Assembly: GCA_937928765.1 (NCBI GenBank)
Contig: CALFVX010000003.1
Location: 1 to 64,000 of the forward strand
DNA: 64,000 bases
Direction of reading: 5' to 3'
From: an uncultured Endomicrobiia bacterium
Lineage (GTDB): Bacteria; Elusimicrobiota; Endomicrobiia; DTEH01
In this document: piece after piece, positions 1-64,000 of the stretch
How the letters are laid out: each line of letters opens with the position of its first letter
How positions within the stretch are numbered: position 1 is the stretch's first letter
Made by a program: the position numbers and the translations under genes
Notes under the pieces: generated by a model
The model's input: the letters and a program-made list of their open reading frames with translations, nothing else
Database searches by the model: none
What the model was told of the DNA's origin: nothing

Positions 1-870
1 AAATTTTCTGGATGTTATCATGGCCATGTTGATTATTTACTTGTTCAAGCAGGGTCAGGTCCTACAACTTTGGGTATACCAACAAGTTCAGGAGTCCCTA
101 AAGATTTTGTTAAAAATACTTTTGTTGTTCCGTATAACAATTTGGACGCTGTAGAAAAAGTAGTAAAAAAATATTATAAAGATATTGCTTGTATAATAGT
201 TGAACCTGTTGCAGCGAATATGGGAGTTGTTCTTCCAAAAGATGGTTTTCTTGAAGGATTACGAGAAATATGCGACTATTACAAAATTGTTTTAATTTTT
301 GACGAAGTAATAACAGGATTTCGGTTAACATATGGAGGAGCACAAACATTGTTTAAAATAAAACCTGACCTTACATGTCTTGGCAAAATTATAGGTGGTG
401 GGTTTCCTATAGGAGCAGTCGGTGGAAAAAAAGAAATTATGGAACATCTTGCTCCGGTTGGTTCTGTTTACCAAGCAGGGACGTTATCAGGTAACCCTCC
501 AGCAGTAACCGCAGGTATTACAACATTGAAAATTTTGAAAAACAAACAAATATATAAATCACTTGAACAGAAGACAAAGTTTTTGTGTGAAACAATAAAA
601 CAAAATATTAAAAAATTTAAACATCAGGTAGTGATAAATTATATCGGGTCAATGTTTACTATATTTTTTACTGAAAAAGAAGTTTATGATTATGAAACTG
701 TATTATCTGCAGATACTAAATTGTACGCAAAATTTTTCCACAAGTTGTTAAAAAAAAGAATCTATTTTCCCCCCTCACAGTTTGAAGCGTGTTTTTTGTC
801 TTTTGCTCATACTGATAAGGATATAGAATATACGACAAAAATCTGTAAGGAGGCTTTAATAGATGTTTAA
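1..870 (+). CDS. hemL: glutamate-1-semialdehyde 2,1-aminomutase, 3' part
   Basis: PLP enzyme that converts glutamate-1-semialdehyde to 5-aminolevulinate, the tetrapyrrole precursor for haem and sirohaem. The frame is open from base 1, which encodes CYHGHVDYLLVQAGSG, so the start lies before the window. Visible motifs are DEVITGFR (aspartate contacting the PLP ring), LGKIIGGGFPIGAVGG with the Schiff-base lysine near base 384, and QAGTLSGNPPAVTAG. The C-terminus FEACFLSFAHTDKDI is typical of HemL and separates it from other class III aminotransferases. Its last 8 bases overlap the start of a sirohaem-dependent sulfite reductase, so the cofactor pathway and its user are probably co-transcribed. 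Confidence 0.95.
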   Translation, partial: KFSGCYHGHVDYLLVQAGSGPTTLGIPTSSGVPKDFVKNTFVVPYNNLDAVEKVVKKYYKDIACIIVEPVAANMGVVLPKDGFLEGLREICDYYKIVLIFDEVITGFRLTYGGAQTLFKIKPDLTCLGKIIGGGFPIGAVGGKKEIMEHLAPVGSVYQAGTLSGNPPAVTAGITTLKILKNKQIYKSLEQKTKFLCETIKQNIKKFKHQVVINYIGSMFTIFFTEKEVYDYETVLSADTKLYAKFFHKLLKKRIYFPPSQFEACFLSFAHTDKDIEYTTKICKEALIDV

Positions 871-3163
871 GTTGCCAAAAAAAGTTTTAAATGATATACC
901 AAAGTATGACGAATATCTTAAAAAATTTCTTAGTGGCGAGTTAAAAGATACATTTTTCCGTGGAGTTCGTGTTCCTTGGGGGTTCTATTCACAACGAGGC
1001 GGAAAAATTTTAATGTCTAGGTTAAGAATACCTGCAGGAATTTTAACACCACAACAGTTAAAAGCAATTGGTGAATCAGCAGAAAAGTTTGCTAATGGAA
1101 AACTTCATATCACAACAAGACAGGATATACAAATACATAATGTACCATTTGAGAATTCTATAAAAATAATAGAGTATCTTAAAGATTATAATATCTCCCC
1201 CCGTGGTGGTGGAGGAAATACTGTAAGAAATATCACAGGATGTTATCTTTCAGGAATCTGTCCTTATGAAAAGATTGAAGTATATAGAATTGTTTGTGGC
1301 CTTACTGAATATTTGTTATCATTAGATGAATCTTTGAATCTCCCCAGAAAGTTTAAAATTGCGTTCTCAGGATGTCAAAAAGATTGTTGTTTTGCAGGCG
1401 TGAACGATGTAGGGTTTGTTGGTATTGACGGTTACTTTAAAGTTTTATGTGGTGGAGGTATGGGTGCGAAAAGTGTTGTTGGTAAAGTTATTGAAGAAAA
1501 GGTTGAAGTAGAAGAAGCAGGTTATGTGGTGAAATCAATTATGAATGTTTTTAACAAATATGGAGATAGAAAAAACAGACACCATAACCGTCTAAGATTT
1601 CTTATCCAAGATATTTCGTGGGAAAAGTTTGTAGAACTTTATAAAGAAGAATTAAAAAGGTTGAAAGATACAGAATATATTAGTTTAAGATTAGAAAATG
1701 GACTGTCTTCACTACCTCAACTACAGTATGGTAATTTGATAGGTTGTTCAGAAGATAATGTTTATAATTTGTTTTTGAAATACAACACAACAGAACAAAA
1801 ACAAAAAGGATACTACTTTGCACAAATAAGAATTCCGTTAGGCGAAGTTAATGCTAAGCAACTTATAAGTTTATCAGAAATTGGCTCTGAAATTCCCTAT
1901 TTAATATTTAGAACTACACAAAGACAAAATATTGTTGTTTCGAATATACCTTATAACAAAATGTTTTATGTTTATGAAAAAATAAAATCAACATTTACTG
2001 ACTTTCTTTATCCTGAAACAGTTTTAGATGTTGTTTCTTGTAAAGCAGCAACTACTTGTAATTTAGGAATATGTAATGCTATAGATATGGCAAAAGAAAT
2101 AGTGAAAGAATTAAGTTCAAAAATAGATTCAGATACGATTGATAAACTTAAAAATATAAGGATAAACATAAATGGCTGCCCTAACGCTTGTGGTCAACAT
2201 CCAATAGGGACAATTTCTTTTTCAGGATTAGCAAGAAAAGTTTATGATAGGACAGTTCCTTTTTACAAGATACATTTTGGTGGAGAGATAAATGCTGAAA
2301 ATACAAAACTTGCACAAGAAGTAGGTATTGTTCCAGCACGTGTTGTGCCAAAATTGGTTTCAGAGTTGATAATAGATTTTAATGATAAACTTGAAGTATC
2401 AACTGTAAGTGAGCTTATAAAGAAATATTCTTTTGTCCCACAATATGATGAAGATAAAAGTTTTTATTTTGACTGGGGGAAAGACACTGAGTTTTCTTTA
2501 GATGGGCTTTCACAAGGTGAATGTGGTGCAGGAGTAATTGATATGATAGAATCAGATTTAGAATCAGCAAAACAATCACTACTTAAGGCAAAAGATAAAA
2601 ACTTTGAAATACAAGAAATTAAAAATGCTTTAGTTTATTCAGCAAGAGCACTACTTGTTGTAAAAGGAGTTGACCCGAAAGATGAAAAAGAAGCAGTTAC
2701 TTTTTTTGTTGAAAAGTTTATTAGTAGTGGTATTTGTGATACAAGGTTTGAAAATATAGTTGAATTTTATGAAAATTTAGTTTCAGGCAAAATTCAAAAA
2801 GAAGATGCATACAAATTTGTCTCAGATTTTTATAATGAAATAAAAAACATTTATTCCTCAATGGATAGCAACTTTAATTTTCCATTAAGATTTGCTCAAG
2901 TTTCACACGAATCACAAACAACTAACCACTATCAACTATCAACTATAATTTACGATTTACGAGGTACACCGTGCCCAATAAATTATGTAAAAGCAAAACT
3001 TAAACTTGAAGAAATGCAGGTCGGAGATATATTAGAAATTTATTTAGACGATGGTGCTCCTATACAAAATGTACCTAAAAGTTTACAAAATGATGGTCAG
3101 GAAATATTAGAAATTAAACAAGAACAAGATTTTTTTAAAGTTTTAGTAAAGAAAAAAGTATAA
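863..3163 (+). CDS. sulfite/nitrite reductase (sirohaem, [4Fe-4S]) fused to a C-terminal TusA domain
   Basis: Predicted assimilatory sulfite (or nitrite) reductase of 766 residues. Two ferredoxin-like/catalytic repeats occupy about residues 1-550. The first half carries C127-X5-C133 and C171-X3-C175; the second carries C393-X5-C399 and C439-X3-C443. The second set is the usual sirohaem/[4Fe-4S] ligand set; a full set in the first half is not seen in the classic E. coli CysI layout. About residues 555-690 are helical and I do not recognise them securely (HEPN-like). Residues 694-766 form a TusA/SirA-type sulfur-carrier domain with RGTPCPINYVK, containing the CPxP active cysteine. Start ATG overlaps hemL; a GGAGG-like site lies upstream (AAGGAGG at about 847). 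Context with ThiS and cysteine synthase favours sulfite over nitrite as substrate. Confidence 0.85.
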   Translation: MFKLPKKVLNDIPKYDEYLKKFLSGELKDTFFRGVRVPWGFYSQRGGKILMSRLRIPAGILTPQQLKAIGESAEKFANGKLHITTRQDIQIHNVPFENSIKIIEYLKDYNISPRGGGGNTVRNITGCYLSGICPYEKIEVYRIVCGLTEYLLSLDESLNLPRKFKIAFSGCQKDCCFAGVNDVGFVGIDGYFKVLCGGGMGAKSVVGKVIEEKVEVEEAGYVVKSIMNVFNKYGDRKNRHHNRLRFLIQDISWEKFVELYKEELKRLKDTEYISLRLENGLSSLPQLQYGNLIGCSEDNVYNLFLKYNTTEQKQKGYYFAQIRIPLGEVNAKQLISLSEIGSEIPYLIFRTTQRQNIVVSNIPYNKMFYVYEKIKSTFTDFLYPETVLDVVSCKAATTCNLGICNAIDMAKEIVKELSSKIDSDTIDKLKNIRININGCPNACGQHPIGTISFSGLARKVYDRTVPFYKIHFGGEINAENTKLAQEVGIVPARVVPKLVSELIIDFNDKLEVSTVSELIKKYSFVPQYDEDKSFYFDWGKDTEFSLDGLSQGECGAGVIDMIESDLESAKQSLLKAKDKNFEIQEIKNALVYSARALLVVKGVDPKDEKEAVTFFVEKFISSGICDTRFENIVEFYENLVSGKIQKEDAYKFVSDFYNEIKNIYSSMDSNFNFPLRFAQVSHESQTTNHYQLSTIIYDLRGTPCPINYVKAKLKLEEMQVGDILEIYLDDGAPIQNVPKSLQNDGQEILEIKQEQDFFKVLVKKKV

Positions 3164-3208
3164 AAAATTTTTTTATAAAATTAAAAAATTGCTGGAGGGT
3201 TAAAAAAG

Positions 3209-3418
3209 ATGGCTATAAAAATTTTAATAAATGGAAAAGAAGAACAAATAGAACAAGAAATTAGTATTTTAGAACTGTTAAAAAAGAAAAATATTCGTCC
3301 TGAAGTAGTAACTGTAGAGTTAAATGGTAAAATAATAAATCGGCAAGATTATCAATCTACGGTTATTAAAGAAAACGATGTGATAGAATTTGTATTTTTT
3401 ATGGGTGGCGGAAATTAA
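3209..3418 (+). CDS. thiS: ThiS/MoaD-like sulfur-carrier protein with an extra C-terminal residue
   Basis: Small ubiquitin-fold sulfur carrier, 69 residues, preceded by GGAGG at about 3194. The beta-grasp pattern runs through VELNGKIINRQDYQ to the tail VIEFVFFMGGGN. In the family the terminal Gly-Gly carboxylate is adenylated by an E1 enzyme and turned into a thiocarboxylate. Here an asparagine follows the glycines, so activation would need trimming, as known for the Wolinella HcyS carrier, which ends in an extra alanine. It lies between the sulfite reductase and a cysteine synthase, which suggests it carries sulfur to cysteine or homocysteine rather than only to thiazole. No obvious JAMM peptidase is encoded in the window. 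Confidence 0.85.
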   Translation: MAIKILINGKEEQIEQEISILELLKKKNIRPEVVTVELNGKIINRQDYQSTVIKENDVIEFVFFMGGGN

Positions 3419-3477
3419 TGAAAATTGTAAAATGTTTAAAATTTATTGTTTAACCAATTAGGAACCTGGAGGATACT

Positions 3478-4437
3478 ATGAATAGTAGTGAGAACAAATT
3501 AAAAAAATGTGGTGCAAAAATAGCAGATAATGTGTTAGAGTTAATTTTTAACACACCTATAGTAAAATTAAACAAAATTGTAGAAAAGGATATGGCAGAA
3601 ATTTATGCTAAATTAGAGATGTTTAATCCTGGTGGTAGTGTAAAAGATAGGATTGCTTTTTCTATGATTGAAGATGCAGAAAAGAAAGGTATAATAAAAC
3701 CAGGAGCAACAATCATAGAACCTACTTCAGGAAATACAGGTATAGGGTTAGCAATGGTTTGTGCAGTAAAAGGTTATAGATGTATTTTAACAATGCCAGA
3801 ATCTATGAGTTTAGAAAGAATATATATTTTAAAATCTTACGGTGCAGAAGTAGTTTTAACACCTGCAATTGAAGGTATGGAAGGTGCTATAAAAAAGGCT
3901 AAGGAAATACTAAAAAAAACAAAAAATGCGTTTATGCCACAACAGTTCTCTAACTCTGCAAACCCTAAAATACATTGTGAAACTACAGCAAACGAAATAC
4001 TTGAAGCTATGCAGAACAAAATAGACGCGTTTGTTGCTGGTGTTGGCACTGGTGGAACAATTACAGGTGTTGGCGAAGTTCTTAAGAAAAAAGTTCAAAA
4101 TATAAAAATAGTTGCAGTTGAACCTGCAAGTTCTGCAGTTCTTTCAGGAAAACCACCGGGTCCACATAAAATTCAAGGTATAGGTGCAGGATTTGTCCCA
4201 GAGATACTTAATCGCGAAGTAATTGATGAAATTATTACTGTAGAAGATAATGAAGCATTCCAAACTTCTAAGTTATTAGCAAAACAAGAAGGACTATTTG
4301 TAGGTATATCTTCTGGTGCAGCATGTTTTGCTGCACTTAAAGTAGCGAAAAATTTAGGTAAAGGTAAACGCATAGTTGTAATTTTCCCAGACACTGGCGA
4401 GAGATATTTCAGTATAGAACAGTATTTTACTGCATAA
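3478..4437 (+). CDS. cysK: cysteine synthase (O-acetylserine/O-phosphoserine sulfhydrylase family)
   Basis: Fold-type II PLP enzyme of 319 residues that replaces the activated hydroxyl of serine with sulfide or thiocarboxylate sulfur. Lys56 in NPGGSVKDR binds PLP, PTSGNTGIGLAM is the substrate loop, and GVGTGGTITGVGEVLK binds the PLP phosphate. The end, PDTGERYFS, is typical of CysK/CysM. Start ATG follows CTGGAGGATACT. There is a short N-terminal extension of about 20 residues before the usual start of similarity. Position directly after ThiS suggests that a protein thiocarboxylate may be the sulfur donor, as for the Mycobacterium CysM-CysO pair; this is inference. Confidence 0.92.
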   Translation: MNSSENKLKKCGAKIADNVLELIFNTPIVKLNKIVEKDMAEIYAKLEMFNPGGSVKDRIAFSMIEDAEKKGIIKPGATIIEPTSGNTGIGLAMVCAVKGYRCILTMPESMSLERIYILKSYGAEVVLTPAIEGMEGAIKKAKEILKKTKNAFMPQQFSNSANPKIHCETTANEILEAMQNKIDAFVAGVGTGGTITGVGEVLKKKVQNIKIVAVEPASSAVLSGKPPGPHKIQGIGAGFVPEILNREVIDEIITVEDNEAFQTSKLLAKQEGLFVGISSGAACFAALKVAKNLGKGKRIVVIFPDTGERYFSIEQYFTA

Positions 4438-4443
4438 GGAATA

Positions 4444-4640
4444 GAGCCTTTAGGCTCGTAGGAGTAGAGGCTTTAGCCTCGTGGAAATAGAACGTCGGAG
4501 TTCGTATAGAAATTATAAAAGTTGGAGTAGAGCGTTTACGCTTGTTAAAACGGAGTAGAGCCTTTAGGCTCGTAGGAGTAGAGGCTTTAGCCTCGTGGGA
4601 ATAGAGCCTTTAGGCTCGTGGGAATAGAGGCTTTAGCCTC
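4444..4640. repeat. REP-like palindrome array upstream of the RAYT gene
   Basis: At least seven short near-perfect palindromes lie between the cysteine synthase stop and the transposase start. Copies GAGCCT-TT-AGGCTC sit at 4444-4457, 4558-4571 and 4604-4617. Copies GAGGCT-TT-AGCCTC sit at 4467-4480, 4581-4594 and 4627-4640. A variant AGCGT-TT-ACGCT is at 4531-4542, and a weaker GAAC...GTTC copy at 4490-4503. Most are preceded by GGAGTA or GGAATA and followed by CGT. The two palindrome types alternate, as in REPIN/BIME units mobilised by RAYT enzymes. Confidence 0.9.
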
Positions 4641-4649
4641 GTATAAAAA

Positions 4650-5225
4650 ATGAAAATTTACCACAATCCTCCACACATTTACATTGACAACACGGTGTAT
4701 TTTATCACAGCACATACGTATGGGGAGAAAAATTTTCTGAATACTGACGAGAAAAAAGGAATATTACTAAATAAAATTAATGAAAGCATTAAATATTACC
4801 AATTTAAACTTTATGGTTGGGTTATCATAGATAATCATTATCATCTGCTGATTAGAACAACTTGCGGAAATAATTTAGGAAAGTTCATTAATATGGTTCA
4901 TGGAAGTAGTTCTTATGAGATCAATAAAATTGATAAATCTCAAGGTAGAAAAATATGGTACAGTTACTGGGATACATGTGTTAGATCAGAAAAAGATTTT
5001 TATATAAGATTGAATTATATCCATAATAATCCAATAAAACATGGCTTTGTTAAAAACTTAGAAGAGTTAGAATTTTATAAATTTTCAAGTTATCCAATTT
5101 ATTTGAAAGAAAAAGGAAAAAACTGGATTAACGATATTTTTATGAAATTTCCAGTCGTGGATTATATAATTAACGAGCCTAAAGGCTCTACTCCTAACGA
5201 ACTTAAAGGTAAGAATGCCCATTGA
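4650..5225 (+). mobile_element. REP-associated tyrosine transposase (RAYT, IS200/IS605 Y1 family)
   Basis: Single-domain Y1 HUH transposase of 191 residues. The HUH metal site is seen in IIDNHYHLLIRT and the catalytic tyrosine region in IRLNYIHNNPIKHGF, the hallmark of RAYTs. It lies within short palindromic repeats on both sides, the expected substrates. No ribosome-binding site is evident; the last upstream palindrome ends only 9 bases before the ATG. The final residues (NEPKGSTPNELKGKNAH) are encoded by a palindromic repeat copy, so the original C-terminus may have been replaced. It splits the sulfur operon between cysteine synthase and threonine synthase. The reading frame looks intact. 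Confidence 0.9.
5162..5197. repeat. 36-bp direct repeat, copy 1 (inside RAYT 3' end)
   Basis: The segment is found again at 5288-5323 with one mismatch (A/G in the palindrome loop). It includes the palindrome GAGCCT-AA-AGGCTC at 5175-5188, in inverted orientation relative to the upstream array, and encodes residues near the C-terminus of the transposase. Confidence 0.9.
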
Positions 5226-5238
5226 AATTCTTGGAGTA

Positions 5239-5323
5239 GAGGCTTTAGCCTCGTGGGAATATAGGCTTTAGCCTCGTAGAGTAAAATTTATATAATTAAC
5301 GAGCCTGAAGGCTCTACTCCTAA
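5239..5323. repeat. downstream REP-like copies and 36-bp direct repeat copy 2
   Basis: GAGGCT-TT-AGCCTC at 5239-5252, a shorter copy AGGCT-TT-AGCCT at 5263-5274, and GAGCCT-GA-AGGCTC at 5301-5314. The last lies in 5288-5323, which duplicates 5162-5197. With the upstream array this brackets the transposase gene with copies in both orientations. Confidence 0.88.
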
Positions 5324-5345
5324 ATTATTAATGGAGGGTTAAAGT

Positions 5346-6620
5346 ATGTATACTAAAGGATTAAAATGTAGAGAATGTGGTAGGGAATATCCTAAGGAAC
5401 CACTTTATGTATGCGAATATTGTTTTGGACCATTAGAAGTAAATTATGACTATTCTAAAATAAAAAAGAAGCTGAGCAAAGAACTGATTGCTTCACGTGA
5501 GAAAAATTTATGGAGATATAGAGAATTATTGCCTATTGATGGTGAACCAATAGCTGGGTTACAATCAGGATTTACTCCGTTAGTTAAAGCAAACAATTTA
5601 GCTAAAGAGTTAGGTGTAAAAGAACTATATATTAAAGATGATTCAGTATGTCATCCTACACTTTCTTTCAAAGACAGAGTAGTTTCAGTAGCAATATCAA
5701 AATCAAAAGAATTCGGGTTTGATACAGTTGCTTGTGCATCTACTGGAAATTTAGCAAATTCAGTTGCATCCCAAGCAGCTCAGGCAAAAATGAACTGTTT
5801 TGTTTTTATACCTGCAGATTTAGAGTTAGGCAAAGTTGTTGCCTCACTTATTTACGCACCAAAAGTTGTAGCAGTTGAAGGTAATTATGATGAAGTAAAC
5901 CGTCTTTGTACAGAAATAGCAAACAAATATAAATGGGCATTTGTTAACATAAACATTCGTCCATATTATGCTGAGGGGTCAAAGACATATATATACGAAA
6001 TTGTAGAACAGTTAGGTTGGCGTGCACCGGATAATATTGTAGTACCTGTTGCTGGTGGGTCTTTAATTTCAAAAATTTGGAAAGGACTGAAAGAATTGAA
6101 AATGCTTGGTTTTATTGATGAACCAAACGACACTAAAGTAGCTACTTTGGAATTAGAACATTTACGCCCATCTACAAAAATATATGCTGCACAAGCAAAA
6201 GGTTGTTCTCCTGTAGTTACTGCAATAAAAGAAAATAACGAAATCATCAAACCAGTAAAACCAAAAACAATTGCAAAATCGCTTGCAATAGGGAACCCTG
6301 CTGATGGATATTACGCATTTAAGACAGTTATAGAAAGTGGTGGTTGGGCTGAAGATGTAACTGATGAAGAAATAGTTGAAGGAATAAAATTGTTAGCTCG
6401 TACTGAAGGTATATTTACTGAAACTGCAGGCGGGGTAACTGTTGCTGTAACTAAAAAACTTATACAACAAGGTAGAATAAAAAAAGATGAATTGACAGTT
6501 ATTTCAATCACAGGTAACGGATTAAAAACTCAAGAAGCTGTATCGTCAAAACTTGATAAAATTATAAAAATTAAACCTAACTTAAATTCATTTGAGAACG
6601 AAATAAAAAATATTAGCTGA
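5346..6620 (+). CDS. thrC: threonine synthase
   Basis: PLP enzyme converting O-phosphohomoserine to threonine, 424 residues. An N-terminal zinc-ribbon-like segment has two CxxC pairs ([10 protein letters not shown] and [10 protein letters not shown]). Lys109 in SFKDR holds [19 protein letters not shown] is the substrate loop and [15 protein letters not shown] precedes the phosphate-binding region. GGAGG lies 7-12 bases before the ATG. It stands between a cysteine synthase and a sulfur-carrier E1. Threonine synthase homologues are often found in sulfur-carrier clusters of anaerobes, so a role with homoserine-derived substrates for sulfur transfer is possible, but the sequence looks like an ordinary ThrC. 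Confidence 0.92.
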
Positions 6621-6633
6621 AAGGAGATTAATC

Positions 6634-7707
6634 ATGAGTATAAAAGTAAGAATACCAACACCACTACAAAAATTAACTAATAACCAAGTTGAAGTTGAAT
6701 GTGAAGCAAAAAATATTAAAGAATTGATTGAAAATCTTGACAAAAAATATCCCGGTATTAAAGAAAGACTTTGTGATGAGAAAGGCAATTTACGACGGTT
6801 CATAAACTTTTTCGTCAACGATAAAGATATAAGATTTTTAGATGGCGAACAAACAGAACTTAAAGATGGCGATGTTGTATCTATAATTCCAGCGATTGCA
6901 GGTGGGACAGAACTTACCGAACAACAGATTGAACGATATAGTCGTCAAATAATATTGCCTGAAATTGGTGGTAGTGGACAAAAAAAATTATTAAATGCCA
7001 AAGTATTAATTATAGGTTGTGGTGGGTTAGGTTCACCTTGTGCATATTATTTAGCATCTGCAGGTGTGGGTAAAATTGGGTTAGTTGATTCTGACAAAGT
7101 TGAACTGAACAATCTACAACGACAAATTTTACATTTTACAAAAGATGTAGGAAGACAAAAAACAGAATCAGCTAAAGAAAAATTAAATTCTATCAATCCT
7201 GATGTTGAAGTAGTAACTTATCCAGTTAGAATTACTTCACAGAATATAATGGATATTATTAAAGATTATGATATAATAGTTGATGGAAGTGACAACTTCC
7301 CAACCAGATATTTAGTAAACGATGCCTGTGTTTTGTCTAACAAACCGTTAGTACATGCAGGAATATTAAGGTTTGAAGGACAAGCAACTACGATTGTCCC
7401 TTACAAAGGTCCATGTTATCGTTGTATTTTTCAAGAACCGCCTCCGCCAGGGATGGTACCTTCATGTCAAGAGGCAGGTATATTAGGAGTAGTAGCTGGA
7501 ATTCTTGGTGTGATCCAAGCCACTGAAGTTATAAAATATATCTTAGGCAAGGGCGAACTTTTAGTTTCTAAACTACTTGTATTTAACGCTTTAGAAATGA
7601 GTTTTAGAAAACTTAGTATACAAAAAAATAATGATTGTCCAATTTGTGGAGATAAACCTACAATAAAAGAACTTATTGATTATGAACAATTTTGTCAAGT
7701 TCGTTAA
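6634..7707 (+). CDS. MoaD/ThiS-like carrier fused to ThiF/MoeB-type E1 activating enzyme
   Basis: 357 residues in two domains. Residues 1-91 are a MoaD-like beta-grasp carrier ([17 protein letters not shown] near the start) ending in IIPAIAGG, with the Gly-Gly at residues 90-91. From about residue 97 there is an adenylating E1 domain: [13 protein letters not shown], then the nucleotide loop [16 protein letters not shown], then [16 protein letters not shown]. Zinc cysteines are in CYRC and CPIC, and the conserved cysteine region is [11 protein letters not shown]1s adenylate the carrier C-terminus for sulfuration. Because its own Gly-Gly is internal, the carrier part must be cleaved or serve a non-carrier role. 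The enzyme may also serve the separate ThiS. Strong AAGGAG site before the ATG. Confidence 0.92.
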
Positions 7708-7728
7708 AACTAAAGGAGGTTATTGTTT

Positions 7729-7983
7729 ATGGTTAAGAAAAAATTAGTAAAAAAAGTTGTAAAATTAGTTTTTCCACAAGAGTTGATTAAAGAACCTGTG
7801 ACGTTTAAAATGGCAAAAAAGTACGATATAATTCCTAACATTCGTCGGGCAAAAGTTACAGAAACAACAGGAGAATTAGTCCTTGAATTAGATGGTGAAG
7901 AAAAAAATATAGAAAAAGGTATTAAGTATTTGATAAAATTAGGTGTTGATGTTGAACCTATTGAAGGAGATATTGTTGATTAG
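7729..7983 (+). CDS. NIL-domain protein
   Basis: 84-residue protein resembling the NIL domain, the ferredoxin-like fold found at the C-terminus of methionine ABC transporter ATPases and as a stand-alone protein in sulfur and methionine operons. Seen are VKLVFPQELIKEPVTFKMAK and a C-terminal GIKYLIKLGVDVEPIEG. I chose ATG 7729, nine bases after AGGAGG (7714-7719), over an upstream TTG at 7723 that is too close to it. No ferredoxin cysteines follow, unlike the common NIL-4Fe4S fusions. It directly follows the E1 gene and is likely a sulfur-amino-acid sensing or transfer partner. Confidence 0.8.
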   Translation: MVKKKLVKKVVKLVFPQELIKEPVTFKMAKKYDIIPNIRRAKVTETTGELVLELDGEEKNIEKGIKYLIKLGVDVEPIEGDIVD

Positions 7984-8021
7984 TTTTTATGGTAAAGCTT
8001 AATATATAAGGTAAACTTAAA

Positions 8022-9419
8022 ATGAGTTCACAAGGTTGGATTTTAATCAGTGTAGTTTTTTATATGTCAGTTATGGTTTTGATAGGATTTTTATCAAGTA
8101 GATTAATAAAAGATACGCTTGATTACATTGTAGCTGGTAGACGGCTAGGTATTGTATTGTCTGTAGTCTGTAGGGACAATTTTTGCTACATGGTTTGGTG
8201 CTGAAACATGTATGGGTTCGGCTAACACTGCGTATGAAAAAGGTATTCTTGGTATAATTGCAGACCCGTTTGGTGCTGGGTTGTGTTTGTTGATAGCAAT
8301 TTTTTTTGTTGGGATTCTATATAGAGCCAACATAAAGACAATAATAGATTTTTTGAGATTAAATTTGGCAAAGATGCTGGAGTTTGGTTTTCTGTGTTTT
8401 ATATTCCATCATATATAGGTTGGGTTGGTGCACAGATGTTAGCATTAGGGACAATTTTACATTCATTAGTTGGTATACCAATAAATACAGCAATAATTAT
8501 TTCTGCATTTGTTGTGATATTGTATACATATTATGGAGGGATGTGGTCAGTAACAATCACAGATTTTATACAGGCTTTGATTTTAATTATTTGTTTTGTG
8601 GTTCTTTTAATAAAAGTTTATACAGTTTGTGGTGACGAGATATTAAAATCAATACCTCAGGATAAATTTCAGTTTTATCCAAAAGGAGGCGATTTTTCGT
8701 CATGGCTGGGATATTTTGAATCATGGATAATTGTTGGTTTAGGTTCGTTACCAGCACAGGATTTAGTTGGAAGAATCCTTTCAGCAAGAAATGTTAAAAC
8801 AGCAAGAGTAGCACTATTTGTTTCAGCAATATTGTATTGGACAGTTGGAAGTATTCCTGTCTTATGTGGCATCTTTGCTGGCAAAATATTTAAAGAAATA
8901 ACACCTAACGGTGTTTTGATTGATTTAGCAATGAAATATTTTTCTTTACCATTGATAGGGATAATGGTTGGCGGGTTGGTTTCAGCAATAATGAGTTCTG
9001 TTGATTCAGCCTTACTTGCTCCAGCAAGTATTATTGGAAACAATTTAATACCACCCATACTTGGCAAAAAATTAACAGAGAAACAAAAGTTGTTCTTATG
9101 TAAAGTTTCAGTACCGATCGTTGGATTTTTTTCACTTCTTATTGCGCTGTATTTTAAAGATATTTATCAGTTATGTTTAGAATCATGGACTGTACTACTT
9201 GTTTCTGTTACAGCAGCAATGATTTACGCTGCGTTAACAAAGAGAGCCTTTGCATTAGTTGCTATATTAGCCTCAATTTTTGGAGTAGTTGGTTGGATAT
9301 TTTTAAGCAAAACCTCATATGTTTTACCTAATAAACTTGGTGGTTTTTTAGTAAGTATTATTACAATTTTTATCTTTCTGTTTTCAAACTATTTAAATTT
9401 CCCCACACACACGTTATGA
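8022..9419 (+). pseudogene. sodium:solute symporter (SSS family), two frameshifts
   Basis: The three pieces together give one SSS-family permease of about 464 residues: a start with DTLDYIVAGRRLGIVLS, a middle with TIFATWFGAETCMGSANTAY, and a long 3' part from FYIPSYIGWVGAQM to the end. The first break is an exact 7-base tandem duplication, TCTGTAG at 8160-8166 and 8167-8173; removing one copy restores GIVLSVGTIFATWFG. The second is the apparent loss of one A at 8361-8363, after which KFGKDAGVWFSVFYIP continues in the original frame. The second change could be a sequencing error in a homopolymer; the first is harder to explain that way. The substrate is unknown. Confidence 0.88.
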
Positions 9420-9493
9420 AATTTAAGAGTTTTTTTGATACTAATTAGATATAAAAAGAACAAAATTATTCAGAAAGGAGGAAATTTTAAAAA

Positions 9494-10288
9494 ATGACAA
9501 ACAAAATATTTTCTCAAGTCGGTGAAAAAGAAGTTACAAGAGCTATTGTTAACGAGTTTGCAAAACAGTTTTCTGAATATGTAGAAAGTGATTGTATAAT
9601 TGTTGGCGCAGGGCCTGCAGGATTAATGGCAGCAAGAGAGTTAGCAAAGAAAAAATTAAAAGTGTTAGTTATTGAACGGAACAACTATTTAGGTGGCGGG
9701 TTCTGGATAGGCGGATATTTGATGAACAAAGTTACTGTGAGAGCACCTGCACAGGAAATACTTGAAGAATTAGGTGTACCTTACCAAGAATTTACAAAAG
9801 GTTTATATGTTGCTGATGGTCCACACGCATGTTCAAAACTAATAGCCTCTGCTTGTGATGCTGGAGTAAAATTTGCCAATATGACTGTATTTGACGATGT
9901 TGTATTAAAAGAAAAAAATCGTGTAGCAGGTGTTGTTGTCAACTGGACACCTGTAGGAGCATTACCAAGAGAGATTACCTGTGTAGACCCAGTAGCTTTA
10001 GAATCAAAAATAGTTGTTGATGCTACAGGACATGATGCTTTTGTAGTAAGAAAATTATCAGAACGAGGAATAATCAAAATTGCTGGTTTTGGAGCAATGT
10101 GGGTAGAAATGTCAGAAGATTTGGTAGTAGAACATACTTCCGAAGTTCATCCTGGTTTAGTTGTTTGTGGTATGTCAGTAACTACAACTTACGGTCTTCC
10201 AAGAATGGGACCAACATTTGGTGCGATGTTGCTTTCAGGCAAAAAAGCAGCAGAAATTGTTGAAAAATTGATCTTCAGTAAACCATAA
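9494..10288 (+). CDS. thi4: thiamine thiazole synthase, Thi4 type
   Basis: FAD/NAD-binding enzyme that builds the thiazole adenylate precursor of thiamine, or ribose-1,5-bisphosphate isomerase in its archaeal relatives; 264 residues. The Rossmann motif [30 protein letters not shown] and [14 protein letters not shown] are typical. At the position that decides mechanism (yeast Cys205), this protein has Cys163 in ITCVDP, whereas sulfide-using archaeal enzymes have His. AGAAAGGAGG precedes the ATG at good spacing. It belongs with the ThiS and E1 genes upstream functionally, yet Thi4 does not need ThiS, so ThiS here probably serves amino-acid synthesis. Confidence 0.92.
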
Positions 10289-10308
10289 TTTATATACGAA
10301 AAATTTGG

Positions 10309-11133
10309 ATGCATGTCCCATCTTTTATTTATCTATATGACGGCGGAAAAACAGAAAGTTTGAATTTGAACGAAATTTCTGTATATCTCAAAAATATATT
10401 CAAAAAAACTGAAGTTCAAATAAGAAAGGAATTTATAGAATATTGTATTTCAAATCTAAGTTCTGAAGAAAAAGAAAAGTTGATAGATAATCTAGCCAGA
10501 GAAATATCTAAAATTAAAATCAGAAAAATAGAAAATAAAAATCTAAAATTTGAACCTTTACAAGGCGAAATTGAATACGAGAAAAAAAGATTGTCCAAAC
10601 CTGAAAATAAATCATTCGGTATTTTATATGACGGTTTTGAACTTATAACAATTCTTTCTAAATTAATTCCCAAAGAAGAGTCAGGTTTTAACCATTGTCA
10701 CATTATTTTTACTAACCAACTTTTTGCCACATGGGATGAAGAAGATATGAGATATCATTCCAGAGTAAGTATCTATAGTTTTCCATCAATTATTTCAACC
10801 ACAGGTATAGTAGAAGCCCCAGCAAGACCAAGAGAGTTCTATTTAAAAAAACAATTAGGAGTTGATATTTATACTCTTAAAGAAGAATTCAAAGATAGAT
10901 TTATTGACTATGATGACCCACGGATGACAGAAGTAATGAAAGGATATGTTCTACAAGCAATATTTTATCACATCACAGGAAATCCTTTTTGTGAAAACAA
11001 AAATTGTAGGTTGTATAACGCACATTGGCAACAGGAAGTTCTCCAAGCACAGATATATCGAAATAATGGCTCAGAAGAATTTTGTAAAAAACATAAAGAA
11101 TTATTAGATTGTTTTATAAAAAAATGGTTTTAA
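10309..11133 (+). CDS. conserved protein of unknown function, DUF6775-like (putative metallopeptidase)
   Basis: 274-residue soluble protein. I recognise a resemblance to an archaeal-type family (DUF6775, annotated as putative metallopeptidase) from EAPARPREFYLKK and DPRMTEVMKGYVLQAIFYH. Near the C-terminus FCENKNCRLYNAHW plus EEFCKKHKELL make a likely zinc site (Cys, Cys, His, Cys/His). There is no HExxH. It starts 20 bases after thi4 with no clear ribosome-binding site. The N-terminal third is rich in Lys/Glu and helical. Function unknown; the family assignment is from memory of motifs only. Confidence 0.6.
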   Translation: MHVPSFIYLYDGGKTESLNLNEISVYLKNIFKKTEVQIRKEFIEYCISNLSSEEKEKLIDNLAREISKIKIRKIENKNLKFEPLQGEIEYEKKRLSKPENKSFGILYDGFELITILSKLIPKEESGFNHCHIIFTNQLFATWDEEDMRYHSRVSIYSFPSIISTTGIVEAPARPREFYLKKQLGVDIYTLKEEFKDRFIDYDDPRMTEVMKGYVLQAIFYHITGNPFCENKNCRLYNAHWQQEVLQAQIYRNNGSEEFCKKHKELLDCFIKKWF

Positions 11134-11140
11134 TTTTATG

Positions 11141-11167
11141 TTGAATTTTAGTTTAAATTTGTATAAT
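11141..11167 (+). promoter_or_regulatory. putative promoter of nifS
   Basis: TTGAAT at 11141-11146 and TATAAT at 11162-11167, spacer 15. The -10 box ends 11 bases before the nifS ATG and no Shine-Dalgarno is present, so the transcript would have almost no leader. Confidence 0.45.
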
Positions 11168-11178
11168 AATAAATATAT

Positions 11179-12375
11179 ATGAAAAAAGTTTATCTTGATT
11201 ACGCAGCAACAACACCTACAGATCCTGAAGTAAAAAAATTTATTCAACCGTATTTTGATGAAATCTTTGGTAATACCCAAAGCATTCATTGTGTTGGTCA
11301 AGAAAGTGCAAAAATAGTTGAACAAGCAAGAAGCTATGTTGCAAAAAATGTTAATTGTCAACCTGAAGAAATAATTTTTACCTCTGGTGGGACAGAGTCA
11401 AATAATACTGCAATAAAAGGTATATTTTTTTCTTTAAGAAAATTTTTAAATATTCATATTATAACATCTAAAATTGAACATCATGCTGTGTTAGAACCAA
11501 TTAAGTTTTTAAAAGAAAATTTCAAAGAAGTAGAAGTTACATATGTTGATGCAGACGAGAAAGGAATAGTTAAAGTAAACAAAATTTTTGATAGTATAAA
11601 AGACAATACGGTTTTAATCTCTATAATGCACGCAAACAATGAAATAGGAACAATACAACCTATAAAAGAAATTACTGAAAAATTAGAAAAAGTAAATGAA
11701 GAAAGAAAGAAAAATAACAAACCTAAGATTTACTTTCATACCGATGCAGTGCAAACTTTTGGCCATATAAAGATTGATGTTGAAGAGTTAAAAGTTGATT
11801 TACTTTCTGCAAGTGGACACAAATTTTATGCACCCAAAGGTATTGGTTTTCTTTATATAAGAAAAGGAACAAGAGTTGAACCATTACTTCATGGTGGTGG
11901 ACATGAGTTTAACAAAAGATCTTCAACTTTAAATGTTTCAGGCATTGCTGGTTTGTATAAAGCTACAGAGATATCAGAAGCTGTTATGGAAGAAGAAAAC
12001 AAAAAAATAAAATTTTTAAGAGATAAATTGCTTGAAGGGATAAAAAAACAAATTCCAGACATAGTAATTAATGGAGATTTAGAGAATAGGTTGGTAAATA
12101 ATCTTAACATTTCAATATATGGAATAGAAAGCGAAGCTTTGCTCGTCGCCTTAGATAGAGAAGGAATTTTTGTTTCATCTGGTAGTGCATGTAGTTCTGG
12201 AAGTTTAGAACCATCACATGTATTATTAGCTATAGGTATGGATCCTGTTTTAGCACGAGGAACTATAAGATTTTCTTTAGGAAGATTTACAACAGAACAA
12301 GAAATTGAATATGTCTTAAAAGTTTTTCCTAAAATAGTAGACAGATTAAGAAAAATATCTCCTTTAAGAAAATAA
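11179..12375 (+). CDS. nifS: cysteine desulfurase, NifS/IscS family
   Basis: PLP enzyme that takes sulfur from cysteine as an enzyme persulfide for Fe-S clusters, thio-tRNA or sulfur carriers; 398 residues. N-terminus VYLDYAATTPTDPEV, PLP Lys215 in SASGHKFYAPKG, and the persulfide Cys338 in SSGSACSSGSLEPSH. No IscU or NifU is adjacent; the next gene is rtcB. The start has no ribosome-binding site but a good promoter directly upstream. NifS and IscS cannot be told apart by sequence alone here. It could charge the TusA domain or the E1-bound carriers encoded upstream. Confidence 0.93.
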   Translation: MKKVYLDYAATTPTDPEVKKFIQPYFDEIFGNTQSIHCVGQESAKIVEQARSYVAKNVNCQPEEIIFTSGGTESNNTAIKGIFFSLRKFLNIHIITSKIEHHAVLEPIKFLKENFKEVEVTYVDADEKGIVKVNKIFDSIKDNTVLISIMHANNEIGTIQPIKEITEKLEKVNEERKKNNKPKIYFHTDAVQTFGHIKIDVEELKVDLLSASGHKFYAPKGIGFLYIRKGTRVEPLLHGGGHEFNKRSSTLNVSGIAGLYKATEISEAVMEEENKKIKFLRDKLLEGIKKQIPDIVINGDLENRLVNNLNISIYGIESEALLVALDREGIFVSSGSACSSGSLEPSHVLLAIGMDPVLARGTIRFSLGRFTTEQEIEYVLKVFPKIVDRLRKISPLRK

Positions 12376-12400
12376 TTTTTGAAAGGAGATATAAAACTCT

Positions 12401-13822
12401 ATGAACTTAAATAAATTAGATGACTACAGATTTGAGTTGCCAAAGACCGGAAATATGTATGTTCCAGGAATTATTTATGCAACAGAAAAGACAATTAAAA
12501 AGGTTCTTGAAGACAAGGCAGTAGAACAAGTCCAAAATGTAGCAACACTTCCTGGAATAGAAAAATATTCTCTTGCTATGCCTGATGTACATTGGGGCTA
12601 CGGATTTCCTATAGGAGGAGTTGCTGCGTTTAGAATTTCAGACGGTATAATTTCTCCTGGTGGTATTGGATATGATATAAACTGTGGTGTAAGATTGTTA
12701 AGAACAAATTTTACAAAAGAACAAATAAAACCATATATTGAAAAATTAATCTATTCATTGTTTCATAATATACCTTCAGGTGTAGGTTCAACTGGCAAGT
12801 TGCGTCTAAGTATTGAAGAAGTTAAAGATGTTTTAAAAAAAGGTGCAAGATGGGCAATAGAACACGGATTTGGCTCAAAAGAAGATCTTGAGTTTACTGA
12901 AGAAAATGGTTGTATGCAAGAGGCTAACCCGTATGTTGTTTCTGAAAAAGCGCTGAATCGTGGTAAAGAACAGCTTGGTACACTTGGTGCAGGAAACCAT
13001 TTCTTAGAAATTCAGTATGTAGAACAAATTTATGATGAACAAACAGCAAAAGTTTTTGGTTTATTTAAAGATCAACTAACAGTTTTGATTCACACAGGTT
13101 CTAGAGGTTTAGGTTATCAAATTTGTGATGATTATATAATATATCTACAACAAGCTATAAAAAAATATAATATTTCCATACCAGATAGACAACTTGTCTG
13201 TGCACCGATAGATTCCGAGGAAGGAAAAAGATATTTTTCTGCTATGGCAGCAGCAGCAAATTATGCATGGGCAAACAGACAAATTATATCTCATTGGGTA
13301 AGAAAAACAATTATGGATGTTTTAAACAAATCTCCAAAAGAAGTTGGACTTGAACAAATCTATGATGTTGCACATAATATTGCTAAATTTGAAGAATATA
13401 AATCTAAAAAATATGTTGTCCACAGAAAAGGTGCTACACGAGCATTTCCAAAAAATTCTTCTGGTATACCACAGGCATACAAAGATGTAGGACAACCAGT
13501 TTTAGTTCCCGGTTCAATGGGAACAGCAAGTTATGTTTTAGTAGGAACAGATAAAGCAGTAGAGGATACCTGGGCAAGTACTTGCCATGGTGCAGGAAGA
13601 ATCTCTTCACGATCTGCAATATTGAAATCTGTCCGTGGAGAAGAACTTGCAAAAGAACTTAAAGATAAAGGCATATTAGTAAAATCTGAATCATGGAAAA
13701 CTCTTGCAGAAGAAGCTCCACAAGCATACAAAAATGTTGATGAGATTGTAGATATTTGTCATCAGTCAGGAATATCTAAAAAAGTTGCTCGATTAAAACC
13801 TCTAGGTGTAATAAAAGGATAA
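12401..13822 (+). CDS. rtcB: RNA-splicing ligase RtcB
   Basis: GTP- and Mn-dependent ligase joining 2',3'-cyclic phosphate or 3'-phosphate ends to 5'-OH RNA; 473 residues. Metal ligands are visible in DINCGVRLLR, GAGNHFLEIQ, HTGSRGLGYQ and DVAHNIAKFE; the guanylated histidine is His396 in CHGAGRISSRS. MPDVHWGYGFPIGG is the family signature. AAAGGAG precedes the ATG. No archease gene is adjacent. The genome also has an RNA 3'-phosphate cyclase (rtcA) 18 kb away, so both RNA-end-repair enzymes are present but not in an rtcBA operon. Confidence 0.96.
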   Translation: MNLNKLDDYRFELPKTGNMYVPGIIYATEKTIKKVLEDKAVEQVQNVATLPGIEKYSLAMPDVHWGYGFPIGGVAAFRISDGIISPGGIGYDINCGVRLLRTNFTKEQIKPYIEKLIYSLFHNIPSGVGSTGKLRLSIEEVKDVLKKGARWAIEHGFGSKEDLEFTEENGCMQEANPYVVSEKALNRGKEQLGTLGAGNHFLEIQYVEQIYDEQTAKVFGLFKDQLTVLIHTGSRGLGYQICDDYIIYLQQAIKKYNISIPDRQLVCAPIDSEEGKRYFSAMAAAANYAWANRQIISHWVRKTIMDVLNKSPKEVGLEQIYDVAHNIAKFEEYKSKKYVVHRKGATRAFPKNSSGIPQAYKDVGQPVLVPGSMGTASYVLVGTDKAVEDTWASTCHGAGRISSRSAILKSVRGEELAKELKDKGILVKSESWKTLAEEAPQAYKNVDEIVDICHQSGISKKVARLKPLGVIKG

Positions 13823-13853
13823 GATTGTTATAAATTTGTATTCTTATTGGTTA

Positions 13854-13880
13854 TTGATTTTGGATATAAAATTTTATATT
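13854..13880 (+). promoter_or_regulatory. putative promoter of tyrS
   Basis: TTGATT at 13854-13859 and TATATT at 13875-13880, spacer 15, in the AT-rich gap between rtcB and tyrS. The spacing matches the boxes seen before nifS and pckG. Weak evidence on its own. Confidence 0.3.
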
Positions 13881-13914
13881 ATAAAAACAAAAATTGATTC
13901 TTAAAATAACATAT

Positions 13915-15102
13915 ATGATTGATACAGAAGAACAAATTAATATAATTCTTCGTGGTGTATCAGAAATTATTTCTGTTGATGAACTAAAACAAAAATTACA
14001 GAAAAAAAAACAACTAAGAATAAAACTCGGAGTTGATCCTACCGCACCAGATATTCATATTGGCCATACCGTAATTCTTCGCAAACTTCGTCAATTTCAA
14101 GATCTTGGTCATAAAGTTATATTTATTATAGGAGATTTTACTGCAAAAATTGGTGATCCTTCAGGTAGAGATTATACTAGACCCATACTTTCTGAAGAAG
14201 AAATTCTTTCCAACGCAAAAACATATACACAACAAGTATTTAAAATTCTTGACAAAGAAAAGACAGAAGTTTTATATAATAGTCAATGGCTTTATCCTTT
14301 AGGGATTACTGGGTTGTTGCAGTTATGTTCTAAATACACAGTTGCACGTATGCTTGAACGAGATGATTTTAACTACAGGTATAAAAACAATTTTCCTATA
14401 ACAATATTAGAATTCATTTATCCATTACTTCAAGGTTATGACTCTGTAGCAATAAAAGCAGATGTAGAACTTGGTGGTAATGACCAAAAGTTTAACCTAG
14501 TTGTAGGAAGAGAATTGCAAAAAGATGCAGGATTAGAGCCACAGGTAATAATTACAATGCCTTTGTTAGAAGGCACTGATGGTGTTAAAAAAATGTCAAA
14601 GTCGTACAAAAACTATATAGCGATAAATGATAATCCAAAAGATATGTTTGGTAAAATTATGTCTATTCCAGATAGTATTATGTTAAAATATTTTGAATTA
14701 CTTACAGATGAGAATATGAATGAAGTTAAAAAAATGGTTCAAGAAAATCCACGTGATGCAAAATCTTATCTTGCATATTTAATAGTTAAACAATATTATG
14801 GTGAAGAAATTGCTAAAAATCAACAAGAAGAATTTGAAAGAGTATTTTCAAAAAAAGAAATTCCTTCTGATATCCCTGTAATAAATGTTAAAAAAGGCAA
14901 GTATGAGATTATAGATTTACTTGCAGAATTTAATCTTGTAAGTTCAAAAAGTGAAGCAAAAAGGTTAATTAATCAAGGTGGAATAAAAATTAATTCACAA
15001 AAAATTAATACACCAAATTATGTCTTAGATCTTTCTAACAAAAATGCAGAAGTTTTAATACAAATTGGAAAATTAAAATTTGCAAAATTACAAATAGTAT
15101 AA
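13915..15102 (+). CDS. tyrS: tyrosyl-tRNA synthetase
   Basis: Class I synthetase charging tRNA-Tyr, 395 residues from the ATG at 13915. An in-frame TTG at 13894 is possible but adds residues unlike the family. HIGH-type motif [11 protein letters not shown] at residue 48, GGNDQKFN in the tyrosine pocket region, KMSKS at residues 226-230, and a C-terminal S4 RNA-binding domain ([20 protein letters not shown]). Length and layout match the bacterial TyrRS with S4 domain. No Shine-Dalgarno is visible. Confidence 0.95.
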
Positions 15103-15182
15103 AATTTTCAAATTTAGATTTAAATCATAGTATGTAAAAATTAACAAAAAAACCTTATAATATACCAACGAGGGAAAAATCT

Positions 15183-15221
15183 ATGGCAAAATGTGGTAAG
15201 AAGAAAAAAGAAAAAAAATAA
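15183..15221 (+). CDS. possible 12-residue basic peptide MAKCGKKKKEKK
   Basis: ATG at 15183 is preceded by GAGGG at 15170-15174, and a consensus-like -10 TATAAT sits at 15156-15161. It encodes MAKCGKKKKEKK and stops at 15221, ahead of the DUF4321 gene. Too short for any family call; it could be a leader peptide or chance. The clean promoter and ribosome-binding site are why it is listed. Confidence 0.3.
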   Translation: MAKCGKKKKEKK

Positions 15222-15291
15222 TTTAAATAAAATAAATTAAAATTAGATACCAAAATTTTTTATAAATTTTTGAGAGAAGGGGGGTATTTTA

Positions 15292-15558
15292 ATGTCAAAA
15301 AATTTTATAAATTTTTTATTAATTGTTGTTATTGGAACATTAATAGGAGCATTTATTGGAAAAGCAATATATAAAACTTTTCCGTCAGATTCTACAGTTA
15401 AAGAGATGCTTGCTGTAGAAATAAAACCAGGACTACAACCAACCACTATTGATTTAGGTGTTTTAGAATTAACATTTGGTGCTGTAGTAAAACTTAATAT
15501 AACAGCAGTTATTGGACTTATATTTACAGCAATAATCTTCCGTAAATTAATTTTTTAA
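15292..15558 (+). CDS. DUF4321-like membrane protein
   Basis: 88-residue protein with two membrane segments, one at residues 5-25 (FLLIVVIGTLIGAFIGKAI) and one at about 65-85 (TAVIGLIFTAIIF). The linking part TIDLGVLELTFGAVVKLNI matches the DUF4321 pattern, a family usually found next to maf or rod-shape genes; maf is indeed the next gene, 9 bases on. AGAAGGGGGG precedes the ATG. Function unknown, inner membrane location likely. Confidence 0.75.
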   Translation: MSKNFINFLLIVVIGTLIGAFIGKAIYKTFPSDSTVKEMLAVEIKPGLQPTTIDLGVLELTFGAVVKLNITAVIGLIFTAIIFRKLIF

Positions 15559-15567
15559 ACAAAAAGT

Positions 15568-16152
15568 ATGTTAAAATTTATTCTTGCATCTCTATCTCCA
15601 AGAAGAAAACAACTTCTTAGTTCTTTAGGTATAAAGTTTAAAGTTGTCTCACATCTTTATAATGAACCAAAAATAAAAAATCATACTTCAGCAAAAAAAT
15701 TTGTTCAACAAATTGCTATAAACAAAGCAAAATCAATAAAAGAAAAATATAAAGATTATGTTATAATCTCTGCTGATACAATAGTTGTTTTAAATAACGA
15801 AATAATTGGAAAACCAAAAGATTATAAAGAAGCAGAAGAAATTTTAAAAAAACTTTCTGCTACAAAACATAAAGTCTATACAGGAATCTGTTTATATTAT
15901 CCTTCAAAAAAAATTCTTTTAAGTGGTGTTGAGGAATCTATAGTTTATACAAATAAATTGTCAAAAGAAAAAATTAAGATTTTGTCTAAAAGACACCTAG
16001 ATAAAGCAGGTGCGTATGGAATACAACATAAAAATGATAAATTTGTAAAAAAGATTGTAGGTGATTATTATAATGTAGTAGGTTTTCCAGTTGAACTTTT
16101 TTTAGACTTATATAAAAAATTGATACAAAAAATTTTTATTAAAAAAATATAA
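15568..16152 (+). CDS. maf: Maf-family nucleotide pyrophosphatase
   Basis: Nucleoside triphosphate pyrophosphatase (dTTP/UTP or modified-base cleaning) of 194 residues. Seen are ILASLSPRRKQLLSSLGI at the N-terminus, SADTIVVLNNEIIGKP with the catalytic aspartate region, LSATKHKVYTGI, and DKAGAYGIQ. Closely spaced after the DUF4321 gene and 20 bases before the HD-domain gene, so probably co-transcribed. No good ribosome-binding site; translation may be coupled to the upstream gene. Confidence 0.92.
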   Translation: MLKFILASLSPRRKQLLSSLGIKFKVVSHLYNEPKIKNHTSAKKFVQQIAINKAKSIKEKYKDYVIISADTIVVLNNEIIGKPKDYKEAEEILKKLSATKHKVYTGICLYYPSKKILLSGVEESIVYTNKLSKEKIKILSKRHLDKAGAYGIQHKNDKFVKKIVGDYYNVVGFPVELFLDLYKKLIQKIFIKKI

Positions 16153-16172
16153 AATAATAAAGGACTAAAAAT

Positions 16173-17063
16173 ATGAAGAATAAAATAAAAGAAGTAAGAT
16201 TAGATATGTTAGTAAATCATAACTCTCCATATGCTGTTTTTGAAGAAGTAAAACATAATTTTGTTTATCACTACAATATAAAGGAATTTTTGCCTTTAAG
16301 AGATATTTTTAAAGATTTTATTGATTTAATGGAAGGAAGATATCCTGGATATAAAAGATGTAATACAAAATTTCATGATATTCAACATGCAACAGATGCA
16401 TTACTTTCTATCTCAAGATTAATAGATGGATATAATATAAAAAATCTACAAAAAAAGTTATCTATAAAAAAAGTTAAACTTGCACTTATTGCAACAATAT
16501 TTCATGATATAGGATATCTTCAAACAATAGATGATAAAATCGGTACAGGAGCAAAGTATACATTTACACATCTAGATAGAACTGTAAAGTTTTTATCCAA
16601 ATATTTTAAAAAGAATAAATTTAGTAAACAAGATTTTGAATCAGCAAAAAATATGGTAAGTTGTACTGGCGTAGAGGTAAATATAAAAGATATAAAGTTT
16701 AAAAACAAAGAAGAAAAAATTCTAGGATTAATGTTAGCTACAGCAGATCTTTTAGGTCAGATGTCATCAAGAACATATCTTGAAAAACTAATATTTTTAT
16801 ATTTTGAATTTAAAGAAGGTGGAATTAATAAATATTCTTCGGAGTTTGATTTGTTAAAGAAAACTTTAGAATTTTATAAAATTGTGAAAGAATTGTTTGA
16901 GAAAGAATATTGTGGAGTATATAGATATGCCAAGGAGCATTTTAAAAAAAGATATAATATTGACGAGAATTTATACATTAAAACAATAGAACGTGAGATT
17001 AGATATTTAGAGAGTATAAAATCTTCCTCTGAAATATCTAAAAAACTTCGTAGAAAAATATAA
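16173..17063 (+). CDS. HD-domain phosphohydrolase
   Basis: 296-residue predicted metal-dependent phosphohydrolase. KRCNTKFHDIQHATDALLS and ATIFHDIGYLQ give the H...HD metal ligands, and a later GTGAKYTFTHLDRTV is typical of a subgroup resembling cyclic-nucleotide phosphodiesterases. A further acidic site lies in MLATADLLGQM. The substrate is not predictable. Its stop overlaps the xerD start by one base (TAATG), so the two are translationally coupled. Confidence 0.75.
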   Translation: MKNKIKEVRLDMLVNHNSPYAVFEEVKHNFVYHYNIKEFLPLRDIFKDFIDLMEGRYPGYKRCNTKFHDIQHATDALLSISRLIDGYNIKNLQKKLSIKKVKLALIATIFHDIGYLQTIDDKIGTGAKYTFTHLDRTVKFLSKYFKKNKFSKQDFESAKNMVSCTGVEVNIKDIKFKNKEEKILGLMLATADLLGQMSSRTYLEKLIFLYFEFKEGGINKYSSEFDLLKKTLEFYKIVKELFEKEYCGVYRYAKEHFKKRYNIDENLYIKTIEREIRYLESIKSSSEISKKLRRKI

Positions 17064-17956
17064 TGCAGAATTTAACTGATGAATTTATAAAATTTGTTAA
17101 ATTTGAGAAAGGTTTATCTGATAACACAATATTTGCATACAAAAATGATTTAAACCAATATATTTCTTTTCTTAAAAAAATTAAAAAGACAATAGATGAT
17201 GTTACAAATGAAGATATTACAGAATTTTTGTGGCAACTAAAACAACAAAACATAAAACCAAATTCTTTATATAGAAAATCTTCTTGTATTACACAGTTTC
17301 ACAAATTTCTTATTTCTGAAGGAATAACTAAAAATAATCCAATAGAGTTTCTGTCAAAACCAAAACTACAACGAAAATTGCCACAAGTTCTAACTTTAGA
17401 GGAAGTCGAAAGATTACTTTCATATATACCTAAAAAAAAATTTAATGATATAAGAAACAAAGCAATGATAGAGGTTTTATATGCTACAGGACTTCGAGTT
17501 TCTGAACTTGTAAATCTTAAATTTGATAATTTAGATTTAACAAATAGATATATTCGTATTATAGGTAAAGGTGGAAAAGAAAGAATTGTACTACTTAATA
17601 AAAAAAGTGTTCAAGCACTAAAAGAATGGCTAAGAATTAGAGAAAAAAAGTTTGCTTATAAATACCTTAAAGAATTTGATCAATATGTATTTTTGTCAAA
17701 ACTAGGAAAACCTATATCAAGAATAGATTTTTGGGAACAACTAAGAAATTATGTGAAACAAGCAAAAATTACAAAAAATGTTTCACCACATACTTTAAGA
17801 CATTCTTTTGCAACTCATATGTTAAAATATGGTGCTGATTTAAAAGTAGTGCAAGAACTTTTAGGTCATTCGGACATTTCTACAACACAAATTTATACTC
17901 AAGTTGACCGCCAACATCTAAAAGAAGTGCATAAAAAATATCATCCACGAGGATAA
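17063..17956 (+). CDS. xerD: tyrosine recombinase XerC/XerD
   Basis: Site-specific recombinase of 297 residues resolving chromosome dimers at dif. The N-terminal SAM-like core-binding domain begins LTDEFIKFVKFEKGLSDNT. Catalytic residues are Arg in ATGLRVSELVNLKF, Lys in GKGGKER, His/Arg in HTLRHSFATHML, His in LGHSDISTTQIY and the nucleophile Tyr in IYTQVDR. Length and lack of flanking phage genes indicate the housekeeping enzyme. XerC and XerD cannot be told apart firmly here. I did not find a dif site nearby. Confidence 0.92.
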   Translation: MQNLTDEFIKFVKFEKGLSDNTIFAYKNDLNQYISFLKKIKKTIDDVTNEDITEFLWQLKQQNIKPNSLYRKSSCITQFHKFLISEGITKNNPIEFLSKPKLQRKLPQVLTLEEVERLLSYIPKKKFNDIRNKAMIEVLYATGLRVSELVNLKFDNLDLTNRYIRIIGKGGKERIVLLNKKSVQALKEWLRIREKKFAYKYLKEFDQYVFLSKLGKPISRIDFWEQLRNYVKQAKITKNVSPHTLRHSFATHMLKYGADLKVVQELLGHSDISTTQIYTQVDRQHLKEVHKKYHPRG

Positions 17957-17963
17957 AAAATTT

Positions 17964-19340
17964 TTATTTTAATTCTTCAAGATATTTTTCATAACCTTTT
18001 CTTCCAAGAAGAGCATAAGTGTAGTTTTTGCCTAAAACAACACCCGGTTGGTTAAATGCATCAATGTTAAAAAGTTCGCCTGCATATGCAACTGCAAGTT
18101 CTAACATATATATAAGCTTACCAACAGTTTCTTCGCTTATCTGTGATAGAACAATACTTATATTAGGACGTTTTGCATGTGTGAGAGATGCAATTGTAGA
18201 TTTTTCTTCTGCTTTAAAAAGTTCGTTTAATGTATGTCCACAAAGATAATGTTGTTCTAAAAATTTTGGAATTTTAATTTCGCAAGTAAACCTTTCTACT
18301 GATAAAAATACAATAATTTTATCGTTAGGACCTTCTCTGTAAAGTTGTAGTTGTGAATGTTGATCTGTTACACCTAAAGATTTTACTGGTGTTGGACCTA
18401 CATTGACAATGTTTCCATTATTATCTTTTTCTTTACCTAAACTTTCAGCCCACAGTTGTCTAAACCAATCAGCAAAACCATATAATTTATCTGAATATGG
18501 CATCATTACACATATATGTTTCCCTCTTTGATAAAAAATATAATTTATTAAAGCAAACATAAAAGCAGGATTTTTTTTCATATCTTGCGGAGTTACATTT
18601 TTTCCTACTAGACAATATTCAGCCATATTTTTTGCACCTAAAAGAAGTTTTTTTATGTTTATTCCAGTCAATGCTGCAGAAACAAGTCCTACAGGTGATA
18701 ATACAGAAAATCTTCCTCCAACATTTTCTGGTATTGTGAAATCGTATTGAGAATATCCTTTGTTTACAAGTTCACGAAGAAAACCCGTTTTTGGTCCTGT
18801 TGTAATTATTATGTGTTTTTTAGCTTTAGTTTTGCCAACCTTTTTTACAAGCAAATTATAAAGTATAAAAAATGTAGATAAAGTTTCTGCAGTATCACCT
18901 GCTTTTGAGATTACATTTATTAAAGTTTTTTTTAAATCAATATGTTTTAACAAGCTCTTTAAACTATCAGGATCAATATTGTCAAAAACATAAAGTTTTA
19001 AATAACCATTTCTTTGTTTTTTTGTTAATGAATTCCAGAATTTATCTCTTAATGATGTTTGCAACGCAATGTTTCCTAATGCAGAACCACCAATGCCTAA
19101 AACTAATAATGTATCAAACTTGTTTTTTACTTCTAACAACATCTTTAAAATTTTGTCAACTTCAAAATTTATAAAAGGTAGTTTTGCCCAACCAAGCATA
19201 AGTTGTTCATTATTTATTTTTTGATTTATAACACTATGAATTTTAACAAAATCATTTTCATAATTTTGTATTTCTTGTTGTTTTATTCCATGTTCTTTAA
19301 CTTTTTCAAATAAAACATTCGAATATTTCAAATAAATCAT
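17964..19340 (-). CDS. pgi: glucose-6-phosphate isomerase
   Basis: Interconverts glucose-6-phosphate and fructose-6-phosphate; 458 residues. Two SIS-type folds: LLVLGIGGSALGN, VISKAGDTAETLSTF, the signature ENVGGRFSVLSPVGLVSA, and a C-terminal GVVLGKNYTY. I chose ATG 19340, with AAGGGGGT six to seven bases upstream, rather than the in-frame GTG at 19394, whose extra residues are unlike the family. Convergent with xerD. Works with pfkA at 33.5 kb. Confidence 0.95.
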   Translation of the reverse strand: MIYLKYSNVLFEKVKEHGIKQQEIQNYENDFVKIHSVINQKINNEQLMLGWAKLPFINFEVDKILKMLLEVKNKFDTLLVLGIGGSALGNIALQTSLRDKFWNSLTKKQRNGYLKLYVFDNIDPDSLKSLLKHIDLKKTLINVISKAGDTAETLSTFFILYNLLVKKVGKTKAKKHIIITTGPKTGFLRELVNKGYSQYDFTIPENVGGRFSVLSPVGLVSAALTGINIKKLLLGAKNMAEYCLVGKNVTPQDMKKNPAFMFALINYIFYQRGKHICVMMPYSDKLYGFADWFRQLWAESLGKEKDNNGNIVNVGPTPVKSLGVTDQHSQLQLYREGPNDKIIVFLSVERFTCEIKIPKFLEQHYLCGHTLNELFKAEEKSTIASLTHAKRPNISIVLSQISEETVGKLIYMLELAVAYAGELFNIDAFNQPGVVLGKNYTYALLGRKGYEKYLEELK

Positions 19341-19574
19341 TTTTACCCCCTTAAGGTTAAAGTTTTGTCTTTTTTTTCTACCTCCTATTAACACTCTTTC
19401 TCACTATTAACTACATAATATCACCTATCACCTAATTATTAAAGTATTTATAAATTCTCTAAATTCTTATTCCAAAGATCATCAAAAAGTCAACAAAACA
19501 TAGGTTAAATATTTTTTAAGAATTTTTATTATTTACGAAATATTTTTATTTTTTTCAATTATGAAAATTTGATT

Positions 19575-20675
19575 TTAGCTATTAAAAAACATTGATAAAT
19601 TCTTTAAAGCTTTCAATTTTTCTTTACCTTCAATCTTTGCTTTATCAATTATGCATTTGAACAAATTTAATGTTTTATCGTAATTTCTTATATCTACCGG
19701 ATATGGATAACCATCCTTACCACCAAACGCAAATGAAAATCTTGCAGGATCTTTTGTTGATACAGGATAGCCATAAATAACTTCTGAAATTAACCCTAAA
19801 GCACGCAGTGTTTTTTGTCCTACACCATCAATTAATAACAAATCTTTAAATGAAGATAACTCTGTTGCTTTTATCTTTCTAAATATTTTATAAAGTTTTG
19901 TGGAATTAAAATCATCAGTTAATATATAATGTCTTTGTGGCAAAAATAAATCAGGTTGAAGTTTTGTCGACGAAATTTTTTTTATATCACTTATGATAGC
20001 ATCAAGCTTTTGTAAGCTTATATATTCAATTATGTTGTTTTGTAATTTATCAGAATTCTCATCTACAAAATTTAAAATATTAATTTCTTTTTTCTGTGTA
20101 GCAATACCAATATGTGGTGAAACAACAAATTTTTGTGATTCTGATTTTGTAGTTTTATTAAACCAGTGATACCTTCTTGCATATTTTAAATTTGTATTCA
20201 TACCCTGTTGTATAACACACCAATTGTTATTTTTATCTACAAAAATTGTATGATGATAAATCTGATATCCATCCTGAATACATGAATTATCAACTTTTGC
20301 AGTAAGTTTTGACAAAATTATAAAATTCTCGTGATTAGAAATTTTTTTACAGGATAGAATTTCTTTAGGTGTATTTATTGCAGTTTTACCTTTTCCACCG
20401 AAAATGTAAATCCCATATTCAGGATGGTTTTTAAACATTTCTTTTATTGCAGCAGTAACTGTTGTAGTAACACCTGAAGAATGCCAATCAAAGCCAGAAA
20501 TACAACCTAAAATTTGAAACCACACAGGATCTGAAAGTCGGTTAAGTAGTTCTTCTGTTGAAAATTCTAAAATTATAATTCTGCAGATTTCAAACAAAAG
20601 TTTTTTTTGTCGTTCAAAAAGCCACTTTGGCGCTTCGCCATAATGTAGAGGCAAATCAGCAATTTTGTGTTTCAT
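19575..20675 (-). CDS. DUF763 protein with helix-hairpin-helix region
   Basis: 366 residues from the start MKHKIADLPLHYG, which matches the family start; an ATG 9 bases upstream is also in frame. The N-terminus (ADLPLHYGEAPKWLFERQ), FDWHSSGVTTT and AFGGKDGYPYPVD are DUF763 hallmarks. LLLIDGVGQKTLRALGLI resembles a helix-hairpin-helix DNA-contact motif, so a nucleic-acid role is plausible. Conserved histidines and aspartates hint at an enzyme. It overlaps the 3' end of a photoproduct-lyase-like gene, so the two are coupled. Biochemical function not known to me. Confidence 0.85.
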   Translation of the reverse strand: MKHKIADLPLHYGEAPKWLFERQKKLLFEICRIIILEFSTEELLNRLSDPVWFQILGCISGFDWHSSGVTTTVTAAIKEMFKNHPEYGIYIFGGKGKTAINTPKEILSCKKISNHENFIILSKLTAKVDNSCIQDGYQIYHHTIFVDKNNNWCVIQQGMNTNLKYARRYHWFNKTTKSESQKFVVSPHIGIATQKKEINILNFVDENSDKLQNNIIEYISLQKLDAIISDIKKISSTKLQPDLFLPQRHYILTDDFNSTKLYKIFRKIKATELSSFKDLLLIDGVGQKTLRALGLISEVIYGYPVSTKDPARFSFAFGGKDGYPYPVDIRNYDKTLNLFKCIIDKAKIEGKEKLKALKNLSMFFNS

Positions 20676-21618
20676 CTTTAACATCAGTTAATTTTTTTAT
20701 TTTGAGATTGCAATCTTGCCATATATAATCAAATTCAAATGATAACAAGGTTTTTTTTAAAATTTCATCATTTGTAGATTTAATAAATTCAATAATTTTG
20801 TTATATATGGTGGTTCTTATAGGTCTTGAATATCTAAATTTAGCATCTTGACAGAGAAACATTTCAAAAAAACATAACTTACTTTTTCTCTCTTTTAAAA
20901 TTTTAAATTGTTTTTTTGTTAATCTTAGAGTTGACATTGTTATTGAATGTATTTTTTTTAAATTGATTGTTTCAAGCACAAGTTTTATTAAACTTTTGTA
21001 TTTCTCTATAATGTTTTCTACAGAAAAAATAATATCTTCGTATTTAATTCCATAAACAGGATAAATAATAATAGGTTCTAATCTTATGGCTAAATAAAAT
21101 CCTAAACTTTCTGCAAATTTTAATGATTCAATCCGTTGGTTAAGTGTTGCTGTATTATGTTCAAACTTTTTAATTGTTTCATTTAAAGACAAACTTGATG
21201 CGTAGATTAATTTCATGTTTTCAAAAAACAAATTTTTATTTAATTTCAAAATATTATTAGTTTTTGTTCTCAATTCTATATAACAAAATTTTTTATATTT
21301 TTTTGCTAAAAAAGAAATTATTTCTATAATTTTTTGTAAAAATTCGAAATGTTTTTCAGTAAGTAAGGAATCAGTTGTTTCTCCAAGATTAAAATAAAAT
21401 AATTCTCTGTCCGAATTAGAAAACAAAACTTTAGCCTCCTCTTCTAGTTTTTGATAATTTTTATAAATTACCGGAATAGTTGGTGTTTTTGAAAATTTTA
21501 AATAACAATATTCGCAACCTAAATTACAATTTGTTCCAAAAGAGATCACATATTCATTTAAATCAACAACATTTTTGCCATAATCATACTTGTTTATAAA
21601 AAAAGTTTTTCGTATCAT
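20656..21618 (-). CDS. radical SAM protein, spore photoproduct lyase-like (SplB family)
   Basis: 320 residues. The cluster motif is in TNCNLGCEYCYLKF (CX3CX2C), followed by TPTIPVIYKN. FNLGETTDSLLTEKH and IELRTKTNN match the pattern GExTDSL ... lElRTKs seen in spore-photoproduct-lyase-like enzymes, and RYSRPIRTTIYNKIIEFI the C-terminal pattern. Members use SAM radical chemistry to reverse UV thymine lesions, though many non-sporulator homologues are untested. It is the third gene of a four-gene overlapping unit: the 118-residue protein overlaps it by 4 bases (ATGA) and the DUF763 gene overlaps its end. Confidence 0.8.
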   Translation of the reverse strand: MIRKTFFINKYDYGKNVVDLNEYVISFGTNCNLGCEYCYLKFSKTPTIPVIYKNYQKLEEEAKVLFSNSDRELFYFNLGETTDSLLTEKHFEFLQKIIEIISFLAKKYKKFCYIELRTKTNNILKLNKNLFFENMKLIYASSLSLNETIKKFEHNTATLNQRIESLKFAESLGFYLAIRLEPIIIYPVYGIKYEDIIFSVENIIEKYKSLIKLVLETINLKKIHSITMSTLRLTKKQFKILKERKSKLCFFEMFLCQDAKFRYSRPIRTTIYNKIIEFIKSTNDEILKKTLLSFEFDYIWQDCNLKIKKLTDVKDETQNC

Positions 21619-21971
21619 AGTTTTGTTAATATTCCTTTTATCTCTGAATAATTCTTATGATTGCCAAACAATTCGGTTTCGTTAAATTCAAGGTTAGAAA
21701 AACCAACTTTTTTATGTGTTAAAAATTTTTTTATTTTTTGTATTTTGTTAAAACTTACAGGATAGCGTAGCTGTTGTATTGAATTAAAAAATTTCTTTTC
21801 AGCCTCAAACTTGTTTTTAGAACATACAGCTTCATTATACTTTTGTAGAAAAATTTTTTCTACTTCATCTGAAAAAATTGAAAGTATATCAAAAGTTTCT
21901 TTGACAAAATTTTTTTCAGATTGTGTTAAGTGAATTTCATTAGAGTTTAAAATTTTTTCTAAAATATTCAT
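21615..21971 (-). CDS. uncharacterised helical protein coupled to the SPL-like gene
   Basis: 118 residues, not recognised. Predicted mainly alpha-helical and highly charged (LTQSEKNFVKETFDILSIF; KNKFEAEKKFFNSIQQLRY), with no signal or membrane segment. Its stop overlaps the start of the photoproduct-lyase-like gene by 4 bases, and its own start overlaps the stop of a 51-residue membrane peptide by 4 bases. It could be an accessory subunit or a split-off N-terminal domain of the lyase-like protein. Confidence 0.75.
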   Translation of the reverse strand: MNILEKILNSNEIHLTQSEKNFVKETFDILSIFSDEVEKIFLQKYNEAVCSKNKFEAEKKFFNSIQQLRYPVSFNKIQKIKKFLTHKKVGFSNLEFNETELFGNHKNYSEIKGILTKL

Positions 21972-22123
21972 TTTTTCATTTTTACAAAATATAAAATAAA
22001 CATTGCAATAAAACCTAAAAATAGAAAAATTAAGGTTGAAAAAAATTTGTTGATTTTGTAATTACGGAATGCTTTTTTTAAATTTTTGAATATAATTATT
22101 TTCCATAAAAAATAAATTAGCAT
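21968..22123 (-). CDS. 51-residue single-pass membrane peptide heading the SPL/DUF763 unit
   Basis: ATG at 22123. The sequence starts MLIYFLWKIIIFKNLKKA, has a basic amphipathic stretch, then one strong membrane segment (STLIFLFLGFIAMFILYFV) and ends KMKK. The stop TGA overlaps the ATG of the next gene (ATGA at 21968-21971), the same junction type as used one gene later, which argues that it is real. No recognised family. No clear Shine-Dalgarno. It may anchor the repair-like complex at the membrane; that is only a guess. Confidence 0.55.
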   Translation of the reverse strand: MLIYFLWKIIIFKNLKKAFRNYKINKFFSTLIFLFLGFIAMFILYFVKMKK

Positions 22124-22139
22124 AATAATTTATAAAACT

Positions 22140-23210
22140 ATGATATCTATAATCACTCTAATTTTGGTATTTATTTTAACTGCTATACGACAAGTTGGAA
22201 ATTTAAAACTACAAATTTGGCAGATAATGTTTTTTGGTGCCTTAGTTGTTTTAATTACTAAAGAAATCTCTTTTATTGATGCTTATAAAGAAATTAATTT
22301 TGAAGTATTATTGTTTTTATTTAGTATGTTTGTGATAGGTTGTGGTATTGAAAGAAGCAGATATTTATCTCATCTAACATATAAAATTTTTAAAAAGACA
22401 AAAAACTTTAACCAACTTATATTATTGATACTTTTTTTAATAGGTTTGTCTTCAGCAATTCTTATGAACGACACAGTTGCAATTATTGCTACACCGGTAG
22501 TTCTTTTACTTTCAAAAAATACAATATAGAACCTAAATTACTTATTCTAATATTAGTGTTTGCAATAACTATAGTAAGTGTTACAACACCAACAGGTAAC
22601 CCACAAAATTTTATTATTGCTACAAATAGTGGTATAAAAAATTCTTTTTTAGTTTTTATAAAATATCTTTTTTTACCTACAATTTTAAATTTAATTTTTA
22701 CATTTTTTGTTTTAAAATTATTTTTAAAAAAATATTTTAAAAATTTTAATTTTGTTGTTGACCATTCACAAGAACCTATAAAAAATCATAACCTTGCAGT
22801 TTTGTCAAAAATTTCTATATATACTCTTTTGATATTAATTATTTTAAAAATTATTGTTTCGATATTAAAACCTAACATAGATATAAAATTGGTATATATT
22901 ACAACAATTTCTTGTTTACCTATAGTTGTTTTCAGTAAAGAAAGATTTAAAATTATCAAAAATGTTGATTACTATACATTTGATAAAAACTTACGCAGGT
23001 GTTAAAGAATTGATGGTTTTATCTGCAGCAAGTACAACAGCAGGTAATTTTACAATTATAGGTGCTGCAAGTAATGTTATAATAATTCATACAGCAGAAA
23101 GAAAACTTAGAAAGCATAATATTATAAAATTTTTTGATTTTATAAAAGTAGGTATTATAGTTACATTTATAAATTCGGCGGTGTATTCAATTTTTATATA
23201 TTTGGTTTAA
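22140..23210 (+). pseudogene. ion/anion transporter (ArsB/NhaD/CitM superfamily), frameshifted and internally deleted
   Basis: Three pieces belong to one ion-transporter-superfamily permease. The N-terminal part contains LSSAILMNDTVAIIATPVV, the middle VSVTTPTGNPQNFIIA, the C-terminal part STTAGNFTIIGAASNVIII. The first break is at the A run 22514-22519; adding one A gives LSKKYNIEPK and continuous homology. At about 22975-23000 the frame shifts again, and about 80 residues of the usual second half appear missing between DYYTF and GVKELMVLSAAS. Even when repaired the gene would encode only about 357 residues against a usual 410 or more. A dead gene rather than only a sequencing error. Confidence 0.82.
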
Positions 23211-23216
23211 AAAAAA

Positions 23217-24122
23217 TTATACCTCAGGGAACGGAAAGAAAAAATATTGTGAAAGCAAATATCCATCATTAAATCTTAATGCATATAATTTTAACATCTC
23301 AACAATTGCAACAAAATCAAATTTAGAATTTTTATATTTATCTATCAAGTTTAAAAAATTCGTTTTTTCTTGTTTTGAAAGATTTTTAGAAATATGACCA
23401 AACATATGTATTAAAGTGTTGGTTAAATTACTCTTTCTAAAAGGAAGTTTTAACAATTCCTTTAAAGTATCTTCATATTCTTTTAGAGTTTCTAGAAAAT
23501 TTTCTTTTTTATGTTTTGCAAGTAAAGAACCTAAAATTTTTAGATGTTTCTGCGATATGCTCATAAAAATATACTTATACTTTGTATGAAAATCTATTAA
23601 GTTTTTAATATTTGACTTTGAATTTTTAAATCTCCAAAACATAAAAACTTTTGTTAAAAATTCCCAGAATAAATTTTTATTTCTTAATCTTCCTTCATCA
23701 ATTATTGGTATATATGGCAAATTTTGTTTTAAAATTTTTGCAAAAACTCCGTATGTTCTGCCATAAACTTTACCATCAACATAAAACTTAGAATTTGCAA
23801 TACCACAACTTGGAGATTTTGCTTTAAGTAGTACACCGTGAATTTTATTTTCATACTTCTTTATAATTTTATAAGAAAAATCTTCGAGTTTATATGTAAC
23901 ATCAAGGTTTGTATCTTCTTGAATAACTTTTATTTCTTGATTTATTTTATGTAATCTTATAGGTTTTCTTGGTATTCCGAGACCTATATCTACTTCAGGA
24001 CAAACGTTTATTAGGTTAAACAAAGGTTTGATTTTTTCTACGACTTCGTCGTTTGCAGAAGAACCGTTATATCTATATTCTAATCCGTTAAGGCAAGCAC
24101 TTATAAGAACTGTTGGTTTCAT
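23217..24122 (-). CDS. DUF523-DUF1722 protein (TudS-like desulfidase domain plus YbgA domain)
   Basis: 301 residues. The N-terminal DUF523 domain carries three cysteines in SACLNG (Cys10), NVCPEVDIGLGIPR and KSPSCG, the [4Fe-4S] ligands of the TudS thiouracil desulfidase family. From about residue 160 a DUF1722 domain (YbgA) follows, with FHTKYKYIFMSISQKHLKILG. This fusion is common in bacteria. Likely a desulfidase acting on thiolated nucleobases or a related Fe-S enzyme; which substrate is unknown. It ends close to the transporter pseudogene. Confidence 0.85.
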   Translation of the reverse strand: MKPTVLISACLNGLEYRYNGSSANDEVVEKIKPLFNLINVCPEVDIGLGIPRKPIRLHKINQEIKVIQEDTNLDVTYKLEDFSYKIIKKYENKIHGVLLKAKSPSCGIANSKFYVDGKVYGRTYGVFAKILKQNLPYIPIIDEGRLRNKNLFWEFLTKVFMFWRFKNSKSNIKNLIDFHTKYKYIFMSISQKHLKILGSLLAKHKKENFLETLKEYEDTLKELLKLPFRKSNLTNTLIHMFGHISKNLSKQEKTNFLNLIDKYKNSKFDFVAIVEMLKLYALRFNDGYLLSQYFFFPFPEV

Positions 24123-24132
24123 AGAAAAATTT

Positions 24133-25023
24133 TCAAATTTTATTTGCGGTGAGTAAGAAGTATATTTCTTTATATTTTTCAGATGTAGTTTCTATAACTT
24201 CTTTAGGTAAATTAGGTCCTGGGTAGGTTTTGTCCCAACCAGTAGATTCTGTATAATCTCTGACAAATTGTTTATCAAGCGAAGGTTGAGGTTTTCCTTC
24301 TACGTATTTTTCTTTAGGCCAGAAACGTGAAGAATCCGGAGTTAAAATTTCGTCAATCAGGATAATTTTTTGTGTTTTTTCGTCAAACCCAAACTCAAAC
24401 TTTGTGTCTGCAATAATGATGTTTCGTGTTTCAGCATAATCTGCTGCTTTTTTGTATAACTGTATAGATTTTTCTTTTATAAATAAGGCTTTGTCTTCTC
24501 CTATAAGTTCAACTGTCTTTTCAAAAGTTATATTTTCGTCATGGCCAACTTCTGCTTTTGTTGACGGTGTAAATATAGGCTGGGGAAGTTTTGAAGATTC
24601 TTTTAATCCTTCGGGAAGTGGTATTCCACACACACTGCCAAACTTTTGATATTCTTTTAAAGCACTGCCTGATAAATAACCACGAACTATACATTCTATT
24701 GGTAAAACTTTAGTTTTTTTTACCACCATAGTGCGTAGTTGTAAAATTTCTTTGTGCTTTTTAAATTCTTCAGGTAGAGTGTCAACTCCAAAAGTTATTA
24801 CATGGTTTTCAATAACATCTTTTAAATATTCACACCAGAATTTTGTAAGTTGTGTTAAAACAATACCTTTATAAGGTATAGGGTCGGGTAATACAACATC
24901 AAAAACTGAGATTCTGTCTGTTGCAACTATTACAAGTTTATCGCCGAAGTCAAAAATATCTCTTACTTTACCTTGTTTTTGCGGATTTAAACCTAATTCT
25001 TTTGTTGATATTAAAGGTTGCAT
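24133..25023 (-). CDS. purC: phosphoribosylaminoimidazole-succinocarboxamide synthase
   Basis: SAICAR synthetase of de novo purine synthesis, ATP-dependent ligation of aspartate to CAIR; 296 residues. KVRDIFDFGDKLVIVATDRISVFD, VECIVRGYLSGSALKEY-type segment (PIECIVRGYLSGSA), EVGHDENI and IADTKFEFGFD are family signatures. The length fits the longer eukaryote/Bacteroidetes-like type. purE lies 3.5 kb upstream on the same strand. GAAAGGA-like site precedes the ATG. Confidence 0.95.
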   Translation of the reverse strand: MQPLISTKELGLNPQKQGKVRDIFDFGDKLVIVATDRISVFDVVLPDPIPYKGIVLTQLTKFWCEYLKDVIENHVITFGVDTLPEEFKKHKEILQLRTMVVKKTKVLPIECIVRGYLSGSALKEYQKFGSVCGIPLPEGLKESSKLPQPIFTPSTKAEVGHDENITFEKTVELIGEDKALFIKEKSIQLYKKAADYAETRNIIIADTKFEFGFDEKTQKIILIDEILTPDSSRFWPKEKYVEGKPQPSLDKQFVRDYTESTGWDKTYPGPNLPKEVIETTSEKYKEIYFLLTANKI

Positions 25024-25038
25024 TTTTAGTTTTCCTTT

Positions 25039-25635
25039 CTATTTTGATACAAACTTTGAATTTTTTATTACAAACCTCCAAAGCCAATTTTTAGATTTTG
25101 TTGCATAATCAATATTTATTCTTGGCGTTTTTAAAATTTCTGATTTTTTAATTTTTTCCCCCTCGGTGATATAAAGTTCAGAATTTACATCCAACATATT
25201 TATCCCATTTAGAGATTTATCAATTTTTAGTGCTTTACATACTTTCCCAGGACCGTTTAAAAGTTTAGTAATATCAAAATTTTTATTTTTGTTTAAATTT
25301 TTTAATATCAGTTTTATTCCTTCAACAGGTTCACATGCACGAATTAAAATCCCGCCGGCTTGATTCGGTCTATGACAAACAATGTTTAAACAGTAGGTTT
25401 TAATATGAACAGAATAAATATACGCATGGCCAACTTCACTAAATAAACCTTCCGTACGTTTTGTTCTACCGAAACGTCCTACATGACATGCGTCATCTTC
25501 TTTTCCGCCGTATGCTTCTGTTTCAACAATTTTTGCTACAATTTTACCTTCAGGTAATCTTCTTACGAGATATTTACCTAAAATTGATGCTGCTACATTT
25601 TTAGGATGAGAAGCAAACAGTTCATAAAAGAACAT
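25039..25635 (-). CDS. mpg: 3-methyladenine DNA glycosylase (AAG/MPG family)
   Basis: Removes alkylated and deaminated purines; 198 residues. ASILGKYLVRR, IVETEAYGGKEDDACH with the catalytic Glu, GHAYIYSVHIKTYCLNIV and AGGILIRACEPVEG are family motifs. I chose ATG 25635 (MFFYELFASH), with GGTGA seven bases before it inside the upstream stop region. Longer in-frame starts at 25650 and TTG 25668 overlap the preceding gene. Part of the window's strong set of base-repair genes. Confidence 0.92.
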   Translation of the reverse strand: MFFYELFASHPKNVAASILGKYLVRRLPEGKIVAKIVETEAYGGKEDDACHVGRFGRTKRTEGLFSEVGHAYIYSVHIKTYCLNIVCHRPNQAGGILIRACEPVEGIKLILKNLNKNKNFDITKLLNGPGKVCKALKIDKSLNGINMLDVNSELYITEGEKIKKSEILKTPRINIDYATKSKNWLWRFVIKNSKFVSK

Positions 25636-25639
25636 TTTG

Positions 25640-26215
25640 TCACCACACATAACCAAGTTGTATTCCAAAGTGTGTTATTCCGACTCTGTTATCTAACTCG
25701 GCTGCTTTTTTATCTTCAATTTTTATAATCAGTTCCGATTTATATCCCATACCCATACTTAAATCAACTAAAAAACCTTTTTGGAAAACTTTTTTATAAC
25801 CAATATCAATTTCTACAAAATAACTGTCTACAGAAGTAGACTTGTTTTCAGGTTTATATTTAGCATTTGTTTTTATTAAAGTATATGAAGGCATAAAATA
25901 TACACCACGAAGTGTCTCTCCGTATCTACCAGAAGGATAAATTCCAATACCAATTTTGTAAAAAATGTTAAAAATTGACCAACCTCCTGATGAAGAAACT
26001 TCATATAACTTATTACCAGCACCTAAACCTAACATAACTGAAATTTTGTCGTCAAACAATCTTTCATAATTTACATTTATTTGACTGATAAGTAAAGGAG
26101 CAATATTTATATAAATTGCATTTTGTTCATTACCATAAATTTTTTTAGTTTTTTCTTTAGCTATTAAAGGTAAAAATGTTACTATTAGCAAAATTATTAC
26201 AAAACTTTTTCTCAT
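25640..26215 (-). CDS. exported beta-barrel-like protein
   Basis: 191 residues with a signal peptide (RKSFVIILLIVTFLPLIAKE). The rest alternates in the way of small outer-membrane beta barrels: YINIAPLLISQINVNYERLF, VMLGLGAGNK, ISFGIQLGY-like end (THFGIQLGYVW) with a terminal aromatic residue typical of outer-membrane targeting. It resembles DUF3575-type proteins of Bacteroidetes-like bacteria but I cannot name the family. It supports a Gram-negative envelope. Its stop is within a few bases of the glycosylase start. Confidence 0.7.
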   Translation of the reverse strand: MRKSFVIILLIVTFLPLIAKEKTKKIYGNEQNAIYINIAPLLISQINVNYERLFDDKISVMLGLGAGNKLYEVSSSGGWSIFNIFYKIGIGIYPSGRYGETLRGVYFMPSYTLIKTNAKYKPENKSTSVDSYFVEIDIGYKKVFQKGFLVDLSMGMGYKSELIIKIEDKKAAELDNRVGITHFGIQLGYVW

Positions 26216-26326
26216 TTTTGTTTACCTCTTTATTAGTTATATTCTGTTAAATTTATTTATAAAAATTTTATGATTTATAGAAGATAAAATAGTATGATTA
26301 ATCACTCCCTTGTAATAAAAATATCA

Positions 26327-26358
26327 TTGTAGCCGATACTTAAGTATCGGCTACAATA
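26327..26358. terminator. perfect 32-bp palindrome, possible bidirectional terminator or REP-like element
   Basis: Sixteen-base arms, ATTGTAGCCGATACTT followed by its exact reverse complement, in an otherwise AT-only gap between two minus-strand genes. It lies just 3' of the aminotransferase and is followed on that strand by a T-rich run, so it can act as a terminator. The unusually high GC of the arms and perfect symmetry are also what a mobile short palindrome would show. It is not of the GAGGCT type near the RAYT gene. Confidence 0.6.
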
Positions 26359-26382
26359 TACATTTTTTACACCCTTTTAAAA

Positions 26383-27582
26383 TTAATATATAAAATTTTC
26401 AACAAAAGATTTAATATTTTTTATACCTTCTTCTATATCTTGCATAGATGTTGCATAAGAAATTCTTATATAATCATCGTTGCCAAATACACAGCCTGGT
26501 ATTAGCGCGACTTTTGCTTGTGTTAAAAGAATGTCTGCAAGTTTTATAGAATTATCAATAGTTTCTTCTTTAAACTTTTTATTTTTTAGTTTTGATATAT
26601 TTACCCATACATAGAAAGCGCCTTGTGGTTTAAGACAAGAAAGAAAAGGAATTTTGTTGATTTCATCAACAATATAATCTCTTCTTTTTTCAAATTCGTC
26701 AACCATCTTTTTAATATACTCTTCAGCATATTTTATTGCATCAACACAAGCATATTGGACAAAAGATGTTATGTTAGAAGTTGAATGGTCTTGTAGATTG
26801 TTCATTACTTTAATAATTTCTTTCTCAGCACAGGCATATCCTACACGCCAACCTGTCATAGAATGTGATTTTGAAAAACCATTAACTACAACTGTGAGTT
26901 TTTTAATTTCATTACCGAGCGAAGCAATACTTGTGTGTGTTAAGTTATCATATACAAGTTTTTCGTAAATTTCGTCTGATATACAATAAATTTGGTGTTC
27001 AACTAATACTTTAGCAATAGACAATAATTCTTCTTTAGTATATACCATACCGGTAGGGTTTGAAGGCGAGTTTAAAATTAAAAGTTTAGTTTTTGCTGTT
27101 ATATATTTTTTAAACTGTTCATCAGTAATTTTGAAATTCGTTTTTTCATCCGTTGGTATTTCTACAATTTCTCCACCGGCAAATTTTATCATTTCAGGAT
27201 AACTTAACCAGTAAGGTTTTGGTAGTAAAACTTCGTCTCCTTCATCTACTAAGGCCATTATGGCATTGAATATAGAATGTTTTGCACCACAGGAAACTAA
27301 AATTTCGTCTTCTTTATATTCAAGATTGTTTTCTTTTTTAAGTTTTTCAGAAATAGCTTGTTTTAACTCTGAAATTCCAGAAGTTGGAGTATATTTCGTA
27401 AGTCCTTTATCTAATGCTTCTTTTGCTTTTTGTTTAATAAACTCTGGTGTGTCAAAATCTGGTTCACCTGCTGCAAAAGAAATAACTTTAACACCTTGCG
27501 ATTTTAACTGTTTAGCTTTTGCTGTTATACCTAAAGTTAAAGAAGGAGAAATTTTTAGTATTCTTGAAGATAAACTTTTCAT
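26383..27582 (-). CDS. class I aspartate-type aminotransferase
   Basis: PLP aminotransferase of 399 residues, subgroup I gamma (AspC/AspB-like). KVISFAAGEPDFDTPEFIK at the N-terminus, NSPSNPTGMVY, SDEIYEKLVYD, PLP lysine in VNGFSKSHSMTGWRVGY, and RISYATSMQDIEEGI at the end. Probably aspartate:2-oxoglutarate transaminase, possibly also with prephenate or other substrates. Start MKSLSSRILKISPS is typical. Single gene, closely following a methyltransferase gene on the same strand. Confidence 0.92.
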   Translation of the reverse strand: MKSLSSRILKISPSLTLGITAKAKQLKSQGVKVISFAAGEPDFDTPEFIKQKAKEALDKGLTKYTPTSGISELKQAISEKLKKENNLEYKEDEILVSCGAKHSIFNAIMALVDEGDEVLLPKPYWLSYPEMIKFAGGEIVEIPTDEKTNFKITDEQFKKYITAKTKLLILNSPSNPTGMVYTKEELLSIAKVLVEHQIYCISDEIYEKLVYDNLTHTSIASLGNEIKKLTVVVNGFSKSHSMTGWRVGYACAEKEIIKVMNNLQDHSTSNITSFVQYACVDAIKYAEEYIKKMVDEFEKRRDYIVDEINKIPFLSCLKPQGAFYVWVNISKLKNKKFKEETIDNSIKLADILLTQAKVALIPGCVFGNDDYIRISYATSMQDIEEGIKNIKSFVENFIY

Positions 27583-27615
27583 TTTTGCTTCTTTATTGTT
27601 AAGTGTTTTTAAATT

Positions 27616-28515
27616 TTATTTTTGTGCAATTACAAGATAACCATGATTATGAAAGTGAGCACTAATTTTTTTGAAAATTATATTAAGAAATTTACCAAAT
27701 AAATTTAAAGATGATTTTAATCCTTCTTTTAATGAAAAATTTTGGGTCACAAATTGTCCTAAATCCTCAATAAGTCCAGATTCGTAACATACGGGGAATG
27801 AGTTTAAAATTTGAAATCCGTTTTCAGTTAATTCTCTTTCCAAAACATTCCTTTTATAGCGATATTCAAAAAATAAAACACCTTTTTCCGGATCAATACC
27901 AAAACTTGCATATTTACCTTTTGCTACTTCTTGCTTGGCAAGTTTTTTTTGTTGAAAAAAAACTTGCTTAGATTTCATTATATTATAAACTATCTTTTTT
28001 CTACCAAATAACCATCGGAAGAATGAATTTTCCTTTATTAACCTACCAATGGAATCTCTTAGTGTATATTTTATTTGCCTTAAGTAATTATAAGCTGGCA
28101 CAAAAACAATTGCAACACCTCCTTTTTTTAAAACTCGAAACATTTCTTTAAGTGCCTGATATGGACCTTCAATAAAATGTTCAATTACACCTATAGAAAT
28201 ATATGTGTCAAAGTAACTTTCAGGAAAATCAAGCTTATTAACATCGCCTTGACGTAGATCAATTTCTGGATATATTTTCTTTACTGTTTCTACGCATTCT
28301 TTAACTAGTTCTACACCTACAATTTTATAACCAAGCTGAGAAAGAATAAAAACTAATCTACCATACCCTGCTCCTCCCTCGAGAATTAACCCGTTCTTGG
28401 GAATATATTTTAAATATATAGACAAAAGTTCATCTTTACTATCTATTTGTTCAAAAAATGAAGTATTGCTCCATATTTTACGCCACTGATATAGTAGTCT
28501 TTCTAATTCATTCAT
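27616..28515 (-). CDS. class I SAM-dependent methyltransferase
   Basis: 299 residues with a Methyltransf_11-type Rossmann core: LILEGGAGYGRLVFILSQLG (SAM loop), VGVELVKECVE (acidic ribose contact), GDVNKLDFPESYFDTYIS and EMFRVLKKGGVAIVFVPA. A basic C-terminal half is less conserved and may bind the substrate. Resembles lipid- or surface-polymer-modifying enzymes but the substrate cannot be told. Its start overlaps the purE 3' end by 8 bases. Confidence 0.8.
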   Translation of the reverse strand: MNELERLLYQWRKIWSNTSFFEQIDSKDELLSIYLKYIPKNGLILEGGAGYGRLVFILSQLGYKIVGVELVKECVETVKKIYPEIDLRQGDVNKLDFPESYFDTYISIGVIEHFIEGPYQALKEMFRVLKKGGVAIVFVPAYNYLRQIKYTLRDSIGRLIKENSFFRWLFGRKKIVYNIMKSKQVFFQQKKLAKQEVAKGKYASFGIDPEKGVLFFEYRYKRNVLERELTENGFQILNSFPVCYESGLIEDLGQFVTQNFSLKEGLKSSLNLFGKFLNIIFKKISAHFHNHGYLVIAQK

Positions 28516-28999
28516 TTATTTTAGCGTTATTTTTTTGGATTACAGCTTCTGCCATCTTAATCTTATACTGTTTAAGTTTTTCTTTTAGTTCAGGATATTT
28601 AATAGCCAGAATTTGGACGGCTAAAATTGCAGAATTTTTTGCACCCCAACTTCCTTTTGATACAACTGCTACTGGTACACCAGGCGGCATCTGTAACATT
28701 GAAAGTATAGAGTCAAACCCGTTTAATGGCGAATCCATAGGTACACCTATCACAGGCAAAGTTGTGTACGAAGCAATTACTCCTGCAAGATGTGCAGCAC
28801 CACCTGCCGCTGCAATAAAAACTTCAGTACCTTGTTGTTCTTTTTGTTTTATATATTCTTTTAATTCCTCTGGCGTTCTGTGTGCAGACAAGATTTTTAT
28901 TTCATACCCTACATTGAACTCGTCTAAAATTTTTGCTGTATCTTTCATTGTAGGAAGGTCAGAATCTGAACCTATTATTATACTTACAATTTTTTTCAT
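28508..28999 (-). CDS. purE: N5-carboxyaminoimidazole ribonucleotide mutase
   Basis: Class I PurE of 163 residues. SIIIGSDSDLPTMKDTAKIL binds the substrate phosphate; SAHRTPEEL contains the catalytic His; AAAGGAAHLAGVIAS and GVPMDSPLNGFDSILSMLQM complete the signature. I chose ATG 28999, eight bases after GGAG, rather than the upstream start at 29029. No PurK is adjacent, so either the strain uses it elsewhere or carboxylation is direct. Confidence 0.94.
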   Translation of the reverse strand: MKKIVSIIIGSDSDLPTMKDTAKILDEFNVGYEIKILSAHRTPEELKEYIKQKEQQGTEVFIAAAGGAAHLAGVIASYTTLPVIGVPMDSPLNGFDSILSMLQMPPGVPVAVVSKGSWGAKNSAILAVQILAIKYPELKEKLKQYKIKMAEAVIQKNNAKINE

Positions 29000-29097
29000 A
29001 ATTTTTACTCCGTTGATTAAAATAGTCAAATTTTATTTTTTAATATATTATTTAAGAAAACAAGTCAAGTAGTATGTTAAAACTAAACCTTGTATTT

Positions 29098-30021
29098 TTA
29101 AAAAATTGAAGCTGTTAAAATTTTATTTTTTTTAGATAACAGTTCTTTTTGTAATTTTTTTATAGCTACTTCTTTAGCTTTTGCTTCAACTTCTATAGTA
29201 ATGTTTAGTTTTTTCCATTCTTTAGGAAAATCTTTTATATCCACATAATCTGCATGATGACATTTAAAGTTATGACCAACAGTAATTTTTTTGCTTGAAA
29301 GATGAAAAACTGGTTCTCTATTCCAAGTTTTTAAAGCAAGTTCGGTTGCTTGTTTAGTTGTAAAGTTATCAGGGTTACAACGGTGGTGAAGAATATCGTA
29401 TAAAAAAGGAATTTTATACTCAATACAAAAATTTATCAAATCAGAAGGAGTATAAATTCTGTCATCATTTTCAATAGTAAGTTTTCTTATAATTTTTTTG
29501 TCTAATTTTGATATTTCTTCGAATAACCTTTTAAGTGAAGTTTTTTTATCTTTATAAAATCCACCAGCATGAATATTTATTACATCTGCTCCTACTAACT
29601 CTGCTATTTCATTGTGATATTCTAGTTCTAAGATTGACTTTCTTACTATGTCTTTGTTTGGAGAATTTAAAATTACAAACTGGTCTGGATGGAACGTAAG
29701 TCTGATATTATACATAGAAGCCATTTTACGACATAAAAAGATTGTTTGTTTGATTTTTTCTATGTCTGGTAAATCGTCAATTTTATAACCTACTTCAGGA
29801 TGAGTTTTTAATGGGAAGAATCTACTTGTTATTCTGAAACATCCAATATTATTTAAATGACAAAAATTTATTGCTTTTAAAAGTGCTTCTGAATTATGAA
29901 GACAAATTGAAGACAATTTTTTTAACCGTTCTTTATGATTTAATTCTTTTAGATATCTATAAGTAGTATCTTTGAACTTTATCGGAGTTTTGTAAAATTT
30001 ACATACTAAACCTAATCTCAT
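29098..30021 (-). CDS. uvdE: UV damage endonuclease UvdE
   Basis: Metal-dependent TIM-barrel endonuclease that nicks 5' of UV photoproducts; 307 residues. MRLGLVCKFY, FRITSRFFPLKTHPEVGY, LTFHPDQFVILNSP with the His metal ligand, DVINIHAGG, LTIENDDRIY and ILHHRCNP with metal ligands are characteristic. It has no cofactor except Mn, and allows repair without the UvrABC route. Together with a photoproduct-lyase-like protein this suggests investment in UV repair, unusual for a deep-living anaerobe. Close to pckG (12 bases). Confidence 0.94.
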   Translation of the reverse strand: MRLGLVCKFYKTPIKFKDTTYRYLKELNHKERLKKLSSICLHNSEALLKAINFCHLNNIGCFRITSRFFPLKTHPEVGYKIDDLPDIEKIKQTIFLCRKMASMYNIRLTFHPDQFVILNSPNKDIVRKSILELEYHNEIAELVGADVINIHAGGFYKDKKTSLKRLFEEISKLDKKIIRKLTIENDDRIYTPSDLINFCIEYKIPFLYDILHHRCNPDNFTTKQATELALKTWNREPVFHLSSKKITVGHNFKCHHADYVDIKDFPKEWKKLNITIEVEAKAKEVAIKKLQKELLSKKNKILTASIF

Positions 30022-30033
30022 AACTTATTTATT

Positions 30034-31920
30034 TTATTCTACAATTTCGAAATTCTCAGGTGAGATATAATTACCAAACTTTTTTTGTGCTTCTAACAAT
30101 CTTTGTTTCTGTTCTTCTAAAACTTGAAAAATTTCTTTAGGGACAGTTTCTTCTTGTTGCCAGAATTTTTCTACTCGGTCAATTTTTGATAAATTTTCTA
30201 CTACACGAATAGTAAACTGTTTTATATAATCTTCTTTTTTATAATCTTTGTTTAACAACGATTTAAATAAAGGTAATAAATCTTCATACAACGGTATTAA
30301 TCCTGTAGGAGTTTTTCTTGCTTTAACATCTTTGTTTACTCTTAATTCCATCCATTTAATCCAGACATGTTTGTCCAACCTTGAATTTAAAAATTCGCCT
30401 GTTTGTAAATCACTTAAGAAATAATTCACTCCGAAAATTATTGGTGGGTTGACTAAATTTTTGCCAAATTCAATATAGTTTTTTACATATGTCCCTAATG
30501 GAATTGAAACAAAATCTTGTATACTCATTATGTTTATCTCGTATTTTCCTTCTTCACCTACTATTGCAAAAGTAGTTTCTGTTTCTAAAGAAGCGCCAAA
30601 AGCTACAACACCGTGTGTCCAGTCAAAACTTTGCTGCACAGGAACATAACCTTTGTAATCTCTTCCACCAAACATTATACCGGAAAGTTTTACACCGTTA
30701 GTATTTTCAAGTTCTTCATCACAGTTTGACAACGCTTTTAGTGAGACAGTATACCTTGCATTTTTATGTGCAGGAGGTATTTCATTACCATTTTCGTCTT
30801 TTTTACCTTTATACCAATAGCCAGAAAAGTTTATACCTTCTTTTGGCAATTCACAACCCATACCAAGCCACCAAGGTTTAGCATCTTTTATTAATACATT
30901 TGAAAATATAACCTCGCCTGTAGAGTTTAAAACTTGCCATATTAAAGGGTCATCTTTGGAATTTACATCCTGAATTATACCAAATATTCCTTTTTCTACA
31001 TTTACAGCACGACATTCACCATTTATATTTCTTACATACGCCAAATCGTCAGCTAAAATTGTCTCACCAGGTAACATTGCAGTAGAAGTTTTACCACAAG
31101 CTGACGGGAAAGCGCCTGCAAAATATGTTTTTCTACCGTTAGGACCTTTTACTCCTATAAGCATAAAATGTTCAGCAAGCCAACCTTCTTTATGCGCTTT
31201 CCTTATTGCTAACCTTAAAGCAAGTTTTTTAAACCCGACGGAATTTCCTGCATACTGTGTGTTTACGCTATATACTGTATTTGTCATGTAATCAATATAA
31301 ATCCTTTTTTTATCGTAATTTTTACTTACCATATTTTCGTCAACTTCGCCTGAAGAATGTAAAGTTTTAAAAATTTCTGCATTATCATCAAGATTTAAAA
31401 ACATCTGGTAACCTTCTCTGTAAAGTAAATCTACTGAATGTGCAACATACCAACTGTCAGTACATTCCATACAAGGAATTGAAAACACAGAATTTGCTGG
31501 TCCTAAGGTTAAGAAACGAACAATCATAGTTTTGTTTTGCATAGAGTTCTTTAACAAACCTAAAATTTCGTTTAACCCTTCTTCTCGGTTAATCTGGTTT
31601 AATTTTTTTGAAAGTTTATCACCTTTTGGAACTAAGAATTTTGTTACTTCGCGGTCACGACCTTGATCATTTATACCGTCAAAATGGAAAGTATGTCCTG
31701 GGATAAGAAGAGCAGCAGATTCTTCTTTTGAAACAATCGCCATGTTTTTTATATACGCAATTTCGTCCGTCGTGTCAGAACAAATAAAAACATCTTTGGG
31801 ATTGCATACCTCAATTGATTTTAAAACAAACTCGTGCACTTGAGTAGTTCTTATTTTCTCTAATTTTTTATATTCAGATTCTTTTAGAACACTTTTTAGT
31901 TTGTTTAAAACCTCGTGCAT
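30034..31920 (-). CDS. pckG: phosphoenolpyruvate carboxykinase (GTP)
   Basis: Interconverts oxaloacetate and PEP using GTP/GDP; 628 residues. GAFPSACGKTSTAML is the P-loop with the hyperreactive cysteine of GTP-type enzymes. ILADDLAYVR binds metal, and FGGRDYKGYVPV and FDWTHGVVAFGA are typical. The ATG follows AAAGGAGGC. Likely anaplerotic in the fermentative direction (PEP to oxaloacetate) or gluconeogenic. Promoter-like boxes lie 34-60 bases upstream. Confidence 0.96.
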   Translation of the reverse strand: MHEVLNKLKSVLKESEYKKLEKIRTTQVHEFVLKSIEVCNPKDVFICSDTTDEIAYIKNMAIVSKEESAALLIPGHTFHFDGINDQGRDREVTKFLVPKGDKLSKKLNQINREEGLNEILGLLKNSMQNKTMIVRFLTLGPANSVFSIPCMECTDSWYVAHSVDLLYREGYQMFLNLDDNAEIFKTLHSSGEVDENMVSKNYDKKRIYIDYMTNTVYSVNTQYAGNSVGFKKLALRLAIRKAHKEGWLAEHFMLIGVKGPNGRKTYFAGAFPSACGKTSTAMLPGETILADDLAYVRNINGECRAVNVEKGIFGIIQDVNSKDDPLIWQVLNSTGEVIFSNVLIKDAKPWWLGMGCELPKEGINFSGYWYKGKKDENGNEIPPAHKNARYTVSLKALSNCDEELENTNGVKLSGIMFGGRDYKGYVPVQQSFDWTHGVVAFGASLETETTFAIVGEEGKYEINIMSIQDFVSIPLGTYVKNYIEFGKNLVNPPIIFGVNYFLSDLQTGEFLNSRLDKHVWIKWMELRVNKDVKARKTPTGLIPLYEDLLPLFKSLLNKDYKKEDYIKQFTIRVVENLSKIDRVEKFWQQEETVPKEIFQVLEEQKQRLLEAQKKFGNYISPENFEIVE

Positions 31921-31953
31921 ATAGCCTCCTTTCTAATTTTATTTTCGGGTTGT

Positions 31954-31980
31954 ATTATATAAAAAAATTTTGAAATTCAA
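31954..31980 (-). promoter_or_regulatory. putative promoter of pckG
   Basis: On the minus strand TTGAAT (31980-31975), spacer of 15, and a consensus TATAAT (31959-31954), followed by AAGGAGG and the pckG start. Same hexamers and spacing as before nifS. Confidence 0.45.
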
Positions 31981-32054
31981 GTAGGAAGAAAAAAATTTTA
32001 AAATAATTAGTCTGTTGAAAACAATCTCCAAATTTTTTTAAAAAATTCTATGTT

Positions 32055-33053
32055 ATGATAGAAATAGATGGTTCAATAGGTGGTGGCCAAGTTTTAAGGA
32101 CAGCGTTAGGACTTTCGTGCCTGTTAAAAAAACCTTTTTATATAAAAAACATTCGTGTTTCTCGTCCTAACCCTGGATTACAAGAACAACATCTACAATG
32201 TGTTTTAGCATTAGCCAAAATTTCAGACGCAAAAGTTGAAGGAGGATATAAAAATTCTAAAGAACTTTATTTTGAACCAAAAGAAGTTAAACCAAAATTT
32301 ATAGATATAAAAATTTCAACAGCAGGTTCTGTAGGTTTGATATTACAAAGTCTGCTAATAGTAGGATTTAAATATCCTATCAATTTAAAAATTTTAGGTG
32401 GAGCAACTTATGGCAAATGGGCTGCATCTTTAGATTTTATTGACAAAGTTTTAGGATTTTGGTTAAGAAAGTTAGGTATGGAAATTGATATAAAAGTTTT
32501 AAAACATGGTTTTTATCCTCAAGGAGGTGCTGAAGTTGAAGTAAAGATTTCGCCAACACAAACAAAAGAAAAAATTTTTGTTGAAAAAATTGGTGATGTA
32601 AAAAGTATAAATATTTTATGTGTAGCATCTTTAAATTTAAAAAGAAGAAATGTGTTAGAAAGAATAGTTTCAACTACACAAAAAGAGTTAACAAAACTTA
32701 CTTCTAACCTCAATACAAAAATAGAGTATCAACAAACACTTTGTGATGGTTGTGGAATAACAATTTATGCTCAAACAGAATACGCTGTTGTAGGAAGTTC
32801 TTTATGTGGCGAGATCAAAAAAACAGCTGAAGACGTGGCTAAAGAAGTAACACAAGTTTTTTTAGAAGACGTAAAAAAAGGTTCGTTGGATAGATACACT
32901 TCAGACCAAATAATCCCATATTTAGCCTTATTAGGTGGAAAAATAAAAATTGCAGATTTTACCGACCATGTTAAAGCAAACATAAAAGTTGTAGAAAAAT
33001 TTTTAAACACACAATTTAAAATAGATAATACAAAAAATTTTTTAGAAGTTTAA
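32055..33053 (+). CDS. rtcA: RNA 3'-terminal phosphate cyclase
   Basis: ATP-dependent enzyme making 2',3'-cyclic phosphate RNA ends; 332 residues. EIDGSIGGGQVLRTALGLS, RVSRPNPGLQEQHL, GGATYGKWAAS-type (ILGGATYGKWAAS), FYPQGGAEVEV and the C-terminal DRYTSDQIIPYLALLGGK match RtcA; the adenylated His is within FTDHVKANI. Supports RtcB at 12.4 kb. No Shine-Dalgarno is visible. Divergent from pckG. Confidence 0.95.
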   Translation: MIEIDGSIGGGQVLRTALGLSCLLKKPFYIKNIRVSRPNPGLQEQHLQCVLALAKISDAKVEGGYKNSKELYFEPKEVKPKFIDIKISTAGSVGLILQSLLIVGFKYPINLKILGGATYGKWAASLDFIDKVLGFWLRKLGMEIDIKVLKHGFYPQGGAEVEVKISPTQTKEKIFVEKIGDVKSINILCVASLNLKRRNVLERIVSTTQKELTKLTSNLNTKIEYQQTLCDGCGITIYAQTEYAVVGSSLCGEIKKTAEDVAKEVTQVFLEDVKKGSLDRYTSDQIIPYLALLGGKIKIADFTDHVKANIKVVEKFLNTQFKIDNTKNFLEV

Positions 33054-33105
33054 CTAAGTATTGAAAAATTTTTATAAATTACACTTGAAGTAAGGGGGGT
33101 AACAT

Positions 33106-33423
33106 ATGAAAGAATTATTTAAAAAAATAGTTAGTCTAATAACAGTTGTGTCTCTTATTGGTTTAACAGGATGTTATAGTGTAAGGGTTCTTTCTGATAG
33201 AGATACACCTATAACACTAGCATCCAGAACAGACACCTTGCCTTATAAAGAAAGTTATAAAGTATTGTATGTGTTGTGGGGTTTAATATCAATATCTGAC
33301 AATACTACAAATAAAATCCTTGCTACTACTAAGTTGAAAAAAGTAAGAATAACAACCAAAATGGATGCAGATGACTGGTTGATAAGTTTAATTTTGGGCG
33401 GATTTCTTACAATTTGTACTTAG
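33106..33423 (+). CDS. small lipoprotein of unknown function
   Basis: 105 residues with a type II signal peptide and lipobox LIGLTGC, so probably membrane-anchored after lipidation at Cys23 or so. After this ITLASRTDTLPYKESYK and VLYVLWGLISISDNTTNKI are seen; the end DDWLISLILGGFLTICT stops at a TAG. The same frame continues after that TAG for nine codons (TLVVEAIE plus stop at 33450), looking like the tail of related lipoproteins, so the stop may be a recent nonsense change. AAGGGGG precedes the ATG. Single gene, no recognised family name. Confidence 0.75.
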   Translation: MKELFKKIVSLITVVSLIGLTGCYSVRVLSDRDTPITLASRTDTLPYKESYKVLYVLWGLISISDNTTNKILATTKLKKVRITTKMDADDWLISLILGGFLTICT

Positions 33424-33505
33424 ACGTTAGTAGTTGAAGCTATAGAGTAAAATATTTATTTAAGTTTTTATGAGTTTTAGCTCTAAAGAATTTGTAAAAT
33501 ATAAT

Positions 33506-34462
33506 TTATGCTAAGTTTTGTATTAATTCAAGCAAATGTTTATCTATCTGTTTTTCGTTATTTGTTACTTCTTTTATATCTAAAGATTTTACTTTGTTGT
33601 TTTGTATAACTACAACTTTATTTTTTTGATTTTTTTTAATAAGTTCAACTGCATGCTCTCCAAAAAGTGATGCTATAATTCTTGACCTTGCTGACGGAGA
33701 ACCTCCACGTTGAATATAACCTAAAGAAGAAACACGTGTTGGTATTTTAGTTTTTGCTTCAAGTTTTATAGCAAACTCCTGTGGATTGCCACTACCTTCT
33801 GCAAATATTATTATTTCAGAAGTTTTACCTTTATTTTTGTCTTCTTTTACTTTTTTTGCTATTTTCTCTAAATCATATTTTATTTCTGGAATAATTACAA
33901 TTTCAGCACCTGAAGCTACTGCACAAGATAAAGCTAAAAATCCGTGTTCTCTACCCATTACTTCTACCACAAAAATTCTTTCAAAACTTGTAGCAGTATC
34001 TCTTATTTTATCAATAGCTTCAACTGCAGTATCTATTGCAGTATCAAATCCTATGGTTTCATCTGTCCCAAAGACATCGTTATCTATACTTGCAGGTATA
34101 CAAATAACAGGAATGTATTTTGAGATTTTTTCAGCTGCTTTTATTGAACCGTCACCACCGATAACTATTAAATAATCAATTTTCAATTCTTTAAGTGTTG
34201 AGATAGCTTTTTTTAAACCAGAATCAGTTTTTATCTGTTCACAACGAGAACTTTTAAGTATTGTTCCACCGTGTTGAATAATTCCACTTACAGATCTTGA
34301 GTTAAGTTGTCTTATATTTTTTTCAATCAATCCTTGATATCCAAAATAAACACCAAAAACTTTCCATTTTTCTTTTAAAGATTCTCTTACTACAGCACGA
34401 ATTGCTGCGTTCATCCCAGGAGCATCACCTCCTGGTGTTATAACTGCTATTTTTAGAGACAT
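33506..34462 (-). CDS. pfkA: ATP-dependent 6-phosphofructokinase
   Basis: Group I phosphofructokinase of 318 residues. ITPGGDAPGMNAAIRAV starts the protein. IGGDGSIKAA has the Gly typical of ATP-users rather than the Asp of PPi-users. PASIDNDVFGTDETIGFDTA contains the catalytic Asp, and VVEVMGREHGFLAL and YIQRGGSPSA complete substrate binding. Commits carbon to glycolysis with Pgi. Upstream gene on the strand is nth, 50 bases away. Confidence 0.95.
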   Translation of the reverse strand: MSLKIAVITPGGDAPGMNAAIRAVVRESLKEKWKVFGVYFGYQGLIEKNIRQLNSRSVSGIIQHGGTILKSSRCEQIKTDSGLKKAISTLKELKIDYLIVIGGDGSIKAAEKISKYIPVICIPASIDNDVFGTDETIGFDTAIDTAVEAIDKIRDTATSFERIFVVEVMGREHGFLALSCAVASGAEIVIIPEIKYDLEKIAKKVKEDKNKGKTSEIIIFAEGSGNPQEFAIKLEAKTKIPTRVSSLGYIQRGGSPSARSRIIASLFGEHAVELIKKNQKNKVVVIQNNKVKSLDIKEVTNNEKQIDKHLLELIQNLA

Positions 34463-34516
34463 AAATTTTTACTCCTTAATTCATTTGATCTCTGCAATAA
34501 TATTAGATTTTAATTT

Positions 34517-35155
34517 TTAAAAGTTTTTTTCACAATACTTTTTAATCACACATTTTTCACATAAAGGTTTTCTTGCAGTACATATTTTTCTTCCATGGTT
34601 TATAAGAAGATAAGGGAAAACCAGCCATTTATCTTTTGGGACAATTTTCATTAAATCTTGTTCAATTTTTGGTGGATCAGTATTTTTTGTTAAACCGATT
34701 CTGTAAGACAATCTTCTTACATGTGTATCAACAACAATACCTTCAACTTTACCATATGCATTGTTTAACACTACATTAGCAGTTTTTCTTGCAACACCAG
34801 GAAGTTTAAGTAGATCCTCCATATTATCTGGTATTTTACCTGAAAATTTCTCTTTTATCATCTTTGCTGCATTGATTATATTTTTAGCTTTCATTTTATA
34901 AAAGCCAGTTGATTTTATTTCTTGTTCAAACTTCTTAATGTCAGCATTAGCATAATCATCAACAGTTTTGTATTTTTTAAAAAGAGGTGAGGTAACTTTG
35001 TTTACACGTTCGTCAGTACATTGTGCAGAAAGTATTGTTGCAACAAGTATTTCAAGCGGATTTGAAAATTCTAATGCTGTTTTTGCCTCTGGATATTCTT
35101 TTTGTAGAAGTTGTATAATTTTTGATATTTTACAATTCATATTTATCTCATCCAT
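34517..35155 (-). CDS. nth: endonuclease III
   Basis: DNA glycosylase/AP lyase removing oxidised pyrimidines; 212 residues. Helix-hairpin-helix LLKLPGVARKTANVVLNNAYG carries the catalytic Lys; VDTHVRRLSYRIGL includes the catalytic Asp region (V-D-T-H-V). The C-terminal [4Fe-4S] site is CTARKPLCEKCVIKKYC (C-X6-C-X2-C-X5-C). A second ATG at 35140 is also possible as start. Confidence 0.95.
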   Translation of the reverse strand: MDEINMNCKISKIIQLLQKEYPEAKTALEFSNPLEILVATILSAQCTDERVNKVTSPLFKKYKTVDDYANADIKKFEQEIKSTGFYKMKAKNIINAAKMIKEKFSGKIPDNMEDLLKLPGVARKTANVVLNNAYGKVEGIVVDTHVRRLSYRIGLTKNTDPPKIEQDLMKIVPKDKWLVFPYLLINHGRKICTARKPLCEKCVIKKYCEKNF

Positions 35156-35226
35156 TAAAAGTTCGTGGTCTTATATCACTTGACTGTGCATAAGTTGTTT
35201 TAGCATCAGGTTTCATAACTTATTAC

Positions 35227-36303
35227 TTATATAAATTTAGGATGGTATTTCTTCATTCTTTTATAAGCAACTTCTGCTATTTCAGGGTTTATTTCGTAAC
35301 CAACACCATTTCTTTGTAGATCAGCTGCTGCTAAAAGTGTTGTCCCAGAACCTACAAAATGGTCTAATACAGTTTCTCCAACATAGCTAAAAGCTCTAAT
35401 TATTCTAAAAGGTAATTCAATAGGAAAAGCAGCTACATGTAACCTTTTGTCACCACTTCCTTCTGGTTTCATTACCCAAACATCACTCTTTTTAATTTCT
35501 ATCCAAAATTGTTTGTCTAATTTTGATTTCTCTTTTTGTTCTTTACTTAGATGAGAATATTTGTCAAATCCATTTTGCTCTGGTTTTTCAAACTCAAGTA
35601 TAAACTCATGAGTGTGATTTATCAAAATTCCACCAGGATAAGGATAAGTTCCAAAATGTGCTCTTACAGAGTTTGTTTTCTGCCAGATTATATCTCGCTT
35701 AAAAACAAATCCTATTTTTTCACAGATATCAATCGTTTTTCCAACTAAGTTTAAACTTTTGAAACTACCGTTTTCTAATTTAATAGGGAGATTCATTATA
35801 TTTATAAATGCTTTTCTTCCCGGATGTAAAACCCTAAACACTTCACTCCATACCTTAGAAATTTTTTCAAACCATTCATCAATATTATGCACATCACCTA
35901 AGTCATTTTCTATTGGTTTTTTTGAATACATCTTTGTATCAAAATAAGGCGGAGAAGTGACCATAAGATGAACACTATTATTACATAATTCTGACATATT
36001 CATTGAATTTTTAACAAAAATTTTTTGTGTAGTAGAGTTTATTTCTAAAGAATAAAATTTTTTATGTTTTTTCGTTATTATTTCTTTATTACAAAACATT
36101 CGTTCGTAACTTTTTAGATCTTCAATATCAAACCGCATTTGACCGCTTGTGGCAATTTTTGTTTTTATAACACCAGATTTTACTAATGAATGGAGTTGTT
36201 TAACATCGATACCTAAATAATTAGCAGCTTCGGAAGAAGAAAGATATTTTCTTTCAGCATAGTATTTTGCTATAATTTCTTTTACTATTTTAACCTTTTT
36301 CAT
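35227..36303 (-). CDS. orphan DNA methyltransferase (N4/N6 type, permuted) with N-terminal HTH
   Basis: 358 residues from ATG 36303 (GGAG eight bases upstream). Residues 1-80 contain a MerR/excisionase-like helix-turn-helix (LSSSEAANYLGIDVKQLHSLVKSG). The catalytic motif comes first: VTSPPYFDTKMY (SPPY, typical of N4-cytosine and some N6-adenine enzymes), and the SAM motif last: LDHFVGSGTTLLAAADLQ, so the order is the beta class. No restriction endonuclease gene is next to it; its start overlaps the permease stop by 4 bases. Either a regulatory methylase or the remnant of a restriction-modification system. An excisionase-like N-terminus on a methylase is uncommon. Confidence 0.85.
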   Translation of the reverse strand: MKKVKIVKEIIAKYYAERKYLSSSEAANYLGIDVKQLHSLVKSGVIKTKIATSGQMRFDIEDLKSYERMFCNKEIITKKHKKFYSLEINSTTQKIFVKNSMNMSELCNNSVHLMVTSPPYFDTKMYSKKPIENDLGDVHNIDEWFEKISKVWSEVFRVLHPGRKAFINIMNLPIKLENGSFKSLNLVGKTIDICEKIGFVFKRDIIWQKTNSVRAHFGTYPYPGGILINHTHEFILEFEKPEQNGFDKYSHLSKEQKEKSKLDKQFWIEIKKSDVWVMKPEGSGDKRLHVAAFPIELPFRIIRAFSYVGETVLDHFVGSGTTLLAAADLQRNGVGYEINPEIAEVAYKRMKKYHPKFI

Positions 36304-37214
36304 TTCTTGCTCCAAATTTTTGCTAAAATTGATGCTGTGATAACACAAAAAGTAGCAAATGCAGCTGACGGTATTGAAGTTTCAGAACTAAAGTGTTTTA
36401 ATGACAATACTGCACCTAATCCTGCATTTTGCATTCCTACTTCTATCGCTAAAGTGCGTCTGTGGTTTTCTTGAAGTTTATAAAACATCCCTGCAAGATA
36501 TCCTAAAATTAGTCCCCAAAAGTTTAATACTAAAACTGATAAGATTATGCTAAAGCTTGAGGCAGCTATAGAATTTTTGTTTAACGCAACCACAACTCCA
36601 CAAATAAACGCTATAAATATGGTTGACAACGCAGGAAAAATATTTACAAAATTTTCTATTTTAGTTTTAAATTTGCTTTTTATTAACAATCCAGCTATAA
36701 CTGGTATAACAACCATCTTTAAAATACTAAAAGACATCTTCCAAAATTCAACCTTTATAAAACCTGAAGCGTAAATATAGATAAACAACGGGGTTAAAAC
36801 CGGAGATAACAAAGTAGATGTTGTGGTCAAAGATATAGAATAAGCAACATCTGCTTTTGCTAAATAAGATATAATATTTGACGCCATTGCTCCAGGTACG
36901 GCTCCCGTGATAATAAAACCTAGCCTCAAAGTATCATTTAAATTAAAAATTTTTCCTACCAAAAAACCACCCAAAGGCATAATTATAAACTGTGCTAATG
37001 TGCCTAACAAAACAATATGGAATCTTTTAAATATATTGATAAAATCTTCAAGATTCAACACAAACCCTATCCCAAACATTGTTAAACTAAAAAACCAGTC
37101 ATTGTAATGTTTAAGTTTTAAAAGTACTGCTGGATAAATATAACCACAAATTACACACAGTATTAGCCATAACACAAGATTTTTAGTTATAAAATTAGCA
37201 ATTCTGTTTGTCAT
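36300..37214 (-). CDS. bile acid:sodium symporter family (BASS/SBF) permease
   Basis: 304-residue membrane protein with about nine to ten segments, among them LVLWLILCVICGYIYP, FSLTMFGIGFVLNLEDF, GAVPGAMASNIISYLAKAD (a signature around the Na+ site) and VGMQNAGLGAVLSLKHF. Family members move organic anions with Na+; the natural substrate here is unknown, with keto acids or thiamine precursors as examples in other bacteria. It follows the V-ATPase C gene by two bases, so Na+-coupled transport and a Na+-signature V-ATPase are encoded together. Confidence 0.9.
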   Translation of the reverse strand: MTNRIANFITKNLVLWLILCVICGYIYPAVLLKLKHYNDWFFSLTMFGIGFVLNLEDFINIFKRFHIVLLGTLAQFIIMPLGGFLVGKIFNLNDTLRLGFIITGAVPGAMASNIISYLAKADVAYSISLTTTSTLLSPVLTPLFIYIYASGFIKVEFWKMSFSILKMVVIPVIAGLLIKSKFKTKIENFVNIFPALSTIFIAFICGVVVALNKNSIAASSFSIILSVLVLNFWGLILGYLAGMFYKLQENHRRTLAIEVGMQNAGLGAVLSLKHFSSETSIPSAAFATFCVITASILAKIWSKK

Positions 37215-37216
37215 CT

Positions 37217-37993
37217 TTATAAATTTGTTTGTCTATTAATTTTTATGTTGTAATAAATTTCTTTTAATTCCTGTGTTTCTATCAATTTTTCAAAGAAATA
37301 CGCGATTATAGGTTCAATTGTGAAATAATAAAATTTACTTTGCCAGATAAATTCTTGTAAATATTGGTTAAAATAATAATTTAAATTTTCTTTTATAGGC
37401 TGTGGTGAAAGTTTTATTTTTTGGTAAAATGTAGTTGTTATATATTTATTTAAAGTTTCAATTGACGGAAAAGAATCTTTGAATACATATTCCTTTATAT
37501 TTCCATATTGTAAAAAATATAACTGTTGTGTTGAAGTATTTATGAAAATTTGTGTATAATATAAAAAAAGTTTTATGTTTTCAAAATCTATTGTTAGTTT
37601 AAAAATATTTTCACAAATTTTAGAATTTAATTTTTTAAAAACTAAAAAGTATTTATTAAAAAATAAAATTACTGAATTGATATTTTCAAAATTTCTAGAA
37701 TAAAAATATTTTAACCATGGAATTAAGACTTTATGTTTGTTTAATAACAGCTCAGATGTAAGATTTAAAGTTTCTATAATTTCTTTCTCTAGTAATGATT
37801 CGAAATTTACTGAATCGTAAATTTCTTTCTCTATGTCATTAAATGAAAAAATTTTACTATATTTATACTCTTTAAGTACAGAAACTAAAGATGACAAATT
37901 TTTTGTCAATTTTAATTCTTCTAATATATTTTTAGGAATAATTTTTTTTTGCCTAAAAGTATTAAGATAAGCAACTTGAAATGTGTAGTTCAT
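37217..37993 (-). CDS. ntpC: V-type ATP synthase/ATPase subunit C
   Basis: 258 residues, helical, weakly conserved. MNYTFQVAYLNTFRQKKIIPK and the repeated Phe/Ile-rich helices agree with subunit C (AtpC/NtpC), which links the central stalk to the K ring. The assignment rests mainly on position after subunit E and K, since subunit C sequences are divergent. 8 bases follow subunit E. No other stalk or catalytic subunit is next. Confidence 0.7.
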   Translation of the reverse strand: MNYTFQVAYLNTFRQKKIIPKNILEELKLTKNLSSLVSVLKEYKYSKIFSFNDIEKEIYDSVNFESLLEKEIIETLNLTSELLLNKHKVLIPWLKYFYSRNFENINSVILFFNKYFLVFKKLNSKICENIFKLTIDFENIKLFLYYTQIFINTSTQQLYFLQYGNIKEYVFKDSFPSIETLNKYITTTFYQKIKLSPQPIKENLNYYFNQYLQEFIWQSKFYYFTIEPIIAYFFEKLIETQELKEIYYNIKINRQTNL

Positions 37994-38001
37994 TTTTATT
38001 T

Positions 38002-38610
38002 TCAGAAAATAATTTTGTTTATTTCTTCTTCACATAAAGGTTTTATTAAATCAACAATCGTATCTAAAGAAAATTCTTTTGATTTTTTATCTGAAACAAT
38101 TTTTATTCCAAAACTAAAATTTTCTTTTGTGTCTTCCTTAATATCAATCTTAGTGGAAGGATAATTTTTAGAAATTTCTTGTATAATTTCTTTTATTAAA
38201 TTTTCTTTTTCATCTTTTTTTAATATATCAGAACTGTCAAATATTACATAATTATGCTCATTAAGAAACAAACTCTTTAACAAAAAATTTTTTAACATTT
38301 TATAATAATCAGTCTTGCCGATATTTAAAATTGATTTTTTAATTTTTTTTAACAAATCATTAAATAATTGGTTTTTGATTTCTTCAATTTTTTTGTTATA
38401 TTCTACAAACTTATCTGCATAAATTCTCTTTTTTGATAATTGTAAATTTTCTTCAAATTCTTTTTCTAAAAAATTTTTTTGTTCTTCAAATAAGTCGTTA
38501 TATTTTTTTTGCAGTTCAATTTTTTTTTCTTCAGTAGATTTTTTAATTTCTTCTATCTTATTTCTTACTTCAACATCTATTTTTTGTATTATGTTTTCAA
38601 TTTCTTTCAT
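38002..38610 (-). CDS. ntpE: V-type ATPase subunit E
   Basis: 202 residues. The first 100 residues are a long, charged coiled-coil helix (KIDVEVRNKIEEIKKSTEEK), as in the peripheral stalk; the C-terminal half (YPSTKIDIKEDTKENFSFGI) forms the globular E domain with a short helix end. Directly downstream of subunit K (5 bases). Assigned from shape and context. Confidence 0.75.
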   Translation of the reverse strand: MKEIENIIQKIDVEVRNKIEEIKKSTEEKKIELQKKYNDLFEEQKNFLEKEFEENLQLSKKRIYADKFVEYNKKIEEIKNQLFNDLLKKIKKSILNIGKTDYYKMLKNFLLKSLFLNEHNYVIFDSSDILKKDEKENLIKEIIQEISKNYPSTKIDIKEDTKENFSFGIKIVSDKKSKEFSLDTIVDLIKPLCEEEINKIIF

Positions 38611-38615
38611 TTTTA

Positions 38616-39092
38616 TTATCCTAAATTTATGTTTTGTAATAACAAAATTGTAGATATTAATCCTAGTATAGCATAAGTTTCAACTACAGCACCATAAACC
38701 ATGGCTTTTGCAACTTCCTGAGGTCTTCTTGCAACAAGGTTTACTCCACCTGCACATACTTTACCCTGAAATATTGCAGAAATAAGTCCTATAAGTCCAA
38801 CAGGAATTGCAGCAAAAACTATAGCTAAACCTTGAGAAATAGATATCTGTGTGATCTCAACACCAACTAATTTGCCTAAAATTAAAAACATTCCAACAAA
38901 ACCATAAAACCCTTGAGTCCCTGGTAATGCTTGTAATACAAGCAGAAGCCCAAATTTGTTAGGATCTTCTGCGGTTACACCAGTTGCAGATTCGCCGACT
39001 ATACCACAACCTATTGCAGAACCACATCCTGCAAGTCCAGCAGATATTGCTCCACCTAAAATTACTAACATAAAACCTAAATATTGTTGCAT
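38616..39092 (-). CDS. ntpK: V-type ATPase subunit K (rotor ring proteolipid)
   Basis: 158 residues with four membrane helices, a duplicated c-type hairpin. LQALPGTQGFYGF and the glutamate in AVVETYAILGL match the residues that bind Na+ in the Enterococcus NtpK ring (T64, Q65, E139); the first hairpin has no carboxylate in that position. So one ion per hairpin pair and probably Na+. AAAGGAGG lies eight bases before the ATG. Gene order is K-E-C, but no A, B, D, F or I subunit is present in the window. Confidence 0.92.
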   Translation of the reverse strand: MQQYLGFMLVILGGAISAGLAGCGSAIGCGIVGESATGVTAEDPNKFGLLLVLQALPGTQGFYGFVGMFLILGKLVGVEITQISISQGLAIVFAAIPVGLIGLISAIFQGKVCAGGVNLVARRPQEVAKAMVYGAVVETYAILGLISTILLLQNINLG

Positions 39093-39221
39093 TTTTAAAT
39101 CCTCCTTTATTAATTTATATTAAAAATTTTATTAAAATAATACAAAAATTATAAAACAAATTCAAAAATATTTAAAAAAATTTTGTTTTTTTATATAATA
39201 CTAAAATTTGTTCAGCATATC

Positions 39222-39386
39222 TTAAATTAGTTTTAATCTAAAACTATATTTATAAAAAATTTCCCAAGGAATTATAAACTGTTTTGGTAAAAAACCTAAT
39301 ATTGCTAACAAGGATACAAAAATAATTATAAAGAGTAAACATACGCCACAGGTTAAAATAATACTTTGTATAAAAAATGTTTGTAT
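39222..39386 (-). other. 55-codon open frame with a membrane segment but no canonical start, in the serS-ntpK gap
   Basis: In the 306-base gap between serS and ntpK (39093-39398), the minus strand is open from 39386 to a TAA at 39222. It would encode a membrane segment (LLFIIIFVSLLAILGFLPKQ) and an amphipathic tail. No ATG, GTG or TTG occurs before the membrane segment. It may be a decayed gene or chance. Nothing else is seen in the gap except the subunit K ribosome-binding site. Confidence 0.25.
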
Positions 39387-39398
39387 TTAAAATATATT

Positions 39399-40661
39399 TC
39401 AAGGAATCGTAGTTTTACCAAAATAGTCTAATAAAACATCTGGAATTTTTAATGTAGCATCTTTTTGTTGGTAAGTTTCAAGAATACATGCAAGCGTTCG
39501 TCCTACTGCTAAACCTGAACCATTTAATGTATGAACATAATCTTTTTTGCCATTTTTATATTTTATTTTGATATCTAACCTTCTTGATTGAAAATCTTTA
39601 CAGTTTGAACAAGAAGAAATTTCACGCCATTTTTTTTCTGCTGGCATCCAGACTTCTAAATCATATGTTTTAGAAGAAGAAAATCCTAAATCTCCACTAC
39701 ATAATAATATAATTCTGTAGGTAAGTTCTAATTTTTCAAGAATTTTTGCTGCATCTTTTACTAACAACTCTAATTCTTTATCTGAATCTTCTGGTTTTGT
39801 AAATTTTACAAGTTCAATTTTGTTAAACTGATGCAGGCGTATAAGTCCTTTTATATCTTTTCCATAAGAACCTGCTTCACGACGAAAACATGCTGAATAG
39901 GAAACATATTTTTTTGGTAGTTCATCTTCAGAAATAAATTCGTCTTTGTGGAAATTTACAAGTGTAACTTCTGCTGTAGGAATTAAGTATAAATCGTCAT
40001 CTGTACATTTATAAAGTTCTTCTTCAAATTTTGGCAGTTGCCCTGTTCCTGTGATACTTTCTTTTGTAACCATATATGGCAACCATATTTCTTCATAACC
40101 ATTTTTTATATGTTCATCAAGCATAAAATTTATAAGTGCTCGTTCTAATTTTGCACCTAAATTTTTAAGTGATACAAACCGTGAACCAGAAATTTTTGTT
40201 GTTTTGTCAAAATCAAGTATATCTAAAACTTTGCCTATTTCCCAATGTGGCAAAACATCAAAATCATACTGTTTTACTTCGCCTGATTGGTATACAACTT
40301 TATTATCTTTCTGCGATGTTCCATAAGTAACGCTTTCATCTGGTATATTTGGCAAGTATAAAAGTTCTTTTGTAAGTTGTGTTTCTACATCTTTAAGTTT
40401 TGTTTCTATTTCTTCAAGTTGAAGTTTGAGTGTTTCTATTTCTTTAAGTAAATTATCTGGCTGCTTATTTTCTTTTTTTAGTTTACCGATTTCTTCTGAA
40501 AGATTTTTTCTTCTGTTTCTTAAAATATCTGCCTGTTGTTGAAGTTTTCTTTTTTGTTCATCAAGAAAAACAATATTTGACAGATCAATTTTTTCTCCAC
40601 GAAGAGAAAGTTTTTCTTCAACAAATGTTCTGTTGTTTCTTATAAGATTAATATCTATCAT
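39399..40661 (-). CDS. serS: seryl-tRNA synthetase
   Basis: Class II synthetase, 420 residues. An N-terminal long antiparallel coiled coil (LDEQKRKLQQQADILRNRRK; LKEIETLKLQLEEIETKLK) binds the tRNA-Ser variable arm. Motif 2 is in CFRREAGSYGKDIKGLIRLH and motif 3 in NGSGLAVGRTLACILETYQ. No ribosome-binding site; a TATAAT stands 15-20 bases before the ATG on the minus strand (40681-40676). Confidence 0.95.
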   Translation of the reverse strand: MIDINLIRNNRTFVEEKLSLRGEKIDLSNIVFLDEQKRKLQQQADILRNRRKNLSEEIGKLKKENKQPDNLLKEIETLKLQLEEIETKLKDVETQLTKELLYLPNIPDESVTYGTSQKDNKVVYQSGEVKQYDFDVLPHWEIGKVLDILDFDKTTKISGSRFVSLKNLGAKLERALINFMLDEHIKNGYEEIWLPYMVTKESITGTGQLPKFEEELYKCTDDDLYLIPTAEVTLVNFHKDEFISEDELPKKYVSYSACFRREAGSYGKDIKGLIRLHQFNKIELVKFTKPEDSDKELELLVKDAAKILEKLELTYRIILLCSGDLGFSSSKTYDLEVWMPAEKKWREISSCSNCKDFQSRRLDIKIKYKNGKKDYVHTLNGSGLAVGRTLACILETYQQKDATLKIPDVLLDYFGKTTIP

Positions 40662-40763
40662 ATATTTTACTTAAAATTATATCTTTAATTTCAATACAAT
40701 TTTTTGTCTCAAAATTCAACTTAATATATGGAAATTAACAAAAATTTATTGTAATAAAATTTT

Positions 40764-43700
40764 ATGATTAAAAAAATTTATATAAAAAAATTTGCAAAGT
40801 ATTTTATAATACAATTACTCAGTCTAATAAGTTTCTTATCTTTTTCTTTAACACAAGATTTTGATTCTAACAAATCAATAATATATGCAAAAATTATTTA
40901 TCCTTCTGATTGGATTTCTACAAATTCTCAAACAACTAAAAATAATATTCAAAAAATTTTAAAAACTTCAAGCGAAAACAATTATAATACTATCATATTT
41001 GTAGTAAAATGGAGAGGATTTGTTATTTATAAAAGTTCTTATGTAGAAACTTCTCAACTTTTTGGTTCAGAAAATATTAAAGAAGATTTTTTATCTTTTG
41101 CAATTGAAGAATCAAAAAAATATAAATTAAAATTTTTTGTTCTTATGGATTTATTTAGGACAAATACTAATTTTAAAAAATCATGGTTGTGTAAAAGAAA
41201 AGATAGAAGTTTTTATGAACCATATTTTTTAAGTTGTAGCAATCTTGAAGTACAGACATATTTAAGAGATATTGTTAAAGAATTCATTTCTTTATACCAA
41301 GTTGATGGTGTTATTTTTGAAAACTTATTTTATCCTTCAAGAGATACAAGTTATGACGATGTTTCTTTAAAAAGATTTTATACTCGTGGTAATCCACAAG
41401 TTTTAGAATATGAAGACTTCCAAAGAGAACAACTAAACAAATTTATATCTGATTTATATTCTGAGATAAAACAAAAAAGAAAAGATTTACTAATAGGTGT
41501 CGTTGTTGATAGTATCTACAAAGATTCTTTCACATTAGAAGGAAGTTTTTATAAAAATTTTCAAGATTATAAAAACTGGATAGAAAACAACCTTTGCGAT
41601 TTTATTCTACCGAAAATTGAATCTAAAAATTTTAAAAAAATAGATAATTTTTTAAAAATTTTTCAAAAAGAAAAAGTTGTTTTAGGAATTAAAGAAAATA
41701 TTAAAAAAGAAGACTTTGATCTAATATACTCAAAAAATATTTTAGGAGTAGTTAATTTTTCAACTACAACTTTAACTCTACAAACCACTCCTTCTTTCCC
41801 AATAATCAAATTTAACAATTCTATTTTGTTAGGTAAAATTTTAGATGAAAAAAATTTTCCTATTGAAGATGTTTGGGTAAAACTTTTATATTCTAATGGA
41901 AAAACACTACAAACTTTTACTTCTTATGACGGACTTTTTTCTTTTGTAAACATTTCAACAACACAACTTTTAAGTTTAGAGTTCTATTACCCTTATTGTG
42001 GAAAAGTTTTTATCTCAAGTATTACTTTTAACGAAAATAAAATAAAAGTTTTAGATCCTATAATTATTAACAACGCTTCTTCTGAAAGACAAAAACTTTT
42101 CTTTCACATTATAAACCCAAAAGATTTTTATACTACAAAATCTCCTATACATATCTTAGCAAGAACTTATCCTACAAACAAAGTCAGTGTTTTTTCTGAA
42201 ACAATTTCAAAAAATCCAAAAGTTTTCGATACTGGAATTTTCGTAGTAGACAAAATAAAATTAAAACCACAAGATAACATAATTAAGTTTGTAATAACTG
42301 ATAACCTTAATAAAAATATATCAACGCATTTTATAACCATAAACTATTCAACAAAAACAGAAATTATACAACAACAAGAAACAAAACAAAAAGAAGAGTT
42401 TATTCTTATACTTCCTAAAGAAGATCTTATGCTTTTCACAAACGATGTTTTAGAATTAAAAGTAAAATTTCAAAGTGGTAAAAATCTATATGCTTTATGT
42501 TTTGACAACAACGAAAAAATTTTCCTTGACGAAATTGAACCTGGAGTTTATTATAAATCATATCTTATACCTTTAAATTTTTCTTCTAAAAAAACAAAAT
42601 TAAAATTTTGTTATGATTACAAAGAACCTAAAAAGTTTTTCTTTCAGAAACAAAAAGTTAAAACAAAAGTTTACCCAACAGATATAAATATTGAAGTTTG
42701 GAATTCAGCATATCCTTTGATTGCAAAAACAATATCTACAAAAACACCTATAAATTACGGCTTACATTATGTTCGTCTTGGTGGACCTTATATAACAGAA
42801 TTGCCAAAAGATATAAAATTACAAATTATAGGAAAACAAAAAAATAATTATAAAGTAAAACTTTCTTATTCTTTATCAGGATGGGTTGAAGAAAAAAATA
42901 TTTCTTTTACTAAAGAAAATAAAATTTTACAAAATTATTTTAATAGTTGTTCTGTCCTTGTTGGAGATACATCAGAACAAATTCTTATTCCATGGAAAGA
43001 ACAAACTCCGTTTTCAATCTCAAGTTTTGTTGATGATGACCAAACTTATATCATTGTAGATTTTTTCAACACACATCTTGCTACAACATGGATTATACAA
43101 AATCCAAACTCAAAAATTGTAAAAGATATAAAACTTACACAGATTGAAGATGGTTATGTAAGGATGAAAATTAAAATAAAACAAAAACAATTATGGGGTT
43201 TGTGGTTTGAAACATCTCAATCAGATTTAAAAATATATTTGAAACATCCACCAAAAATAAATAATAAAAATCCACTTTATGGAATAAAAATAGCCTTGGA
43301 AGCAGGCCATGGCGGAGAAAACAATACAGGTGCAGTAGGTCTTGCTGGAACTAAGGAAAAAAATTTAAATTTATTTTTTGTAGAAACACTAAAAAAATAT
43401 TTTGAAAAAGAATCATCAAAAGTTATTCTTATGCGACAAGGAGATACAAACCCATCTTTTGAAGAAAGATTAAAAGTTGCATATGAGAGTTCTGCAGACA
43501 TTATAATTTCTATTCATACAAATGCAGGTAATACTGAGAATGGTTATTTAAACTCAGAAAGTGGCCCAAGTGTTTTCTATAAACATGAACATTCTAAAAA
43601 TTTTGCTCAAAAAGTGTATGTTGAACTTTTAAATTTATGGAAAAATAAAGGAAGTGGTCTTGTAGCAAATTTTAACTATCCAATATTAAGACAAACAAGA

Positions 43701-43838
43701 ATTCCTGCTATTTTGATAGAAATAGGATATTTGACACATCCTGAAGATGAATCAATTCTGTTAAATGAAGAATTTTTACACATACAAGCAAAAAAAATAG
43801 TAGAAGCAACAAAGAATTTTTTATTAGAAAATAGATAA
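40764..43838 (+). CDS. secreted fusion of glycosidase-like domain and N-acetylmuramoyl-L-alanine amidase
   Basis: 1024 residues with a signal peptide (FIIQLLSLISFLSFSLT). About residues 35-340 resemble the GHL10/DUF187-type TIM-barrel glycosidase-like family (TIIFVVKWRGFVIY; VDGVIFENLFYPSRDT). Near 355-410 is a carboxypeptidase-regulatory-like beta domain (NFPIEDVWVKLLYSNGKT). A long beta-rich middle follows. The C-terminal 190 residues are a zinc amidase_3: LEAGHGGENN (His ligand), GTKEKNLNL (Glu), ISIHTNA (His), IEIGYLTHPEDE (Glu). Amidase_3 cuts the peptide from muramic acid. Having a possible glycosidase on the same chain would allow attack on both strands of peptidoglycan. No Shine-Dalgarno. 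Confidence 0.85.
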   Translation: MIKKIYIKKFAKYFIIQLLSLISFLSFSLTQDFDSNKSIIYAKIIYPSDWISTNSQTTKNNIQKILKTSSENNYNTIIFVVKWRGFVIYKSSYVETSQLFGSENIKEDFLSFAIEESKKYKLKFFVLMDLFRTNTNFKKSWLCKRKDRSFYEPYFLSCSNLEVQTYLRDIVKEFISLYQVDGVIFENLFYPSRDTSYDDVSLKRFYTRGNPQVLEYEDFQREQLNKFISDLYSEIKQKRKDLLIGVVVDSIYKDSFTLEGSFYKNFQDYKNWIENNLCDFILPKIESKNFKKIDNFLKIFQKEKVVLGIKENIKKEDFDLIYSKNILGVVNFSTTTLTLQTTPSFPIIKFNNSILLGKILDEKNFPIEDVWVKLLYSNGKTLQTFTSYDGLFSFVNISTTQLLSLEFYYPYCGKVFISSITFNENKIKVLDPIIINNASSERQKLFFHIINPKDFYTTKSPIHILARTYPTNKVSVFSETISKNPKVFDTGIFVVDKIKLKPQDNIIKFVITDNLNKNISTHFITINYSTKTEIIQQQETKQKEEFILILPKEDLMLFTNDVLELKVKFQSGKNLYALCFDNNEKIFLDEIEPGVYYKSYLIPLNFSSKKTKLKFCYDYKEPKKFFFQKQKVKTKVYPTDINIEVWNSAYPLIAKTISTKTPINYGLHYVRLGGPYITELPKDIKLQIIGKQKNNYKVKLSYSLSGWVEEKNISFTKENKILQNYFNSCSVLVGDTSEQILIPWKEQTPFSISSFVDDDQTYIIVDFFNTHLATTWIIQNPNSKIVKDIKLTQIEDGYVRMKIKIKQKQLWGLWFETSQSDLKIYLKHPPKINNKNPLYGIKIALEAGHGGENNTGAVGLAGTKEKNLNLFFVETLKKYFEKESSKVILMRQGDTNPSFEERLKVAYESSADIIISIHTNAGNTENGYLNSESGPSVFYKHEHSKNFAQKVYVELLNLWKNKGSGLVANFNYPILRQTRIPAILIEIGYLTHPEDESILLNEEFLHIQAKKIVEATKNFLLENR

Positions 43839-43872
43839 AAAATTATTACAAATTTATTTAAAAATTAATAAA

Positions 43873-44304
43873 TCAACCTTTATATTTTTTCCAAAATTCT
43901 ATCTTACTAGTAACAACCAAAATATTGTATGAACATCTATTTTTTAATAGATTTTATTTCTTTATACTTTTTTCTATATCTGAATTTAAGTCTTTTTAAA
44001 AGATGGTTAAATTAAAACTTTATTTATTCTGAAGTGATAAGGATTTTAAAGTTAACATCTATATTATTTATTTTTTCTTTTTTAAAATTATAACCTCTAT
44101 TTTTGCCTCCTTATAAAATTCAAAAAGATATTTATTAATTGCTTCAATCTTTCTTATGCAATTTTTAAATCTAATTAATTGTGGATGATTTTTATATCAT
44201 TTAGTTTTAGCTCCAAAAACTTTTTTAGATAAAAGTCCTTCTATCTAAAACTTTTATAACCCTTTTATATCAAGATATTTCTGATGAATTGACTAAAGAT
44301 GCAT
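43873..44304 (-). pseudogene. pyrimidine dimer DNA glycosylase (Pyr_excise/PF03013-type), destroyed by nonsense codons
   Basis: The 619-base gap 43839-44457 is not empty. Reading the minus strand from ATG 44304 gives MHL*SIHQKYLDIKGL, then *KF*IEGLLSKKVFGAK, then YKNHPQLIRFKNCIRK and EAINKYLFEFYKEAK, all in one frame. This follows the family pattern MRLWSLHPKYLD...GLVALWREGLL...GYKNHPQLIRF. Stops sit where Trp or Gly is expected (TAG for TGG, TGA for GGA). The 3' end in a shifted frame, KIEFWKKYKG, resembles the usual ending. No functional product is possible. Nothing is seen in the remaining 44305-44457. Confidence 0.72.
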
Positions 44305-44457
44305 ATATTATAGATTTTTCTTTGAGTTTTTTTAAAATTCTACTTAATCAAATTTAATATTTCAATATTTTTATCTATATAAAACAACTATTAAAAAATT
44401 TTTTCTGTTGAAAATTTATTTTTTTTTATGTAAAAAATTTAGATTTAAAAACTAACT

Positions 44458-45972
44458 ATGAACAAAAAGATAATAATTATAGGTGCTGGGCCAGGTGGTT
44501 TGACCGCAGGAATGATTCTTGCAAAAAGGGGTTTTGATGTAACGATTTTTGAAAAAGAAAAAATTGTTGGTGGAAGAAATGCTTCTATAGAAATTGATGG
44601 ATATACTTTTGATACAGGTCCTACCTTTCTTATGATGAAACATATATTAGACGAAATGTTTTACGAAGCAGGAAAAAATTCTTTAGATTATTTAAAATTT
44701 GTTAGATTAAAACCAATGTATAGATTAAAATTTTTTAATAAGGAAGTTTTAATGTATGATGATCACAAAGAAACTGAAGAAGTTATAAAAAAGGAATTTC
44801 CTGGCGAAGAAAAAAATTTTTATAGATACCTTTATAATGAAGAAAAAAGATTAAAATATTTACTGCCATGTCTTACAAAACCATATAGTTCTTTAAAAGA
44901 TATGTTTTCAAAGACTCTAATTAGAGCATTACCTCATCTTGAAATAGGCAGAAGTGTATATCAAGTTTTAAGCTATTACTTTAATGATGAAATTTTAAAA
45001 CTATGTTTTACATTTCAATCAAAATATCTTGGTATGTCTGCTTGGGAATGTCCTGGCGCGTTTGCTATGGTTGCTTATGTTGAACACAAATGGGGTATTT
45101 ATCATGTAATAGGTGGATTAAACAAAATTTCTTCTGCAATGGCAAAGGTCTTTGTTGAAAATGGTGGAAAATTAGTTTTAAACAAACCTGTAGAAAAAAT
45201 TGTGAATCGTTCAAGAAAAATAGTTGGAGTTAAACTCAAAGATGGTAGTTTTGTTGAAGCAGATGATTTTATTATAAATGCAGATTTTTCCTACGCAGTA
45301 ACTAATTTGATTGATCCGAACTATGTTAAGAAGTATTCTGCAAAAAAACTTTCTAAAAAGAAATATTCTTGTTCTACATTTATGATTTATCTTGGAGTAA
45401 AAAAGAAATACAACATTCCTCATCATAATATATTTTTTGCAAAAGAATATAAAGAAAATGTTGATGATATCTTTAAAAACTTTAGATTGCCAAAAAGTAT
45501 ATCTTTTTATATTCAAAACGCTTCTTTAACAGATCCAACAGTTGCTCCTAAAGGGAAATCAACAATTTATATTCTTGTTCCTGTATCAAATCTTAAAGCA
45601 GAAATTGACTGGGAAAAAGAAAAAGAAAATTTTAAAGATATAGTTTTAAATGAAGTTATAAAAAGAACAGAACTTAAAGATTTAAAGGAAAATATAGAAA
45701 TAGAAAAAATTATCACACCACTTAATTGGCAAAATGATTTTAATGTTTACTATGGAGCAACATTTAATCTAGCACATAATCTTTCTCAAATGTTATACTT
45801 TAGGCCAAGAAATAAATTTGAATGTTTTGAAAATTGTTATCTTGTTGGTGGAGGAACACATCCAGGAAGTGGTTTGCCTACAATATTTGAATCAGCAAGA
45901 ATTACCGCAAATTTAATCTCTGAAAAATATGGATTAAGAATTAAAAATATATCTAATTTTATGTTTCATTAA
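44458..45972 (+). CDS. CrtI-type phytoene/carotenoid desaturase-like flavoprotein
   Basis: 504 residues. The FAD loop IIIGAGPGGLTAGMILAKRG and KIVGGRNASIEIDGYTFDTGPTF are typical of the phytoene desaturase family, as is the end YLVGGGTHPGSGLPTIFESAR. Family members dehydrogenate or isomerise carotenoids and related polyenes, but no phytoene synthase or other carotenoid gene lies in the window. Could alternatively act on an apocarotenoid, retinoid or other isoprenoid. No ribosome-binding site. Confidence 0.88.
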   Translation: MNKKIIIIGAGPGGLTAGMILAKRGFDVTIFEKEKIVGGRNASIEIDGYTFDTGPTFLMMKHILDEMFYEAGKNSLDYLKFVRLKPMYRLKFFNKEVLMYDDHKETEEVIKKEFPGEEKNFYRYLYNEEKRLKYLLPCLTKPYSSLKDMFSKTLIRALPHLEIGRSVYQVLSYYFNDEILKLCFTFQSKYLGMSAWECPGAFAMVAYVEHKWGIYHVIGGLNKISSAMAKVFVENGGKLVLNKPVEKIVNRSRKIVGVKLKDGSFVEADDFIINADFSYAVTNLIDPNYVKKYSAKKLSKKKYSCSTFMIYLGVKKKYNIPHHNIFFAKEYKENVDDIFKNFRLPKSISFYIQNASLTDPTVAPKGKSTIYILVPVSNLKAEIDWEKEKENFKDIVLNEVIKRTELKDLKENIEIEKIITPLNWQNDFNVYYGATFNLAHNLSQMLYFRPRNKFECFENCYLVGGGTHPGSGLPTIFESARITANLISEKYGLRIKNISNFMFH

Positions 45973-45981
45973 ACTTATAAA

Positions 45982-47190
45982 TTACTGAAATATTTCTAAA
46001 GATCTTCTTAAACCATTTTTTAGATAGGCAATAGTTATACCATAGTTTGTTATAGGAACATTTTGTGATTTTGCTTTATAAATTCTTGAAAGAATTTCTT
46101 TTCTGTTTGTCATACAACCACCACATTGAATTATAAGCTTATATTTTTTAAGATCTTCAGGAAAATCTTTTCCAGAACAAGATTCTATTTTTATTTCTTT
46201 GGCTGTTTTTTGTTTTATCCAACGAGGAATTTTATTTCTTCCAATATCATCACCTATAGGATGATGACTACAACTTTCAGCAATTAAGATTATATCGTTA
46301 TCTTTAATTTTTTCTATAGTTTTCACTCCATTAATATATTCTTCAAGATCACCTTTTATCCTAGCAAAAAGTATTGAAAACGTAGTAAATGGTATATCTT
46401 GTGGAATAATATTTAACAGTTCTTCAAAAACTTGAGAATCGCTTACAACAAGTTTTGGTTTTTGGATTATTTTTTCTAATGAATATTTTAAATTTTTTTC
46501 ATTGGTTATTAATACATTGATTTTTTTGTCTAAAAGTTCTCTTATAACCTGTTGTTGAGGCAAAATTATTCTTCCTTTGGGAGCTTCTTTGTCAATTGGA
46601 ATTACTAAAATTACAAAATCTTCTTCTTTTATCAAATCGTCAGGAATTAAAGATGAGGGTTTTATAAAATCTTCTGGCAGTAGTTCTATAAGTTTTGATT
46701 TTACAATATCAGTTGTTTGCCAACTTTTTTTAATACTACTTGTTTTAACAAAATTTATATTTTTTTGTTTTAAATATTCTAAGATTTCTTCTTTAGGTTT
46801 TATCATATCAATTTTATTTAAAACAACAAATAATGGTGTATTATATTTCTTAGCAGTGTTTATTACAAATTCTTCATAATTAGTCCATATATTTGGTTCT
46901 ATTACCAAAATAATTATATCTGCTCTTTCAAAAACTTTTATTGTTTTTTGTATCCTAAGATTCCCTAAACTGCTTATATCATCAAGTCCTGCTGTGTCAA
47001 TAAAAAGTACAGGACCTATTGGTAAAAGTTCCATCGGTTTTTCAACAGGATCTGTAGTTGTCCCAGGTATAGATGAAACTATAGAAACATCTTGTTGAGT
47101 TAAACAATTAAGTAGAGATGACTTACCAACATTTGTTCTTCCAAAAATTGCTATATGCAATCTTAAACTTTTTGGTGTTGTTGAATACAT
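45982..47190 (-). CDS. hydF: [FeFe]-hydrogenase maturation GTPase HydF
   Basis: Scaffold on which HydE and HydG assemble the 2Fe subcluster; 402 residues. G1 IFGRTNVGKSSLLNCL, G3 DTAGLDD, G4 LNKID; the Fe-S ligands are in SCSHHPIGDDIGRNKIP and IQCGGCMTNRKEI. Start ATG overlaps the hydE end by 28 bases, with AGAGGAG in hydE. Last gene of the hydrogenase unit. Confidence 0.95.
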   Translation of the reverse strand: MYSTTPKSLRLHIAIFGRTNVGKSSLLNCLTQQDVSIVSSIPGTTTDPVEKPMELLPIGPVLFIDTAGLDDISSLGNLRIQKTIKVFERADIIILVIEPNIWTNYEEFVINTAKKYNTPLFVVLNKIDMIKPKEEILEYLKQKNINFVKTSSIKKSWQTTDIVKSKLIELLPEDFIKPSSLIPDDLIKEEDFVILVIPIDKEAPKGRIILPQQQVIRELLDKKINVLITNEKNLKYSLEKIIQKPKLVVSDSQVFEELLNIIPQDIPFTTFSILFARIKGDLEEYINGVKTIEKIKDNDIILIAESCSHHPIGDDIGRNKIPRWIKQKTAKEIKIESCSGKDFPEDLKKYKLIIQCGGCMTNRKEILSRIYKAKSQNVPITNYGITIAYLKNGLRRSLEIFQ

Positions 47191-48173
47191 TTTTTTAATG
47201 AATCTCCTCTTTGAAAAGAAATTTCTAAACCTAAACTTTCTGCTGCTTGTTTAACTATCTTTAAGTCCAAAGATTTTCTTTGATCATAAATTTTATAATT
47301 TTTTTTATAATTTTCTGGAGTAAAACTTAACATTACAACATTTGCTCCTGATAAAAAACATTTTTTAAGTATCTCAACTTTTTTCATTTCGTCATCAAAT
47401 AATGAAACTGTAGCTGTAGTAGCAGGAAGGTTTGGTGTTTTTAAAACAATTCTTGTTATTGCTAAGGTTTTTAAAACTAAATTAAAGTCTCCTTTAGGAA
47501 AACCCTTAAACGGGGTATCTTTTTGTGGTATAAAAGGACCTATCCCTGCCATATCAACATCAAGTTCTTTCATAAATATTATATCGTCTATAATATCTTC
47601 TAAATTTTGTGCTGGAAGACCAACAATATTTCCTGCACCTACTTGAAAACCTATTTCTTTAAGTAAAAACAAGATCTCTTTTCTTCTTTTAAAATTCATA
47701 TCTGGATGAATTTTATTGTATAATTCTTCATTAGAAGTTTCATGTTTTAACAAAAATCTGTCTGTTCCTGCATAATAAAATTTTTTATAACTTTCATTTT
47801 TTCTTTCACCTATAGAAAGTGTAATTGCTACATCTTTTGAGTATTTTTTTATCTTTTCTATAATTCTACAGATCATATCTTCTGTATAGTAGAAATCATC
47901 TCCAGATTGTAAAACTACTGTTTTTATACCTAAATCAATAATCTGTTTTGCAGTTTGAAAAATTTCGTCAATATCCATTCTGTATCTTTGAAGATTTTCA
48001 TTATCTCTTCTAAGTCCACAATAAAAACAGTTTCTAACACAATAATTTGAAAACTCAATTAACCCACGAACAAAAATTTTTTTATTAAAATATTTACTTG
48101 TTATCTCAAACGCATTTTTTACAAGAAGCTCATCTTCAATATTAAAAAGTTGAAGTATATACTGTTTTTTCAT
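47163..48173 (-). CDS. hydE: [FeFe]-hydrogenase maturation radical SAM protein HydE
   Basis: Radical SAM enzyme of 336 residues, makes part of the 2Fe subcluster from a cysteine-derived substrate. Cluster motif in FSNYCVRNCFYCGLRRDN. GAGNIVGLPAQNLEDIIDD and MAGIGPFIPQKDTPF are HydE hallmarks shared with BioB-like proteins. Between hydG (12 bases upstream) and hydF (28-base overlap). No second cluster cysteines at the C-terminus are evident, as in many HydE. Confidence 0.93.
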   Translation of the reverse strand: MKKQYILQLFNIEDELLVKNAFEITSKYFNKKIFVRGLIEFSNYCVRNCFYCGLRRDNENLQRYRMDIDEIFQTAKQIIDLGIKTVVLQSGDDFYYTEDMICRIIEKIKKYSKDVAITLSIGERKNESYKKFYYAGTDRFLLKHETSNEELYNKIHPDMNFKRRKEILFLLKEIGFQVGAGNIVGLPAQNLEDIIDDIIFMKELDVDMAGIGPFIPQKDTPFKGFPKGDFNLVLKTLAITRIVLKTPNLPATTATVSLFDDEMKKVEILKKCFLSGANVVMLSFTPENYKKNYKIYDQRKSLDLKIVKQAAESLGLEISFQRGDSLKKCIQQHQKV

Positions 48174-48185
48174 ATTTTTGATTTC

Positions 48186-49619
48186 TTAAAAATACAAATC
48201 TCGTTCACCTTTGGAGATCCTTTCATAATAATCTATAAGTAAGGGATATAAGTTTGGAATTTTTGTTTTGACTTCTTTTAACTCTTTTTCTATCAAAGGT
48301 TGAACTTTCATTTTTGTTTCTTCAGAAGCAAAATCGTCAACCCATTCTTTAAATGTCAAAATTGCATTTAATTTGCAGAAAATTGCTTCTTTGCCACATT
48401 TAATTAAGCTTAAAATTTTATCTCCGGTGCGGCCACATCTGTATCCAGCAGTACAAAATGAAGTAATATATCCCTTATCAGCTAAATCTCTTACAAGTTC
48501 TTCTAAACTTCTTGTATCTGATAAAATAAACTGTTGAATTTCTGGTGTTTGTTGTTCAAAATTTTTGCTATAAGCACCAACTCCTATTTTTGATGAAGCA
48601 TCTGTTTGAGTTATACCTAAATTTATTGCTTCGTTTCTAAATTCTTTTTTCTCTCTTGCTGTAATTATCATACCAGTATATGGTATTGCTAAACGTATTA
48701 TAGCTATAATCTTTTTTAGAATTTCATCAGAAACTTTATACGGAGTTTTTTCTACAAAAGGTGTATTTATTGCTGGCTCAAGCCGAGGAAATGATACAGT
48801 ATGCGGTCCTACACCAAATCTTTCTTCTAACTCTATTGCATGAAAAACTAAAGAGATAACTTCAAACCTCCAATCATACAAGCCATAAAGCACACCTATA
48901 CCAACATCGTCAACTCCTGCTTCTAATGCTCTGTGCATACAATAAAGTCGCCATAAATAATCACTTTTTGGTGTACCTTTGGAATGTAGTTTTTGATACA
49001 TCTTTGGATGATATGTCTCTTGAAAAACTTGATATGTTCCAATACCTGATTGCTTTAACAGCTTCAGTTCTTCTATACTTAAAGGAGCACAGTTAACATT
49101 TACTCTTCTAATCGAAGCATAAGAATTTTTAGTTTTTATTTTTACTGAATATATAGTGTTTAAAACATCAGTTATATACTCAATATTTGAATACTGTGGA
49201 TGTTCACTAAAAACAGCAATTAATCTTTTGTGTCCAGTTTTTCCTGCTAAAGTTTCAGTTTCATTTTTTACTTCTTCTAATGTCAAATTTTTTCTTACAA
49301 CATTTTTATTTGTGCTTCTAAAACCGCAGTAGACACATTTGTTAACACAATAATTGCTTAGATATAACGGTGCAAAAACTACAATCCTGTTGTCATAAAC
49401 TTTCTTTTTAATCTCTAATGCTACTTTAAATATTTCTTGCCAAAAATCTTCATCTTTTAAATTTATCAAACATGCAACTTCATTTGGAGTTAAAGTTTTA
49501 ACTGATTTAGATTTTTCAATAATATCTTCAATCTGTTTTTTAGACGGATTTTTGTTCTTCTCTATAACATCCCAAATTTTTTGTGGATCAATAAATGTTT
49601 TTAGTTGTGTAGTTTTCAT
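48186..49619 (-). CDS. hydG: [FeFe]-hydrogenase maturation radical SAM protein HydG
   Basis: Tyrosine lyase producing CO and CN- ligands; 477 residues. LSNYCVNKCVYCGFRSTN holds the SAM cluster; the auxiliary cluster CX2CX22C type motif is in SFCTAGYRCGRTGDKIL. Rich in ThiH-like features, but with the C-terminal extension that distinguishes HydG. Start overlaps hydC stop by 4 bases (ATGA). Confidence 0.94.
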   Translation of the reverse strand: MKTTQLKTFIDPQKIWDVIEKNKNPSKKQIEDIIEKSKSVKTLTPNEVACLINLKDEDFWQEIFKVALEIKKKVYDNRIVVFAPLYLSNYCVNKCVYCGFRSTNKNVVRKNLTLEEVKNETETLAGKTGHKRLIAVFSEHPQYSNIEYITDVLNTIYSVKIKTKNSYASIRRVNVNCAPLSIEELKLLKQSGIGTYQVFQETYHPKMYQKLHSKGTPKSDYLWRLYCMHRALEAGVDDVGIGVLYGLYDWRFEVISLVFHAIELEERFGVGPHTVSFPRLEPAINTPFVEKTPYKVSDEILKKIIAIIRLAIPYTGMIITAREKKEFRNEAINLGITQTDASSKIGVGAYSKNFEQQTPEIQQFILSDTRSLEELVRDLADKGYITSFCTAGYRCGRTGDKILSLIKCGKEAIFCKLNAILTFKEWVDDFASEETKMKVQPLIEKELKEVKTKIPNLYPLLIDYYERISKGERDLYF

Positions 49620-50128
49620 TCTTTATGTTTCCTTTTATATTCTTTTATAATTTGTGGTATCATCTGTGGTGTTAAATTACCATAAATCTTGTCATCAATC
49701 ATCACAACCGGCGCTAAACTGCAAGCACCTAAACAGCGTGCTTCTTCAAAACTAAAAAGTCCATCTTCACTTACTCCACCTAAATCTGTTTTAAGTTCTT
49801 CTTTTAGCTTTGCTACAATTTCATCTGCTCCTTTTATATAGCATGCTGTACCCAAGCATACGGAAATAATATGTTTGCCGGGCTTTTTTAGTTTAAAATA
49901 ATGATAAAAAGTTGCAACACCCCAAATATGTGAAAGTGGTACCTGAATTATTGTAGCTACTTCTTCTATTGCTTCTTTGTCTAAATAACCAAAAAGTTCT
50001 TGCACTTTGTGTAGAATTGTTAAAAGGTTTGATTCTGCCCTTGATCTGTTTTTAAACGACTCCAAATATTCTTTTAAAATTTGTATATTTTGTTGTTTTT
50101 TCTCTTGAACAATATCTTTTATTTGCAT
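49616..50128 (-). CDS. hydC: NADH-dependent [FeFe]-hydrogenase subunit HydC (NuoE-like)
   Basis: 170-residue thioredoxin-like [2Fe-2S] protein. Family pattern ATFYHYFKLKKPGKHIISVC-type is seen, with cluster cysteines in VCLGTACYIKGA and ARCLGACSLAPVVMI. Forms the complex with HydA and HydB that couples NADH and ferredoxin oxidation to H2 release. AAAGGAGTGG precedes the ATG, and a 179-base gap separates it from hydA, so it may have its own promoter with hydGEF. Confidence 0.93.
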   Translation of the reverse strand: MQIKDIVQEKKQQNIQILKEYLESFKNRSRAESNLLTILHKVQELFGYLDKEAIEEVATIIQVPLSHIWGVATFYHYFKLKKPGKHIISVCLGTACYIKGADEIVAKLKEELKTDLGGVSEDGLFSFEEARCLGACSLAPVVMIDDKIYGNLTPQMIPQIIKEYKRKHKE

Positions 50129-50307
50129 AAACCACTCCTTTATAATATATATTTGGTATTTATGTTTAAGATTTTAATATGTTATTCAAAAATTTGCTCT
50201 GATAGAACTTATATATTTATCTGCTAAAATATATGTTAGCAATTGTAATATTTCATATTTTTAAAAATTGTTAACAGAAGAATTTCCTCTGTCTCAGTTT
50301 TTGTTTA

Positions 50308-52083
50308 TTATCTCAGAGTCATCTCTTTTGGAATTATACCTTTTGGATATTTTGGGCTATAATGTGTATGAAGAAGTTTGTGAGCTTTTTCACTTAATGG
50401 TTTACCTAAAAATTCTTTATACAATCTTCTTATAGCAGGATTGTTATGTGCTCTACGAATAGTTTTTTTTCTATCTATTCCATAAAGTGCTTCTGCCCTT
50501 TTCATTAAAATATTCTCATCTAAAGGAATAGAATTTGCTCCAGCGTACGGCTGTCCTCCACCACCTATACATCCACCAGGACAACCCATAATTTCTACAA
50601 AATGATATTTCTGTGGTTCTTTTTTTATTATCTCTAAAACTTTTGATGCGTTACCTAAACCATGTGCTACCACAACATTAATTTTTTTACCATCTAATTC
50701 TATACTACCTTCTTTGATACCTTGCATCCCACGAATTTGGGATATCTCTATTTCCATAAGTGGTTCACCAGTGTAAATCTCATATGCTGTTCTTATAGCT
50801 GACTCCATAACACCACCAGTAGTACCAAAAATTGCTCCACCACCACTTGAGATACCTAAAGGATTGTCAAACTCTTCTGGCTGAATATTTACAAAATCAA
50901 TCCCTGCAGATTTTATCATCCAGGCAAGTTCCCTTGTAGTTATAACTATATCTACAGCAGATAATCCGTTAACCAAAAGTTCTGGCCTTTTTGCTTCATA
51001 CTTTTTTGCTGTACAACACATTACCGCTACACTTAAAATCTTTTCAGGATCAACTTTAATTTTTTCTGCAAAATATGTTTTTATCATTGCACCAAGCATA
51101 GACATAGGAGATTTACAAGTTGATATATTTTCAATCATATCTGGATAAAACTGTTCCATAAATTTCATCCATGCTGCAGAACAAGATGTTATCATCGGTA
51201 GTTTACCATTACCTTTTAACCTTTCTAGAAACTCGTTTGCTTCTTCCATAATAGTTAAATCAGCACCAAATTGTGTATCAAAAACATAATCAAACCCTAA
51301 TTTTTTTAATGCTGCGATTGTCTCTTTTTCTTTGGATATACCTGCAGGAAAACCAAAAGCTTCACCAATTGCTGCTCTAACAGATGGAGCAAATTGTACC
51401 ACTTTTATCAAACCTGGATCACAAAGTTTTTCAAACAATTCCTGTGTATAATTTTTCTCTAAAAATGCTGCTGTAGGACAAACATTTATACATTGGCCAC
51501 ATGAACTACAAACACTCTCTGCTATTGGTATATCAAAAGCTGTTGTAACTACTGTTTTAAATCCGCGATATGCATAAGATAAATTAAACACACCCTGAAT
51601 TTCTGAACATACTCTTACACATCTGCCACACAATACACATTTTTCTGGATCTCTTATCACAGCAACTGAAGATACATCTTTTTGATACCTCTTTCTTTCA
51701 CCAACAAAATGTCTTTGTTTTATTCCCATAGCGTAGGATAATCTTTGTAGTTCACAATTATCATTTCTATCACAAATATGACAATCCATTGGATGATTAT
51801 CTACTAAAAGTTCAACGATATCTCTTCTTGCACGACGAAGTTCTGGTGTGTTTGTACTTATCTTCATAGCATCACTTATTGGATATGCACAACTTGCTAC
51901 AAAATTTCTCATACCATCAACTTCTACTATACAAACTCTGCAAGCACCTTCTATTGAAAGTTTTGGATGATAACACAACCTTGGAATATGATATCCCAGC
52001 TTGTCTAAAGCCTGCATTATTGTTTGTCCGTCTTCCACTTGGTATTGTTTATTGTTTACATATACAGTTATTAATCTAGCCAT
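50308..52083 (-). CDS. hydA: [FeFe]-hydrogenase catalytic subunit HydA
   Basis: 591 residues. N-terminal [2Fe-2S] ferredoxin (RLCYHPKLSIEGACRVCIVE), a His/Cys-ligated [4Fe-4S] (HPMDCHICDRNDNCELQ), two [4Fe-4S] (CVLCGRCVRVC and CSSCGQCINVCPTAA), then the H-cluster: TSCSAAWMKFMEQFYP, MCCTAKKYEAKRP and MGCPGGCIGGGGQP. Domain order and length fit trimeric, NAD(P)-linked (HndD-type) hydrogenases. AAGGAG lies upstream of the ATG. Catalyses reversible H2 formation. Confidence 0.96.
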   Translation of the reverse strand: MARLITVYVNNKQYQVEDGQTIMQALDKLGYHIPRLCYHPKLSIEGACRVCIVEVDGMRNFVASCAYPISDAMKISTNTPELRRARRDIVELLVDNHPMDCHICDRNDNCELQRLSYAMGIKQRHFVGERKRYQKDVSSVAVIRDPEKCVLCGRCVRVCSEIQGVFNLSYAYRGFKTVVTTAFDIPIAESVCSSCGQCINVCPTAAFLEKNYTQELFEKLCDPGLIKVVQFAPSVRAAIGEAFGFPAGISKEKETIAALKKLGFDYVFDTQFGADLTIMEEANEFLERLKGNGKLPMITSCSAAWMKFMEQFYPDMIENISTCKSPMSMLGAMIKTYFAEKIKVDPEKILSVAVMCCTAKKYEAKRPELLVNGLSAVDIVITTRELAWMIKSAGIDFVNIQPEEFDNPLGISSGGGAIFGTTGGVMESAIRTAYEIYTGEPLMEIEISQIRGMQGIKEGSIELDGKKINVVVAHGLGNASKVLEIIKKEPQKYHFVEIMGCPGGCIGGGGQPYAGANSIPLDENILMKRAEALYGIDRKKTIRRAHNNPAIRRLYKEFLGKPLSEKAHKLLHTHYSPKYPKGIIPKEMTLR

Positions 52084-52116
52084 AAATTTTTCTCCTTAAT
52101 TTAAAAATTTTTATAA

Positions 52117-54258
52117 CTAATTTCTTGAAATAGCATCAAACTTACATACACGCCAACATCCACCACATTTTATACATATATCTTGTTTAATCTTATGTAT
52201 TTGTTTTGGCGAACCTGAGATCGCTTCAACTGGACATACTTTTTTACATGCACCACAACCAATACAATTTTCTTTTATCTCATAAGTTAAAAGATTTGTA
52301 CAAAATTTTGCTCTACATTTTTTATCTCTTATATGTTCAACATATTCATCTTTAAAATTTTTTGTAGTGCTTAATACAGGATTTGGTGCTGACTGTCCTA
52401 ACCCACAAAGTGATGATTTTTTTATCATATTTCCTAATCTTTCTAATTTTTCTATATCACCTTCTTGACCCTTACCTTCAGTAATCCGTGTGAGAATTTC
52501 TAACATTCTTTTTGTACCTTCTCTACAAGGTGTACACTTGCCACAGGATTCGTTTTGTGTAAATTCTAAGAAGAATTTAGCCACAGCAACCATACAAGAA
52601 TCTTCATCAATTACTATCATTCCGCCAGAACCCATTATTGATCCCACAGAAGTAAGTGATTCGTAATCTACTTCTGTATCAAGATGTTCTTCTGCAAGAC
52701 AACCTCCAGAAGGACCTCCTGTCTGTAGCGCTTTAAACTTTTTATCTTCTATTATACCACCACCTATTTCATCAACTATCTCTCTTAATTTTATACCCAT
52801 TGGAACTTCAACTAATCCTGTATTTTTAATCTTTCCAGCTAAAGCAAATACTTTTGTTCCTTTACTTGTTTTTGTCCCTATTTTATTAAACAATTCTGCA
52901 GAAGAAATTATTATAAAAGGAATATTAGCCCATGTTTCAACATTGTTTATCAAAGTTGGTTTATTAAAAAGTCCTTGAATTGACGGGTATGGTGGTCGTG
53001 GTCTTGGCATACCACGATGCCCTTCAATTGAATGAATTAATGCTGTTTCTTCACCACAGACAAATGCACCTGCTCCTAACCTTATCTCAATATCAAAACT
53101 GAAATTACTTCCTAAAATATTTTCTCCAAGAAAACCTTCTTTCTTTGCTTGTTCAATTGCTTTCTTAATTCTTTCAACTGCTAATGGATACTCTGCTCTT
53201 ATATAAACAATACCTTTGCTGCTACCTATAGCATAACCTCCTATTATCATACCCTCAATAATACTATGCGGATCACCTTCAATCGTACTTCTATCCATAA
53301 AAGCACCAGGATCTCCTTCATCTGAATTACAAATAACAAATTTTTCATCTGAAATTTCCTTTGATGTAATCTCCCATTTAACTCCTGTAGGAAACCCAGC
53401 ACCACCTCTCCCACGAAGACCTGACTTTTTTATTTCTTCAATAACCTGTTTAGGAGTCATATAAGTCAAAACTTTTGCTAATGCTTCATAACCTCTTACA
53501 AGTAGATATTCATCAATATTTTCAGGATCAATTATTCCACAGTTTCTTAAAACAATACGTTTTTGTCTTTTAAAATTTTTATAATCCCCAAGAATTTTTA
53601 TAAACTTAAAATATCCATTCTGTAAAACATTGACACCTTCTGCTTGTTTAGAATTGATAATATCTTGTTCAATAATTAATTTCACATCTTCTACTTTAAC
53701 ATTAGTATAAATTCTATTTTCAGGATATACAATTACAATTGGTCCTTCATCACATAAATCAATACAACTTGAGAAACATAACTCTACTTTGTCTTGTAAA
53801 TTTCTTTGTTTTATTTCTTTCTCAATTTCTTCTATAACATCCTCAGTTTTTTGGTTTAAACAAAAAGCACCTCTGCAGATAACAATACTTTTCTGTTTAC
53901 TGCCAAAATAAACATTTTCTTTAACAATTTGTCCTTTTTTTATATGTTCTTCTATAATTCTTTTTGCAACATCAGGAGTTACTTTTATATATCTTGTATG
54001 CATCTTTCCTTTTTCTACAATATCAACAGTTGGTTCTACACTACACATACCAACACATCCTCTTTGAGTTACATAAGTTGTGATTTGTCCTTTTTTAACT
54101 GCATCTTTAAAAATCTCCATAACTTCTTTTGCACCAGCTGCAATTTCACAACTTGCCATACCAACATATATAACTTTATCTGAAAAATATGTTTTGTTAT
54201 AAATTCTGTCAATGGCTTCTTGTTTTTTCTTTTTTAAAATTTCAATTGGTGTGGTCAT
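52117..54258 (-). CDS. hydB: NADH-dependent [FeFe]-hydrogenase subunit HydB (NuoF-like), with tandem thioredoxin-like domains
   Basis: 713 residues from ATG 54258 (AAGGAG upstream). Two N-terminal thioredoxin-like [2Fe-2S]-type domains in tandem: about residues 15-105 (VGMASCEIAAGAKEV ... GCVGMCSVEP, three Cys) and about 115-215 (CRGAFCLNQKTEDV ... SSCIDLCDEG). Then the NuoF core with FMN/NADH-binding GLRGRGGAGFPTGVKWE and the cluster ligands ESCGKCTPCREGTK. At the end a two-[4Fe-4S] ferredoxin (CIGCGACKKVCPVEA; CIKCGGCWRVCKFDA). Transfers electrons between NADH, ferredoxin and HydA. The ATG lies inside the rex gene end (17-base overlap). Confidence 0.94.
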   Translation of the reverse strand: MTTPIEILKKKKQEAIDRIYNKTYFSDKVIYVGMASCEIAAGAKEVMEIFKDAVKKGQITTYVTQRGCVGMCSVEPTVDIVEKGKMHTRYIKVTPDVAKRIIEEHIKKGQIVKENVYFGSKQKSIVICRGAFCLNQKTEDVIEEIEKEIKQRNLQDKVELCFSSCIDLCDEGPIVIVYPENRIYTNVKVEDVKLIIEQDIINSKQAEGVNVLQNGYFKFIKILGDYKNFKRQKRIVLRNCGIIDPENIDEYLLVRGYEALAKVLTYMTPKQVIEEIKKSGLRGRGGAGFPTGVKWEITSKEISDEKFVICNSDEGDPGAFMDRSTIEGDPHSIIEGMIIGGYAIGSSKGIVYIRAEYPLAVERIKKAIEQAKKEGFLGENILGSNFSFDIEIRLGAGAFVCGEETALIHSIEGHRGMPRPRPPYPSIQGLFNKPTLINNVETWANIPFIIISSAELFNKIGTKTSKGTKVFALAGKIKNTGLVEVPMGIKLREIVDEIGGGIIEDKKFKALQTGGPSGGCLAEEHLDTEVDYESLTSVGSIMGSGGMIVIDEDSCMVAVAKFFLEFTQNESCGKCTPCREGTKRMLEILTRITEGKGQEGDIEKLERLGNMIKKSSLCGLGQSAPNPVLSTTKNFKDEYVEHIRDKKCRAKFCTNLLTYEIKENCIGCGACKKVCPVEAISGSPKQIHKIKQDICIKCGGCWRVCKFDAISRN

Positions 54259-54892
54259 CTTTATTCTCCTTATTAGCAAAATTTTTAAATTCAAACTTTA
54301 CAGAATAAATAAGATTTTCTAACTCTGCTTCAATATGTACATCATTTACTATACAATCTTTAACTTTCAACCTAACAGGAGAAAAATTAAGTATGCCTTT
54401 AATTCCATAACTTATCATAAGTTCAGCAACTCTTTGAGCAGCAACTTCAGGAACACTTAAAACGCCAATTTTTATTTCTTCTTTCTTTAAAACTTCTTTC
54501 ATCTTATCTAAATGATAAATTGGTATTTCAGCATCTTCTTTAATTTTTTTAGGATCAATATCAAACCCTGCAACAATTTTTATTCCAACATTTTCAAATC
54601 CTGGATAGTTGATTAGTGCAGAACCAATATTTCCTACACCAACAATTATTACTTTCTCTACACCATCTTTACCTAAAATTTCATCTATTTTTTTTATTAA
54701 ATAATCTATATCATAACCACCCTTGTTTTTACCTTTTATGTTCAAAAAAGAAAAATCTTTTCTTACTTTTACAGGATTTATACCTAAAGCATCAGCTAAA
54801 TTAACAGAAAACACACGAATAAAACCTAGTTCTTTCATTTTTGTTGCAATCTTTTTATACCTTATTAACCTATTTAATAAATCTTTGTTCAT
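54242..54892 (-). CDS. rex: redox-sensing transcriptional repressor Rex
   Basis: 216 residues from ATG 54892, seven bases after GGAG. N-terminal winged helix (FSVNLADALGINPVKVRKDF) and a Rossmann domain sensing NADH/NAD+ (VIIVGVGNIGSALINYPGF; AGFDIDPKKI). A short C-terminal swap helix. First gene of the rex-hydBACGEF unit, so it likely regulates its own operon in response to NADH. Candidate operator sequences lie upstream. Confidence 0.95.
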   Translation of the reverse strand: MNKDLLNRLIRYKKIATKMKELGFIRVFSVNLADALGINPVKVRKDFSFLNIKGKNKGGYDIDYLIKKIDEILGKDGVEKVIIVGVGNIGSALINYPGFENVGIKIVAGFDIDPKKIKEDAEIPIYHLDKMKEVLKKEEIKIGVLSVPEVAAQRVAELMISYGIKGILNFSPVRLKVKDCIVNDVHIEAELENLIYSVKFEFKNFANKENKDDHTN

Positions 54893-54917
54893 AAAAAACT
54901 CCAAATTTTATATTTTA

Positions 54918-54969
54918 TTGTTAAAAATTAGAACAAAAAATGATATTTTTAGAACAAAAAATGATATTT
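54918..54969 (-). promoter_or_regulatory. rex-operon upstream region: Rex-like inverted repeat and 20-base direct repeat
   Basis: TTGTT (54918-54922) and AACAA (54932-54936) make an imperfect inverted repeat of 19 bases similar to the TTGTTAA-N4-TTAACAA Rex consensus. It overlaps minus-strand promoter boxes TTGTTC (54936-54931) and TATAAA about 18 bases further. A 20-base unit TAGAACAAAAAATGATATTT occurs at 54929-54948 and again at 54950-54969, period 21 bases, that is two helical turns. Confidence 0.45.
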
Positions 54970-55097
54970 AAAAATTTTAATGTATATTTTTTTACAAAAA
55001 ATTATTGTTTTTGTCAATATGAGAGAAAAATTAAATAATTAATAGGATATATTTGGTAAAATAAAATATTTTTATCACAAGAAAAGTTATTTTATAC

Positions 55098-55418
55098 TTA
55101 AATTTCTATAAATTCTATTGAACAATTTTGTGGTGAGAAAATCTCAAATTCGACTTCAATTGCTTTTAATATTGCCTGTGGGACAACACAACTCGTTCTA
55201 CATACATATTTTGAACAGACTTTATGAACCTGTGTTTCACACATTTTTAAGCTAAGTTCTTCTCCAACTTTGATATTTCTTAATTCTTTTTTTGCTTGGT
55301 TTATATAATCACAATTTGTTTCTACATCAACTTCTGCTAAAGAATTAGAAAGTTTTTTAATTTTTATTACTACTTCTTTATTACACTGTCCTGCATTTAC
55401 ATAAACTACTGATTTCAT
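55098..55418 (-). CDS. DUF6951-like cysteine-containing protein
   Basis: 106-residue soluble protein. VVYVNAGQCNKEVVIKIKK at the N-terminus, VETNCDYI in the middle, and KVCSKYVCRTSCVVPQAILKA-type end with several cysteines fit the family annotated DUF6951, where the pattern HAACPVPSGILKAVEV is usual. The cysteines suggest a metal or Fe-S site. Single gene. Function unknown. Confidence 0.65.
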   Translation of the reverse strand: MKSVVYVNAGQCNKEVVIKIKKLSNSLAEVDVETNCDYINQAKKELRNIKVGEELSLKMCETQVHKVCSKYVCRTSCVVPQAILKAIEVEFEIFSPQNCSIEFIEI

Positions 55419-55467
55419 AAATTTATTTGAAAATTTTTATTTACTTTAGATAAAAAATTTTGATAAA

Positions 55468-56121
55468 TTATATATGAACATTTAGAATATAATTTGCAAG
55501 TTCAGAATGATTCCCTAAAACTACATCTGCAAGAGATAATTTCTCTTTAGGCAATGTTGTAGCAATTGCTATACAATACAATCCTGCGTTTTTTGCAGAT
55601 AAGATTCCTGTAGGAGAATTTTCTACAGCTAAACTTTCTTCTTTTTTAGCACCTAGAAGTTCTAAAGCTTTTTGGTACGGTTGAGGATGAGGTTTTCTGT
55701 ATTGAATTTTATCTGCTGTGATTATTACATCTACTAAATTTGATATTTCTTTAGGTAAGTCCACATCAACAATATCTTTATCTGAACCAGTGATTATTGC
55801 TAATTTTTTATCATAAGATTTTAATTTATAAAATAATTCTAAAATACCATAATAAGGTTTTACCTCTTTTGCGTATTTTTCAATAAAAATTTTTTTATGA
55901 TTATTAATAATTTCAAAATATTTTTCTTTAGTTAGAAAAACATTTGAGTTTTTTGCTATTTCTTTTAACAACTCATATGTTATAGCACCTTCGTTGTTTA
56001 ATATAATTTCTTCTGAAATATTTATTTCAGAAATAAAACATGCTTGTTGCATAGCTTTTGTATGATATGGCATACTATTAAGAATCACACCATCTAAATC
56101 AAAAAGGAAAAATTTTTTCAT
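55468..56121 (-). CDS. HAD-superfamily hydrolase (beta-phosphoglucomutase/phosphatase-like)
   Basis: 217 residues. FLFDLDGVILNSMPYH is HAD motif I with the two aspartates; ITGSDKDIV is motif II; KPHPQPYQKALELLG motif III and VENSPTGILSAKNAGLYCIA motif IV. The helical cap lies between motifs I and II. Phosphatase or sugar-phosphate mutase; the substrate cannot be told. Confidence 0.88.
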   Translation of the reverse strand: MKKFFLFDLDGVILNSMPYHTKAMQQACFISEINISEEIILNNEGAITYELLKEIAKNSNVFLTKEKYFEIINNHKKIFIEKYAKEVKPYYGILELFYKLKSYDKKLAIITGSDKDIVDVDLPKEISNLVDVIITADKIQYRKPHPQPYQKALELLGAKKEESLAVENSPTGILSAKNAGLYCIAIATTLPKEKLSLADVVLGNHSELANYILNVHI

Positions 56122-56164
56122 AGAACAAAATTTTATTATTTTTCAATTTAAGTTTCAACAAAAA

Positions 56165-56791
56165 TTATAAATTTCTATAAAAAATTTTATTGTTATTTAC
56201 AGATTTTTGAAATCCTATTTTTTTAAGATACTTGTTATATTTTTCGTTTTCAGAAAATATAAAAAGTTGTTTTATATGTAAATCTTTAAATTCTTGTTTA
56301 ATTTCTTCTGAATTAAAAAATGCAGTTGCATTTTTAAAATCTCTATATTCTTTTGTTACATAATCAACTAAAATCTCTGCTTTTTCATTTTCTTTTTTGA
56401 AAATAAAGATTCCAACTAACACCAAATTTCGCAATATTAAAAAACATTTAACATCTTGTTGCAAAATCTTAGTACCAAAATCAGGGAAAAAATTTTTTAT
56501 ATCTTTTAAGTTATAATTTATAAAAAACTCTAAAATTTTATTTTGTTGCTCTGACTTAATAAATTTAAAAACATCTTTTTTTGTCTTAAGTACAAAAATA
56601 TAATAAATATTTATAACCGCAATAAAAAAATTTAACAAAAACACAGCCGGAGCTTTAATTAACAGTCCATAAGTTGAAAACAAAATCGCTCCTATACAAT
56701 TTATAATTCTTAATTTAAAAATGTTGCTCATCAATAAAGATATTGCTATTAAAAAAGAGCCAGAATATCCTATGATTTCATATACTATCAT
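56165..56791 (-). CDS. YgjV-like membrane protein with cytoplasmic C-terminal GNAT-like domain
   Basis: 208 residues. About the first 80 hold three membrane segments (GYSGSFLIAISLLMSNIFKL; NCIGAILFSTYGLLIKAPA; LLNFFIAVINIYYIFVL), the pattern of E. coli YgjV. Residues 110-208 (LVLVGIFIFKKENEKAEILV; VTKEYRDFKN; YNKYLKKIGFQKS) look like part of an acetyltransferase (GNAT) fold, including the typical NxxYxxYLxKxGF ending. The stop region overlaps the rimO start by 4 bases. Function unknown. Confidence 0.65.
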   Translation of the reverse strand: MIVYEIIGYSGSFLIAISLLMSNIFKLRIINCIGAILFSTYGLLIKAPAVFLLNFFIAVINIYYIFVLKTKKDVFKFIKSEQQNKILEFFINYNLKDIKNFFPDFGTKILQQDVKCFLILRNLVLVGIFIFKKENEKAEILVDYVTKEYRDFKNATAFFNSEEIKQEFKDLHIKQLFIFSENEKYNKYLKKIGFQKSVNNNKIFYRNL

Positions 56792-58119
56792 AAAATTTCT
56801 CCTTCTAAATCATAGATATATTTTATGTTTGTGATTTTTATTTTTTCAACAATTTTATTTGCTGAATTTAAAAAATATGTTTTGCCATCAACTTCTGGAC
56901 ATTGAAATTCTGTATGGCCAAAATTTTCTTCATCAACTAATATTTTATATATTTTTCCAACACGAGATTTATTTTTTTGATATGTTATTTTTTGTTGTAC
57001 TCTCATTATTTCGTCTAACCTTTGTTTTTTTGTTTCATTATCAACTTTTGGATATATCTTTTCTGCTTTTGTATTTTTTTGTTCTGAGTAGATAAAACAT
57101 CCCAACCAATCAAATTCAAGTTGTTTTATATCTTCTAAAAGAATTTTAAAATCATCTTCTTTCTCTTGTGGAAATCCTACAATAGTTGTTGTCCTTAATG
57201 AAATATTATCTAATTTTTTTCTTAGTTTCTCTACAAGAGCAAATATTTGTTTTCTTGTAATTTTTCTTTCCATAAGAGATAAAATTTTATCAGAAGTATG
57301 TTGTATTGGAATATCCAAATATCTACAAACTTTTTCGTTTTCTTTTATTTCATAAATAAATTCATCATAAAAATGTGCTGGATGTGTATAAAGAATCCTT
57401 ATCCAAAACAAATTTTTAATTTTTGACAGTTCTTTTATAAGCTTATGCAACATCTGTTTTTTATAAATCTTTATTCCATACAAAGTTGTATCGTGCGAGA
57501 TAAGAATTAATTCTTTGACTCCAAAATTTACAATATTTTCTGCTTCTTTTAAAATATCTTCTATTGGTCTTTCACGATAACTACCACGTATTTTTGGTAT
57601 TAAACAATAAGCACATTTATTATCACATCCATCTGCAACTTTTAAATATGCATAACTTTTAGGAGTGGATAATATCCTAGGAAGTTTATTGTGAGGAACA
57701 AAATTTTTTTGTAAAGAAACTTCTATAACTTTTTTTTCTAAGATAATTTCTTTTTTATCTTTTTTTTGTGTTACACATAAATTTTTTATAAACTTTGGTA
57801 TTTTTGTATAGTCAGAGATGCCAAAAATTGCATCAATTTTTGGATACTGCTTTAAAATTTTTTCTTTTTCTAATTGTGCAAGACATCCTATAACTATTAA
57901 ATTAAAATTTCTGTTTTCTTTGAACTTTATCAGTTTGCTTATATAAGTTTTTGCTTCTTTTCTTGCTGAAGTTATAAAACTACAAGTATTTAATATCACA
58001 ACATCTGAATCATTTGGATTATTAACAAAATTGTAGTTTTCTTTTGACAACAATCCTAAAAGATATTCACTATCAACTAAATTTTTAGAACAACCTAATG
58101 AAATTAAATTTATTTTCAC
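56788..58119 (-). CDS. rimO: ribosomal protein S12 methylthiotransferase RimO
   Basis: 443 residues. N-terminal UPF0004 domain with Cys in ISLGCSKNLVDSEYL, LNTCSFI and IGCLAQLEK. Radical SAM motif in VADGCDNKCAYCLIPKIRGSYR. C-terminal TRAM domain near VGKIYKILVDEENFGHTEF. The RimO-specific starting motif LGCSKNLVDSE separates it from MiaB. Adds a methylthio group to Asp89 of S12. Confidence 0.95.
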   Translation of the reverse strand: MKINLISLGCSKNLVDSEYLLGLLSKENYNFVNNPNDSDVVILNTCSFITSARKEAKTYISKLIKFKENRNFNLIVIGCLAQLEKEKILKQYPKIDAIFGISDYTKIPKFIKNLCVTQKKDKKEIILEKKVIEVSLQKNFVPHNKLPRILSTPKSYAYLKVADGCDNKCAYCLIPKIRGSYRERPIEDILKEAENIVNFGVKELILISHDTTLYGIKIYKKQMLHKLIKELSKIKNLFWIRILYTHPAHFYDEFIYEIKENEKVCRYLDIPIQHTSDKILSLMERKITRKQIFALVEKLRKKLDNISLRTTTIVGFPQEKEDDFKILLEDIKQLEFDWLGCFIYSEQKNTKAEKIYPKVDNETKKQRLDEIMRVQQKITYQKNKSRVGKIYKILVDEENFGHTEFQCPEVDGKTYFLNSANKIVEKIKITNIKYIYDLEGEIL

Positions 58120-58166
58120 TCTGGTTAAAACAAATTTTTTTAAGAAATTTTATGAATTAAACATTT

Positions 58167-59750
58167 TTACCATGAACTATTAGATGCTGGAACAAATTCC
58201 CAACTTTTTCTTACAAGAACAACATTTAGTGAAGGCAACTCTAAACTATCATTAAAAAATAATATTGAATATTCAGAAACTCCTGTTCCTCTTGATACAT
58301 TACCTACAACCCATGCCGCACCATATATATCCATAGGACCTTCCATATTATAATTTCCGCCTACATACAAAAATCCTGCAAGTCCAACATCTGTATTTGC
58401 TGCAGTAGGACCGCCGGTCCAACTTTCATTACCGAATCTAAATATTGCTCTAACTCTTCTATAACCATAATCAGCAGGATATTGATTAACAGCTTGAGTA
58501 TCAATTTTTTGGTATTCAAGGTATGCTTCAGAAGGAACTTTACATTCTTCGTCAGTAAGTCCGGTCTCTTTATTGCCTGTCCAGGAAAGGTTATCTCCTG
58601 TATAATTTGTGAAATTCCCTCTTATAATAAGTTGTCCCTTTATACCACAACCGTTTTCAGCTGTCCCTCCAGTCATTATTAGATCGCCGTCATAATACCA
58701 AACACGGTTTGCAAGCTTTGCTGGATGCCGCCATGGATTTTGTAGATGCGGCCTTCCATCATGATTTTGTCCAGGGTTAAGATTACAAGTTGAAAGGTTT
58801 TCATAAGAAACTGAAAGATTACTTTTTCTTACTCTAACTCGTTGCCAATATTTCGGTCCTTTATAACTATTCATTGAAGAACAAGCATAAAAATTTAAAG
58901 TATTAATTGTTGCTGAACTCATAATATTAAGCGTAGGATGGACATATTTAATCCATGTATTTGGCGGTTGTGCATATAATGGATAAACTTTATTCCACAT
59001 AAAATAGTTATAAGTACTATCTTCTGAAACTTTTTCAAGATATGTTGCTACATTAACTGCAGCAGAAGATCTTAACTCAGCAAAATTTAAAATTGGAAGG
59101 TCTGCTACAGGATAATCAGACCACCACTCAAGATTATCAGTGTTTGGTGGATCTAGTCCATTTATATCTCTTGGGTAAGAAGGAACCGAAGATACTACTC
59201 CTCGGGCAAATTTTCTTGGATAATATTTTCTTGCTATAACCGCATCTGTGATATTAATATTTCCATGAGCCATTATAGGACCCCAATGGCATTCGAACGC
59301 GTTACCAAGGTAGATGTTACCTTTTGATATTATTGATCCTGGAATTGTTTGATTTTTAAATACAGCTTTAATAGCAATCACTTCAGATGTCTTTTTGTCT
59401 TTCCCTTCAGAAATTACTGTTAGATTTCTAAACTCAGGCCCACTTGAAAGTTTTATTCTGTAAAATCCGCCTTCTATGTCGTCATATATTACATCAAAAT
59501 TATATCCATCAATAGTGTTGCCTTTTAATATTTCATCCCATGTACTTGGAGATGTGTTTATTTTCCAAACTGCACGAGCAATCCCTGCTTCAGCTAAATT
59601 TGTTGCTATTTTTTTTGCTTGAATTTTAATAGATGTTTTTGTTTGTTGTTGACTCCATTCTATTATTGTTGGAACTATTATTACTAAAAGCAACATTATT
59701 GCTATAACTATTGGCAACACATTGCCTTTTTTATTATTTATAACATACAT
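58167..59750 (-). CDS. pilus-assembly PilX-like protein with a long C-terminal region
   Basis: 527 residues from ATG 59750, seven bases after GGAGGTGA. KKGNVLPIVIAIMLLLVIIV is a hydrophobic N-terminal helix like PilX, followed by KIATNLAEAGIARAVWKIN, the pattern of PilX/GspK-type minor pilins. The rest is an exported, Asn/Gly/aromatic-rich domain with beta character (QLIIRGNFTNYTGDNLSWTG). Same strand and close spacing as the two prepilin genes. No prepilin peptidase or pilus motor is in the window. Confidence 0.7.
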   Translation of the reverse strand: MYVINNKKGNVLPIVIAIMLLLVIIVPTIIEWSQQQTKTSIKIQAKKIATNLAEAGIARAVWKINTSPSTWDEILKGNTIDGYNFDVIYDDIEGGFYRIKLSSGPEFRNLTVISEGKDKKTSEVIAIKAVFKNQTIPGSIISKGNIYLGNAFECHWGPIMAHGNINITDAVIARKYYPRKFARGVVSSVPSYPRDINGLDPPNTDNLEWWSDYPVADLPILNFAELRSSAAVNVATYLEKVSEDSTYNYFMWNKVYPLYAQPPNTWIKYVHPTLNIMSSATINTLNFYACSSMNSYKGPKYWQRVRVRKSNLSVSYENLSTCNLNPGQNHDGRPHLQNPWRHPAKLANRVWYYDGDLIMTGGTAENGCGIKGQLIIRGNFTNYTGDNLSWTGNKETGLTDEECKVPSEAYLEYQKIDTQAVNQYPADYGYRRVRAIFRFGNESWTGGPTAANTDVGLAGFLYVGGNYNMEGPMDIYGAAWVVGNVSRGTGVSEYSILFFNDSLELPSLNVVLVRKSWEFVPASNSSW

Positions 59751-59832
59751 TAAAATCACCTCCAACAAACTTTAGTTCTTTTAAATTTTTTTGTATAATC
59801 TTTCTTTCATGTTAATCACTACTTTATACCTC

Positions 59833-60324
59833 TTAATTCATTATCATAACTTTTTCAGAAGCCATATGTAATGCTTTCTTTTTTAATTCATAAACATTTT
59901 TTTCAAGTGTTAATGCAACCGATACAATATTTTGTTCATATGATTTAGGCAAAGTTATTGCAAAATAAGTGATATTTTTAGAAAGTATTTTTAAATTCCC
60001 ATCTATTTTTTGATACAACTTACGATCAATTTGATAATAACTAACTCGGTGTCCATTTATTGTGTAAAAACTTACTCTTGAATAATATGGTTGGGTATCA
60101 TCATATCTATCAATAACAATACTATCACTTATGCCATTTCTTAAATTTTTCGTTATAAGTTCCATAATAACTCTTGTTTCTTCTTGCAATTCTTTTTGTG
60201 CCCATGTTAGACGATAAAACTGCCAAATATGGCTAAACATTGATGATACACTAAGTGTTAATATCCCAAACATTGTTACCACGATTAACAATTCAACTAA
60301 TGTCCATCCTTTAGCGTTTTTCAT
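59833..60324 (-). CDS. prepilin-like protein (PulJ/PilW type)
   Basis: 163 residues. Type IV prepilin signature NAKGWTLVELLIVVTMFGIL, with cleavage after the Gly and Glu at +5; a Trp follows the Gly instead of Phe. Then a helical N-terminal domain and a beta-rich C-terminal part (YYSRVSFYTINGHRVSYYQI). Minor pseudopilin of the PilW/GspJ kind by its place after the PilV-like gene. Confidence 0.8.
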   Translation of the reverse strand: MKNAKGWTLVELLIVVTMFGILTLSVSSMFSHIWQFYRLTWAQKELQEETRVIMELITKNLRNGISDSIVIDRYDDTQPYYSRVSFYTINGHRVSYYQIDRKLYQKIDGNLKILSKNITYFAITLPKSYEQNIVSVALTLEKNVYELKKKALHMASEKVMIMN

Positions 60325-60328
60325 ATTT

Positions 60329-62869
60329 TTAAAAATTTAAATCTTGGTTAGATGTTTCCATACCAGGTAAAACTGTTATTGCTGTAATATTTTTTGATCT
60401 TATAGTTGGTTTTTGTGTCACTATATCATATGTACTATAATACCCATACAAATTATATTTTGTAGTTGTTGATCCGATAACTTCTAAAATATAGCTTCCG
60501 TCTTCATAACTGCTTGTAAGAAAATAAGCAGTACCAAAAACTGTAGATGAAGATATTATTGGTGGTGTTGTGATTGTAGATGTTGATGCTATGATCAACA
60601 CACCTGTAGAAATTGGGGTTCCTAAATATTTTACTTTTCCTGTAATTTTTCCCATAGCATTTGTTATAGTAAAAGTTCCTGCAAAAACAGTTAATCCTGC
60701 TTGCACAGTAACTGTACTTACTGAAGGTATACTTTGTTCTTTACTACTTAAAACTGGTTTTACATACCACAATCCTGCTGGAATGTTGCCTATAACAAAC
60801 CTTCCATTATTATCCGAAACTTCTTCAGCATAAGAATATCCTTCTTGTGTTAAAACTTGTACTACAATACTTGCTAAAGGATTAATTTTATCTCTTGAAA
60901 CAAACCCAGAAATTTTTCCTCCTTTAGATAAAACAAAGTCTACGCCAGATGTTATTATTCCTTCTTTTACTTCAACATTTGTTCGTGTAAACGAAATATA
61001 CATTGGATTTTCATTATTAGGATTTGCAACTACACTGTATACTCCGGTTGCTATTGACATAAAATATATCCCTTGAGAATTTGTATAAACCTTTGTATCT
61101 CTTACTTGAACCCCAATATTAGACAAAGGAAGGTTTGTGTTATCCAAAACTTTTCCTGAAATAAATCCTTCAGTAGTAGATGAAATAACTTGTAAGTAAT
61201 GGTAAGGATAAATCCACACTGGGTTTGTGAAGTTGTTAAGTATCCCAGTTTTTGCATTTGTCTCAACTTTAACATTACTAACAAATATAGCTTTGTTATT
61301 TGTTGAAACAACTACATTCCAACTACCAGTTGCTACTGAAATTAATTCAAAATATGCAACTTCTGGAGGAGATGTTTTATTTGCAACTGTTAAACTTGAA
61401 AGTCCGTCATTGCAGGATATAAAAGCGCCATCTGCTGGTCTTCCTGTCAAAGGAGGAAATATATCTGAAGAATTACGTGGTGGAATTTGCATTGGTTTTC
61501 TTACACTGCTAAAATTTAAGTTATTGTTATCTGAATCATAACAATTTCCAAAACCATCTATATAGACTGCAAAAGTTGATACTTTTCTTACAAACTGTTC
61601 ATTTTCTTCAAGACCAATATTTTGGTCAAATCCGTCTTTTTCATACACTGGTGCATATTTTTTGCCACTAACACCATCATTATTTCTTGCATCCCAGCCA
61701 AAAATGTCTATTATATTATTTGATATTTTATTATATAAAACGATAGATCCACCAGCATAAATCTGTCCATTTTCTTCAAATGTTTTTATTATATTAGGAT
61801 AACCAGGATTTGTTTCTAAAAACACAGCATCTGCTTGTTTTGTTAAACCACAAGCAGTAATAGTTGTAGTATTAGCAATTAGATAATATCCATAAGGAGG
61901 AATAAAAAATGTTTTGTATTCAACAACCACATCTTTTAGATAATCTTGTGGATGTGTAGATTGATATTTTATACCTAAAATACCTAAATATGGGCCTGAA
62001 GAAACTAATACATATTCTGCCGTAGGATTATAAAGTTCAACATATTCTTGACTAAACCCTTCTAAAGTAACGGTTGAACCTACTACTTGAGAAATTACAA
62101 CTCTATCATTTATCCATACATAACCAAAAACTGTTCCTGAAGACATCGGCTGAAGATCAAAATCAACTGTTTGTGGAGAAGCTCCTATAGAAACAAATTT
62201 TATTTCAGGAAAAAAACCTCTTTTTGTAGCCATCAAATTGTAGCTTCCAAAAGGGGTTTTTATAGAATAATCTCCACTTGTATCAGTATAATCCATACAA
62301 CCAATATTTTCTGCAAGACAAACCAACGCATCTTTAATTGCTACAAAATTTGTTTTATTTCTTACTTTTCCTTTAACAACTCCTCTAAAAGATGATATAT
62401 CAGGATTTGCAATTGTGGTGTTTAAATAAACAACTTTTTCTCCTAAACCAATATTGTATACAACCGAAATTTTTATGTATTTCATCCCACGATCAATTGA
62501 TGTAGGTGGTAAGGGCTGCAGTTTTCCGTTTATTTCATCTACAGGACAAACATAAGTATATCTTGTGAAATATATCCCACCTTCTAAAATTCTTTCTGGA
62601 GGAAAATATTCTGTATCATAAGGTATATGAGGATAAAATTGTGTTAAATACTGAGGTTGTGGAGTAATAAGAACCTTGTAATACGGCATCTGACGAAGAA
62701 TCTGAATTTTTTCCTGTGCAAGATTTGTAGCTAAACTTTTTGCTTTTGAACTAACAAGCGCTTTTGAGATATTGTTAAAACTGCCAACATAACCTAATAT
62801 TACAACACTCACAATTACTACTGCAACAAGAAGTTCTACTAATGTTACGCCTTTAGTTTTTGTATTCAT
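60329..62869 (-). CDS. giant prepilin carrying carboxypeptidase-regulatory-like and lamin-tail-like domains
   Basis: 846 residues, much longer than ordinary minor pilins (150-250). The start TKGVTLVELLVAVVIVSVVI is a type IV prepilin signature, followed by PilV-like EKIQILRQMPYYKVLI. After about residue 170 come a carboxypeptidase-regulatory-like beta domain (GKVRNKTNFVAIKDALVCLA; TSGDYSIKTPFGSYNLMA), a lamin-tail-like region (FSQEYVELYNPTAEYVLVSS; PPYGYYLIANTT), and three or four more beta repeats (GFISGKVLDNTNLPLSNIGV; GKISGFVSRDKINPLASIVV; GKITGKVKYLGTPISTGVLI). Likely a tip-displayed adhesin-like pilin. It heads the three-gene pilin set. Confidence 0.78.
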   Translation of the reverse strand: MNTKTKGVTLVELLVAVVIVSVVILGYVGSFNNISKALVSSKAKSLATNLAQEKIQILRQMPYYKVLITPQPQYLTQFYPHIPYDTEYFPPERILEGGIYFTRYTYVCPVDEINGKLQPLPPTSIDRGMKYIKISVVYNIGLGEKVVYLNTTIANPDISSFRGVVKGKVRNKTNFVAIKDALVCLAENIGCMDYTDTSGDYSIKTPFGSYNLMATKRGFFPEIKFVSIGASPQTVDFDLQPMSSGTVFGYVWINDRVVISQVVGSTVTLEGFSQEYVELYNPTAEYVLVSSGPYLGILGIKYQSTHPQDYLKDVVVEYKTFFIPPYGYYLIANTTTITACGLTKQADAVFLETNPGYPNIIKTFEENGQIYAGGSIVLYNKISNNIIDIFGWDARNNDGVSGKKYAPVYEKDGFDQNIGLEENEQFVRKVSTFAVYIDGFGNCYDSDNNNLNFSSVRKPMQIPPRNSSDIFPPLTGRPADGAFISCNDGLSSLTVANKTSPPEVAYFELISVATGSWNVVVSTNNKAIFVSNVKVETNAKTGILNNFTNPVWIYPYHYLQVISSTTEGFISGKVLDNTNLPLSNIGVQVRDTKVYTNSQGIYFMSIATGVYSVVANPNNENPMYISFTRTNVEVKEGIITSGVDFVLSKGGKISGFVSRDKINPLASIVVQVLTQEGYSYAEEVSDNNGRFVIGNIPAGLWYVKPVLSSKEQSIPSVSTVTVQAGLTVFAGTFTITNAMGKITGKVKYLGTPISTGVLIIASTSTITTPPIISSSTVFGTAYFLTSSYEDGSYILEVIGSTTTKYNLYGYYSTYDIVTQKPTIRSKNITAITVLPGMETSNQDLNF

Positions 62870-63129
62870 TTATTTATTTTTTATTATTAAAAATTTTATA
62901 GTAAATTCAACAATTTAAGTTTTTGTAAATGAATTTTTTAAAGTATAAATTGAAAATATACTTATTCATCAGTTGGATTTTAAAGAACAGAAAATTTGTG
63001 TGTTAAAGGATTAAAAACTTATTACTCTTTTCCTAATTTAATTATATATACTAAATTTTCTTTTTGACAACATAGAAAAAATTTTTTAAACAGGTTGTTT
63101 TTTATAAATGTTTTTGTTATTTAATTTTT

Positions 63130-63606
63130 ATGTTATTAGCAAACTTTTTTGTTTACTTATCAACCATTTTAAAACTTTTGTTAAACCATCTAATTAACAT
63201 TCCTTTAAACTTACTTGCTGGATTGGGAAAATTTTATGTTGTAATGATTGCTTTTATAATTGATATAATTCAGTCAACAATATACACAAAAATTCTTGAA
63301 GGTAATAAAATTTTTGATAAACTTAAATTTTTTAAAAATTTATTACCAGAAGAAAGTAAAATCCAACAAAAACCTTTTTTTACAAAATTCAGAAAGCCCC
63401 AATATTTAGGTATTTTTATTTTAGCATCACTTCCAGTATATACAGGTGGGATTTGTGCTGCTGCAACATTAAGATATATATCTAAAAATCTCAACCCTAA
63501 AAAATCTCTTATAGTAATGTATTTAGGTAGTTTATTAGGATGTATTATATGGGTATTAGGGATAAACTTTTTATTTGAAGTTTTTAAATTTATATTTAAA
63601 GTATAA
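63130..63606 (+). CDS. small multidrug-export-family membrane protein
   Basis: 158 residues with about four membrane segments. VMIAFIIDIIQSTIYTKI, YLGIFILASLPVYTGGICAAATLRY and PKKSLIVMYLGSLLGCIIW match the pattern of the putative small multi-drug export family (PF06695-like). The substrate is unproven. No ribosome-binding site. Single gene between two minus-strand genes. Confidence 0.7.
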   Translation: MLLANFFVYLSTILKLLLNHLINIPLNLLAGLGKFYVVMIAFIIDIIQSTIYTKILEGNKIFDKLKFFKNLLPEESKIQQKPFFTKFRKPQYLGIFILASLPVYTGGICAAATLRYISKNLNPKKSLIVMYLGSLLGCIIWVLGINFLFEVFKFIFKV

Positions 63607-63686
63607 AAATTTTATTATTAAATAACTTAACTAAATTTTTTTATTAATAAAAACTGCAATATTTTTATAATAAGCAGATTAATTTA

Positions 63687-64000
63687 TTACAACATTCCAA
63701 ATAACCACCCTGCAATTGTAGACATTAAAACAACAAGGATAACATAAGTTAATGCCTTCTTCCATCCTAATTCTCCGGCTATAACAAGAATTGATGGAAG
63801 AGAAAGCGAAGGTCCTGCAAGAAGTAGTGCTAAAGCAGGCCCGTGTCCCATACCAGCGCCAATAAGTCCTTGTAATATTGGAATTTCTGTCAATGTGGCG
63901 AAATACATTAATGCTCCAGATATTGAAGCAAAAAAGTTAGCAAAAATCGAATTACCACCAACAAGATTTGCCACCCATTCATTTGGAATTAAAGCTTCAT
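63687..64000 (-). CDS. permease (DUF318/ArsP_1 family), 3' part
   Basis: The open frame runs on to the end of the window (encoding EALIPNEWVANLV from about 63998), so the start lies beyond. Visible are GGNSIFANFFASISGALMYF, TEIPILQGLIGAGMGHGPAL and ALLLAGPSLSLPSILVI, then a last segment TYVILVVLMSTIAGWLFGML. This matches the putative permease family, including SO_0444-type metal or organoarsenic efflux proteins. Substrate unknown. Confidence 0.88.
   Translation of the reverse strand, partial: EALIPNEWVANLVGGNSIFANFFASISGALMYFATLTEIPILQGLIGAGMGHGPALALLLAGPSLSLPSILVIAGELGWKKALTYVILVVLMSTIAGWLFGML

Follow-up and report, generated by a model that had tools for sequence, protein, structure and literature searches.

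Sequence comparisons indicate that a 118-residue protein (p118) and the radical SAM protein encoded beside it, which resembles spore photoproduct lyase (SPL), are the N-terminal and catalytic halves of one ancestral polypeptide. These comparisons support a two-chain SPL-like enzyme and do not support the four-gene membrane complex that an earlier note had proposed for this DNA. The window, the whole 64-kb stretch analyzed, comes from a 1.54 Mb MAG of the class Endomicrobia. Our ORF check recovered the four minus-strand ORFs of that note within 19575-22123, together with its two ATGA overlaps: a 51-residue frame (21968-22123) shares four bases with p118 (21615-21971) at 21968-21971, and the p118 stop overlaps the start of the 320-residue SPL-like protein (20656-21618) by four bases at 21615-21618. 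The last ORF encodes a DUF763 protein (longest ORF, 19575-20684). We place its start at the second ATG, 20675, because the N-termini of its relatives match there, giving a gene at 19575-20675 and settling an overlap previously given as 20-29 bases at 20 bases (20656-20675). The genes for p118, the SPL-like protein, and DUF763 are genuine and conserved, and they evolve under purifying selection, with dN/dS values against a congener (G002) of about 0.23, 0.23, and 0.17, respectively (NG86; dS is high, making these values approximate). Codon use in the 51-residue frame is non-coding-like.

A radical SAM enzyme divided between two genes

The strongest evidence for a split gene is the existence of fused homologues. 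Two genomes of another class (G046 and G047) encode single proteins of 396 and 410 residues in which a p118 domain is followed by a short SPL domain. These proteins rank top when a p118 HMM is searched against 2983 ORFs (E 4e-11 to 3e-9), and hhalign matches p118 to the fusion with a probability of 95.8% (E 8e-9). The catalytic part is 33% identical to the same proteins (E 3e-44). Like the split pair, the fusion has no SPL alpha/beta domain; it is the nearest relative in our tree, but it is one polypeptide and does not have two cysteines of the split proteins, C256 and C303.

The longer SPL-like proteins of the phylum point in the same direction. A helical "RYP" domain, to which no function has been assigned, precedes the radical SAM motif in all 17 long proteins checked in the class and is found within none of the eight short split proteins, and the RYP motif is conserved in p118. 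We thus read p118 as the detached N-terminal RYP domain, which would identify this domain as part of an SPL-like enzyme. When only the N-terminal domain of the long forms is compared, the profile match of p118 is modest (probability 83%, E 9e-6), and it shrinks to the RYP motif when family f1 is used by itself. The description of p118 as helical held up: an AF2 model built from two sequences contains helices, with block pLDDT of about 80-90 over residues 1-70 and a poorly predicted tail. Its description as a separate partner protein did not, given the fusion. Of the searches suggested earlier for the small proteins, the profile comparisons led from p118 to the G046/G047 fusion. For p118, Foldseek returned no structural relative (best E 3), a PDB sequence search nothing significant, and the SPL profiles no match.

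Both halves are retained in all eight split genomes, adjacent in seven and on separate contigs in one (G004). In two genomes of the same genus (G001 and G002), one of the same family (G003), and three of other families (G005, G008, and G011), the p118 orthologue lies immediately ahead of the SPL-like gene or next to it, and the junctions are close or overlapping. Gene order is thus conserved for this pair, and it is not conserved for DUF763 beyond the genus or for the 51-residue frame. Similarly, the proposal that tight coupling marks one functional unit survives for p118 and the SPL-like protein, which occur fused, but not for four proteins. The split proteins fall on one side of a branch (support 83/51) with G046 as sister (98/96), so the tree is most simply read as one split event at the base of families f1, f2, and f5, although this is not proven at that support.

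Catalytic residues and probable substrate

SPL reverses 5-thyminyl-5,6-dihydrothymine, and we know of no spores in the host group. The SPL-like protein passes the PF20903 SPL profile (49 bits; cut-off 27) and fails the SPL equivalog TIGR04070 (56.5 bits; cut-off 400), so that its earlier identification stands at the level of the superfamily profile and not of the equivalog. An SPL-like profile matches the SPL structure 4fhg (PDB 4FHC series) with E 2e-31; in the SPL profiles the match starts at SPL residue 77, and the protein is collinear with residues 77-268. Common to both are the radical SAM barrel and the CxxxCxxC motif, whose cluster cysteines (C31, C35, and C38) are invariant. The two tyrosines of the SPL CxYCY motif are also kept, as Y37 and Y39 of CEYCY, at the tyrosine relay positions Y97 and Y99 of the Bacillus subtilis enzyme. 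A second SPL-profile match in the same genome (G000:C42:3938-4537) is weak, at 24.6 bits, and below the cut-off.

Other features set the protein apart from SPL. The N-terminal alpha/beta domain (SPL residues 1-76) is missing, and an N-terminal helical domain is instead carried on a separate chain. Glu80 aligns with the C140 site of 4fhg and 4fhe, which corresponds to Cys141 of B. subtilis, the catalytic H-donor of SPL (PMC3742179, PMC5368176). Because this position is Glu and the SPL N-terminal domain is absent, reversal of spore photoproduct in the manner of SPL, as first proposed, appears unlikely. Residues specific to the split clade are Y11, Y13, C256, and C303; the two cysteines do not vary among the seven aligned split proteins and are candidate replacement H-donors. 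The SPL of Clostridium acetobutylicum uses C74 as an alternative H-donor cysteine. In the alignment of long and split forms, the split clade has Tyr, Leu, or Phe where the long forms have their upstream cysteines.

Of the 341 phylum genomes, 154 have SPL-like matches, and most of these matches lie in reading frames about 430-480 residues long. These long proteins belong to the same superfamily, have GE-x-x-DS in place of Cys141, and carry the RYP helical N-terminal domain. Unlike the split enzyme, they are single chains that include the SPL alpha/beta domain, and they have a CPC...C cluster ahead of the radical SAM motif where the split clade has YxY...L/F. We also observed SPL-like radical SAM proteins with GExxDSL or GExxDAL on IMG/VR contigs (L099-L104), with an adjacent pair in each of L100 and L102. 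The viral-contig proteins are distant (about 23% identical), and with respect to a mobile-element origin, close relatives of the SPL-like protein are absent from phage records and from plasmids. PADLOC gave no match that would indicate a defence role.

The neighbours of the long forms bear on the substrate. A UvrD/PcrA gene lies directly upstream of the long SPL-like gene in G019, and in family f15 it is preceded by a UvrD-family gene, YbaB, a CoA-binding protein, and an aldo-keto reductase (from a reading of four genomes, one of them annotated with Pfam), with no CoA-binding ORF seen in that block in G059. Loci L129, L130, L131, L134, and L135 have helicase neighbours. PNP_UDP_1 genes of the nucleoside phosphorylase family overlap the long SPL-like gene at its start in G023 (L133:2179-2895) and G034 (L126:3021-3722), and a PNP_UDP_1 protein is fused to the long enzyme in G024 (L015). 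This partner might be a 5'-deoxyadenosine nucleosidase that clears 5'-deoxyadenosine. Because long relatives have UvrD-type helicases as neighbours, and nucleoside phosphorylase-family proteins as neighbours or fusion partners, DNA repair is the favored role, and the DNA-repair flavor of the original proposal gains indirect support from the helicases. The case for a DNA substrate comes from what surrounds the distant long forms; the split genes that were read have no helicase next to them.

An alternative is an enzyme that modifies RNA or free nucleosides in place of repairing DNA. Spore photoproduct is not known in non-spore-formers, and the nucleoside phosphorylase-family partners would suit such a role. 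A nucleosidase would fit the clearance of 5'-deoxyadenosine equally well, however, and the UvrD-family and YbaB neighbours, together with SPL ancestry, favor DNA. We regard an RNA or nucleoside substrate as unlikely, and the enzyme probably acts on DNA.

The DUF763 gene and the 51-residue frame

The DUF763 protein matches PF05559 over its full length (E 1e-116; 389.7 bits, cut-off 35.5; profile positions 2-319 of 319) and contains the invariant GxDWHSSG, QDG, QQGM, ARRYHW, and GGKD motifs. Orthologues in G001, G002, and G004 are 71-75% identical. The one paper on DUF763 that we found in the open-access literature lists its species distribution (PMC554113). What distinguishes the present protein is that its gene lies beside an SPL-like gene. 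An HhH-like motif noted earlier in this protein receives weak backing: PF00633 is matched by four of 12 DUF763 members (best E 0.009), and similarity to the HhH of RuvA is weak (E 0.3). We rejected the idea of a glycosylase of the HhH-GPD type that would use a catalytic Lys, since the Lys of GVGxKT is not conserved. Sequence searches of the PDB with DUF763 gave nothing significant, and a single-sequence AF2 model reached a pLDDT of 36. We found no DUF763 in phage records and no viral homologues.

Among the 341 phylum genomes, five encode DUF763: three of this genus, G004, and G329. The gene adjoins the SPL-like gene in all three genomes of the genus and in none beyond; in G004 it lies on a different contig from the SPL-like gene, and in G329 on a different contig from the long SPL-like gene. 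It is absent from G003, G005, G008, and G011, all of which have the p118/SPL-like pair. The link between DUF763 and the SPL-like protein is thus lineage-specific. DUF763 is present on 230 plasmid records, mostly rhizobial, in heterogeneous neighbourhoods, and no close relative of the SPL-like protein was detected on these records. On the Rhodopseudomonas plasmid pBAL398.3 (L055), DUF763 directly follows an AlkB gene. In G329 (L060), it overlaps two genes: upstream, a radical SAM gene that has CxxxCxxC but is not SPL-like, and downstream, one resembling a phosphodiesterase gene.

Could DUF763 nevertheless be a genuine third component of the two-chain enzyme in this genus, binding or processing DNA? 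Its adjacency is kept across species whose SPL-like proteins are only about 60% identical, and an SPL-like gene is present in all five DUF763-bearing genomes. The AlkB gene directly upstream on one plasmid and the archaeal NreB genes that adjoin or overlap SplB-like genes (PMC4929162) also speak for such a role. But adjacency in one lineage amounts to about one evolutionary event, and the co-occurrence is not significant by itself, because all but one of the five genomes are closely related and SPL-like proteins are widespread in the phylum (154 of 341 genomes). We therefore consider this role possible but improbable.

There is very probably no gene in the 51-residue frame that was described previously as a single-pass membrane peptide. 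Searches of the same genome and of seven relatives gave no significant match to it. Its codon score is below that of 99.3% of 51-codon stretches from the long ORFs of the window, 32% of spurious ORFs score as well, and its G+C content is flat across codon positions (13, 15, and 19%). Its membrane-like appearance is expected, because the spacer is 15% G+C. Shuffling this spacer yielded a same-strand ORF of at least 45 residues in 1.4% of shuffles and one of at least 20 residues that terminates within the start codon of p118 in 4.7%; such a frame is therefore uncommon by chance but not extreme. A transporter gene stops 6-16 bases short of p118 in G001, G003, and G004, and the 51-residue sequence aligns collinearly, if weakly, to the transporter C-termini (summed shuffle p 0.002, post hoc). 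A possible explanation is that the frame is the decayed 3' end of a transporter gene. Beyond it, at 22140-23210 on the plus strand of the window, lies a CitMHS/ArsB-type transporter gene broken over three reading frames, either a pseudogene or an assembly error; two intact PF03600 genes occur elsewhere in the genome.

Membrane association is left unsupported, because the frame on which it was based is an unconvincing gene. A four-protein, membrane-associated complex for photoproduct or base-modification repair, including this peptide and DUF763, would account for the tight overlaps in the window and for the adjacency of DUF763 throughout the genus. It is nonetheless very doubtful when the peptide is unconserved, DUF763 is missing or unlinked in five genomes with both halves of the enzyme, and DUF763 is abundant on rhizobial plasmids that lack this SPL-like protein. 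Least probable of all is that p118 is a RiPP-like peptide and the radical SAM protein its modifying enzyme: a small protein is indeed encoded directly upstream, but p118 is a conserved helical domain that is fused to the enzyme in G046 and G047, is equivalent to the N-terminal domain of the long forms, and shows in its alignment neither a conserved C-terminal core nor a leader pattern.

Proposed mechanism and relation to known systems

The reading that we prefer, with reasonable though not high confidence in it as a whole, is a split, two-chain radical SAM enzyme whose target would be a modified base or a lesion in nucleic acid and which is unlikely to reverse spore photoproduct as SPL does, with DUF763 a later addition and the 51-residue frame uninvolved. 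The p118 and SPL-like chains would most likely reassemble, with p118 serving as a substrate- or DNA-holding module. Judging from its motif and homology, the barrel would bind a [4Fe-4S] cluster and SAM, and the 5'-deoxyadenosyl radical so made would attack the lesion or modified base. DUF763 would have entered the operon within this genus, and a helping role on DNA, for which support is weak, is possible; the 51-residue frame would play no part. A fuller version, in which this two-subunit enzyme repairs some DNA lesion that is not spore photoproduct, using a new H-donor arrangement, and DUF763 is its DNA-binding third component in the genus, is speculative and less likely than a third-component role for DUF763 taken alone.

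These results remove a false lead, as a four-gene membrane system at the locus is not supported, and the natural split provides a testable two-chain version of an SplB-like enzyme. The UvrD-type helicases beside the long relatives and the nucleoside phosphorylase-family domain attached to one of them offer concrete hypotheses on pathway and by-product handling. The function of SplB-like radical SAM proteins outside spore-formers is acknowledged as an open question (PMC4929162). The same source describes Nre proteins as unique to archaea, and its passages on the archaeal NreB/SplB-like pairs that we consulted mention no split catalytic protein. The parallel with these pairs makes a repair partnership for DUF763 plausible, if unproven: in both settings, an SplB-like radical SAM protein of a non-spore-former is encoded by a gene that adjoins or overlaps that of its neighbour, which in the archaea is the DNA-repair-linked NreB and here is DUF763.
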